From assembly GCA_031276675.1 (NCBI GenBank), contig JAISMO010000130.1, forward strand, positions 1 to 40,254: DNA of 40,254 nucleotides. Direction: 5' to 3'. Numbering within the stretch: the first letter of the stretch is position 1; each line of letters starts with the position of its first letter. A program made the translations under genes and the position numbers. Shown piece by piece: positions 1 through 40,254 of this stretch. Source of the stretch: Tannerella sp. (GTDB lineage Bacteria > Bacteroidota > Bacteroidia > Bacteroidales > Tannerellaceae). The notes below the pieces were generated by a model that made no database searches, was not told the origin of the DNA, and saw only the letters and a program-made list of their open reading frames with translations.

Positions 1-2106
1 TACAGCTGGACCCTCAAGCCGGATTTTCCGCCCAAGGATACCGTCTATTACATTCACTGGTACATGGAAACGGTCAACACGATCGGCTCGTACGGCACCA
101 TTTCCTCCTACGACGTGAAGCGCAAACGGCCCACACCGACGATCGTCAAATCGGACGGCGTCGCGTCCATCGGCGCAGCCCCGTTTGAGGTGACCGTCAC
201 CTTTGACCCGGCCTTCGACCCGGCCATCACTCCCCTTGCCGAAAACATGTTTATCGTGTCGGGAGGCAACATCGTGCCCGGTTCTCTGACCCAGGTTACC
301 CCCGGAGAGGTATACAAACTGACGGTTCAAAGTTCCAATGCGAACAACGTCACGATCCGGTTCCCCGAAAACCGGGTGACGGATGCATACGGCAACCGGA
401 ACGCGGCAAGCATTGCCCCCTATACCACCCTGCCTTTCAGCAACGGTCTTCCGCTGGCGGACTTTTCTTCATACACGGATTCGGTGTATTTCGCCGCTCC
501 GCCTTTCGTTAAATTCCGCGTCACTTCCGGAAACCCGGATGCCAGGCTGTACAGAAACGACGGGAGTCCGGTCGATAATGTCAATGCAGCCCCGGCTGTT
601 GAAGTCACAAAGGACGGCGCTTCTTTCTCCCTCACGAGCGTCGGTTTTGTTGATCTCGACGGCACGAACCAAATCAACGAATATACCCTGACCGGCGCGT
701 TCACTGAGGGCGAGTACCGGATTCATATCAAGGGGGACAGCATCACAAACTATGTCGGTAACGGCATCCGGGATACCGTGTATACGTTCAGGGTATTCGA
801 TCTCGGACTGAGTTTCTCCGGCGGCACGCATGATTTCGGAACCCTGCACGAAGGCTATGCGCCGGTAGCGCCCTACAGCGTCCAGGTGATCAATAACGGC
901 TCGGTGACGGCTACCGGCCTGAGCGTGGTACTCGGCGTCGGCGATACCGCTTATGTGATGCATACGGGCGCCATGACCCCGACCCTGGCCGGCGGTGCAA
1001 CGACCCCCTTTACGATCGCGCCCAAAACCGGCCTTCAGGTGGATACTCCCACTGTCGGAAACCAGGTCTTTACCGCCACGGTGACGCTGATGTATCATGA
1101 CCGTCCGGTTCCGGGGGCTACTTTCGGCGTGAAGTTTGAAGTCTTCAAGTTGCAGGCGCCTGTCGCTCAAATCGACTATATCAACGAAACGCTGACCGGT
1201 CTGGAATCCGGCGAGAGCTACAGCATCAACCGGGAAACGCCCGTGGGCGTAGCGGACGACGAAATCATCCCGATTGCCGAAGGCTGGATGAACGGCCGGA
1301 CGTCCACCAACGAGCAGATCGACCCGGCCACAGGCGGGCGGAGCATCCCGCAGCCCATCGTCATCCCCCTGCGTCCCGCGGCGCCGGCGGGCGTCAGCAA
1401 GCAGGACGCCGGCGAGGGTGAACTCAACAACGGAGAAATCCTGGGCGTGAACGACCTCATGGAATACAGGCTGATGCCGTCCGAGACCTGGATTCCCGTG
1501 CCGGCAGGCAACCGGGCGCTCGCCGACCTTGTGCCGGGCACCTACCAGGTGCGCTACAAAGCCATCGTCGATCAGGCGTTTTCGAGCCATATCCTCACCG
1601 TGGTCATTCAGACACAGACCATCCAGCGGATCGAGCGTGAAATCCTGCTGCCCGGCATGCAGGGCGTTACCACGCTGCCGCTGCCCGGCTTCCACTACGT
1701 TCATTCGGGCGAGGACTTCACCTTTACGCTCCTCTTCACGGGCGAGCCGCCGAAGGTGAAAACCAGCCGGATCGTCGAAGGCGTACAGGAGGAACTGACC
1801 GGCGTGCCCGACGGGGCCGGCGGCTATACCTATACCATCCGTCAGGTGCGGGAATCGATTTCCGTCCTTTTCGAGACCGGGCCGGTTGGCAATGCCTCCG
1901 TGGACGGCCGGGCGGTATGGGCCAACGCCGGGCAGATCTGCATCCGCACCCTGCATCCGGAAGCGGCGGACATCCATACGGTGACCGGGGCGCTGTTCAA
2001 ACGCATCCGCACGGCGGAAGGCGCGGAGGTTTCCGTGCCGGCAGCCGGCGGCGTATACCTGATCCGCTTCGCGAACGGCGAGGTGCATAAAGTCATCGTC
2101 CGGTAA
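1..2106 (+). CDS. T9SS-exported multidomain surface protein, 5' partial
   Basis: The frame is open from base 1, with no stop before an internal Met at 64, so the start lies upstream of the window. About 700 residues are visible. An early segment (about residues 55-140) resembles bacterial Ig-like modules: a TVTF strand, an 'IVSGG' turn, and a closing 'VTDAYGNRN'. A later segment, starting near 'GTHDFGTLHEGYAP', resembles the Ig-like/ASPM-SPD-2-Hydin folds of surface proteins. The last 75 or so residues look like a T9SS type A sorting domain: a beta-rich tail with 'GGVYLIRF' and ending 'HKVIVR'. Such domains direct export through the outer membrane and are then removed. The C-terminal 330 residues are clearly paralogous to the next gene, 44 bases downstream, which is probably co-transcribed. 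No enzymatic motif is visible; an adhesin or structural role is inferred. Confidence 0.8.
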   Translation, partial: YSWTLKPDFPPKDTVYYIHWYMETVNTIGSYGTISSYDVKRKRPTPTIVKSDGVASIGAAPFEVTVTFDPAFDPAITPLAENMFIVSGGNIVPGSLTQVTPGEVYKLTVQSSNANNVTIRFPENRVTDAYGNRNAASIAPYTTLPFSNGLPLADFSSYTDSVYFAAPPFVKFRVTSGNPDARLYRNDGSPVDNVNAAPAVEVTKDGASFSLTSVGFVDLDGTNQINEYTLTGAFTEGEYRIHIKGDSITNYVGNGIRDTVYTFRVFDLGLSFSGGTHDFGTLHEGYAPVAPYSVQVINNGSVTATGLSVVLGVGDTAYVMHTGAMTPTLAGGATTPFTIAPKTGLQVDTPTVGNQVFTATVTLMYHDRPVPGATFGVKFEVFKLQAPVAQIDYINETLTGLESGESYSINRETPVGVADDEIIPIAEGWMNGRTSTNEQIDPATGGRSIPQPIVIPLRPAAPAGVSKQDAGEGELNNGEILGVNDLMEYRLMPSETWIPVPAGNRALADLVPGTYQVRYKAIVDQAFSSHILTVVIQTQTIQRIEREILLPGMQGVTTLPLPGFHYVHSGEDFTFTLLFTGEPPKVKTSRIVEGVQEELTGVPDGAGGYTYTIRQVRESISVLFETGPVGNASVDGRAVWANAGQICIRTLHPEAADIHTVTGALFKRIRTAEGAEVSVPAAGGVYLIRFANGEVHKVIVR

Positions 2107-2149
2107 AAAAAGAAAACAGAAATCCATTCAACAGAAAAAAGAAAAGAAC

Positions 2150-5098
2150 ATGAAATCGAATCATTCAAAAACAGTATCCATCCTGTGCCGGCTGCTTCCC
2201 GCAGTCCTGGCGCTCCTGCTGTGGCCGGCCAGCGAGGTCTGTGCGCAGGCAGGCGCCCTGAACGACGGCGTGAACCTGCGTGTAAACGACCATATCTATT
2301 TCGGGCACTACAAACATGCGACGGAAATATCGGCAGCGAATAACGGGTTCCGGGTCCTCGCGCATGAACCGGATTCAACGCCCGTCCTGTGGCGCGTGAT
2401 GGGGCTGGAAGGCAGCAACGGCCCCTTGACGCTGATGAGCGAATATATGCTGGATACCTGCACTTTTACAGGTACAGACTGGAGCAGCTCTTCCGTTAGA
2501 ACATGGCTGAACGGTACGTTTACAGGCAGTTTTACAGAGTCGGAAAAGGATTTGATAGAAACAAGTACGGTTTATACGCCAGCTTATGACGCTTTGACAA
2601 CATCAAATATTGGCGTTGATCCGTCCGGCGTCTCCGCAGCAGCATCATCAGAGAATATCTATTTGCCCTGGGGAACGCCCCCCCGTAACCATGCTAACGG
2701 GAACAAGATGTTCTGGGGTCTCGGAAACACCACCGTCACCATGTCCGCGGATTCCGTGCATGAGAAGGAGACGGGAGTGAAATCCCTAAGTTACAGTAAT
2801 GAAAATGCGAATAAAGATGAGGTTTATTACTGGCTGCGGACCACACAGGGAAATGACGAGGCGCTGGTGATCGATTCGGACGGCAAAACCAATTCGAAAA
2901 TGAAGGGCCTGTCCATGGGCGTGCGTCCGATATTCAGGCTGGATACGTCGAAGATACTCTTTGCCACCGAAATAAAGGAAGAAAACGAACTGAACCGGCT
3001 GGATCAGATGAAGGTCGAAGGCTACAACTATCTGGATGACGAAGGGCTTCTTAAAGAAAAAGGCACCGGCCGTTCCGTCTATAAACTGACCGTCCTGAAT
3101 ACGGGCATTAATTTCACTTTGCCTTCTCTGAATTTTGACCTGGACGAAACGATTGTCGGCGACGGCAGCGAAACGGTTTTCGTGAACCCCGACGATACGG
3201 TTCGCATCGGGGTTGCTTCCACTTCCGGTCCGAATCGGTTTGCGTATAAAATCGTAGACTTGGGCAAGAACGTAGTGCGTTATGGCGATACGACCGGCAC
3301 GGCGTCTGCGGTTGATGTGGCGGCAAGGAATATTTACGTGGATGGGGATCCGGATGCCGGAGCGCTGGGCATGAACACGTATACCGCCTATCTGTGGGCG
3401 CAGAACAACCACGCAACCCGATCTCACGAAGGTTCGACGCCGAAGTATTTCACGCTGACGGTGCGCGAAGACACGCAGGCGCCGGTTCTTACCGCAGTGA
3501 GCGCGGTTCGCGGCTACACGCCTCACCACGGGGATACAGCCAAAGTGACGTTTAATATCAACGAACTCTACGACGGCAAGTATTATTACCTGATAGATCC
3601 CGCTGCGGAGCCGACAACCGCGGAGGAACTTATCTCCGCCGCGCTCACCTCGACGGGAAGCCCCGTGAGTCCGCCTATCTCATCATTGTTTTCATCCGGG
3701 AAGCAGCCTTTCAGCGGCAACGGCGACCGGACGATTACCCTGTGTTTCGACGACAATGATGCTCACACGATTTATATTGCCGCTAAGGATCAGGTGCGGA
3801 ACGTAAGCAATCTGCTCAAGATCAATATTCCGATCTATGTTCCGAATACCGAGCCTGTGGCCAAAGATCCCGTTCCAACGCTGTACCTGGCCGTGGGGGA
3901 GACGCTCACCGTGGCCGCCACGGATATTGCCTACGATCCGGACGTGGCCGACAACCTGACCATAACGACCGTTGTCACATTGCCGGATGCACTCATAGCT
4001 ACGGAGAACATAAACGCCGGAAAGCTGGAGATCACCGGCGTTGCACCCGGCGTCACCACTGTGGAGGTGGAGGTGGACGATCAGACCCAGATTCCTCCCC
4101 CTCCGAGCGCCAAGGTTCAGATAACGGTCGAGATTGCGGTGCGGGAAAGCACGCCCGAGGCCGGCATCGACTTCCTGAGCGAAGAGTTGACGGACCTGCT
4201 GCCCGGCAAATATGTGATCGACGGGGATACGGTCGACGTCGCGCCGGGCGCCTCCACCACTCCCATTGCCGACAGCTGGTTCGGCGCCACGCTGTCGATT
4301 CGGCGCATCCAGCCGGGCGTCCCCTCGGTGAGCAGCGCCGTGCAGACCCTGGCGATACCCGCCCGTCCCGAAGCGCCGGTCGTGTCCGTCACGAGCGAAT
4401 CGTTTGCCGGCTATAGCGACGGCTGGATCACCGGCGTCTCGCCCGCGATGGAATACAGGCCCGACACGGCGAGCGTGTGGATGCCGGTCACCGACCGGTA
4501 TCTCGAAAACCTGGCCGCGGACGTATACCTGATACGCTCCCGGGCCGTTCCGGACCAGCAGTTTGTCGGCGTCGAAGTGCAGGTCACCGTCGGGAAGGGC
4601 GTGAACTGGAGCGGCAGCCCCCTGCAGCGCGTCATCTCGCTGCCCGAAGTAACGGGCGTCACCGTGTTGCCCGCTCCGGGTCTGCACGCAGTGGCCTCGC
4701 AGAGCAGTTTCACCTTTACGCTGAAGTTCAGCGGTACCCCCTCGCGGGTACGCACCAGCCGGTTCATTGACGGCGTGCAGGAGGAGTTGACGGGCGTGGC
4801 CAACGACGCCGGGGGCTACGACTATGTGATCCGGAACGTACAAAGCCCGGTGGCGGTCTACATCGACCCGGCCACGGGCCTTGCGGCGGCAGAGGAAGAA
4901 CGGCGGATATGGGCCGGAGGCGACCGGGTGTATGTGAAGACGGAGCGTGAAGACACCGCCGTCATCCACAGTCTGTCGGGTCAGGTGGTCCGGCAGACGG
5001 AGGTGCCCGAAGGCATCACTTCGATACCCCTGCCCGCAGGCGTGTATGTCGTGACACTGCCCGCAAGCGGCGTGAGACGGAAAGTGATGATCCGCTGA
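2150..5098 (+). CDS. T9SS-exported surface protein, DUF6273-like N-terminus and Ig-like repeats
   Basis: 982 residues. The N-terminus is a clear signal peptide (basic 'MKSNHSKTVS', hydrophobic core, cleavage near 'VCAQA'). Residues about 45-260 resemble the DUF6273 fold: 'PVLWRVMGLEG', 'TLMSEYMLD', 'SSSSVRTWLNG', and a late 'GVRPIFRLD'. Several Ig/cadherin-like segments follow, one opening with 'NTEPVAKDPVPTLYLAVGE'. The last 330 residues match the preceding gene; shared landmarks include 'DGVQEELTGV' (here) and 'EGVQEELTGV' (there). The tail is a T9SS type A sorting domain, 'PAGVYVVTLPASG' ending 'RRKVMIR'. The start is fixed by the signal peptide and an A-rich region just before ATG. The function is unknown; the two genes look like a tandem duplication whose N-termini diverged. 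Confidence 0.85.
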   Translation: MKSNHSKTVSILCRLLPAVLALLLWPASEVCAQAGALNDGVNLRVNDHIYFGHYKHATEISAANNGFRVLAHEPDSTPVLWRVMGLEGSNGPLTLMSEYMLDTCTFTGTDWSSSSVRTWLNGTFTGSFTESEKDLIETSTVYTPAYDALTTSNIGVDPSGVSAAASSENIYLPWGTPPRNHANGNKMFWGLGNTTVTMSADSVHEKETGVKSLSYSNENANKDEVYYWLRTTQGNDEALVIDSDGKTNSKMKGLSMGVRPIFRLDTSKILFATEIKEENELNRLDQMKVEGYNYLDDEGLLKEKGTGRSVYKLTVLNTGINFTLPSLNFDLDETIVGDGSETVFVNPDDTVRIGVASTSGPNRFAYKIVDLGKNVVRYGDTTGTASAVDVAARNIYVDGDPDAGALGMNTYTAYLWAQNNHATRSHEGSTPKYFTLTVREDTQAPVLTAVSAVRGYTPHHGDTAKVTFNINELYDGKYYYLIDPAAEPTTAEELISAALTSTGSPVSPPISSLFSSGKQPFSGNGDRTITLCFDDNDAHTIYIAAKDQVRNVSNLLKINIPIYVPNTEPVAKDPVPTLYLAVGETLTVAATDIAYDPDVADNLTITTVVTLPDALIATENINAGKLEITGVAPGVTTVEVEVDDQTQIPPPPSAKVQITVEIAVRESTPEAGIDFLSEELTDLLPGKYVIDGDTVDVAPGASTTPIADSWFGATLSIRRIQPGVPSVSSAVQTLAIPARPEAPVVSVTSESFAGYSDGWITGVSPAMEYRPDTASVWMPVTDRYLENLAADVYLIRSRAVPDQQFVGVEVQVTVGKGVNWSGSPLQRVISLPEVTGVTVLPAPGLHAVASQSSFTFTLKFSGTPSRVRTSRFIDGVQEELTGVANDAGGYDYVIRNVQSPVAVYIDPATGLAAAEEERRIWAGGDRVYVKTEREDTAVIHSLSGQVVRQTEVPEGITSIPLPAGVYVVTLPASGVRRKVMIR

Positions 5099-5111
5099 AG
5101 CGTCCGTCACT

Positions 5112-5166
5112 TGAAAGCCCCATGTCGTCAAGTTAAGCAAAAATACTTGACGACATTGAGCTTTCA
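5112..5166 (+). terminator. Long hairpin after the T9SS gene pair
   Basis: Inverted repeat 13 bases after the stop at 5098. Outer arms TGAAAGC (5112-5118) and GCTTTCA (5160-5166). Inner arms ATGTCGTCAAGT (5122-5133) and ACTTGACGACAT (5145-5156), perfect over 12 bp. The two stems are separated by a 3/3 internal loop and the apical loop is 11 nt. No T-tract follows, so it may terminate, protect the 3' end, or be a repeat element. The rest of 5167-5390 has no gene I can support. Confidence 0.6.
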
Positions 5167-5309
5167 GCCGATGGAGGTATCCTGTCCGATATACCTGTAT
5201 TGTTCATACGGAACACTTGAAAAGACGGGGGGGAAACATGCCCGAAAAAGCGCAAAAGCAGGCGCCGTTTTCCTTGAACGCCCTGCGGAACGGTGTGCAC
5301 CGGCAGTCT

Positions 5310-5324
5310 GCACGGGCTTTAGCC
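5310..5324 (+). repeat. Single copy of GCACGGGCTTTAGCC element
   Basis: The 15-mer GCACGGGCTTTAGCC matches one arm of the large inverted repeat at 27049-27113. Here only one arm is present, in the non-coding gap before the methyltransferase-glycosyltransferase gene. A dispersed intergenic element is inferred. Confidence 0.5.
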
Positions 5325-5390
5325 CTCCTTCGCGGCAGGCACTGGTAATCGGCAAGTCTCGCAGGATCACCCGACAGGCGAAAACGATAT

Positions 5391-5406
5391 TATTTTTGTA
5401 TTTTTG
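5391..5406 (+). promoter_or_regulatory. Bacteroidota -7 boxes before the methyltransferase-GT gene
   Basis: Two adjacent exact matches to TAnnTTTG: TATTTTTG at 5391-5398 and 5399-5406, 30-38 nt before ATG 5436. No convincing TTTG -33 box at the usual spacing was found. Confidence 0.5.
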
Positions 5407-5435
5407 CGGGGAAATCAAAACATCGGATCGTTATT

Positions 5436-6875
5436 ATGACCAGAGAAGAAATATATGCGTTTTATCGGAACACGGTGCGGGAACGGGAAAAATGGAACAG
5501 GCGAAACGCATTTTATCATCAATTGCTGGAGCAGTACTGTTCGTTCATCATCCCCGAAGGAAAGCGAGTGATCGAGATCGGTTGCGGGAGCGGAAATTTG
5601 CTCAATGCCGTGAAACCGGCTTTCGGAATGGGTATCGACTTTGTGCCGGAAGCCATCGAACTGGCGCGGGAAAAATATCCGCATCTTCATTTCGCCGTGG
5701 ACGACGCGGAAGCCCTGCAAACCGGCAGCGATACCTTTGATTACATCATTCTCAGCGATTTGATGGGATGTCTGTGGGATGCGCAGAAGGCCATTCACAA
5801 CATTCGCAGACTGTGTCATCCCCAGACGCGCGTGGTCATCACGCAGTACAATTTTTTGTGGGAGCCTGTGATCAAGCTGCTCGAATGGGTCGGACTGAAA
5901 CAGAAGCAGCCCAATGCAAACTGGTTTTCCGCAAAGGATACGGAAGGACTGCTGCAACTGGAAGGCTTCCAGACGATACGGATGGAGCAGAAAATTCTGT
6001 TGCCCGTCTACATTCCCCTGCTGCACAGCCTGTGCAATGGCTTGCTGGCCAACCTGCCGGGATTCAACCGTCTGGGACTTGTCAACCTGCGTGTTGCGCG
6101 TCCGATACTGCATGAGGAGCGTCCCTTCTCGGTCTCCATCGTGATCCCCGCACGCAACGAACGGGGGAATATCGAAAATGCCATCCTGCGAACGCCCGTT
6201 TTCGGTACGCATCAGGAATTTATCTTTATCGAAGGCCACTCATCCGATCGGACGTGGGAAGAAATATGTCGCGTGCAGGCGGCCTGGCCGGAGAAAGACA
6301 TCAAGGTCATGCGGCAGACCGGGAAAGGCAAGGGCAATGCCGTTCGCGAGGCGTTTGAGGCCGCAACGGGAGAGGCGCTGATGATCCTGGATGCCGACCT
6401 GACCATGCCGCCCGAAGAACTGCCGAAATTCTATCAGGCTCTGTATTACAACCGAGGCGAATTTATCAACGGATGCCGGCTGGTCTATCCGATGGAAAAA
6501 AATGCCATGCGGTTTCTGAATCTGCTGGGAAACAAATTCTTCGGCTGGTTTTTCTCTTACCTGCTGGGGCAGCGCCTGAAAGATACACTCTGCGGCACGA
6601 AAGTGCTGTTTCGGAAAGATTATGAAACGATCAAGGCCAACCGCTCCTTTTTCGGCAATTTCGATCCGTTCGGCGACTTTGACCTCCTCTTTGGCGCCGC
6701 CAAGCAGAACCTCAAGATCGTAGAAGTGATCATACGCTACCGCGATCGCGCCTACGGTGCCACCCAAATCAGCCGCTTTCGTCACGGGTTGCTGCTGCTG
6801 AAAATGAGTTTCTTTGCCGCGCGGAAAATCAAATTTACCGAATTTCTGAAGACGGGAAAAAACTTTAGACCGTAA
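5436..6875 (+). CDS. Fusion of SAM-dependent methyltransferase and family 2 glycosyltransferase
   Basis: 479 residues with two enzymatic halves. Residues about 1-200 are a class I methyltransferase: SAM-binding motif 'VIEIGCGSGNLLNAV' near 43-57, an acidic 'DDAEAL' loop, and 'FDYIILSDLMG'. Residues about 230-460 are a GT2-type (GT-A) transferase like dolichol-phosphate mannosyl/glucosyl transferases: 'FSVSIVIPARNERGNIENA', 'FIEGHSSDRTWEEI', 'GKGKGNAVREAF', and 'MILDADLTMPPEEL' carrying the metal-binding DAD. No membrane helices are obvious. Likely role: making and modifying a lipid-linked sugar for envelope glycans. The GT-C-like membrane protein after it could use such a lipid-phosphate sugar, but has its own promoter. 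This fused arrangement is known from Bacteroidota annotation; substrates are unknown. Confidence 0.85.
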   Translation: MTREEIYAFYRNTVREREKWNRRNAFYHQLLEQYCSFIIPEGKRVIEIGCGSGNLLNAVKPAFGMGIDFVPEAIELAREKYPHLHFAVDDAEALQTGSDTFDYIILSDLMGCLWDAQKAIHNIRRLCHPQTRVVITQYNFLWEPVIKLLEWVGLKQKQPNANWFSAKDTEGLLQLEGFQTIRMEQKILLPVYIPLLHSLCNGLLANLPGFNRLGLVNLRVARPILHEERPFSVSIVIPARNERGNIENAILRTPVFGTHQEFIFIEGHSSDRTWEEICRVQAAWPEKDIKVMRQTGKGKGNAVREAFEAATGEALMILDADLTMPPEELPKFYQALYYNRGEFINGCRLVYPMEKNAMRFLNLLGNKFFGWFFSYLLGQRLKDTLCGTKVLFRKDYETIKANRSFFGNFDPFGDFDLLFGAAKQNLKIVEVIIRYRDRAYGATQISRFRHGLLLLKMSFFAARKIKFTEFLKTGKNFRP

Positions 6876-6878
6876 TGA

Positions 6879-6925
6879 GTGATGAGCGGCGCGAAACACG
6901 GCAAACAGACGCCGCTTCGCATCAC
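6879..6925 (+). terminator. Stem-loop with heptamer-like repeats after the fusion gene
   Basis: Arms GTGATG-A-GCGGCG (6879-6891) and CGCCGC-TTCG-CATCAC (6910-6925), beginning 4 bases after the TAA. Flanking text such as 'CACTCATCACTGACC' belongs to the same family as the heptamer array at 28488-28735. Probable transcript end for the upstream gene. Confidence 0.5.
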
Positions 6926-6993
6926 TGACCACTCATCACTGACCGCCGACCGCCTGTTTTTATTTGTCGGTGTATGATACCGGAGATTTTATG

Positions 6994-7001
6994 TACATTT
7001 G
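6994..7001 (+). promoter_or_regulatory. -7 box TACATTTG
   Basis: Exact TAnnTTTG match 21 nt before ATG 7022, giving a predicted leader of about 14 nt. A TTTG at 6963-6966 is too far away (27 nt) for a canonical -33 box. Confidence 0.5.
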
Positions 7002-7021
7002 CCGGAAAATAAAATAAAACG

Positions 7022-8992
7022 ATGAATAATAACAGAACTGCAAAAAAGCAGAAAAAAACGGAAAGAAAAACGTCCGGGCCAACCCCCTCGCGGAGCATGT
7101 ATGCCATTTTGAACGGTTTTTTTGAACGACACCGGCAGACTTTTTTTGTGCTTTCAATGATACTGAGCGTGCTGATGTGCATCCTGCTGTTCGATGTCAA
7201 GGTCACTCAAAGCGGCGACGACTGCGATTATATTCTCTCTGCGGATGACTTCTGGCATCATTTCACTTTTCCCGGATACCACGGGCCGCTGTACCCGATT
7301 GTGCTGTCGCCCGTCACCGCTATTTTCGGAATCAATCTGATCCTGCTCAAGTCGTTTTCGTCCATTTTTATTTTGCTTTCCATCTGGCTGTTTTATAAAA
7401 GTTTTCGCGGAAAAGTGCCGGACGTGATCCTGATACCGGCCCTGCTGCTGACCAGCATCTGTTCCTACCTGTTTTTTTACGCCGCCCATACATATAGTGA
7501 ACCGCTTTTCATGCTGATACAGGGACTGTTTTTCTATTTTTTTTCCAAATACTTTCTGGGAGAAGAAAATACTCCCAGCCGGCTGAAGAAAGACTGGCGA
7601 AAATACCTGCTGCTGGCTGCGCTGGCGCTGGGAATGACCCTGACCCGCAGCATCGGCTACGGTGTACTGGGCGCCGTGATCCTCTTTTTTACCATTCAAC
7701 TGCGCTGGAAAAATCTGCTCGGCATGGTGGCGGCCTTTGTGCTGGTGTTTGTGTCGTTCAAAGTGCTCAAATCCATGCTCTGGCCGGGGAGCGGAGAAGC
7801 GTATGCCGTCACTTCGCTGCTGGCCAGGGATGCTTATAATCCGGCTCTGGGAACGGAAGATTTCTCCGGACTGGTCAGCCGGTTTGTTGGTAATTCGAAC
7901 ATCTACCTGTCTTCCTGCCTGTCCCAGTTTTTGGGAGTGATCGACTACCGTCCAAGCAATTACGTCGCCATAAAACCTTTGCGCACCATCCTGCTGTATG
8001 CCCTGTATGCACTCTGTATGGCGGTTCTTTTCAAACGGAATAAAACGCTGCTGTTTACAGGCCTGTATGCCGGTGTCATGATCTTTGCCACGTTCCTGCT
8101 GATGCAGACCAGCTGGGCACAAGACCGCCTGGTCGTGATCTATTATCCCTTTATCCTGCTCTTTTTGCTGGGCGGAATCTGTTATCTGTTCCAAACCGGG
8201 AAACTGCGGAAAGGCTTCCTGATTTATCCGGCCGCCGTGCTTTTCGTCGGTTTCGGGACACTGTCCATCACGAAAAAAAGAATCCAGTGGAATCTTCCCG
8301 TATTGCAGCAGAATTTGCTGGGCGATCCGTTATACGGATGGACTCCGGACTGGCAAAATTTCATCCGGGGAACTCAGTGGGCTGCCCAAAATCTGGAAAA
8401 GGACGCGGTGATTCTCAGCCGTAAACCCAGTATTTCCAGAGTGTATGCCGGGGGACGCAAATTTGCGGCTTCGTTTCAGGCCCTGACTGTTCCGCTCGAA
8501 AAGCTGGAGGGGCTGTCATACGAGGGTCGAACCCTTATAATGGTCGGCGTATCCTCAACAGTCCCTCACGGAGAACCTCTTCAATACATTATAACCTCTA
8601 ATAATCAACATTTCACGATTGACGGAACGCAAACAAAAGGCGTTTATATTTATGCAGTTCCGAATGAAGGTTTGGACGAGTTTATCCGGACGCTTGAAAG
8701 TGAGCAGATAAAATACACGCTGGATTACCATGCGTTTCTGGAGCAGTGTAAAACGATGGATAACATACGTATCTACAATCCGGACATGATGTGCCGACAT
8801 CTGGAGGACAGCAAGATTGATTATATTCTGCTGCCTCAGCTGCGGATGAATCCGCAGAAAAAGGACGGCATGTTTATCAACAATATACACCGTTTTGTCT
8901 GGTTCATTTCCTATAAATATCCGGAACGTTTCTGGCGGGTTCACACGATCGGCAATGACGAACCCTGCGAAATTGTGAAATTTGTCCGGTAA
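7022..8992 (+). CDS. Multi-pass membrane glycosyltransferase-like protein (GT-C type)
   Basis: 656 residues. A Lys-rich cytoplasmic N-terminus (about 25 residues) is followed by about 10-12 hydrophobic helices in residues 45-430, then a soluble C-terminal domain of about 220 residues. After the first helix comes 'SGDDCDYILSADDFWHH', an acidic first extracytoplasmic loop like that of GT-C enzymes (PMT/ArnT and relatives), which take sugars from polyprenyl phosphate. 'GYHGPLYPIVLSP' and 'MTLTRSIGYG' also fit that class. The preceding GT2-type gene may supply the lipid-linked donor. Start chosen because it lies 21 nt after a -7 box. Family assignment rests on topology and loop motifs only; acceptor and product are unknown. 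Confidence 0.7.
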   Translation: MNNNRTAKKQKKTERKTSGPTPSRSMYAILNGFFERHRQTFFVLSMILSVLMCILLFDVKVTQSGDDCDYILSADDFWHHFTFPGYHGPLYPIVLSPVTAIFGINLILLKSFSSIFILLSIWLFYKSFRGKVPDVILIPALLLTSICSYLFFYAAHTYSEPLFMLIQGLFFYFFSKYFLGEENTPSRLKKDWRKYLLLAALALGMTLTRSIGYGVLGAVILFFTIQLRWKNLLGMVAAFVLVFVSFKVLKSMLWPGSGEAYAVTSLLARDAYNPALGTEDFSGLVSRFVGNSNIYLSSCLSQFLGVIDYRPSNYVAIKPLRTILLYALYALCMAVLFKRNKTLLFTGLYAGVMIFATFLLMQTSWAQDRLVVIYYPFILLFLLGGICYLFQTGKLRKGFLIYPAAVLFVGFGTLSITKKRIQWNLPVLQQNLLGDPLYGWTPDWQNFIRGTQWAAQNLEKDAVILSRKPSISRVYAGGRKFAASFQALTVPLEKLEGLSYEGRTLIMVGVSSTVPHGEPLQYIITSNNQHFTIDGTQTKGVYIYAVPNEGLDEFIRTLESEQIKYTLDYHAFLEQCKTMDNIRIYNPDMMCRHLEDSKIDYILLPQLRMNPQKKDGMFINNIHRFVWFISYKYPERFWRVHTIGNDEPCEIVKFVR

Positions 8993-9041
8993 CGCCGTAT
9001 GGTATCGGAGCATCCCCGGACGCCGGCGCTTTTCACTCCTG

Positions 9042-9059
9042 AAACCGTCGCGACGGTTT
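9042..9059. promoter_or_regulatory. Perfect 18-bp palindrome before endonuclease IV
   Basis: AAACCGTCGCGACGGTTT is perfectly self-complementary with no loop. It lies 50 nt after the membrane protein stop and 40 nt before ATG 9100. It could be a dimeric repressor site or part of a transcript end; the absence of a loop favours a protein-binding site. Confidence 0.45.
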
Positions 9060-9099
9060 GCAGGGTAATACCGTATTTTCATTCATAAAAAATAAAAGC

Positions 9100-9942
9100 A
9101 TGTTCAGAATCGGCTGTCATTTATCGGCCTCCAAAGGCTTTTTAGCGATGGGCAGGGATGCCGTTCGCATCGGAGCGAACACGTTCCAGTTTTTCACCCG
9201 CAATCCGCGCGGCGGCAGCGCCAAAGCCATTGACGAAAAAGATGTGGCCGCATTCCTTGCGCTGGCGGAGGCGCACGACATCCGCTTCCTGGTCGCCCAT
9301 GCGCCCTATACGCTGAATGCCTGTGCGGTCGACGCCGGCATCCGGCAATTTGCGGGCGATACCATGGCCGACGATTTGCGACGCATGGAATACCTTCCCG
9401 GCAATTTCTACAACTTGCATCCCGGAAGCCATGTGCAGCAAGGCGTGGAAACGGGGATACGCCTGATTGCGGAAATGCTCAACCGCATCCTCCGGCCGGA
9501 ACAGAAGACGCTCGTCCTGCTGGAAACCATGGCCGGAAAAGGGAGTGAAATCGGCCGCAGTTTCGAAGAACTGCGGATGATTATCGACCGGATTGAGTTG
9601 AAGCATCTGCTGGGCGTGTGCCTCGATACCTGCCATGTTTCCGACGCGGGATACGATATTATTGACCGGCTGGACGGGGTGCTGGCGGAATTTGACCGTG
9701 TGATCGGACTGGAGCGATTGCGGGCCGTTCACCTCAACGACAGCCTGAACGCGCCGAACAGCCACAAGGATCGCCATGCCGGAATCGGCAAGGGGCAACT
9801 GGGCCTTGACGCGCTTGTCCGCGTGATCAATCATCCTGTTTTAAGGAATTTGCCCTTTAATCTGGAAACGCCGAACGAACTCGACGGCTACGCGGCTGAA
9901 ATCAAATTGCTGAAAAGCCTGTACCGGGAAGAGGCGAAATAA
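9100..9942 (+). CDS. nfo: Endonuclease IV (AP endonuclease)
   Basis: 280 residues, normal length for the family. Cleaves DNA 5' of abasic sites in base excision repair, using a three-zinc centre in a TIM barrel. Metal-ligand signatures appear in order: '[11 protein letters not shown]', 'YNLHPGSH', '[14 protein letters not shown]', '[15 protein letters not shown]', 'AVHLNDSLN', '[14 protein letters not shown]', '[10 protein letters not shown]'. Start set at the ATG giving '[13 protein letters not shown]', the conserved N-terminus; the frame is open further upstream but that part is not conserved. It ends 14 bases before the convergent GH3-family gene. Confidence 0.95.
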
Positions 9943-9956
9943 ACGGGAGATAGCCG

Positions 9957-11498
9957 TCAATCATTCTTTTCCGCATACCCTTCCGGGGTTTGATTGAGCG
10001 CCAGCAATTCATCCAGGATGGCGCGACGGTTGCTCAGGCGGGGCACTTTGTGCTGACCGCCCAGTTTGCCTTTCATTTTCAGCCACCGGTGAAACAGGTG
10101 TTTTCGTGCCGGAATGACTTCCGGCGGTTGCAGGGAGATTTCCCTGTAGCGCTTGGCTTCGTAATCCGAGTTTAACGTCTGGAGCGCATGATCCAGCGCG
10201 GCCGCAAAGGCCTCAATGGAAGCCGGAGGCTTCTCAAACTCAATCAGCCACTGATGCCGGCCTTTTGCCCTGTCCAGCAGAAACAGCGGCGCCGCCGTAT
10301 AGCCGTTCACCTCCGCACCCGTCTGCCTGCAGGCCATTTGAATCCCTTTCTCCGCATTGTCCACCATCAGTTCTTCACCGAAGGCATTGATATAATGCTG
10401 CGTCCTTCCGGATATCACAAACTTGTGCGGAAAAAGCGAGGTGAACCGTACCGTATCCCCGATCCGGTAGCGCCACAGTCCCCCGGCCGTCGAAATAACC
10501 AGGGCATAGTTTACCCCCGTCCTTACTTCCTCCAGCGGAAGCGCAACCGATGATTCCTTTCCCGATTCGGTCATGGGAATAAATTCATAGAAAATGCCAT
10601 AGTCAAGCATCAGCAACAGACTGGAGTCCGCAGGGTCGTCCTGAATACCGAAAAAGCCTTCCGACGCATTGTAGGTTTCCATGTAATGCATCCTGTCGGA
10701 CGGAATCAATGATTCGTACTGCGTCCGGTAGGGTTCAAAACTGACGCCTCCGTGAAAGAAGACTTCCAGATTCGGCCAGACCTCCGTCAGAGTTTCGCGG
10801 CCGGCTTTCTTCAGCACCTCCCTGATCAGCGCCAGCATCCAGGACGGAATCCCGGAAAGACTCCCCACATCCCTGTTCCAGGTATGTGCCACGATGGCCC
10901 TGATTTTCGATTCCCATTCATCCATCAGGATAATCCGTTTTTTCGGAATACGCACCAGATTCACCCACGAAGGAAGGTTCCGGATCAGCAAAGCCGACAG
11001 ATCGCCGCAATGCGCCTTTCGGTTCAGCGGGAAGAGGCTGTGACTTCCGCCCAGTATCAGTCCCTTTCCGGCAAAGAAACGGCTCTCCGGATGATTCCGC
11101 AGATAAAGGCCCGTCGTGTCGTAGCCGCCTTGAAAATGCGAACTTCGCATGATCTCCGGCGTCACGGGAATAAACTTACTCCTGTCGTTCGTCGTGCCGC
11201 TGCTCCGGGCATACCATTTCACCGCAGCCGGCCACAGGACATCCTTTTCTCCGTCAATCATCCGCCGAATCAGCGATTTCAGCGTGTCATAGGTTTGCAG
11301 CGGAACCCGTTGGACATACGTCGCGTAGTCATGAATACTTCCGTAACCGTACTCTTTACCCCATACCGTTTTTTCCGCCCGTTTCAGCAGCTTTTTCAGT
11401 TGCACCTGCTGGATATCGACGGCACACGAGCCGTACGATTCCACGGTCCGCAGTCTGCTGCGGTAAAGCCGGGAAGCGCTTCGTGTGATCAGGTTCAT
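9957..11498 (-). CDS. GH3-family acyl-adenylate/amido-synthetase-like protein
   Basis: 513 residues, related to plant GH3 auxin-amido synthetases, which adenylate a carboxylate and couple it to an amine. Visible signatures: phosphate-binding 'WYARSSGTTNDRSKFIPVT' near residue 90, 'ILGGSHSLFP', 'YNASEGFFGIQ', 'YALVISTAGGLWRYRIGDT', and 'VISGRTQHYINAFGEELM'. Bacterial members are frequent in Bacteroidota but their substrates are undefined. The start 'MNLITRSASRLYR' is chosen because family members begin with a similar short helix followed by 'LLKRAEKTVWGKEYGY'. The same frame stays open to a GTG at 11735, but that stretch contains a -7 box and is likely leader. Expressed alone; the nearest upstream feature is a repeat array. 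Confidence 0.85.
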   Translation of the reverse strand: MNLITRSASRLYRSRLRTVESYGSCAVDIQQVQLKKLLKRAEKTVWGKEYGYGSIHDYATYVQRVPLQTYDTLKSLIRRMIDGEKDVLWPAAVKWYARSSGTTNDRSKFIPVTPEIMRSSHFQGGYDTTGLYLRNHPESRFFAGKGLILGGSHSLFPLNRKAHCGDLSALLIRNLPSWVNLVRIPKKRIILMDEWESKIRAIVAHTWNRDVGSLSGIPSWMLALIREVLKKAGRETLTEVWPNLEVFFHGGVSFEPYRTQYESLIPSDRMHYMETYNASEGFFGIQDDPADSSLLLMLDYGIFYEFIPMTESGKESSVALPLEEVRTGVNYALVISTAGGLWRYRIGDTVRFTSLFPHKFVISGRTQHYINAFGEELMVDNAEKGIQMACRQTGAEVNGYTAAPLFLLDRAKGRHQWLIEFEKPPASIEAFAAALDHALQTLNSDYEAKRYREISLQPPEVIPARKHLFHRWLKMKGKLGGQHKVPRLSNRRAILDELLALNQTPEGYAEKND

Positions 11499-11705
11499 GT
11501 TTTTCGGGATAAGTATTTGCACAGGGTCGGCAACCCGTCCGGCCCGCCGGTCGGGGCCGAACAGACTGCTGCCGGCCACAGACTCTGAAAAACGGATACA
11601 ATTCGGCTGTAATACAGAACCATCTTCTTTGTCATCTTCTTTGTTCAAATTAAAAACACAATAAAAAAAAACTGCCCGATAACGAACAGCGAATCGGACA
11701 GGCGG

Positions 11706-11713
11706 CAAAGATA
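11706..11713 (-). promoter_or_regulatory. -7 box TATCTTTG, probable GH3-family promoter
   Basis: On the minus strand this is an exact TAnnTTTG match. It would give a leader of about 200 nt before ATG 11498, much longer than for other genes here. The leader carries a tandem 12-mer (ACAAAGAAGATG twice, near 11623-11646). Confidence 0.4.
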
Positions 11714-11825
11714 TTGTTTTTTCCCAAAAAATCACTTGGAGAGCAAGTATTTGAAGAAGTCATGTTACGCGGCATCCGGGCTTATCCCTCGCCGACAGGG
11801 CCGCCCGACGGCCGTTGCTGCGACA

Positions 11826-12094
11826 GACCTGCCGCTGTGCACCGGAGGTATCGATCGACCTCTAATGCAGATGTCGACCAGCCTATACACTGGAGGTCGA
11901 TTAACCTGCAGGCTGGAGGTCGATCAACCTGCAGGCTGGAGGTCGATCAACCTGTAAGCTGGAGGTCGATTAACCTGCAGGCTGGAGGTCAATCAACCTG
12001 TAAGCTGGAGGTCGATCAACCTGCAGGCTTGAGGTCAATCAACCTGCAGGCTGGAGGTGGGTTCACCTGTGCACTGGAGACCTGCCGCTGTGCA
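11826..12094. repeat. 23-bp tandem array flanked by 16-bp direct repeats
   Basis: Eight 23-bp units run from 11892 to 12075. Each begins GGAGGTCGATCAACCTG or a near variant and ends GCAGGCT or GTAAGCT; the eighth is more diverged. Looser copies precede them from 11844. Units contain a dyad AGGT-N6-ACCT and often the 8-bp palindrome CCTGCAGG. The block is bracketed by GACCTGCCGCTGTGCA at 11826-11841 and 12079-12094. A 23-bp period is not a multiple of 3, so it is not a repeated peptide. It occupies most of the gap between divergent transcription units (GH3 and sigma operon). Unit sequences vary at a few fixed positions. Confidence 0.9.
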
Positions 12095-12228
12095 TTATAA
12101 AAGGGACAGCCTGATTGCCTGCTGCATCGAGGCTGCCCGACGGATGATGCGTAACATGAGTTATTAAATAAAATCAGGCGGGATGGATTGCATGATTCGG
12201 ATGTGTCGCCAAAAAATCAACGGCATGT

Positions 12229-12236
12229 TATATTTT
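12229..12236 (+). promoter_or_regulatory. Near-consensus -7 box TATATTTT for the sigma operon
   Basis: Seven of eight positions match TAnnTTTG, 26 nt before ATG 12263. No -33 TTTG is evident. A deviating box could reflect use of an alternative sigma factor, but this is not shown. Confidence 0.35.
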
Positions 12237-12262
12237 CCGTGATCATCCGTTATAGGAAAAAA

Positions 12263-12766
12263 ATGGACAGAGAAAGATTTAAAACGGATATCCTGTCATT
12301 GCGGCCGGCGATGCTGGCGGTAGCGGTGAAGATGCTCGGCGATGTTGACGACGCGAATGATGCTGTTCAGGAGATCATGCTGCGTATCTGGGAAATGCGC
12401 ATCCGGGTGATGCGGATGACGAACCCCGGAGGATATGCCATGCAGTCGCTGAAGCACTTTTGCATTGACAGACTGCGCACCGAAAAACAGACAGTCGAAC
12501 CGGACGAAGCCGTCTTTGTCTGCGACGATACGCCTTACACCGGAACGGAACAGCGCGACGCCGTCGCCCTCGTCAGACAAATCGTCGCCTCGCTGCCCCG
12601 ACTGCAACGAATGATCATTGAGATGCGTGACATCGAAGGGTATGAACCTGAAGAAATTGCATCCGTGACAGGCATGAGGGTTGCCACAGTAACCGTTAAT
12701 CTTTCGAGAGCAAGGAAAAAAGTACGTGATTCGTTTATTCGGATCAACAGTTATAAAAAGATATAA
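12263..12766 (+). CDS. ECF-type RNA polymerase sigma factor
   Basis: 167 residues, typical ECF length. Region 2: 'MLAVAVKMLGDVDDANDAVQ' followed by 'EIMLRIWEMR', with the core-binding helix and DDA-x2-AVQE motif. Region 4: 'LPRLQRMIIEMRDIEGYEPE' and 'EIASVTGMRVATVTVNLSRA', the -35 recognition helix-turn-helix. Start taken at ATG 12263 ('MDRERFKTD'), after an A-rich stretch; the longer frame from 12188 adds a non-conserved leader and would include the -7 box. Heads a four-gene set with 5-20 nt spacings ending in an outer-membrane protein, so it probably controls an envelope response and its own operon. Confidence 0.9.
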   Translation: MDRERFKTDILSLRPAMLAVAVKMLGDVDDANDAVQEIMLRIWEMRIRVMRMTNPGGYAMQSLKHFCIDRLRTEKQTVEPDEAVFVCDDTPYTGTEQRDAVALVRQIVASLPRLQRMIIEMRDIEGYEPEEIASVTGMRVATVTVNLSRARKKVRDSFIRINSYKKI

Positions 12767-12777
12767 AGCCTGTGTAT

Positions 12778-13236
12778 ATGGACAAGTTTTGCCGATTGAC
12801 CGAAAAATATTTTGAAGGGCTGACTTCGCTGAAAGAAGAACAGCAGTTGAGGAGTTATTACCGGCGCAAAAAGATAGCGCCCGAACTGGAGTTATACAAG
12901 CCTGTCTTCGACTATTTCAACGAAGAAAGAGGCGTGTTGGAAAGAGAAGTTTGGATATCCCGGAAATCACGTGTTATGAAGCTGTTTTTCCCGGTAACGG
13001 CCGTTGCCGCCTGTGCCCTGCTGATCTTTGCCCTGAAGAGGCACGACCTGCGGCAATCTCCCGGAAAGGACGTGAAATCGCTTGCCTACATCCATACGCA
13101 GAAAATTACCGACATCGAAATCATCGGCAACGAAACGCTTAACAGCCTCGAAAACCTCGCGGAAGAAACCGCCAACGTCTACACCCTGCAAATCGAGGCC
13201 TTGAATCTGTTTACGGATATGGAACTTAATAGATAA
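12778..13236 (+). CDS. Single-pass membrane protein, candidate anti-sigma factor
   Basis: 152 residues. A cytoplasmic N-terminal region of about 60 residues ('FCRLTEKYFEGLTSLKEEQQ') is followed by one transmembrane helix near residues 66-85 ('MKLFFPVTAVAACALLIFAL') and a short extracytoplasmic tail with 'LENLAEETANVYTLQIEAL'. 'KYFEGLTSLKEEQQLRSYY' resembles the start of Bacteroidota anti-sigma-like partners. No FecR domain is seen. Position directly after the sigma gene supports an anti-sigma role (inference). Start taken at ATG 12778; a GTG two codons earlier is possible. Confidence 0.65.
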   Translation: MDKFCRLTEKYFEGLTSLKEEQQLRSYYRRKKIAPELELYKPVFDYFNEERGVLEREVWISRKSRVMKLFFPVTAVAACALLIFALKRHDLRQSPGKDVKSLAYIHTQKITDIEIIGNETLNSLENLAEETANVYTLQIEALNLFTDMELNR

Positions 13237-13243
13237 ATGAATT

Positions 13244-13729
13244 ATGTGGAAGAAAATCATTATACTGTCCGGTTTTATGCTGGTCCTGTCAACAGGCCGT
13301 GCACAGCAAAAACTGAGCGTGGACACCCTGTTCAACGAATACGGACTGTTGCATGGCTCCGTCATGATCACGCTCGGCAAAGACGTACTCGGTAACCATA
13401 CGCTGATTGATGAATACAAATGCCTGATGATGCAAGCGGAGTCAGAGCCGGCACAGCGCATCGAAACAGCGATCCGTCGCGATTATGAGCGAAGAGAACG
13501 CTCCGGCAAGGGTACCGTAATCAAAGAGATACGCAGAAACGGACATCTCCGCAATGCCTCCTACGCTCTTGGGAAAGACCGTGTGTCGAGCGTTGCCGAA
13601 TACATTCTCTATTCGCGACACGACAACAAAATAACGCTCGTCTATCTCAGCGGATCCTTTCCAGCCGGACAACTCGACGGCGAACTCAACAAACTGAAGA
13701 ATTTATTCATCAAAATCAACAGGAAATAA
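13244..13729 (+). CDS. Small exported protein of the sigma operon, function unknown
   Basis: 161 residues with a signal peptide ('MWKKIIILSGFMLVLSTGRA', cleavage near 'GRAQQ'). The mature part is charged and mixed alpha/beta: 'VDTLFNEYGLLHGSVMITLG', and 'ITLVYLSGSFPAGQLDGELN' near the end. The layout recalls the DUF4252/DUF6108-type periplasmic proteins that follow sigma/anti-sigma pairs in Bacteroides; I cannot assign it firmly to either. It lies 7 bases after the previous stop, so is surely co-transcribed, and may sense or relay envelope status. Confidence 0.6.
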   Translation: MWKKIIILSGFMLVLSTGRAQQKLSVDTLFNEYGLLHGSVMITLGKDVLGNHTLIDEYKCLMMQAESEPAQRIETAIRRDYERRERSGKGTVIKEIRRNGHLRNASYALGKDRVSSVAEYILYSRHDNKITLVYLSGSFPAGQLDGELNKLKNLFIKINRK

Positions 13730-13749
13730 TTTTAATACATTCACGGATC

Positions 13750-14490
13750 ATGAAATTTTTATACAGTAAAAAAACAGTACAGTTCATCATCGCCGTTTGT
13801 GCAGTGATGTTTTCCGCAAATACGGCTTTTGCGCAGGAATGCAGTTCGGTCACGCTCGACGGTTCACTTTATGACATCGTTTTTTCATGGAAAAAGAAAA
13901 GGGTAGCCGTCGAATCCCACTGGGCAGGACCGGGTTTTGCCTTCTCAAACCTGAGGGGACTTCCCGATGCCGCCGATCTCATACCGGAACGCTCATACTC
14001 CGTCAGCTTGAACGTCGAGGACCGGGAAATTCCCATTCATCCTCACTGGCTGCTGGTTTCGGGTATCGGTTTCGACTGGACGCGCTTTCACTTCGGAGGC
14101 AATGTCAGCCTGCAAAACAAAGGCGGGCACACCGATTTTTTCTATGACGACAGGACGTATAAGGACAGCAAACTGCTTGTTTATTACGGTAAAATTCCGT
14201 TGCTGCTCGAATATCAGACGCACGCCAACGGCAAAACGTTCTATATGCAGGGTGGTGTCGAAGGACTGGTGAAACTCTACTCCAAGTCGTGCATAGAGGT
14301 TAACAGCGGCAAGGGCATTGACAGGGAAGAGTTTCGTAATCTGAAAATCCTTCCTGTGAACATGCGCCTGTTCCTGCACGTGGGATTCTCCAAATTCGGA
14401 GTTTTCGGCTATTACCAGCCTTTCTCCATGTTTCAGCAGAGACGCGGGCCGGACCTTCGCTCGTTTGGGGCAGGTATTTCCCTGAATTAG
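13750..14490 (+). CDS. Outer-membrane beta-barrel protein
   Basis: 246 residues. Signal peptide residues 1-29 ('FIIAVCAVMFSANTAFAQEC'). The mature part has alternating strands with aromatic ends: 'HWLLVSGIGFDWTRFHF', 'LLVYYGKIPLLLEYQT', 'NMRLFLHVGFSKFGVFGYY', ending 'SFGAGISLN', typical of a small outer-membrane barrel. Last gene of the sigma operon and a plausible target or signal source of it. It ends 25 bases before the convergent nadB stop. Confidence 0.7.
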   Translation: MKFLYSKKTVQFIIAVCAVMFSANTAFAQECSSVTLDGSLYDIVFSWKKKRVAVESHWAGPGFAFSNLRGLPDAADLIPERSYSVSLNVEDREIPIHPHWLLVSGIGFDWTRFHFGGNVSLQNKGGHTDFFYDDRTYKDSKLLVYYGKIPLLLEYQTHANGKTFYMQGGVEGLVKLYSKSCIEVNSGKGIDREEFRNLKILPVNMRLFLHVGFSKFGVFGYYQPFSMFQQRRGPDLRSFGAGISLN

Positions 14491-14515
14491 AAGAAAGACT
14501 GAGGGCCGGGGGATG

Positions 14516-16084
14516 TTATTTTTTGGGAGGGTAATCCAGTGTATAATGCAGCCCGCGGCTCTCTTTCCGTTCGATGGCCTGTCGCGTAATCAGATACCCT
14601 ACATTAATCATATTGCGCAGTTCGCAAATGTCTTTCGACGCAATCGAGCGTTTAAAGAGGCTTTCCGTTTCTTCGTACAGGATATCCAGCCGCACCCATG
14701 CCCGCTTCAGCCGCAGATCGGAACGTACAATCCCGACATAGGTAGACATGATTTGCTCTACCTCCCTGATGCTTTGCGTGATCAGCACCATTTCCTCCGG
14801 CGATCGCGTGCCTTTGTCATTCCATTCGGGAATATTGGTTTGATACTCGATCTGTCCGATCAGGCGTGTACTGTGTCCGGCGGCTGCGTCGGCATAGACG
14901 ATTGCTTCAATCAGCGAATTGGATGCCAGTCGGTTGCCGCCGTGCAGCCCGGTACAGGCACATTCGCCTGCCGCATAGAGGCGTTCGATGGACGTGCGGG
15001 CATTCAAATCCACCCGAATCCCCCCGCAAAGATAGTGAGCGGCCGGGGCGACGGGAATATAATCTTTCGTCAGGTCGATACCCAGGCTCAGGCATTTGCG
15101 GTAAATATTCGGAAAATGTTTTTTCGTTTCTTCCGCATCCTTGTGAGTGACGTCCAGATAGACACAGTCGTCGCCGCGGTTTTTCATCTCACTGTCAATC
15201 GCCCGAGCCACGATGTCGCGCGGCGCCAGTGAAAGCCGTCCGTCGTATTTGTGCATAAATTCCCTGCCGTCCCGGGTACGCAGTACGGCGCCGTATCCGC
15301 GCATGGCCTCGGAGACGAGGAACGAAGGACGGTCGCCGGGGTGGTAAAGCGCCGTGGGATGGAACTGGATAAACTCCATGTCCTTCACCGTTCCCTTTGC
15401 ACGGTAGACCATGGCGATGCCGTCGCCGGTAGCCACCAGCGGATTGGTGGTTGTCCGGTACACGGCGCCGGCGCCGCCGGTGGCCATCAGCGTGATTTTG
15501 GAGAGGAACGTGTCAATACGTCCGGTTGTCATGTCCATCACATAGGCGCCGTAGCACCGGATGTCCGGCGTTTGACGGGTGACGGTAACTCCAAGGTGGT
15601 GTTGAGTCAGGATTTCGATAGCAAAATGATTTTCGCAAACCCGGATATTCGGATGCCTCTTCACGGCACGGATGAGGCTGTTTTGAATTTCGGCGCCGGT
15701 ATTGTCCTTGTGGTGGAGAATCCGGTGTTCGGAATGTCCACCCTCGCGGTGCAGGTCGAAATCACCTTTCTCGTCCCTGTCGAAATCGACGCCCCAGCCG
15801 ATCAGTTCCCCGATTTGTTCCGGTGCACTGCGCACGACCTTTTCCACGGCCGCCCGGTCGCCGAGCAAATCGCCGGCAACGAGCGTGTCTTCGATGTGCT
15901 TGTCGAAATTGTCGACCATGAAGTTGGTAACTGATGCAACGCCTCCCTGGGCAAAATACGTATTCGCTTCTTCCAGTCCGGACTTGCAGAGCAGCGCCAC
16001 CGATCCCTTGCCGGCAACCTTGAGTGCAAAACTCATTCCCGCTATCCCCGAACCTATTACTAAAAAATCATATTTCCAAATCAT
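14516..16084 (-). CDS. nadB: L-aspartate oxidase
   Basis: 522 residues, normal length. Oxidises L-aspartate to iminoaspartate, the first step of bacterial NAD synthesis, using FAD. Motifs: FAD fold 'DFLVIGSGIAGMSFALKVA', 'ANTYFAQGGVASV', substrate loop 'HREGGHSEHRILHHKDNTG', 'LMATGGAGAVYRTTTNP', 'VAPAAHYLCGGIRVD', and 'GLHGGNRLASNSLIEAIVYA'. These separate it from succinate dehydrogenase and fumarate reductase flavoproteins. Start 'MIWKYDFLVIGSG' is fixed by the FAD motif and by a -7 box 22 nt upstream. nadA and nadC are not in the window. An Lrp-type regulator lies 236 nt upstream on the same strand with its own promoter. Confidence 0.95.
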   Translation of the reverse strand: MIWKYDFLVIGSGIAGMSFALKVAGKGSVALLCKSGLEEANTYFAQGGVASVTNFMVDNFDKHIEDTLVAGDLLGDRAAVEKVVRSAPEQIGELIGWGVDFDRDEKGDFDLHREGGHSEHRILHHKDNTGAEIQNSLIRAVKRHPNIRVCENHFAIEILTQHHLGVTVTRQTPDIRCYGAYVMDMTTGRIDTFLSKITLMATGGAGAVYRTTTNPLVATGDGIAMVYRAKGTVKDMEFIQFHPTALYHPGDRPSFLVSEAMRGYGAVLRTRDGREFMHKYDGRLSLAPRDIVARAIDSEMKNRGDDCVYLDVTHKDAEETKKHFPNIYRKCLSLGIDLTKDYIPVAPAAHYLCGGIRVDLNARTSIERLYAAGECACTGLHGGNRLASNSLIEAIVYADAAAGHSTRLIGQIEYQTNIPEWNDKGTRSPEEMVLITQSIREVEQIMSTYVGIVRSDLRLKRAWVRLDILYEETESLFKRSIASKDICELRNMINVGYLITRQAIERKESRGLHYTLDYPPKK

Positions 16085-16105
16085 GATCCATGCCTGTTTC
16101 GGCGA

Positions 16106-16113
16106 CAAAGATA
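16106..16113 (-). promoter_or_regulatory. -7 box TATCTTTG for nadB
   Basis: Exact TAnnTTTG match on the minus strand, giving a leader of about 15 nt before ATG 16084. Confidence 0.55.
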
Positions 16114-16320
16114 CAAAAAAAGGAAAAAAGGCTTCTTTCGGGGCTGTTCTCAAACGCGGCGCCTCATTTCGGGCGGATTTATATGACGTCGGCAAAGGCG
16201 GTTGCGGACAGGGAGAAGGCGTTGAAGGCGGCGTATGAAAAGGCGCAGCGGAAGCTCAGTATGGGCAACTTCTCCATGCAGGACATTGCCTGTCGCCTGT
16301 CTTTCGACAATATACCTCGT

Positions 16321-16779
16321 TCACAGGTTGAACGGGATTTCCCTTTTCAGGCTTTCGCAGAGTGAAATGAGCGTTTCGGTTTCGGTCACGCCCGGAATTT
16401 CCTGTATTTTCCCGTTCAGCAGTTCCATCAGGTGTTCATTGTCGCGGGCATACAGTTTGATGAGCATTGAATAGGGGCCGGTTGTAAAATTGATTTCTAT
16501 GATTTCCTGAATCTTTTCCAGTTCCGGGACCACGTCCTTGTACATGGAGCCACGTTCCAGTTTTACGCCGATATAGGTGCAGGTATTATAGCCCAGTATT
16601 TTGGGATTGATATGATACCCGGAACCTAATATGACGCGCATGTCCATCAGGCGCTGAACCCGCTGATGAATGGCCGCACGCGACACGCCGCAGGCCTCCG
16701 CGACTTCCTTGAAAGGCATTCGCGCATTTTTTGAAATGATACCTAGTATCTGCCGGTCTAATTTGTCAATCTTCTCCAT
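16321..16779 (-). CDS. Lrp/AsnC-family transcriptional regulator
   Basis: 152 residues. N-terminal AsnC-type helix-turn-helix: 'KIDKLDRQILGIISKNARMP' then 'FKEVAEACGVSRAAIHQRVQ'. C-terminal RAM (effector-binding) domain with 'YTYIGVKLE'-like strands: 'TCTYIGVKLERGSMYKDV', 'EIIEINFTTGPYSMLIKLYA', 'IPGVTETETLISL'. Members bind amino acids and form dimers to octamers. Start 'MEKIDKLDRQ' is conserved and sits 31 nt after a -7 box. The target is unknown; nadB downstream on the same strand is one candidate but has its own promoter. Confidence 0.9.
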   Translation of the reverse strand: MEKIDKLDRQILGIISKNARMPFKEVAEACGVSRAAIHQRVQRLMDMRVILGSGYHINPKILGYNTCTYIGVKLERGSMYKDVVPELEKIQEIIEINFTTGPYSMLIKLYARDNEHLMELLNGKIQEIPGVTETETLISLCESLKREIPFNL

Positions 16780-16809
16780 TTTTATATTTTGCAACACTGA
16801 ATCCGTTAT

Positions 16810-16817
16810 CAAAAGTA
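16810..16817 (-). promoter_or_regulatory. -7 box TACTTTTG for the Lrp-type regulator
   Basis: Exact TAnnTTTG match on the minus strand, giving a leader of about 24 nt before ATG 16779. Confidence 0.5.
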
Positions 16818-17036
16818 CAGTCTTTTTCCGAATATTCCGCCATTTTGCGAAAAAAATCGGGCAAATATACGGAATTTTGCCGATTCACCGGCGTTTTGGC
16901 ATGACTCTGCATTTCAAAGCCGAACCTCTGCCGGCTTCCCGCAGATGGATGCCGGTTTATACTTTGAGCGGTCTGATTTGATCAATTGAAAAATACGATA
17001 CGTCAAACAGGATAATACCGCTGCGGAATCCATAAA

Positions 17037-17112
17037 CCCGGAATGTCCGTTAAGAATCTAATGATAACCGGTGTTCATTGTAAAATGATTACCTTCCAAC
17101 GGACATTTCGGG
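17037..17112. repeat. 15-bp inverted repeat with 46-nt spacer
   Basis: CCCGGAATGTCCGTT (17037-17051) and AACGGACATTTCGGG (17098-17112) are complementary at 14 of 15 positions. No open reading frame explains it. It lies in the 1-kb gene-free gap 16818-17740, which also holds the 42-bp array; I see nothing else there. Confidence 0.6.
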
Positions 17113-17234
17113 ATAAAATCCTTTTTGCGTAAATATTGGTTATATGTCTGCATTTTCAGCCTGTCGCATCCTGATACCTCCGGTGTGCAGGGTGTGACAG
17201 TTTGAAATGCCTTAAGGATACAGAGGAACATATT

Positions 17235-17475
17235 GACTGTCCGCCGACTTTCTTCGGTTTATAAAAGTCTCTCGACGACCGTCCGCCGACTTTCTTCGGT
17301 AGATAAAAGTCTCTCGACGACCGTCCGCCAACTTTCTTCGGTCGATTAAAGTCTCTCGACAACTGTCCGCCAACTTTCTTCAGTTGATAAAAGTCTCTCG
17401 ACGACCGTCCGCCGACTTTCTTCGGTCGATTAAAGTCTCCCGACGACCGTCCGCCGATTTTCTTCGGTCGATTAT
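17235..17475. repeat. 42-bp tandem array, about 5.7 units
   Basis: Units at 17235-17276, 17277-17318, 17319-17360, 17361-17402, 17403-17444 and a partial to about 17475. Each has GACCGTCCGCCGACTTTCTT, then CGGTCGAT(A/T)AAAGTC, then TCTCGAC. Arms GACCG and CGGTC pair. The fourth unit changes both arms together, to AACTG and CAGTT. 42 is a multiple of 3 and both strands stay open across the array (minus strand reads a 14-residue repeat containing 'SRDFYLPKKVGG'), but no promoter or start context supports a gene. Lies between the Lrp-type gene and the rhamnosidase. Confidence 0.9.
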
Positions 17476-17740
17476 ACCGGACGAAGCAGGGCTAAAGCAA
17501 TGCCGAGCAGCCGGCAGCGCTATGTCTTCCTTTCGCGAGACCTGTATCCGGATTCGCTCAAGCGTTCATGAAATCATCAGGAAAAATTTGTGAAGTTATT
17601 CGCTATCGACACGGGCGATGCTGAAAGACCGTGTTTGTGTGTCTTTCCGACCGAAAATACAGACGTATCCGGAGAAAATGCACGCTTCCTGCCCTGTGAA
17701 AAAAACGGCTCAAAATCCGCAGAATCTGCATGAAATGTAG

Positions 17741-17748
17741 TATGTTTG
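17741..17748 (+). promoter_or_regulatory. -7 box TATGTTTG for the rhamnosidase
   Basis: Exact TAnnTTTG match 31 nt before ATG 17780. Confidence 0.55.
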
Positions 17749-17779
17749 CAGCATTATTCATTTTACAAAGCATCATGTT

Positions 17780-20575
17780 ATGAACCGGAATATAAATTTC
17801 AGCAGATGTGCAGCGAGCATGTGGGCCATCTGCATTTGCCTTTCAGGCGCCTGTACTTCTTCCCCGTCTGTCGGGGATTTGCGTTGTGAATACCTGGCCC
17901 GGCCGGCCGGAATAGATGTACCTCATCCCCGTTTTTCATGGAGCATTGCGGCGAAAGAGCGGGGCGTTTACCAGACGGCTTATCGGTTGATTGTAAGCGA
18001 CAATCCTGCCGATGTGCGAAACAGGCGCGGGAACTGCTGGGATTCGGGAGTGCAGGAATCGGACAATACGATTCAGATAGCGTATGAAGGCGAAGCCCTT
18101 CGCAGCAACTGCTCTTATTTCTGGAGAGTCTGTGCGGTCGTTAATGACAGGGAAGTCTGGAGCGAACCGGCCTTTTTTCATACGGGACTGTTCCGTCAGG
18201 ACGAATGGAAGGCGCAGTGGATCAGTACGGAGGAGGACTTGGAGGGGGCAAGTCCGCTGCTGAGGAATACCTTTGCGGTGGAGCAAAACGTAAGGGAAGC
18301 GTATGCCTTTGTCACGGCCGCAGGGTTTTATGAACTGTATCTGAACGGACAGAAAGTGGGAAACGACAAACTGCATCCTGCGATTACCGATTACCGCAAA
18401 ACACTGCTGTATTCCGTCCATGACGTGACGGCGCTGCTGAAAAAGGGAGAAAATGCACTGGGCGTCATGCTGGGAAACAGCGCATACAATATCTTCAATA
18501 CCGACGGACGCTATGGCTGGAGCGGCGATCCGCGTCTGGGCAATCCCTGCTTTTCGATGCAGGTAAAAATTGTTTACCGGGACGGCAGCGAAAAGCTGGT
18601 ACTTTCCGACGGACAGTGGAAATATGCGTTCGGCCCGGTCACGTTTAACCATATCTATGGCGGCGAGGATTACGATGCCCGCCGGGAAATGACGGGATGG
18701 GCGTCTGCCGGATTCGACGATGCCGGATGGCGCAGGGTGGCGGTGGTTCCAGGCCCGGGTGGCGCCCTGAAATGGCAGTCCGTGCCGATTGAAGTCACGC
18801 AGACTCTTACGCCCGTTACCGGCACGCGCCCGGCCAAAGGCGTCTATCTGTTTGATCTCGGACAGAACATCGTGGGATGGTGGCGCGTGGAAGTGCAGGG
18901 AACGGCCGGACAGACCATCCGGATACGCGGGGCGGAAACGCTGAATGACGCGCTCTTTGCGAAAAATCTGGAACCGGGCGATACCCTGAGCGAAAAGTTC
19001 GACTATCATGCCCGCGTATGGACGGACTATACCCTGAAAGGCAATGAAAAGGAAACATACGAACCGCATTTCTTCTACACCGGTTTCCGTTACGTGGAAG
19101 TAGCCGTTTCCGACGGGCAGGACCTGACAGACCTGAAGATTGAAGGCCGCGTTGTCCGTTCCGCGCTGGACAGAAACGGCGAATGGACGTCTTCCAGTAC
19201 GCTGCTGAACCGGATTCATGAAGCGGGTTTGTGGGCGCAGAAAGGCAACACGGTGGGCTATCCGACCGACTGTCCGCATCGCGAAAAGGGGGCCTATACC
19301 GGCGACGGGCAGGTGATTGCCGAAGCTGCCATGCACGACTTCCAGATGGCTCCCTTCTATTACAAATGGCTCAATGACATGCGTGATGCACAGGAACCCA
19401 ACGGCCGGATTCCCAATACCGCTCCGCCCATTGTCGGCGGGATGGGCGGAGGCGTTGCGTGGGGCAGCGCGTATATTCTGATCCCCTGGTGGATGTATCA
19501 TTATTACGACGATGTGCAAATACTGAACGAGCATTATCCCAACATGAAACGGTATATGGATTATTTAAGAAACCTGGCGCGTATTGACGCCCATCCGGAA
19601 GATCCCCATATCATTGACTATTTCGACGGATACTGGTATTCGCTGGGCGAATGGTGCGCACCGGGAGAGGACGACTGTCCCAACCATGCCGTCGTCAATA
19701 CCTTTTATTATTACTACGACGCCCTCCTGCTGTCGCGGATTGCAGCGGCGCTCGGTCATCCGGATGATGCACGGCACTATCTGTCACTCAGCGATACCGT
19801 CAGGCAGGCGTTTAACAGCAAGTTTTTCTCTGCGGAAACGTTGCTCTACGGTACCGATTCCACCACCTACCAGACCTATCAGCTGCTCGCACTGGTCGGT
19901 GATCTGGTGCCGAAGGAATATCGCGAAGGCGTGTTAAACACGGTCATCACCGATCTCCAGCGTCGGGACAATCATCTGAACACCGGCATCATCGGAACAA
20001 AATACCTCTGGCCCGTGCTGTCCGACGCAGGCTATCATGACCTTGCCTGTTCGGTAGCCACGCAGGAAACGTATCCGGGTTTCGGCTACTGGATTAACAA
20101 TCATGCCACCACCCTGCTGGAAAAATGGGAAGGTGAAAACTCGCACAACCATCAGATGTTCGGCTCCATCACGGAGTACTTCTACCGGTATCTGGCAGGC
20201 ATTCGATCGCCCCTGGAGGGAAAGACGACAAACGGATACAGGCATGTACATCTGCATCCCTGTATGCCTGCCGGTCTTCAAATGGCGAAAGCCTCGCTGC
20301 AAATGCTGCCGGGACGGATCACCTCCGGATGGGAACGCCAAAATGACGGGCAATACAGCTATGAAGTGTCGCTGCCGGCCAATACATCGGCTACCGTTTT
20401 CCTGCCGACAGATTCATTATCGAAGATCAGACTGACCGAAAGCGACGAAGTGGTATGGCAGAACGGCGCCTTTGTGAGCGGCGTGCCCGGCGTCTGGGAC
20501 GTCACGGCCTGCGGACAGGGACTGTGTCTGTCGCTCGCATCCGGAGATTACCGGTTTAACTTGCGTTCGGAGTAG
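17780..20575 (+). CDS. Alpha-L-rhamnosidase, GH78 family lipoprotein
   Basis: 931 residues. Hydrolyses terminal alpha-L-rhamnose from plant or microbial glycans. The N-terminus is a lipoprotein signal with lipobox 'LSGAC' (Cys near residue 25), so the enzyme is lipid-anchored, probably at the cell surface or periplasmic face. Domains in order: fibronectin-like beta domain ('LRCEYLARPAGIDVPHPRFSW'-type opening of the family), jelly-roll N-domain ('AYAFVTAAGFYELYLNGQKV'), then the (alpha/alpha)6 catalytic domain with 'YPTDCPHREKGAYTGDGQ' near residue 495, corresponding to the conserved DCPxRxE...GWxGD stretch, and a C-terminal beta domain. No SusC/SusD genes are adjacent, so it is not part of a visible polysaccharide utilisation locus. 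Confidence 0.92.
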   Translation: MNRNINFSRCAASMWAICICLSGACTSSPSVGDLRCEYLARPAGIDVPHPRFSWSIAAKERGVYQTAYRLIVSDNPADVRNRRGNCWDSGVQESDNTIQIAYEGEALRSNCSYFWRVCAVVNDREVWSEPAFFHTGLFRQDEWKAQWISTEEDLEGASPLLRNTFAVEQNVREAYAFVTAAGFYELYLNGQKVGNDKLHPAITDYRKTLLYSVHDVTALLKKGENALGVMLGNSAYNIFNTDGRYGWSGDPRLGNPCFSMQVKIVYRDGSEKLVLSDGQWKYAFGPVTFNHIYGGEDYDARREMTGWASAGFDDAGWRRVAVVPGPGGALKWQSVPIEVTQTLTPVTGTRPAKGVYLFDLGQNIVGWWRVEVQGTAGQTIRIRGAETLNDALFAKNLEPGDTLSEKFDYHARVWTDYTLKGNEKETYEPHFFYTGFRYVEVAVSDGQDLTDLKIEGRVVRSALDRNGEWTSSSTLLNRIHEAGLWAQKGNTVGYPTDCPHREKGAYTGDGQVIAEAAMHDFQMAPFYYKWLNDMRDAQEPNGRIPNTAPPIVGGMGGGVAWGSAYILIPWWMYHYYDDVQILNEHYPNMKRYMDYLRNLARIDAHPEDPHIIDYFDGYWYSLGEWCAPGEDDCPNHAVVNTFYYYYDALLLSRIAAALGHPDDARHYLSLSDTVRQAFNSKFFSAETLLYGTDSTTYQTYQLLALVGDLVPKEYREGVLNTVITDLQRRDNHLNTGIIGTKYLWPVLSDAGYHDLACSVATQETYPGFGYWINNHATTLLEKWEGENSHNHQMFGSITEYFYRYLAGIRSPLEGKTTNGYRHVHLHPCMPAGLQMAKASLQMLPGRITSGWERQNDGQYSYEVSLPANTSATVFLPTDSLSKIRLTESDEVVWQNGAFVSGVPGVWDVTACGQGLCLSLASGDYRFNLRSE

Positions 20576-20685
20576 GCATGTTTAATTTTTTTCTGCATGA
20601 ACAAGTTACATTCAGCTGTTGAATCTGTGTTGCCGGAGACTGCTGAATTTTATCGGTCGTTGCAGCGGACAGAAACAGGAATTGC

Positions 20686-21729
20686 ATGGTAAAAACAGGA
20701 GATAAGGTACGCTTTCTGAACAGCGTAGGCGGCGGAATCGTCAAGGCATTTAAAAACAAACAGATGGTTTTGGTAGAAGATGAGAGCGGATTTGATTTTC
20801 CGGTTCTCATCTCCGAATGTGTAGTGATCAGTGAAGGCGCGGATTTTTCGCGCGGCAGCCGGCCGCCAAAGCAGGAACCGCCGGCCGTGAAACCGGAGCC
20901 GCAAAAGGAACCTGCAAGGGAATCGCCCGGAGGAGAACGGTTGAACGTCTATCTCGCATACCTGCCGGTCGACCCCAAAGCAGCGACGCCAGGCAGCTAT
21001 GAAGCCTACTTCATCAATGAAAGCAATTATTATTTGCTTTTCAACTATATGAGTTGCAGCAACAGCAGCTGGACAAGCCGCTACCGGGGAGAAATCGAAC
21101 CAGATACGAAAATTTTCATGGAAGAGTTTCGGAAAGAAAACCTGAACGACCTGGAACGGATTTGCGTACAGTTGATAGCCTTCAAGAAGGAGAAGCCGTT
21201 TACACTGAAAAATGCCTGCTCGGTGGAACTGCGGATCGACACGGTGAAGTTTTACAAGACACACTGTTTCATGGAAAACGATTTCTTTGACGAGGCAGCC
21301 CTGATATTTCCCGTTATACGCGCCGACGTGCCCGAAAAGCAATGGCTCGTTTCGGCAGCCGAATTGCAGGAAGCCATGCGGCAAAAACAGAAAGACCTGC
21401 CCGATCCTCCCGGACAGATCATCTCCAAGCCCCGGCAAACGCCTCCACCCGTCATCGAGGTAGATCTGCACATCCAGCAACTGCTGGATTCTACCGACGG
21501 CATGAGCGCGGGCGACATCCTGAACTATCAGCTGGACAAGTTCCACGAAACGATGCGCCGCCATGCCGGTCGGAAAGGACAGAAAATCATTTTCATCCAC
21601 GGCAAGGGCGAAGGCATACTGCGGGCGGCCATCGAAAAGGAGTTGAAAACGCACTATAAATCCTGCGAATTTCAGGACGCATCCTTCCTCGAATACGGAT
21701 TTGGCGCAACATCGGTTAAAATCAGGTAG
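20686..21729 (+). CDS. DUF2027 protein with C-terminal Smr domain
   Basis: 347 residues. The N-terminal 60 residues form the DUF2027 opening ('GDKVRFLNSVGGGIVKAFKN', 'VLVEDESGFDFPVLISECV'). A Pro/Lys-rich linker (about 65-85) is followed by a beta-rich domain (about 85-225). The last 110 residues are an Smr domain: 'VIEVDLHIQQLL', then 'IFIHGKGEGILRAAIEKEL' and 'GFGATSVKIR'. Smr domains often nick nucleic acids or rescue collided ribosomes; here the usual DxH motif is 'DLH' and the GxG motif 'HGKGEG' is intact. Whether this protein is a nuclease is unknown. Two bases separate it from the CYTH gene, so they are co-transcribed. Confidence 0.85.
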   Translation: MVKTGDKVRFLNSVGGGIVKAFKNKQMVLVEDESGFDFPVLISECVVISEGADFSRGSRPPKQEPPAVKPEPQKEPARESPGGERLNVYLAYLPVDPKAATPGSYEAYFINESNYYLLFNYMSCSNSSWTSRYRGEIEPDTKIFMEEFRKENLNDLERICVQLIAFKKEKPFTLKNACSVELRIDTVKFYKTHCFMENDFFDEAALIFPVIRADVPEKQWLVSAAELQEAMRQKQKDLPDPPGQIISKPRQTPPPVIEVDLHIQQLLDSTDGMSAGDILNYQLDKFHETMRRHAGRKGQKIIFIHGKGEGILRAAIEKELKTHYKSCEFQDASFLEYGFGATSVKIR

Positions 21730-21731
21730 CC

Positions 21732-22208
21732 GTGGCGCAGGAAATCGAACGCAAGTTCCTGGTCGCGGGAGACTTCAGGCCCTTTGCGGTCCGCTGTTCC
21801 CGGATGGTACAGGGCTACCTCTGCTCGGACAAAGAGCGCACGGTACGGGTGCGCATCTGTGACAACAGGGGATTTCTGACCGTCAAGAGCGCCGCCAACG
21901 AACGCGGATGGAGCCGCTACGAGTTTGAACAGGCCATTCCGCCGGATGACGCCGAAGAATTGCTGGCGCTCTGCCTGCCCGGCACGATCGACAAGGTCAG
22001 GCACTGGATACGGGCCGGGCGGCATACGTGGGAAGTGGACGTCTTTCACGGAGAGAACGAGGGCCTTGTCGTGGCGGAAATCGAACTGGCTTCCGAAGAG
22101 GATACGTTTGAACGCCCGGACTGGCTGGGCGAAGAAGTTACCGGCGACCTGAAATACTACAACGCCATGCTCGCCAGACATCCGTTTAACCGGTGGCCGC
22201 AGGACTGA
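21732..22208 (+). CDS. CYTH-domain protein (triphosphate tunnel metalloenzyme family)
   Basis: 158 residues. Starts with GTG, giving 'MAQEIERKFLV', the diagnostic ExExK signature (E-I-E-R-K) at residues 4-8. Other tunnel residues: 'RTVRVRICDNRGFLTVKS', 'YEFEQAIP', 'TWEVDVFHGENEGLVVAEIE'. Bacterial members of this short form usually hydrolyse inorganic tripolyphosphate or other triphosphates. The polyphosphate kinase gene 14 kb away is a thematic, not operonic, link. The GTG start follows the DUF2027-Smr stop by 2 nt. Confidence 0.88.
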   Translation: MAQEIERKFLVAGDFRPFAVRCSRMVQGYLCSDKERTVRVRICDNRGFLTVKSAANERGWSRYEFEQAIPPDDAEELLALCLPGTIDKVRHWIRAGRHTWEVDVFHGENEGLVVAEIELASEEDTFERPDWLGEEVTGDLKYYNAMLARHPFNRWPQD

Positions 22209-22384
22209 AAAACCAGCGCGGCGCGTGAAGCCTTTCATTGCCTCAGGTACTCCGCGAATCCTTTGTCTTTACCGATCTGCCGACCCCGTCATTTTAAGGA
22301 TGGTCGAAAGAACACAGCTTCGAGCAACCTCTTTTGGGTATGTGAAAGGGCTTTGTCTTGTAAAAAAAAACAGAAAAAGCCGTC

Positions 22385-22415
22385 GCAGCATAAAAAAAGT
22401 CTGTTTTTTTGCTGC
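22385..22415 (+). terminator. A/T-rich hairpin downstream of the CYTH gene
   Basis: GCAGCA-(T)-AAAAAAA (22385-22398) pairs with TTTTTTTGCTGC (22404-22415), 12 bp with one bulged base and a 5-nt loop. It is 176 nt after the CYTH stop, so the 3' leader is long. 22209-22384 holds no gene I can support. Confidence 0.5.
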
Positions 22416-22421
22416 CAGCTC

Positions 22422-22452
22422 TTGCATAATTCAATATCATTGTGGATATTTG
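22422..22452 (+). promoter_or_regulatory. Promoter of the glutamate-synthase-like gene
   Basis: -33 TTG at 22422-22424 and -7 GATATTTG (7/8 to TAnnTTTG) at 22445-22452, spacer 20 nt, as expected for Bacteroidota. Transcription would start near 22459, about 60 nt before ATG 22520. Confidence 0.55.
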
Positions 22453-22461
22453 CGCCGTTTT

Positions 22462-22479
22462 TTGAATGAACTCATTCAA
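22462..22479. promoter_or_regulatory. Operator-like inverted repeat at the transcription start
   Basis: TTGAATGA-AC-TCATTCAA: perfect 8-bp arms with a 2-nt spacer, starting within a few bases of the predicted transcription start. This position and symmetry fit a dimeric repressor site controlling the glutamate-synthase-like gene. The regulator is unknown. Confidence 0.5.
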
Positions 22480-22519
22480 TTTCATTAAACTGTATCATAA
22501 CATTAAAACAAGTATTGCA

Positions 22520-24112
22520 ATGAATTTACAAAGACCAAACGGCAATGATGCCACCCGATCGATCAACCGGTCGAAGAGTATTGTCCCCTGTAGTGGATTA
22601 TGTTCCAGATGCATCGATGGATGCAGGGGCAATTGTGAAGTGTTTAAGGCTACCTATCGGGGCCGGGAGTTAATTTATCCGGGTCCTTTCGGCGACGTAA
22701 CCGCCGGAGGCGACAAGGATTATCCCGTTGACTACTCCCATCTCAACATCCAGGGATATGCCCTGGGAGCGGAAGGATTGCCGGCAGGCGTGGAAGCCGG
22801 TCCCGACACGGCCCGTTTTCCCGCCGTGAATACCGAAACCGAATACGGCTGGGATAAAAAAGTAAAAATGGCGGTTCCGATTTTCACCGGTGCACTCGGT
22901 TCGACCGAAATTGCCCGGAAGAACTGGGAACATTTCGCAGTGGGCGCAGCCATTTCGGGCGTGACTATTGTGTGCGGGGAAAACGTCTGCGGCATTGATC
23001 CGGCGCTGGAACTCGGCGAGACAAAAAAAGTGAAGAAAGCGCCGGACATGGACCGGCGTATCGAAGCCTACAACCGCTATCACAACGGATACGGTGAAAT
23101 CCTGATCCAGATGAATGTGGAAGATACGAACCTCGGCGTGGCCGAATACATCATCGACCGGCACCACATCGAAACCATCGAACTCAAATGGGGACAGGGC
23201 GCTAAATGCATCGGCGGTGAAATCAAGGTCAACCGGCTGGAACGCGCCCTGGAACTCCAGAAACGCGGCTATATCGTGACGCCCGATCCCTCGGACCCCA
23301 TCGTCCAAGCGGCCTGCGAATCCGGCGCCATCAAGGAATTTGAACGCCACAGCCGGCTGGGATTTGTCACCGAAGAAGGTTTCATGAAGGAAGTAGAACG
23401 GCTGCGCGCGCTGGGTTACAAGCGCATCACGCTCAAAACCGGCGCCTACAGCCTGAAAGAACTCGCGATGGCCATCAAGTATAGCTCGATAGCCGGAATC
23501 GACCTCCTCACCATCGACGGCGCCTCGGGCGGAACGGGGATGAGTCCCTGGCGGATGATGGAAGAATGGGGCATACCCTCGATTTATCTGCACAGCGCAG
23601 CCCGCGAATACGCCGGGATTCTCGCCGCGACAGGCGCACGTGTACCCGATCTGGCTTTTGCCGGCGGTTTCAGCTCCGAAGACGGCGTCTTCAAAGCCCT
23701 CGCGCTGGGTGCGCCCTACGTAAAAGCCGTCTGCATGGGACGCGCGCTGATGATCCCCGGCATGGTTGGCAAGAACATCGCTCAGTGGATCAAGGAAGGA
23801 AACCTGCCCAAAAACGTTTCCGAGTATGGCGCTACGCCGGAAGAGATATTCGTCAACTACGAAAAAGTAAAGGATATCGTCGGCGCGGACGAAATGAGGC
23901 ATATCCCGCTGGGCGCCATCGGCATCTACAGTTATGCCGACAAGATCAGGGTCGGTCTCCAGCAACTGATGGCCGGTGCACGGCGTTTCCATGTTTCGGT
24001 AATTACCCGTAACGAACTGATGTCTCTCACCGAAGAGTGTGCCAGGGTGACGGGTATTCCATACCTGATGGACTGCTATCGCGAAGAAGCGTTGCAAATC
24101 CTGAAAGGATAA
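22520..24112 (+). CDS. FMN-binding glutamate synthase-family protein (GltB central/FMN domain type)
   Basis: 530 residues, the stand-alone FMN-domain type without the glutaminase domain. N-terminal Cys cluster 'CSGLCSRCIDGCRGNC' (residues 24-39) could bind an Fe-S cluster. The barrel shows 'VPIFTGALGSTEIARKNWEH', 'IETIELKWGQGAKCIGGEIK', 'LLTIDGASGGTGMSPWRMME', 'PDLAFAGGFSSEDGVFKALA', 'YVKAVCMGRALMIPG'. The reaction may be reductive amination of 2-oxoglutarate, with ammonia supplied otherwise, but the in vivo reaction of this subgroup is not settled. Start at ATG 22520 ('MNLQRPNG'); an upstream in-frame ATG at 22466 lies inside the operator and is unlikely. Faces the convergent NfnB gene. Confidence 0.85.
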   Translation: MNLQRPNGNDATRSINRSKSIVPCSGLCSRCIDGCRGNCEVFKATYRGRELIYPGPFGDVTAGGDKDYPVDYSHLNIQGYALGAEGLPAGVEAGPDTARFPAVNTETEYGWDKKVKMAVPIFTGALGSTEIARKNWEHFAVGAAISGVTIVCGENVCGIDPALELGETKKVKKAPDMDRRIEAYNRYHNGYGEILIQMNVEDTNLGVAEYIIDRHHIETIELKWGQGAKCIGGEIKVNRLERALELQKRGYIVTPDPSDPIVQAACESGAIKEFERHSRLGFVTEEGFMKEVERLRALGYKRITLKTGAYSLKELAMAIKYSSIAGIDLLTIDGASGGTGMSPWRMMEEWGIPSIYLHSAAREYAGILAATGARVPDLAFAGGFSSEDGVFKALALGAPYVKAVCMGRALMIPGMVGKNIAQWIKEGNLPKNVSEYGATPEEIFVNYEKVKDIVGADEMRHIPLGAIGIYSYADKIRVGLQQLMAGARRFHVSVITRNELMSLTEECARVTGIPYLMDCYREEALQILKG

Positions 24113-24125
24113 GATTCCTCTCCTC

Positions 24126-24159
24126 CGTTCCGGAGATTTCATGCGAAGTCTCCGGAACG
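24126..24159 (+). terminator. Terminator hairpin between convergent genes
   Basis: CGTTCCGGAGA (24126-24136) pairs perfectly with TCTCCGGAACG (24149-24159), 12-nt loop, 14 bases after the glutamate-synthase-like stop, followed by a T-rich run. Nothing else is visible between 24160 and 24268. Confidence 0.65.
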
Positions 24160-24268
24160 CTTTGGTTTTCGGCTTTCACCCGGAGAAACACCGTTTGCAT
24201 CCCGCAACCTGCGCCGACAACCTTTTTCGCATTACAAATCAACGGATGAAAGGACACAGGCGCCGCCG

Positions 24269-25762
24269 TCATACCAGCGGACTGTGTCGGACAAGATGTT
24301 TTTTCATGGCATCGTGCATGGCTGCGGCCGCTTTGCGCCCGTCGCCCATGGCCAGAATGACGGTTGCCCCGCCACGGACCATGTCGCCGCCGGCATAGAC
24401 ATCCGGCAGGTCGGTCCGCATCGTTTGCGGATCGACGATGATCGTGCCCCACTTACTGACTTGCAACCCCTTGAAGGCGGACGGCACCAGCGGATTGGGC
24501 GAGACGCCGATGGCCACGACGACCATATCCACGTCAACCGTCTCGATGGCGCCCGGAATCTCGACCGGACGTCTTCGACCGGAAGCATCCGGCTCGCCCA
24601 GTCTCATTTTCTGCAACACCATCTGCTTCACATGTCCTTTTTCGTCGCCGATGTATTCGACGGGGCTGTACAGGTTCAGAAAGATAACGCCTTCTTCCCT
24701 GGCATGTTTCACTTCTTCGATACGGGCGGGCATCTCCTCTTCCGAGCGCCGGTAGACAATCATGGCCCTTTCGGCGCCCAGCCGCCGGGCGGTGCGTATG
24801 GAATCCATCGCGGTATTGCCGCCGCCGATGACGGCGACGTTCCTGCCGAAAAACACGGGCGTGTCCGTTTCGGCACGATTGGCGCCCATCAGATTGACAC
24901 GTGTCAGGTATTCGTTGGCGGAAAGCACGCCGGCCAGGTTTTCACCCGGAAGGTTCATGAAGTTGGGCAGTCCGGCGCCACCGGCAATGAAAATACCCTG
25001 ATATCCTTCGTCATGCAGGTCTTCGTATGAAATCGTTTTCCCCACGATGCAATTTTTGACGAACCGGACGCCCATCTGTTTCAGGATATCGATTTCAACG
25101 TCGACAATGCCGTTCGGCAAACGAAATGCAGGAATGCCGTATTTCAGGACGCCGCCAATTTCGTGCAGCGCTTCATATACCGTCACCCCGTATCCGAAGC
25201 GCGCCATGTCGCCGGCGAAGGACAATCCGGCCGGGCCGGAGCCAACGACGGCAATCCGCTGCCCGCAGGCCGGAGCACAGGCGGGGACGGAGAGATTGCC
25301 GCCCGTGCGTTCGAAGTCGGCGGCAAAGCGTTCCAGGTAGCCGATGGCCACGGGACTGCTTTTCATCTTCAGGTGGATACAGAGACTTTCACATTGCTTT
25401 TCCTGCGGACAGACGCGGCCACAGACAGCCGGCAAGGCCGAGGTTTCTTTCAACACGCGGGCAGCTTCGAGCAGGTCATTCCGTTCGATGTTTTTGATAA
25501 ATCCGGGAATGTCGATTTCTACCGGACAACCGGCCATGCACGAGGGATCGGGACAGTCGAGGCAACGCTTCGCCTCGCTCAGCGCCTGTGCCGCCGTCAA
25601 ACCCAGGTTCACCTCCTCATAACTGCGACTGCGACGGGCGGCGTCGAGTTCCGGCATCTTCACGCGGGGAATGGCGACACGCTCCCTGTTCTTCATACTC
25701 CGGCGCAACGCTTCACGCCAGGGCGCCTCCCGCCTGACTTTCAAATTTTCCCTGTCAATCAT
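24269..25762 (-). CDS. NADPH-binding subunit, Nfn/SudA type (glutamate synthase small-chain family)
   Basis: 497 residues. The N-terminal Fe-S domain has two Cys groups: 'CLDCPDPSCMAGCPVEIDIP' and 'CGRVCPQEKQCESLC'. The FAD fold 'AVVGSGPAGLSFAGDMA' and NADP fold 'NVAVIGGGNTAMDSIRTARR' follow; the C-terminal motif 'LPDVYAGGDMVRGGATVILA' completes the flavoprotein. The family covers GltD, SudA and NfnB. Because an FAD/NAD-binding partner lies one base upstream, the NfnB role (electron-bifurcating NADH/ferredoxin:NADP oxidoreductase) is the most likely; sulfide dehydrogenase is the alternative. The glutamate-synthase-like protein encoded opposite could take its reducing power from here (inference). 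Confidence 0.87.
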   Translation of the reverse strand: MIDRENLKVRREAPWREALRRSMKNRERVAIPRVKMPELDAARRSRSYEEVNLGLTAAQALSEAKRCLDCPDPSCMAGCPVEIDIPGFIKNIERNDLLEAARVLKETSALPAVCGRVCPQEKQCESLCIHLKMKSSPVAIGYLERFAADFERTGGNLSVPACAPACGQRIAVVGSGPAGLSFAGDMARFGYGVTVYEALHEIGGVLKYGIPAFRLPNGIVDVEIDILKQMGVRFVKNCIVGKTISYEDLHDEGYQGIFIAGGAGLPNFMNLPGENLAGVLSANEYLTRVNLMGANRAETDTPVFFGRNVAVIGGGNTAMDSIRTARRLGAERAMIVYRRSEEEMPARIEEVKHAREEGVIFLNLYSPVEYIGDEKGHVKQMVLQKMRLGEPDASGRRRPVEIPGAIETVDVDMVVVAIGVSPNPLVPSAFKGLQVSKWGTIIVDPQTMRTDLPDVYAGGDMVRGGATVILAMGDGRKAAAAMHDAMKKHLVRHSPLV

Positions 25763-25763
25763 C

Positions 25764-26555
25764 TTATTCTACTTCTTTATATGCGTTCAGTCGCATTATC
25801 ATTTCATCAAAGTCCACTTCATGGGCGTCAAATTCCGGACCATCCACGCAGACAAATTTCGTTTTCCCTCCGACGCTCACACGGCAGGCGCCGCACATCC
25901 CGGTGCCGTCCACCATAATGGTATTCAGCGAGGCGACGGTCGGAATCGCATATTTTCCAGTCAACCGGGCCACGAATTTCATCATCACGGCCGGGCCGAT
26001 GGTGACGCAGAGGTCTACCCTCTCCTGCCGGAGGACCTCTTCCACTCCGTCGGTGACAAGTCCTCCGACGCCATACGAGCCGTCGTCGGTCATTACCCTC
26101 ACTTCATCGGAGCATTGCCGAAATTCATCTTCCAGCATAATCAGGTCTTTTGTCCGTGCGGCCAGGACGGTGACGACCCTGTTCCCGGCCTGTTTCATCG
26201 CCGTCGCAATCGGCAGCATCGGCGCCGCACCCACGCCGCCACATGCGCATACGACGGTTCCGAAGCGTTCGATATGCGTCGCCCTGCCCAGCGGCCCGAC
26301 CAAATCGGTGATTGCATCGCCTTCGTTCAGCGCGCATATCTTGGCAGACGACTTGCCGACCCGCTGTACCACCAGCGTAATCGTACCCTTCCGCACGTCG
26401 GCGGCAGCAATGGTCAGGGGGATCCGTTCGCCATACCTGCCGACTCTCACAATCACAAAATGACCGGCTTTCCTGGATTTGGCAATGAGCGGCGCCTCAA
26501 CCTCCAGCTTGACTACGTTTTCCGAAAAAAATTCCTTTCCGACAATTCTGTTCAT
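25764..26555 (-). CDS. FAD/NAD-binding subunit, NfnA/SudB type
   Basis: 263 residues, related to dihydroorotate dehydrogenase electron-transfer subunits. N-terminal beta-barrel FAD domain ('SRKAGHFVIVRVGRYGERIP', 'LTIAAADVRKGTITLVVQRV'), NAD-binding part ('VCACGGVGAAPMLPIATAM'), and a C-terminal [2Fe-2S] region 'VDGTGMCGACRVSVGGKTKF' continuing to a further Cys in 'VCVDG'. One base separates its stop from the next ATG on the minus strand, so subunits are made from one transcript. Known NfnA proteins are about this length and couple NADH to ferredoxin and NADP. Confidence 0.85.
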   Translation of the reverse strand: MNRIVGKEFFSENVVKLEVEAPLIAKSRKAGHFVIVRVGRYGERIPLTIAAADVRKGTITLVVQRVGKSSAKICALNEGDAITDLVGPLGRATHIERFGTVVCACGGVGAAPMLPIATAMKQAGNRVVTVLAARTKDLIMLEDEFRQCSDEVRVMTDDGSYGVGGLVTDGVEEVLRQERVDLCVTIGPAVMMKFVARLTGKYAIPTVASLNTIMVDGTGMCGACRVSVGGKTKFVCVDGPEFDAHEVDFDEMIMRLNAYKEVE

Positions 26556-26946
26556 GGATCATGCGGTTATCGTCAATGAAACAAACCCCCGTCGCGCATC
26601 CGCACGGCGGAATGAAGCATACGCAAGACGTGTCCCGTTGCCGGGCAAACAGACGGCCCGGTCGCCGGCGCCTGAAGCGGAGGAGCGTGTATTTCTTCGC
26701 TCTTTTTTTCTTTTCCGCTCTTCCGCTCCGTTCACTGGCGAAGCCGGCGGATCACCTGACCCGGTCCGGATGAGGTGGCCGCTTCGCCGGACGTTTTCAC
26801 TCCGTACCACCGTGAACGGCGGATACGGGCCTGATTCGGCCGGATGTTTCGGTTTCATCGATACCCTGTCGCCCGCCGTGCGGAACTTCTCAGCATCCTT
26901 TTGGTCTATTGTCGATTGCATCATTCATTCATTTATAATCGGGAGG

Positions 26947-26954
26947 CAAAGATA
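26947..26954 (-). promoter_or_regulatory. -7 box TATCTTTG upstream of the Nfn pair
   Basis: Exact TAnnTTTG match on the minus strand. It gives a leader of about 385 nt before ATG 26555. The intervening 26556-26946 has an open frame on both strands, but low-complexity Arg/Ser-rich translations with no family likeness, so I call it non-coding. Confidence 0.4.
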
Positions 26955-27048
26955 AAAAAAATACACGGCGCCACCGCATTACGAAACTGTTGGCAATTTC
27001 TTTTTTTGAGGCGCCGTCTGTCCGTCTGAAGCAGACGGCCCTAAAGGG

Positions 27049-27113
27049 GAATGGGGCTAAAGCCCGCGCAGGCCGCCGATGTACTCCGTTCCGCACGGGC
27101 TTTAGCCTCATTC
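27049..27113. repeat. 21-bp inverted repeat around GGCTAAAGCCCG
   Basis: Left arm 27049-27069 (GAATGGGGCTAAAGCCCG...) pairs with 27093-27113, 19 of 21 positions. Spacer 23 nt. One arm recurs at 5310. Smaller hairpins sit either side: CCGTCTG-AAG-CAGACGG near 27021-27038 and CCGTC...GACGG near 27124-27143. The cluster fills the gap between the Nfn promoter and the array module. Its role is unknown. Confidence 0.65.
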
Positions 27114-27255
27114 TCTATATATTGCCGTCTGTTTTAACTGACGGAGCAAAGGCATTGAGCTTTAACCAACAGAGAGTCCGTTTGCTAACCGTCTTTTGTG
27201 TAAACGGTTAAAGAACAGCGACGACATGATTCCGTTTTTTTTAACATATCAATGG

Positions 27256-27286
27256 TTTGTTTTATGTTGGAAAGTAAATATATTTG
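27256..27286 (+). promoter_or_regulatory. Full Bacteroidota promoter upstream of array 1
   Basis: -33 TTTG at 27256-27259 and -7 TATATTTG at 27279-27286, spacer 19 nt, matching the consensus at both boxes. The predicted start is near 27292, so the transcript would run through the array and into the gene at 27810. Confidence 0.7.
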
Positions 27287-27313
27287 CTCCGAATAAAAAA
27301 AAACTGTAACCCA

Positions 27314-27772
27314 ATGCCGAACAGTGTGAATCGGAAACAGGACCGAGTGTTCAGAAAGATCAACGGACGGATAGCGACAAAACGGCCGTCTTTCATTGAT
27401 GCGGAGCGGAATTTCGCCCTTCGTGTCCGTCATGCGCATCCTTCGGCAATCGCTTTTTTTTTCCGCATCGGAGTTTATACGCCGGCGCCGCAAAGTTTCG
27501 GCGTCACCTGTGCCGGAGCATCGGGCGCCGGTTGCCGGGAACCGGACGCCGGTTATCGGGAACCGGATGCCAATTGTTGGGAACCGGATGCCAATCGTCG
27601 GGAACTGGATGCCGGTTATTGGGAACCGGATGCCGGTTATCGGGAACCGGATGCCAATCGTCGGGAACCGGATGCCGGTTATCGGGAACTGGATGCCAAT
27701 TGTTGGGAACCGGATGCCGATCGTCGGGCGCCGGGCGCTGGCGAGTGTGGAATCAGCTATTCAAATAAATAA
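27314..27772 (+). CDS. Possible array-encoded repeat protein, module 1
   Basis: An ATG at 27314 sits about 21 nt after the predicted transcription start. The frame runs 152 residues: a basic N-terminal half ('[20 protein letters not shown]'), then about nine 7-residue repeats of the type [28 protein letters not shown], and a stop 37 nt before the next gene. All three forward frames are open through the array (others read GNRMPIV and GTGCRLS), so coding is not proven by openness alone. The GNRMPIV frame is in phase with the following gene with no stop between, so a longer fusion (from 27396) is a third possibility. Confidence 0.3.
27537..27725. repeat. 21-bp tandem array 1, nine units
   Basis: Nine units of exactly 21 bp (27537, 27558, 27579, 27600, 27621, 27642, 27663, 27684, 27705). 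The first 14 bases are near-constant, GGGAACCGGATGCC. The last 7 alternate among GGTTATC, AATTGTT, AATCGTC, GGTTATT and GATCGTC. Where the tail is GGTTATC, AACCGG-ATG-CCGGTT is a perfect inverted repeat. Diverged half-units flank it (27522-27536 and after 27726). Confidence 0.92.
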
Positions 27773-27809
27773 CAAACGACTTTATATTAATAATTTAAAA
27801 ACAGAAGAG

Positions 27810-28487
27810 ATGAGTAAAAAGAATTATTTACCCAAGAACATTGTTAAGTTAATTGACTGGGCGGTCCGGTTTTTCGCATACCTGAACGCGCATTATACCC
27901 AGTGGAAAGTGGACAGCATCCTTGTCCAGGAGACCGAAACCAAATTTACCGACATGCGTACGGCCTACGAGACGTACAGCAAGCCGGAAACCCATTCGCC
28001 GATGTATCACGACGCCATGATGAAGAAGAAGAAAATTTTTGTCGAAGCCGTCCAGCAGCTGGCTCAGTATCTGTCTCACAACCCCTACCTCGAACCGGAG
28101 GACTTTGACGGACTGGACATCAATCCGCCCAGTCGGGGGCCGTATCCGCGGCATCCGCGGCCGCACACGTCGCCCAAGATGCGTTTTGCCGTCGGTGAAG
28201 AACACGGCTGGGTCTATCTCCATTTCTGGGACGAAATGAGCGAAGGCTCGAAGGCCAAACCCTTCGGCACGCAGGGCGCCGAAATCCGGTATCTCGTCTG
28301 CAAGCCGGGCGAAGAACCCAAGTCGGTCGAAGATTTGACCGGTTCCGAATTTGCCACCCGCACGCCTTATCTCTTCGAATTTTCCGACCGGCAGGCGGGC
28401 CTGATCCTCTGCGTCGCCATGCGCTGGGAGAATACCCGCGGCGAAAAAGGACCCTGGTCGCACATCGAAACCGTCGTCATCCCGTAA
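27810..28487 (+). CDS. Uncharacterised helical plus Ig/FN3-like protein, module 1
   Basis: 225 residues, no signal peptide. An N-terminal helical half (about 1-105: 'NIVKLIDWAVRFFAYLNAHY', 'ETETKFTDMRTAYETY', 'KKIFVEAVQQLAQYL') is followed by a Pro-rich hinge 'DINPPSRGPYPRHPRP' and a beta-rich C-terminal half with 'KAKPFGTQGAEIRYLV', 'ATRTPYLFEF', 'AMRWENTRGEKGPWS'. The end pattern (TRTPY, then RW-N-RGEKGPWS) recalls an uncharacterised family I have seen as hypothetical proteins in Bacteroidota and other phyla. A clear paralogue lies at 38396-39058. Start 'MSKKNYLPKN' is the first Met after the array frame. Function unknown. Confidence 0.8.
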   Translation: MSKKNYLPKNIVKLIDWAVRFFAYLNAHYTQWKVDSILVQETETKFTDMRTAYETYSKPETHSPMYHDAMMKKKKIFVEAVQQLAQYLSHNPYLEPEDFDGLDINPPSRGPYPRHPRPHTSPKMRFAVGEEHGWVYLHFWDEMSEGSKAKPFGTQGAEIRYLVCKPGEEPKSVEDLTGSEFATRTPYLFEFSDRQAGLILCVAMRWENTRGEKGPWSHIETVVIP

Positions 28488-28735
28488 ACAGTGAACAGTG
28501 AATAGTGAATAGTGAACAGTGGTTAGCGGTTAGTGGTTAGTGGTTAGTGATGAACGGTGAACGATTACCGATTTCATATCACTAATCACTGTTCACTAAT
28601 CACTAACCGCTAATCACTAACCACTAACCACTAACCACTAACCACTAATCACTAATCACTAATCACTAATCACTATTCACTATTCACTATTCACTATTCA
28701 CTAACCACTAATCACTAACCACTAACCACTCATAC
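28488..28735. repeat. Heptamer repeat block forming a very large hairpin
   Basis: The left part (28488-28560) is heptamers of the type AGTGAAT, AGTGGTT, AGCGGTT. The right part (about 28576-28735) is the complementary type CACTAAC, CACTAAT, CACTATT, CACTGTT, over 20 copies. AGCGGTTAGTG on the left pairs with CACTAACCGCT on the right. A spacer of about 18 nt lies between. Begins directly after the stop of the module 1 gene. Confidence 0.9.
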
Positions 28736-28736
28736 T

Positions 28737-28758
28737 AAAACGGGCTGCCGTCCGTTTT
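28737..28758 (+). terminator. Short hairpin before the polymerase-like gene
   Basis: AAAACGG (28737-28743) pairs with CCGTTTT (28752-28758), 8-nt loop. May end transcription coming through the heptamer block. Confidence 0.4.
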
Positions 28759-28787
28759 ATCACGGAAGCTTATAGAACGGATCATTT

Positions 28788-30008
28788 ATGAAGCAATTGT
28801 TTATAGACAGGTATTTCAGTATTTTATTTCTTTTCACGCTGATATTCGGGGTGCTGCTGTATCAGACCATCGGTTTCAGCTATACGGACGAACTTTGTTC
28901 GCTGGCGCTGTTCCTCTTTTTCCTGTACGTGATGCTGAAAACGCCGGACTGGCGGCTCAACAAGGCCTTTTTATTTACTCTTGGCGTTTTTGCCTTCTAT
29001 ACGCTCTATTCCCTCCGCATCGGGAGCAACAGTAAAACGGGCATATTCAACGATCTGGTCATTCAAATGAAGCCTTACATGGCTTTTTTTTGTGTATATC
29101 AGCTGAAACCGGTGCTGTCCGAGTCGCGCAAAAAACTGATCAGGGAGGTTGCCGTACTTTTCTGGGTCGCTTTTTTACTGCCCGTCGGGGTCATCTCGCT
29201 TGTGTATGAGAAGATTTTCGAGATCGTGATGCGCCATTCGCTCTATTACGGCATTTCCGTGACCGTGGTGTCGCTTTGCTATCTCTATTGCAGCGCCTAT
29301 ACGTGGCGCAACCGGATGATCTTTTTAATGCTGCTGTCTCTGGGCATTTTCTGCGGTCGCGCCAAGTTTTACGGCTTTTTTGCCCTGTCGTTCTTTACCA
29401 TGCTCTTTTTCGCCAACGTATCGCGATTCAAGCTGAATGTCAAAAACGTCTCCCTGCTGATGCTTACGTTCGGGATGATGATTCTGGTTGCGTGGAATAA
29501 AATTTCCTATTATTTCTTTCAGGCAATCATGGGCACCGGTACGGTGGACAAGGATATGATTGCCCGTTTTGTGCTGTACCGCACGTTTCCGGAAGTCCTG
29601 CACGATTACTTTCCGTTCGGGAGCGGCTTCGCCAGTTTTGCGACCTATTCCTCCGGCGAATATTACTCGGAGCTGTATACAAAATACGGAATCGACAACG
29701 TGTGGGGGATCAGCAAACAGTATCACAATTTTATCTCCGACACCTATTATCCGTCGCTGGCCCAGTTCGGTGTGGCGGGCATCATGCTATACCTGCTGTT
29801 CTGGGTCTATCTTCTCCGAAAGACTTTCCTCTATTATCAAAAGACGAAGGATTCCAGGTCTTTTGTTATCATCATACTGATTGTCGGTTTTCTGGCCGTC
29901 GAAGGGACTACGGCGGCCACCTTCATTGCTCAGGGCGGTTTTTTTGTCATGATGCTGACCGGACTGATTCTCTCGGATATGAGGCGTCAAAGTCAGTCCT
30001 GCCGCTAA
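28788..30008 (+). CDS. O-antigen ligase/polymerase-like membrane protein
   Basis: 406 residues with about 10-12 transmembrane helices ('YFSILFLFTLIFGVLLYQTI', 'FIIILIVGFLAVEG'-like end segments) and one large extracytoplasmic loop near residues 255-320: 'ARFVLYRTFPEVLHDYFPFG', 'SGFASFATYSSGEYYSE', 'ISKQYHNFISDTYYPSLAQF'. Loops with an 'FGSG...' turn and a conserved 'HN' before helices are typical of Wzy/WaaL proteins, which join or ligate lipid-linked sugar units at the outer face of the inner membrane. It ends 6 nt from the convergent GT4 gene. No canonical -7 box was identified upstream. Confidence 0.75.
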   Translation: MKQLFIDRYFSILFLFTLIFGVLLYQTIGFSYTDELCSLALFLFFLYVMLKTPDWRLNKAFLFTLGVFAFYTLYSLRIGSNSKTGIFNDLVIQMKPYMAFFCVYQLKPVLSESRKKLIREVAVLFWVAFLLPVGVISLVYEKIFEIVMRHSLYYGISVTVVSLCYLYCSAYTWRNRMIFLMLLSLGIFCGRAKFYGFFALSFFTMLFFANVSRFKLNVKNVSLLMLTFGMMILVAWNKISYYFFQAIMGTGTVDKDMIARFVLYRTFPEVLHDYFPFGSGFASFATYSSGEYYSELYTKYGIDNVWGISKQYHNFISDTYYPSLAQFGVAGIMLYLLFWVYLLRKTFLYYQKTKDSRSFVIIILIVGFLAVEGTTAATFIAQGGFFVMMLTGLILSDMRRQSQSCR

Positions 30009-30014
30009 CGCGCG

Positions 30015-31115
30015 TCATCCGTAGCGTCCGGCGCAGAGGGCGCCGTAGATTTCAACCGTCTGCCGGGCGATCTGTTTCCAGTTGTAGGCGTCCGGAATGC
30101 GGTAACGGATTTTTTCCGGCGCAGGGTTGCACATCCTTTGCCGGAGCCGGTCGGCCAGTTCCTTTTCATCTCCCGTGGCGAAATAGACCTGGGGCGGCAG
30201 GTTCACGGCCCGGTTGGCCGGGATGTCGCTGGCCAGCATCGCCAGTCCGTAGCTCATGGCCTCCAGCAGGACCAGCGGCATGCCTTCGCTGTAGGAGGGC
30301 AGCACAAACAGCGCCGCATGGGAGTAGAGTTGCGCCAGCTGGCTGCCGTAGACGTAACCGGTGAAAATGATGTTGCCGCAGTCCGATGCGCTCTTTTGCA
30401 GCGCCGTGAAATAGCTTGATTCTCCTTCCACCCCGCCGGCAATGACCAGCTGGCAGTTTTCGAGGGCTGCGTCTTTGAAGGCATTGATCAGGCAGTCGAA
30501 CCCTTTTTCGGGCGTGATGCGTCCAACGGCCAGGATGTACCGGCCTTTGCGGACGCCCTGCGCCTGCAGGAAGTCGGTTGCGTCCGTCGGTTGCGGCGTC
30601 TGAATCCCGTTGGGGATGTGGCAGGATTTGGCCTGTATGCGCGGACCGAATTTTTGCCGCTGTGCCTCGCTGATGAAAATAATGGCGTCGGCCGTCCTCA
30701 ATGCGATTTTCTCGCTCAGTTTTAATATTTTCCGGGCGATGAAGTTCCATCTTTTATGTTCGTAATTTGCGCTGTGATAGGTCAGGAGCACTTTGATTCC
30801 CGCCAGCTTGAGCAGGGGAGAAAACAGGGCCGGCCCGATGTTGTGGATATGTGCGACTTGCGGTCGCCGGAAGAGGGAATATACCGTGCACAGCAGGGAA
30901 TGACAGGCCGTTTCCCATCCCTTGATCCGCGTAGAGGGCAGGTCCACAAACCGGATATGGTCACAGATTGCGCCGGAGGAGCGGACGTAGGGCCTTCGCC
31001 GGAAGACGGTTAAGCGGCATGAAGCGTCCATCAGGGGGTACAGGCATTCGCAGTGTTTCTCCACGCCTCCCTGAACAAGCGGGAAGCCTCTGGTGCCGAA
31101 TACGCTTACTTTCAT
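30015..31115 (-). CDS. GT4-family glycosyltransferase
   Basis: 366 residues, GT-B fold. Opening 'MKVSVFGTRGFPLVQGGVEK' is the classical N-terminus of rhamnosyl/mannosyl GT4 enzymes, with an HCE after it. C-terminal Rossmann half: 'YILAVGRITPEKGFDCLINA', 'CQLVIAGGVEGESSYF', and nucleotide-sugar motif 'PSYSEGMPLVLLEAMSYGLA' (E-x7-E). Start put at ATG 31115, which matches the conserved N-terminus and is preceded by GGAA; ATG 31121 two codons earlier overlaps the upstream stop (TAATG) and is equally possible. Third gene of a minus-strand operon of surface polysaccharide genes. Sugar unknown. Confidence 0.87.
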   Translation of the reverse strand: MKVSVFGTRGFPLVQGGVEKHCECLYPLMDASCRLTVFRRRPYVRSSGAICDHIRFVDLPSTRIKGWETACHSLLCTVYSLFRRPQVAHIHNIGPALFSPLLKLAGIKVLLTYHSANYEHKRWNFIARKILKLSEKIALRTADAIIFISEAQRQKFGPRIQAKSCHIPNGIQTPQPTDATDFLQAQGVRKGRYILAVGRITPEKGFDCLINAFKDAALENCQLVIAGGVEGESSYFTALQKSASDCGNIIFTGYVYGSQLAQLYSHAALFVLPSYSEGMPLVLLEAMSYGLAMLASDIPANRAVNLPPQVYFATGDEKELADRLRQRMCNPAPEKIRYRIPDAYNWKQIARQTVEIYGALCAGRYG

Positions 31116-31120
31116 TTCCA

Positions 31121-32125
31121 TTACCAGCAAATCCCTTTTCCGCGGGCAATGCGTATCTTGTTGCGGATGATCCACCGTATCGGCACCCACGGCCGGCGCA
31201 GCATGTCGTGCCGTTCGGTGACGACAAACGCGCAGTTGCGGTCGCAGGCTTTCACCCGTTCGGCGATTTCCGCGGCTTTCTCCGACTTCATGATGTTTTC
31301 AAAGGAATCTTCCCTGATGTTGCCGATGATCCATTCTTCTTCGGAACCGTTACACGGGCTGACGTTTCCCCAGGGATCGACAAAGAAAAAGTCCTTCAGT
31401 GCGCCGCATGGCGGGCGGTATCCCTGTTCGTCGCCCCTCAGCCGGCGGTGAATGCTCCGGTTGAAATAGGCACGGCCATAGTCTTTGAGTTTGTTTTTCC
31501 ATCCTCTTCTTTTGGAAGTCAGCAAGGCCTTCACGAATTTTTCGTGCTGTTCCAGGGCGTCTTCGCTTACGATCCGGTTGTCGTTCTTGTGGAAATACCA
31601 CGAATTGTGTACGACGGAATTTCCGAGTTCCACATCCAGCGCCACGCACAGATCGTACAGATGGAGCAGGTCCTTATAGTTGTCGGGAGAGATGACTACC
31701 GAAAAACCGATGTTTTTACATTTTGTTTTTTTGAGTTCCAGCATCGTGCGCAGCGCATGGTCAAACCCGTTTTTTGTACCCCGTTTGCCGTCATTCAGGG
31801 TGGGCAATCCTTCCAGACTGACACGTATCAGTATGTTGGGATACCGGTTTGCCAGCGCAACGATCTTTTCCGTATGATAGCCGTTCGTACTCAGCTCCAG
31901 TAACGAGGCTTTCGGATACAGCACGCGGAAAATGTCGTCAATATCCTCCCGCAGGGTTGCTTCTCCTCCGGTAATGTTGATGCGCAGGCCGTCGGGGAGT
32001 TTTTCATAGCAGGTACTGTCTATTTCCTCTGCCGGCCGGGTGGGATGTTGCCAGATGTTGCACATATTACATTTTGCATTGCAGCGAAACGTAGTAATAA
32101 GACTTCCTTGAACAATGTTCTTCAT
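31121..32125 (-). CDS. Radical SAM protein with SPASM-like C-terminus
   Basis: 334 residues. The radical SAM cluster motif CxxxCxxC is 'CNAKCNMCNIW' at residues 15-25; 'RINITGGEATLREDIDDIF' is the SAM-binding 'GGE' region. The C-terminal 'CGALKDFFFVDPWGNVSPCN' and a later 'CDRNC' offer ligands for an auxiliary cluster, as in SPASM proteins. It overlaps the upstream GT4 gene by 4 nt (ATGA) and touches the downstream one, so it belongs to the glycan operon. Its substrate is unknown; a sugar or lipid carrier modification is inferred from context only. Confidence 0.85.
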   Translation of the reverse strand: MKNIVQGSLITTFRCNAKCNMCNIWQHPTRPAEEIDSTCYEKLPDGLRINITGGEATLREDIDDIFRVLYPKASLLELSTNGYHTEKIVALANRYPNILIRVSLEGLPTLNDGKRGTKNGFDHALRTMLELKKTKCKNIGFSVVISPDNYKDLLHLYDLCVALDVELGNSVVHNSWYFHKNDNRIVSEDALEQHEKFVKALLTSKRRGWKNKLKDYGRAYFNRSIHRRLRGDEQGYRPPCGALKDFFFVDPWGNVSPCNGSEEEWIIGNIREDSFENIMKSEKAAEIAERVKACDRNCAFVVTERHDMLRRPWVPIRWIIRNKIRIARGKGICW

Positions 32126-33348
32126 TCTGCAGTTTTGTTTTTAATAATGAATATATCACGTTTCGATAACTGGTCCTGATAGACTGCCAGCAGACGTTCA
32201 TAATGATTTTCGGCCGAAAACCGCTGGAGCGCCTGTTGTGCAATCGTCTGATAAGGGAAGGCGGTCTGCCGCATGTGCAGGATATGCTCCCTCAGCTGCT
32301 CCGCATGACCCGGTTCAAACAGCATCCCGTTCCTGCCTTCCTCGATCAGTTCCGGTATGCCTCCGATGTTTGCCCCGAGCACCGGCGTTCCCAGGCAAAG
32401 CGCTTCGATCATGCTGAACGGGTTGTTTTCATACCACACGGAAGGCATCACCAGGAATCGCGCCCGCTGTACAACAGGCAGCAGCGCTTCGGCCGGCAGG
32501 GGGCCTGTAAATTCAATGTGCCTCTGCGGAAATTGCCTTCGCAGGGTCTCCAGCAGAGGCCCTCCGCCGATGACCTTCAGCGGAAAGGACAGGTGTTTCG
32601 CGGCCTCCAGCAGGGTTTCCACGCCCTTTTCTCCGGACAGGCGGCCCGTGTAGCAGTAATAATCTTCTTTGTCGGCCGGCGGCGGCGTCGGGCGATGCAT
32701 GAAGTTGGGCAGCACCTCCATCTGCTCTGCCCGGAAGCCGGCCGAGACCATTTTTTCCTTCAGAAACAAACTGGGGCTGATGAACCGGTCGGTCAGGCGC
32801 GCCAGTTTCTTTCCGTTCCAGTACAGCGCTTCCATCCAGGCCAGCAGACTGGCCGCCCGGCTGCCCTTCATGCAGGCATGTCTGAACACGCCGGATTTGC
32901 GGGAGAAGCACACTTCGCAAGGCTTTCCGGCACGCAGGCACGCATAGGCAGGGCATATCAGCTTGTAGTCGTGCATGGTCCAGATCACCCGCAGCCTTTG
33001 CCGGCGGGCAATTTGCGCCACCACGGGCGAAAGGTAGGAGTGGATGTTATGGAGATGTACCACGTCGGGCTTGAAATCATTCAGCAGACGGGTGAAACGG
33101 GCTGCCACCTCGCCGGCGCGAAAAATCCGTTCGGCTGCCCGGATGCGCCCGGATACCGTCGCCCCGGAAAAGGAAACTTCCGCCGGAAAATAGGTTTCCC
33201 ACGGCGACGAAACATTGTCCGGATATTGCATGCTGAATACGGCTACTTCATGACCTTTGGCCTTCAGTAACCGCTCCGCAGCCATAACGGCTACGCAATC
33301 GCCACCTCTCGGATAATAAAATTTATTGACTAACACTACCCGTATCAT
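32122..33348 (-). CDS. GT4-family glycosyltransferase, first gene of the minus-strand glycan operon
   Basis: 408 residues. N-terminal half: 'VVLVNKFYYPRGGDCVAVMA', 'DVVHLHNIHSYLSPVVAQIA', 'IWTMHDYKLICPAYACLRAG' with a Cys-rich insert ('PCEVCFSRKSGVFRHACMKG') common in this subgroup. C-terminal half: 'YYCYTGRLSGEKGVETLLEA', 'LPVVQRARFLVMPSVWYENN', 'PFSMIEALCLGTPVLGANIG'. The acceptor is likely a growing surface polysaccharide. Its ATG is the first of three coupled genes (4-nt overlap with the next). No clear -7 box in the 155-nt gap upstream. Confidence 0.87.
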   Translation of the reverse strand: MIRVVLVNKFYYPRGGDCVAVMAAERLLKAKGHEVAVFSMQYPDNVSSPWETYFPAEVSFSGATVSGRIRAAERIFRAGEVAARFTRLLNDFKPDVVHLHNIHSYLSPVVAQIARRQRLRVIWTMHDYKLICPAYACLRAGKPCEVCFSRKSGVFRHACMKGSRAASLLAWMEALYWNGKKLARLTDRFISPSLFLKEKMVSAGFRAEQMEVLPNFMHRPTPPPADKEDYYCYTGRLSGEKGVETLLEAAKHLSFPLKVIGGGPLLETLRRQFPQRHIEFTGPLPAEALLPVVQRARFLVMPSVWYENNPFSMIEALCLGTPVLGANIGGIPELIEEGRNGMLFEPGHAEQLREHILHMRQTAFPYQTIAQQALQRFSAENHYERLLAVYQDQLSKRDIFIIKNKTAE

Positions 33349-33425
33349 AAAGACTTCTTCCGTTCAATTGGTTTGGTAAATGTTTCTTTCTCCGTATAAC
33401 GGGAGATTAAACAAAATCTTATTTG

Positions 33426-33450
33426 CTGCGGCAATATTTTTACGCCGCAG
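33426..33450 (-). terminator. Hairpin downstream of the acetyltransferase gene
   Basis: CTGCGGC (33426-33432) pairs with GCCGCAG (33444-33450); the loop is 11 nt and A/T-rich. It lies 54 nt after the acetyltransferase stop on the minus strand, so may separate that gene from the GT4 operon. Confidence 0.4.
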
Positions 33451-33503
33451 GACAGGATGTGACGGTTTTCGGACAGAGGTCGTGTCTTCCGGCGGTCTTC
33501 CGG

Positions 33504-34085
33504 TTATCCGGTCTCTTCTTTCCTGACACTGCCGTTCTGCAGACGGTAGCAGTCGCCGCTTTCGGGGCAAACGGCAAAGCCGTGTGTGTCGAACTTCAGC
33601 CGGTGACCGTATTCGCTGACCCAGCCGGTCTGGCGTGCCGGATTGCCGACAACGAGCGCGTAGGGTAATACATCCTTTGTGACTACCGCACCGGCGCCGA
33701 CCATGGCGCAGGCGCCGATTCGCCGTCCGCAGAGAATGGTTGCGTTGGCGCCGATCGAAGCGCCTTTCTCAATAAATGTAGATTGATATTCCAGTCTGCG
33801 TGAAATGGCGCTGCGCGGATTGAGGACGTTCGTAAATACGCAGCCGGGACCTAAAAATACTTCATCGCCGCAGACTACTCCCGTATAGATTGATACGTTG
33901 TTCTGCACCTTGACCCGGTTGCCCAGTATGACTCCGGGCGCAACGACCACGTTTTGTCCGATGTTGCAATCCCTTCCAATCCTGCACCCCTCCATGATAT
34001 GGGAAAAATGCCAGATGCGCGTACCTTCGCCTATCACGCTTCCTTCATCTATCACGGCTGTTTCATGTGCCTGATACGTTTCCAT
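33504..34085 (-). CDS. Left-handed beta-helix N-acetyltransferase, WbpD/WlbB-like
   Basis: 193 residues. Hexapeptide repeats from residue 15 onward: 'VIGEGTRIWHFSHIMEGCRI' and 'NIGQNVVVAPGVILGNRVKV', then 'VGAGAVVTKDVLPYALVVGN' and 'PARQTGWVSEYG'. This order is typical of UDP-2-acetamido-3-amino-2,3-dideoxyglucuronate N-acetyltransferases, which use acetyl-CoA to finish a di-N-acetylated uronic acid. Such a sugar occurs in O-antigens and, in Porphyromonas work, in the linkage of T9SS cargo to A-LPS (known from the field; the link to the cargo genes here is inference). The C-terminal 'FAVCPESGDCYRLQNG' is a small extra Cys tail. The other pathway genes are outside the window. Confidence 0.85.
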   Translation of the reverse strand: METYQAHETAVIDEGSVIGEGTRIWHFSHIMEGCRIGRDCNIGQNVVVAPGVILGNRVKVQNNVSIYTGVVCGDEVFLGPGCVFTNVLNPRSAISRRLEYQSTFIEKGASIGANATILCGRRIGACAMVGAGAVVTKDVLPYALVVGNPARQTGWVSEYGHRLKFDTHGFAVCPESGDCYRLQNGSVRKEETG

Positions 34086-34207
34086 TGTGTTGCTGTTTAT
34101 ACATTAAAAAAAACAGGGCCGACCTCCGGTTCTTTCCCGCGCCGGACGCGTCCGGAGGCATACCGGAAAAGCGTCGGCTGCATCCGGTTTCTTTGCTGCA
34201 AAAATAC

Positions 34208-34215
34208 TACTTTTG
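34208..34215 (+). promoter_or_regulatory. -7 box TACTTTTG for the RNA methyltransferase
   Basis: Exact TAnnTTTG match 19 nt before ATG 34235, which supports that start over the longer open frame beginning at 34067. Confidence 0.55.
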
Positions 34216-34234
34216 CCCCGATAATTGCAAAAAG

Positions 34235-35635
34235 ATGGATTTTCCACAAGATTTTACGGAACGCATGTGTCGCCTGCGGGAGGATTACCCGCAGCTGGAA
34301 GCGGCGTTGCGTGTAGCGGCGCCGGTCAGTATCCGGCTCAATCCGGCCAAAACGGCGGCGTTACCGTTCCGCTCTCATGAACGGGTCATGTGGTGCTCCA
34401 CGGGCTACTACCTGTCCGAACGTCCGGCCTTTACATTCGATCCGCTTTTTCATGCCGGGGTCTATTACGTGCAGGAAGCAGCCTCCATGTTTCTGGAACA
34501 GGCCGTCGCACAGTATGTGACGGCGCCCGCTGTCTGTCTGGACCTGTGTGCAGCGCCGGGCGGGAAGTCAACACATTTGTTGAGCCTGCTGCCGCGTCGA
34601 AGCCTGCTGGTCAGCAACGAGGTTATCCGCAGCCGGGTAACCGTCCTGGCGGAGAACGTGCTCAAATGGGGTATGCCGGACGTCATTGTCACCCACAGCG
34701 ATCCGGCGGAACTGGGACGCCTGGTGCACGGGTTTGACGTGCTGGTGGCCGATTTGCCCTGCTCGGGCGAAGGCATGTTCCGGAAAAACCCTGCCGTCCG
34801 CAGGGAATGGAGCGTGGCGAGTGTCATGCAGTGTGCAGCCCGCCAGCGGCGTATCCTGCACGATGTGTGGCCGGCGCTCAGGCCGGGCGGTATCTGCATA
34901 TACAGTACATGCACTTTTAACTGCGAGGAGAATGAGGACAATATCCGTTATTTGGTCCGTTCGCTGCCGGCGGAGGCGGTCCCGGTGAACGTCGAAGCGG
35001 GCTGGCGCATCACCTGTAGCGCCGACGACCGCTGTCCGTCCTACCGCTTCTTCCCGCACCGTACCGCAGGCGAAGGTTTTTTTCTGGCGGTACTGCGCAA
35101 GCCTGACGGACCGTGCAGGCCTTTTCCCTTCAAAACGGGAAACCGGCGGTCGGCGCTCCGGCATACGCCGGGCGAGGAATGGCTGTCTGACGCCGACGCA
35201 TACCGGTTCACGGCGGAGGCGTCTTTCGTGCGCGCGATTCCGGAGATTCATGCGGAGTGGATGCTGTCGGTGAGTGAACGTCTCCGTGTGGTCACAGCCG
35301 GCGTTCCGACCGGGGAATGGAAGGGAAAAGACTTTCTGCCGGCGCCGGCGCTGGCTTTGAGTACGGCTTTCCGGCGCGACGCCTTCCCGACGGTCGAGCT
35401 TGCCCGGGAGGAGGCGATCCGTTACCTGCAAAAGGAGGCCCTGAGGCTGGCGCCGGATACGCCGAAAGGCCATGTGACGGTGACTTTCCGAAAGATGCCG
35501 CTGGGATTTGTCAGGCACATCGGCCACCGTGCCAACAATCTTTATCCGCACGAATGGCGCATCCGCAGCAGACACCTGCCGGAAGAGATTTCAAGCCCCT
35601 TGCGGCAACCGGCGTCTCCTTCTCCGGATCTCTGA
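34235..35635 (+). CDS. rsmF: NOL1/NOP2/Sun-family RNA m5C methyltransferase, RsmF-like
   Basis: 466 residues. Transfers methyl from SAM to cytosine C5 in rRNA. Motifs: 'VYYVQEAASMFLEQ', SAM site 'CLDLCAAPGGKSTHLLSLLP' near residue 88, 'VLVADLPCSGEGMFRKNPAV' with one catalytic Cys, and 'IYSTCTFNCEENEDNIRYLV' with the second. The C-terminal 150 residues carry a PUA/RsmF-C-like tail ('GHVTVTFRKMPLGFVRHIGH', 'NLYPHEWRIR'), as in RsmF. Start 'MDFPQDFTERM' follows the -7 box and matches the family's opening; the gene name is by similarity only. Confidence 0.85.
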   Translation: MDFPQDFTERMCRLREDYPQLEAALRVAAPVSIRLNPAKTAALPFRSHERVMWCSTGYYLSERPAFTFDPLFHAGVYYVQEAASMFLEQAVAQYVTAPAVCLDLCAAPGGKSTHLLSLLPRRSLLVSNEVIRSRVTVLAENVLKWGMPDVIVTHSDPAELGRLVHGFDVLVADLPCSGEGMFRKNPAVRREWSVASVMQCAARQRRILHDVWPALRPGGICIYSTCTFNCEENEDNIRYLVRSLPAEAVPVNVEAGWRITCSADDRCPSYRFFPHRTAGEGFFLAVLRKPDGPCRPFPFKTGNRRSALRHTPGEEWLSDADAYRFTAEASFVRAIPEIHAEWMLSVSERLRVVTAGVPTGEWKGKDFLPAPALALSTAFRRDAFPTVELAREEAIRYLQKEALRLAPDTPKGHVTVTFRKMPLGFVRHIGHRANNLYPHEWRIRSRHLPEEISSPLRQPASPSPDL

Positions 35636-35656
35636 TGCTCCGAAGGGGTTCCGACC

Positions 35657-35674
35657 GGCGGCGCGCCGCCTTTT
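35657..35674. terminator. Shared terminator between convergent genes
   Basis: GGCGGCGCGCCGCC is a perfect 14-bp palindrome (35657-35670) followed by TTTT, in the 45-nt gap between the RsmF-like stop and the ppk1 stop. Confidence 0.55.
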
Positions 35675-35680
35675 CTCCGG

Positions 35681-37720
35681 CTAATTCCGTTTCCGGATAT
35701 AATCGTAGACAGCCTCCTGTGCGCGCAGGGGCGACGACCCGGTTGCCTGATCGCGCTTGAAAACGTTGTGCAGCCGTTCGTCGATAAAACAGGCTTTCAC
35801 GTTGTCGCGCAGCTGGATTTGCAAAATGTCCAGAATCTCCCGCTTGAGGTCCTGCACCAGGATGGGAAAAGCCGTTTCGATGCGACGGTGCAGATTGCGG
35901 TTCATCCAGTCGGCCGACGCAAGATAGATATCCTCCGCACCGTCATTGTAGAAATACCAGACCCGCGCATGTTCAAGATACATGTCCACAATGCGGGTGA
36001 TGCGGATATGACGGCTGTAGGGCTGATTCGGTACCAGACAGCAGATGCCGCGGATGATCAGGTCAATCTCCACGCCGCTTTCCGAAGCACGGTAGAGTTC
36101 GTCAATCATCCGTTCGTCATGCAGCCCGTTCATCTTTAAAATAATGTATCCTTTCCTGCCGGCTTTCACATGATCGATTTCCCGCCGAATCATCCGCACC
36201 AGTTCCGGTACCATGTTGAAACGGGCAACCAGTAAATGCAGGAAATGCGGGCTTGCGGGTTTGCTTTCCAGTATGGAAAACACCTGCCGGACTTCGGCAA
36301 CAATGGCCCGGTTGCACGTCAGGAGCGCCATGTCCGAATAGGTCTTCGCCGTCTTTTCATTGAAATTGCCGGTGCTGAGATATGCAAAACCGGGCTGTTC
36401 CGCCCTGCGGAGAATGACGGCCACCTTGGCATGGACCTTTAATCCCGGAATACTGTATATGATTTTAATCCCCGCCCGTTCCATCTGTTCCGCGGTAGAC
36501 ATGTTGTTTTCCTCGTCGAAACGGGCCTTCAATTCAACAAAGACCGTCACCCGCTTCCCGTTCTCGGCTGCCCGGATCAGCGTGTTTATCACGACGGAAT
36601 TTTCAGCCACGCGATACTGCGTAATCTTGATTTCTTCCACCTCCGGATTCAATGCCGCTTCCGTCAGGAAGCCGATCAGGTAGTCGAACGACTGATAGGG
36701 GAAATGCAGCAGGACGTCGCGCCTTTCCACCGCCCGAAACACCGACTCCGCCTCCTCCAGAAAGGGCACGCGCACCGGTGGCGGGACGCATTGCGTCAAC
36801 ATGCTCCCGGGCGGAAAGGGAAATTTGTTCAAATCCTGCAAATTCATGTAACGCCCGCCCAGCACCAGGTCTTCGTCCGCTATGCCGAACGCCTTGCATA
36901 CCGTCGCCAGAAAATCGGACGGCATCGCATAGTCATACATGAAACGGCTCAGCGCCCCGATTTTTCGTTTCTCCACTTTCCGGCGGATCGTCTGAAGCAT
37001 GTTTTCCGGATTTTCCTCCTCCAGATAAATATCCGCATCGCGCGAAATCTTGATGCTGTAGCATCCGCCGATTTCGTATCCCGGAAAAACGGAGGGCAGA
37101 TTCACCCGTATGATGTCGTCGATAAACATATAATAATACACCTGTTCGTGCATCGGCAGCGGCACGAACCGGGGCACTTTGGCATACGGAATCCTGATCA
37201 GCACGTAATGCGGTTCCCGGGTTGTTTTTTTCCGCATGTGAACCACCAGATAGAGCCTGCGGTCACGGATAAATGTACGGATACCCGTCTCGATGGCTAC
37301 CGGCGAGAGGAACGGAAATACCTCTTCGGCAAAATAGTTCTGCACAAAGGTCTCGTGAAACGGTTTCGGTTTGGCTTCCTGATACAGGTAAATACCCCGG
37401 CGGCGCAGTTCCGGCAGGATGTCTTCATGAAAAAGCCGGTAAAAGACTTGCTGCTGGCGATTTACTTCCGCCGTAATCTCCTCCAGGGTGGCTTCGGCAA
37501 CCTCGACGCTCTCGGCCGCATAGTTGCCCCGCATGATCGCCCCGCGATGCTCCGCCACCCGTATCTCGTAAAATTCTTCCAGATTGGAGGCGTAGATCGA
37601 AAGAAAACGCAGCCGTTCGCCGATCGGAGACGTCCTGTCTGCCGCCTCCAGCAACACGCGATAATTGAATGACAGCCAGCTCACATCGCGCTTGAAATAG
37701 GTATAGGGTGTTTTTTCCAT
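35681..37720 (-). CDS. ppk1: Polyphosphate kinase 1
   Basis: 679 residues. Makes polyphosphate from ATP, reversibly. N-domain 'YFKRDVSWLSFNYRVLLEAA' and 'RLRFLSIYASNLEEFYEIRV'; head domain 'FPFLSPVAIETGIRTFIRDR'; catalytic region 'IKITQYRVAENSVVINTLIR', then 'IIYSIPGLKVHAKVAVILRR' with the autophosphorylated His, 'YLSTGNFNEKTAKTYSDMAL', and 'LASADWMNRNLHRRIETAFP' with the second His motif. Start set at ATG 37720 ('MEKTPYTYFKRD'); the longer open frame to 37807 crosses the divergent promoter. Length is normal for PPK1. A -7-like TACATTTA lies on the minus strand at 37741-37748. Confidence 0.95.
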   Translation of the reverse strand: MEKTPYTYFKRDVSWLSFNYRVLLEAADRTSPIGERLRFLSIYASNLEEFYEIRVAEHRGAIMRGNYAAESVEVAEATLEEITAEVNRQQQVFYRLFHEDILPELRRRGIYLYQEAKPKPFHETFVQNYFAEEVFPFLSPVAIETGIRTFIRDRRLYLVVHMRKKTTREPHYVLIRIPYAKVPRFVPLPMHEQVYYYMFIDDIIRVNLPSVFPGYEIGGCYSIKISRDADIYLEEENPENMLQTIRRKVEKRKIGALSRFMYDYAMPSDFLATVCKAFGIADEDLVLGGRYMNLQDLNKFPFPPGSMLTQCVPPPVRVPFLEEAESVFRAVERRDVLLHFPYQSFDYLIGFLTEAALNPEVEEIKITQYRVAENSVVINTLIRAAENGKRVTVFVELKARFDEENNMSTAEQMERAGIKIIYSIPGLKVHAKVAVILRRAEQPGFAYLSTGNFNEKTAKTYSDMALLTCNRAIVAEVRQVFSILESKPASPHFLHLLVARFNMVPELVRMIRREIDHVKAGRKGYIILKMNGLHDERMIDELYRASESGVEIDLIIRGICCLVPNQPYSRHIRITRIVDMYLEHARVWYFYNDGAEDIYLASADWMNRNLHRRIETAFPILVQDLKREILDILQIQLRDNVKACFIDERLHNVFKRDQATGSSPLRAQEAVYDYIRKRN

Positions 37721-37750
37721 CACTACCGGTCTAAAGTGCGTAAATGTAGT

Positions 37751-37758
37751 TACTTTTG
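37751..37758 (+). promoter_or_regulatory. -7 box TACTTTTG for the phosphoesterase
   Basis: Exact TAnnTTTG match 19 nt before ATG 37777. It abuts a weaker minus-strand box for ppk1, giving back-to-back divergent promoters within 60 bp. Confidence 0.55.
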
Positions 37759-37776
37759 CGGAATTAAAAAAAAGGC

Positions 37777-38268
37777 ATGACAAAAATCGGCATTCTTTCG
37801 GACACACATGCCTGGTGGGATGACAGATACGGCGAATATTTCAGCAACTGCGACGAGATTTGGCACGCCGGCGACATCGGCTCGGAACGGGTCGCCGACG
37901 GGCTGAACGCCCTCAAACCCCTGCGGGCTGTTTACGGAAACATCGACGGACAGGAATTGCGGCTGCGCTATCCGAAAACGGCCCGCTTCACGGTAGAAGA
38001 CCGGCGGGTGATGATGACACATATCGGCGGTTATCCGGGACGTTACGAGCCGTCCGTCCGCGCCGAACTGTTCGATACGCGACCGGATATTTTTGTCGCC
38101 GGCCATTCGCACATCCTGAAAGTAATGTTCGACGCACGTCTCAACTGTCTGTACATCAATCCCGGCGCAGCCGGCAAAAGCGGCTTTCACCAAGTGCGTA
38201 CGCTCGTGCGCTTCGTCATCGACGGCGCCGCGGTCAAAGACCTCGAAGTGATTGAACTGGCCGGTTGA
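37777..38268 (+). CDS. YfcE/MJ0936-type metallophosphoesterase
   Basis: 163 residues, normal for the family. Two-metal phosphodiesterase motifs: 'GILSDTHAWW', 'IWHAGDIGSE', 'VYGNIDGQ', 'VMMTHIGGYPGRY', and 'IFVAGHSHILKV' (GHSH). These small cytosolic enzymes hydrolyse phosphodiesters in vitro; the physiological substrate is unknown. Promoter is shared head-to-head with ppk1, so co-regulation is possible. Confidence 0.9.
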   Translation: MTKIGILSDTHAWWDDRYGEYFSNCDEIWHAGDIGSERVADGLNALKPLRAVYGNIDGQELRLRYPKTARFTVEDRRVMMTHIGGYPGRYEPSVRAELFDTRPDIFVAGHSHILKVMFDARLNCLYINPGAAGKSGFHQVRTLVRFVIDGAAVKDLEVIELAG

Positions 38269-38311
38269 AAACAGGCAGACTGCGGGATAAACATACAGGC
38301 GATTCAGGCCG

Positions 38312-38348
38312 TCAGGGCCTTGCGGCGGTTGCTGCCGCGAGGCCCTGA
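38312..38348. terminator. Strong hairpin between convergent genes
   Basis: TCAGGGCCT (38312-38320) pairs with AGGCCCTGA (38340-38348), and inner GCGGC (38322-38326) with GCCGC (38334-38338), joined by one G-T pair; loop 7 nt. It lies 43 nt after the phosphoesterase stop. No T-run follows. Confidence 0.55.
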
Positions 38349-38395
38349 AACCCGGAACCGCTCGCTTGCCCGATCGCCGAATTTTTGAATCCGCA

Positions 38396-39058
38396 TTACG
38401 AAAGGAACACGCTGACGACAGGCCCCCACGGTCCTCTTTTGCCGGTCGGGTTGACCCATGCGGCAACGAGGTGGAGTATTTTACCCGCGCGGTCGGACGG
38501 GAACACAACGCGGTGCGGCGTGCGCGTGAGGGTGAGCGGCGTTTCCGTCAGATCGTCGACCGATGTCGGCGTTTCCTCCGCGAAGCCCATCCTTACGATG
38601 GCTTCATGCACGCCGCGGGGTTTGGCCCTCGACAGGGGCGTGTTCACGTCGCGATAGTGAATATCCGCCGTGCACTGTCCGTGTACCTCCACCGTCAGCA
38701 GCGGCCAGGTCTCCGGTGGCGGAAAAGCCGGACCAGGCCCCTTCGACGGCGGTGCAATCTGTAGCAAGTTGTAGTCCTGCGGCGTCAGCGTCGGCAACGT
38801 CCTTAAATTCTGTATCATCGGCTCCACGGCGTGCACAAACAGCTGCCGTTTCTCCTCCATGAGCGTATGTGCCGCCTTTGTTCTTGTGGCAGGATTCACC
38901 CACGTGGCATGTGCATTCTGCAGGTCCGTAAATTTGTTTTCCACCTCGGTGACCCATGTGGCGCTTATACCCCACGTCGCCATATGGGCTTTCAGGCAGG
39001 TGAAAAATGAGATCGCCCATGCGATCAACTGTTCAATGTTCCCTTTCAAAACGTTCAT
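38396..39058 (-). CDS. Uncharacterised helical plus Ig/FN3-like protein, module 2
   Basis: 220 residues; paralogue of 27810-28487 with the same two-part build. Shared landmarks: 'NIEQLIAWAISFFTCLKAH' (NI-LI-WA-FF-L-AH), 'VENKFTDLQNAHATW' (KFTD), 'FVHAV', 'LQIAPPSKGPGPAFPPPETW' (I-PPS-GP-P-P), 'SRAKPRGVHEAIVRM' (AKP-G), 'SVDDLTETPLTLTRTPH' (SV-DLT, TRTP), and 'AAWVNPTGKRGPWGPV' (W-N-G-GPW). Outside these it has diverged strongly. No signal peptide or membrane helix is evident. ATG 39058 is the first Met of this half; the stop of the upstream repeat frame is at 39119-39121, 60 nt before. Function unknown. Confidence 0.8.
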   Translation of the reverse strand: MNVLKGNIEQLIAWAISFFTCLKAHMATWGISATWVTEVENKFTDLQNAHATWVNPATRTKAAHTLMEEKRQLFVHAVEPMIQNLRTLPTLTPQDYNLLQIAPPSKGPGPAFPPPETWPLLTVEVHGQCTADIHYRDVNTPLSRAKPRGVHEAIVRMGFAEETPTSVDDLTETPLTLTRTPHRVVFPSDRAGKILHLVAAWVNPTGKRGPWGPVVSVFLS

Positions 39059-39118
39059 AATTCATAATTTTTAATTTCATATAAGCTACTGTTCATTTAT
39101 TTTCCCGATATGCACCGT

Positions 39119-39412
39119 TCAGCTTTTCATTTGCGAAAGAGAAAGATTCAACCGACCGGTTGAGAAACTTTCCCTCGAAGGAGAAAGCATTTCCTTCGAA
39201 GGAGAAAAACTTTCCTTCGAAGGAGAAAAAGTTTCCTTCGAAGGAGAAAGCGTTTCCCTCGAAGGAGAAAAAGTCTCCTTCGAAGGAGAAAAAGTTTTCC
39301 TCGAAGGAGAAAGCGTTTCCTTCAAGGTTGAGAAACTCTCCTTTAAAGAAGAAGGACTCAACCTTAAAGTTGAAAGATTTTTTTTCGAAAATGAAAGATT
39401 GACTTTTACCAT
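39119..39412 (-). CDS. Possible array-encoded heptad-repeat protein, module 2
   Basis: 97 residues from ATG 39412, about 22 nt after the predicted transcription start. The whole chain is built of 7-residue units: VNLSFSK, KNLSTLR, LSPSSLK, ESFSTLK, ETLSPSR, KTFSPSK, ETFSPSR and so on, to ESFSTGR, LNLSLSQ. The hydrophobic-Ser pair and the closing Lys/Arg persist into the diverged end units, hinting that the peptide pattern may matter. The other strand also reads open (FPSKEKA/FPSKEKK), as expected for palindromic units, so coding is not proven. Rich in Ser, Lys and Thr; no known family. In frame with the downstream gene but separated by TGA. Confidence 0.35.
   Translation of the reverse strand: MVKVNLSFSKKNLSTLRLSPSSLKESFSTLKETLSPSRKTFSPSKETFSPSRETLSPSKETFSPSKESFSPSKEMLSPSRESFSTGRLNLSLSQMKS
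39160..39390. repeat. 21-bp tandem array 2, eleven units
   Basis: Units of exactly 21 bp start at 39160, 39181, 39202, 39223, 39244, 39265, 39286, 39307, 39328, 39349 and 39370. Central units contain GAGAAA, then TTTCCTTCGAAGG across the junction, where TCCTTCGAAGGA is a perfect palindrome. End units differ in sequence yet keep dyads: TCAACC-GACC-GGTTGA at 39148-39163, CTTTAAAG near 39341-39348, TCAAC-N6-GTTGA near 39359-39374, and TTTTCGAAAA near 39382-39391. Confidence 0.92.
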
Positions 39413-39440
39413 ATCCTGTTTATCGTCTTTTATTCCATTA

Positions 39441-39448
39441 CAAAGGTA
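39441..39448 (-). promoter_or_regulatory. -7 box TACCTTTG upstream of array 2
   Basis: Exact TAnnTTTG match on the minus strand, with TTTG at 39472-39475 at 23-nt spacing (a little long). Transcription would start near 39435 and run through array 2 into the gene at 39058. Confidence 0.55.
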
Positions 39449-39571
39449 GATGTTATTTTTCTTTCTCCGCCCAAAAAAACAGCATAAAAACATGAAAACA
39501 GTTTCAACACACTTTCCGGGATTGTTTTTTTATTATCTTTACCGAACAAATAATATTTTTAGGAACGCGAA

Positions 39572-39637
39572 GGACTTTAGATACATTTGGGTCAGGTGCC
39601 CAAATGTTCCTAAGGTACCAAAAAGTCCCTAAAGTCC
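39572..39637. repeat. Nested inverted repeats before the decayed gene
   Basis: Outer arms GGACTTTAG (39572-39580) and CTAAAGTCC (39629-39637). Inner arms ACATTTGGG (39583-39591) and CCCAAATGT (39599-39607), loop 7 nt. The block ends 18 nt before the pseudogene ATG. The gap 39449-39571 shows only a weak -7-like TATCTTTA near 39534. Confidence 0.65.
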
Positions 39638-39655
39638 CCAAAAAAGAAAAGCAAT

Positions 39656-39958
39656 ATGCCAGAAACAAACAGCCATCAACCGGGTTTCATTCCCATGCAC
39701 GGCGGCTACCGCCATCTGATCAGCTGCCAAAAGGCCGAAATCATCTACGACGGCACCGTATAGTTTGTCAATCGCTTTTACAGGAAACCCGACCGGACCA
39801 TTGACCCAATGATACAGGCTGCCCGTGGCGGAAAACAAAACATTGCGGAGGGAAGCATGGCTTCCGCCACTTCCAAAGCAACTGAAATTTTGGAACACGG
39901 CGGCTTGCGCGAAAGAATGACAAGAGCAAGAATTGAAAGCAGAAATAAGAATCAGTAG
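39656..39958 (+). pseudogene. Decayed four-helix-bundle-suffix-domain protein
   Basis: Translated from ATG 39656 the frame reads 'PGFIPMHGGYRHLISCQKAE', 'IIYDGTV', then an in-frame TAG at 39761-39763, then 'FVNRFYRKPDRTIDPMIQAA', 'RGGKQNIAEGSMASATSKAT', and directly 'LEHGGLRERMTRARIESRNK' ending at TAG 39956. This is the start and the end of the four-helix-bundle suffix family. In intact relatives about 100 residues separate the 'AEGS...TSK' region from 'GGLRERMTRAR'. So the gene has lost its middle in frame and gained a nonsense codon. The family is often encoded in intergenic-like islands and its function is unknown. Confidence 0.8.
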
Positions 39959-40036
39959 AGGCATTATTTTTCTTATCCCCCTCCCGCTATTCGGTCATTA
40001 TCTTTTGTCTTCCGCATACAATTCAACAATTTCCCG

Positions 40037-40044
40037 TACATTTG
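40037..40044 (+). promoter_or_regulatory. -7 box TACATTTG for the last gene
   Basis: Exact TAnnTTTG match 25 nt before ATG 40070. Confidence 0.55.
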
Positions 40045-40069
40045 TAGCGATAACATTAAAAATTACAGG

Positions 40070-40254
40070 ATGAAAACAACCGTAAAAACAGGAGACCGGA
40101 TACTGATTTCTCCCGATTTGACCGGATTGTCCCAATGGGAAGAGGGAACGGTTATTGAAGTAGAAAACAATACTTTCAACGGCATCGTTATCGCAGCCGA
40201 AACGAAAGACCGGGATGTATTCTTCGGCACAAAAGATTTGTTTCAAATACCCGA
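40070..40254 (+). CDS. Small conserved protein, 3' cut by window edge
   Basis: 61 complete codons are visible: 'MKTTVKTGDRILISPDLTG', 'WEEGTVIEVENNTFNGIVIA', 'TKDRDVFFGTKDLFQIP', with no stop before the window ends. It resembles short Bacteroidota proteins that open with a 'VGDxIRISP' strand and look like one small beta-barrel (SH3/KOW-like). The opening is loosely like that of the DUF2027-Smr protein ('VKTGDKVRFLNS') at 20686. Start supported by a -7 box and the A-rich leader. Function unknown. Confidence 0.6.
   Translation, partial: MKTTVKTGDRILISPDLTGLSQWEEGTVIEVENNTFNGIVIAAETKDRDVFFGTKDLFQIP

Follow-up and report, generated by a model that had tools for sequence, protein, structure and literature searches.

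A family of helical-bundle and FN3 protein genes lying behind 21-bp tandem arrays in Tannerella and its relatives, with gene-less cognate arrays in the same genome

Two kinds of described sequence come closest to the locus studied here. Constant-size bacterial satellites are non-coding tandem arrays of fixed unit length (20-21 or 52 nt) and unconserved sequence, with several families per genome, and are found in many bacterial groups (Subirana and Messeguer, PMC8161180). The portion of that study drawn on here names no partner gene and, for the 52-nt class, states that evidence for a Cas-like protein is lacking (PMC8161180). BrickBuilt, from Porphyromonas gingivalis, is a minisatellite of 23-nt units embedded in a MITE; its ends are small inverted repeats, it has target duplications of 4 bases, and the portion of its account used here describes no gene of its own (PMC4596501).

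We analyzed a window of 40,254 nucleotides, a single stretch of contig JAISMO010000130.1 from a Tannerella sp. assembly (GCA_031276675.1), in which a 21-bp array precedes a gene for a helical-bundle and FN3 protein at two places. The features of these two modules are as follows.

27256..27286, + strand: module 1 promoter, TTTG-N19-TATATTTG, with TTTG at 27256-27259 and TATATTTG at 27279-27286 (read directly)
27287..27526, + strand: leader between promoter and array; 27269-27526 is also present in the gene-less copy L312
27527..27728, + strand: 21-bp tandem array, 9.6 copies (TRF)
27729..27809, + strand: spacer between array and start codon, 81 bp
27810..28487, + strand: gene for a 225-aa helical-bundle and FN3 protein (fold from AlphaFold)
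38396..39058, - strand: module 2, paralogous gene, 220 aa (translation and protein comparison)
39165..39343, - strand: module 2, 21-bp array, 7.8 copies (TRF)

The first-pass annotation of this DNA had placed the promoter, array, and gene of module 1 where direct reading, TRF, and translation also put them. The promoter, which we take to follow the Bacteroidota-type consensus, lies ~523 bp 5' of the ATG at 27810. The array scores 243 in TRF, or 323 when read as a 63-bp higher-order unit. The same annotation had described module 2 as repeating this order with an unrelated unit and a divergent paralogue, and we found the same: the two proteins share 38% identity over 223 aligned positions, and the two arrays have no BLAST similarity at E<=1e-6. 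A comparison of the window with 4227 Rfam families gave no RNA leader or riboswitch match above the gathering score. As a separate observation, 7-bp repeat blocks run from the stop codon of the first gene onward (28487-28738); 7 of 159 family genes have stretches of this kind no more than 300 nt from the stop, compared with 0 of 130 and 1 of 94 control windows.

The arrays resemble constant-size satellites in their fixed size (the smallest TRF period is 21 in 110 of the 131 upstream arrays described below), in the unlike units within one genome, and in being non-coding. They differ in that the 21-bp class here is tied to one protein superfamily, mostly with one unit per gene. With BrickBuilt, the modules share a spacer-less head-to-tail array with leader and tail flanks, an intergenic position, many copies, and occurrence in Bacteroidales. 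However, BrickBuilt is one element with a 23-nt unit, which is absent from the family arrays with their period of 21, whereas here the units are unlike between families and one copy bears a gene. CRISPR arrays also consist of direct repeats of similar length, some with dyads, but they carry unique spacers, while the family arrays have none and nearly every locus has its own repeat. We considered a CRISPR array and rejected it, as the units stand head-to-tail without unique spacers.

AlphaFold predicts that the 225-aa protein consists of an N-terminal helical bundle and an FN3 domain, with the FN3 beta-sandwich present. The protein matched no Pfam or NCBIfam family at E<=1, PF00041 included; a relative, L259, does match PF00041 (32.6 bits versus a cutoff of 25). 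The module 1 protein differs from FN3 (PF00041) by its N-terminal helical bundle and by having no evident export signal. Residues 1-105 have structural matches among Avd/S23-type helical bundles (4dwl, 8ub7, and 2rld) that lie within the background for bundles; Avd is an accessory protein of diversity-generating retroelements. The family protein is neutral (median pI 7.0), and we found in it no nucleic-acid-binding fold above background and no recombinase or transposase domain.

The source genome (G000; 2.9 Mb, 93.7% complete) holds 19 family matches at E<=0.01 in a protein search that includes the query, and 23 with profile A1. Upstream of 17 of these 19 loci, TRF found an array of ~20-21 bp or multiples of it. 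The exceptions are L012, a fragment in a foreign frame with no array, and L015, which is without upstream sequence; the array of L010 is cut by the contig end at 2.5 copies. For a larger set, we added 80 regions from relatives, taken in list order among ~150 matches listed and full-length with upstream room, and 80 named loci, kept of 315 found. The named relatives are MAGs titled Tannerella sp., Tannerellaceae, Prevotellaceae, Dysgonamonadaceae, Proteiniphilum, Candidatus Symbiothrix, Bacteroidales, and Planctomycetaceae, a series that presumably comes from termite guts. The resulting 206 loci represent 169 different genes, of which 163 have the N terminus and 135 have at least 450 bp of upstream sequence.

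With an array defined by a TRF period of at least 10 and a score of at least 50 within 700 bp upstream, 131 of these 135 genes have one, and L058, L200, L090, and L046 do not. The first-pass annotation's pairing of array and gene, to be dropped if most homologues had no array in front, holds up on this count. A strict rule (period 19-23, 40-45, or 61-66, score 100, 63 bp) still finds an array upstream of 123 of the 135. The sequence upstream of family genes (101,272 bp) contains 168 21-like arrays, or 1.66 per kb; the rest of the 172 non-redundant loci (709,052 bp) contains 32, or 0.045 per kb, a 37-fold lower density. Among control non-family open reading frames, an array of any of the strict-rule classes lies within 700 bp of 10 of 93 in the source genome (control stretches plus the window) and 6 of 83 in genome G220; the counts for G315 and G030 are 1 of 89 and 10 of 68, respectively. 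The array ends a median of 71 bp before the start codon (125 loci), and its copy number ranges from 2 to 18.5 between loci. One family module has, in addition, a 389-bp tandem duplication upstream of it (L017:1-737).

The family has a match in 26 of the 37 genomes of the genus that were examined, the source genome included, and, among other families of the order, in 1 of 24 genomes (G038). Across 296 genomes of the phylum, a further search located it in four others, with 19 loci in total. In G220, 21-bp arrays precede 8 of 10 genes (none at L208 and L212). G315 has them at three full-length genes and a weak one of 2.9 copies at a fourth (L217), and at L220 and L223 the arrays lie only beyond the gene. 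The single gene of G232 and the two of G327 have no upstream array. The array itself was the route to a related type of protein: the sole array in 100 kb of G315 controls precedes L259, which encodes 209 aa with a helical N terminus and FN3. Profile comparison joins this type to the family (193 columns, probability 94.8%, E 4.9e-8), with five rows only on one side. Among its six full-length loci, of which L267 is L259 itself, L268 has arrays of 21/42/84 bp, L269 of 42/84 bp, and L277 a weak one; L270 and L271 have none.

The association extends to MAGs named Planctomycetaceae. Where the upstream sequence is long enough, an array is present at 5 of 5 such family loci (just 2.6 copies at L152) and at 42 of 43 Bacteroidota-named loci, and the eight Planctomycetaceae-named proteins form one clade. 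We also searched 149 genomes from the phylum of G360, the Planctomycetaceae-named genome that carries L169, and found four full-length genes. The three in G425 all have 21-bp units in 10-13 copies, and the one in G410 has a 44-bp unit in 3.5 copies. A rough 16S comparison separates G356, G366, G410, and G425 from the Bacteroidota rows G030 and G186. Full-length family members on five IMG/VR contigs (L305-L309) have an upstream array in 0 of 5 cases. The period of ~21 persists in both Bacteroidota and Planctomycetaceae-named MAGs while the unit sequences vary between loci.

That variation is extensive, as the unit differs at nearly every locus. Among the 17 family arrays of the source genome, a single pair, L011 with L019, shows a match at E<=1e-30, and 5 of 17 have a match at E<=1e-6. 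Units can be unlike even between close relatives: L054 and L055 are 82.5 and 80.1% identical to L005 in DNA sequence and have units unlike its own, and L009 and L010 are 88% identical with unlike arrays, although only 49 bp of the L010 array are present.

Paralogues mostly have their own units, and several have an array, leader, or tail of the same unit, without a gene, in intergenic gaps of the same genome. The array of L003 occurs at five further places genome-wide with no family gene within ~1.5 kb. Four of the five share a sharp left end ~12 bp before the array and a tail of ~60 bp, after which they diverge; the fifth (L340) shares only 79 bp of array. Between the flanks of five L003-type copies, CTTTTT and CAAAAA are the only shared words of at least 6 bases, with no target duplication or clear terminal repeat seen at that length. 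The leader and array of module 1 (27269-27738) recur once, without the gene, on contig C178, the only further place in the genome for this array (C178:15772-15960); BLAST aligns the leader-bearing copy L312 with 27269-27655 at 75% over 387 bp. The leader of L018 (422 bp, 85%) recurs at L247:14078-14499 and stops just before the putative TTG start of a putative prfA; this prfA may now be expressed from a family leader with array. L248 shares the array alone. Both orientations occur among the gene-less copies, some of which sit in convergent gaps, and often they do not face a gene start.

Between loci, segments of array plus gene (36 pairs, at least 78% identity) often break off at the stop codon on one side and in or close to the array on the other. 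None of 21 testable pairs has an upstream neighbor in common, and 2 of 27 have a downstream one in common; the pairs overlap and the flanks are short in this comparison. These unlike neighborhoods support, short of proof, the view that the modules move.

We measured how often gene-less arrays have a family counterpart in an unselected sample of the source genome, 18 contigs (175,967 bp) from which family genes are absent. This sample held 13 arrays: six of 41-42 bp, four of 23 bp, and three of 21 bp. Adding L247 and L248, gene-less 21-bp arrays from earlier stretches, brings the 21-bp class to five; for four of these the closest match is the array of a single family gene in this genome (L018, L016, L003, and L003; 82-88%, E<=3e-35), ahead of any array from another genome. 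The remaining one, L315, matched no family array, nor did any of the 23-bp (n = 9) and 42-bp (n = 10) arrays of this genome that were compared. This contrast between classes comes partly from their differing periods, so the family arrays of other genomes are the fairer baseline: 6 of 106 match a family array of the source genome at E<=1e-30, and most of these six come from close relatives of the genes concerned. In other genomes of the genus, for each of which only part of the family arrays could be compared, cognates were found for 2 of 2 arrays in G009, 1 of 1 in G016, 0 of 1 in G031, and 0 of 1 in G018. For the genus as a whole, the tally is 7 of 10 unselected gene-less 21-bp arrays whose best match is one family array of their own genome, and the other 23- and 42-bp arrays match in 0 of 4 cases (0 of 23 with those of the source genome). 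In G220, a cognate exists for 1 of 5 further 21-bp arrays (L256, matching L226); the two in L252 and those in L254 and L257 are without, and the L257 array and one of the L252 arrays precede open reading frames that look like distant kin. The one 42-bp array of G220 has no family match.

The other size classes have features of their own. In the window, a 23-bp array (11890-12058) lies upstream of a putative sigma-factor-like gene at 12263, and a 42-bp array (17235-17474) lies upstream of a 931-aa gene at 17780. The 23-bp class, separate from the 21-bp class, recalls the 23-nt unit of BrickBuilt. The 42-bp class forms dispersed sequence families of its own (e.g., L251, L320, and L329, at 88-93%). 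Genome G030, of the same genus, is a single contig with no family matches, and its 80 kb of controls (L263-L266) contain no 21-bp arrays and 13 of the 40-42-bp class. Arrays of 41/82 bp precede the same 309-aa gene, putatively RluA-like, in two genomes of the genus (L243:4562-4981 and L245:4677-4890).

The explanation we favor, tentatively and at somewhat less than an even chance, is that 27256-28487 is the gene-bearing copy of a BrickBuilt-like satellite element whose helical-FN3 protein acts on cognate arrays. The promoter would give a transcript with a non-coding leader that holds the array, its 21 bp equal to two helical turns, followed by the gene. The product would be a neutral, apparently cytosolic helical-bundle and FN3 protein. 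The array would be a cis site at which this product, alone or with a host partner, exerts feedback on its own leader; the product would also act in trans on the gene-less copies. The module would then relate to these copies as an autonomous element does to its MITEs, and the copies may have spread by the element's own mechanism, with the two-turn spacing held and the sequence drifting locus by locus.

We regard the gene product as the best candidate for a trans-acting partner of the cognate arrays, a role weakened by its neutral charge, the fast drift of the units, and the array-less homologues. The unlike arrays of the near-identical L009 and L010 and the unlike units of L005 versus L054 and L055 make sequence-specific binding hard. 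Also counting against this explanation are the further array classes (23 and 42 bp) of the source genome, some near ordinary genes, and the rarity of cognates in G220. To these come the negative results for a nucleic-acid-binding fold above background in the protein and, at words of 6 bases or more, for target duplications or clear terminal repeats in L003-type copies.

A broader version, which we consider speculative and give less credence, holds that each helical-FN3 protein has a 21-bp satellite family to itself, made up of one array in its own transcribed leader and others in trans that lack a gene. The protein would maintain or spread the arrays by reading their two-turn spacing and not a fixed sequence, in a selfish or chromosome-organizing system. 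If spacing and not sequence is read, the units could drift freely and the period would persist across phyla.

Beside the satellite-element explanation, we weighed control by RNA, a live if doubtful rival. The 21-nt units would form hairpins in the 5' UTR whose number tunes expression of the gene, consistent with the wide range in copy number, and the gene-less copies would be by-products of duplication. The position of promoters fits this idea. In 125 loci, the full consensus occurs 25 times within 300 bp upstream of the array, once inside it, and never between array and ATG, compared with 0.2, 0.15, and 0.1 expected; a relaxed form gives 35, 1, and 0 in the same zones versus 0.9, 0.5, and 0.3. 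The consensus was unseen in the remaining loci. Promoters upstream of the array and never between array and gene, as the first-pass annotation had read module 1, suggest that the array is probably transcribed as part of the leader where the start is readable. Arrays also fold better than unit-permuted versions (mean z -2.04 on the sense strand, 54% below -1.65), with weak sense-strand covariation (mean z -0.33, s.e. 0.15). However, folding shows no preference for the sense strand; the antisense folds at least as well (44 lower, 75 higher). Nor would a hairpin call for a fixed period alongside a free sequence, and the gene-less copies in convergent gaps also speak against an RNA leader.

Passive accumulation is the other live rival, which we judge unlikely. 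Genome-wide replication or recombination would yield fixed-size arrays (21, 23, and 41-42 bp) in tolerant intergenic DNA, and fast-changing, dispensable genes would tolerate them in their leaders. The 13 arrays of the unselected sample, with several size classes near ordinary genes, are in line with this, as is G030 with its 40-42-bp arrays in a genome without the family. Passive accumulation does not predict a 21-bp preference for one superfamily across orders and a second phylum, cognates in the same genome, or the constant side and distance of the array.

Less probable again is that an unrelated regulator or nucleoid protein binds the arrays at two-turn spacing, with the family genes as its regulon. 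A period of two helical turns and the strand symmetry would suit operator sites, and dyads within units are enriched in the set as a whole, without being present in every unit (27 of 119 at p<=0.05, 15 at p<=0.01). However, with another unit at nearly every paralogue, a single regulator would need no sequence preference. The arrays also lie downstream of the promoter, and many gene-less copies face no gene start.

That the array codes for a peptide built of seven-residue repeats is hardly credible: open frames across arrays are somewhat more common than in permuted arrays (420 versus 339.5 of 714), but the excess is on both strands (219 versus 172 and 212 versus 182, each of 357), variation has no codon periodicity (1.467 versus 1.546 expected), the path from array start to ATG is stop-free in the gene frame in 8 of 119 arrays, and periods of 20 and 22 also occur. 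The arrays are non-coding. In module 1, a frame with a TTG start and an internal ATG at 27314 (27284-27772) spans the array, and the gene frame is also open across it (27396-28487). Among the three mechanisms first put forward, the translated peptide lacks support, and the two that may hold are control by RNA structure and action of the gene product on the DNA array.

Constant-size, free-sequence bacterial satellites have so far been described without a function or protein partner. A superfamily that nearly always lies behind such an array, with gene-less cognates in the same genome, would provide the first candidate protein partners and a testable question. The array rule also offers a simple means to find and group many hypothetical FN3-like genes in gut Bacteroidota.
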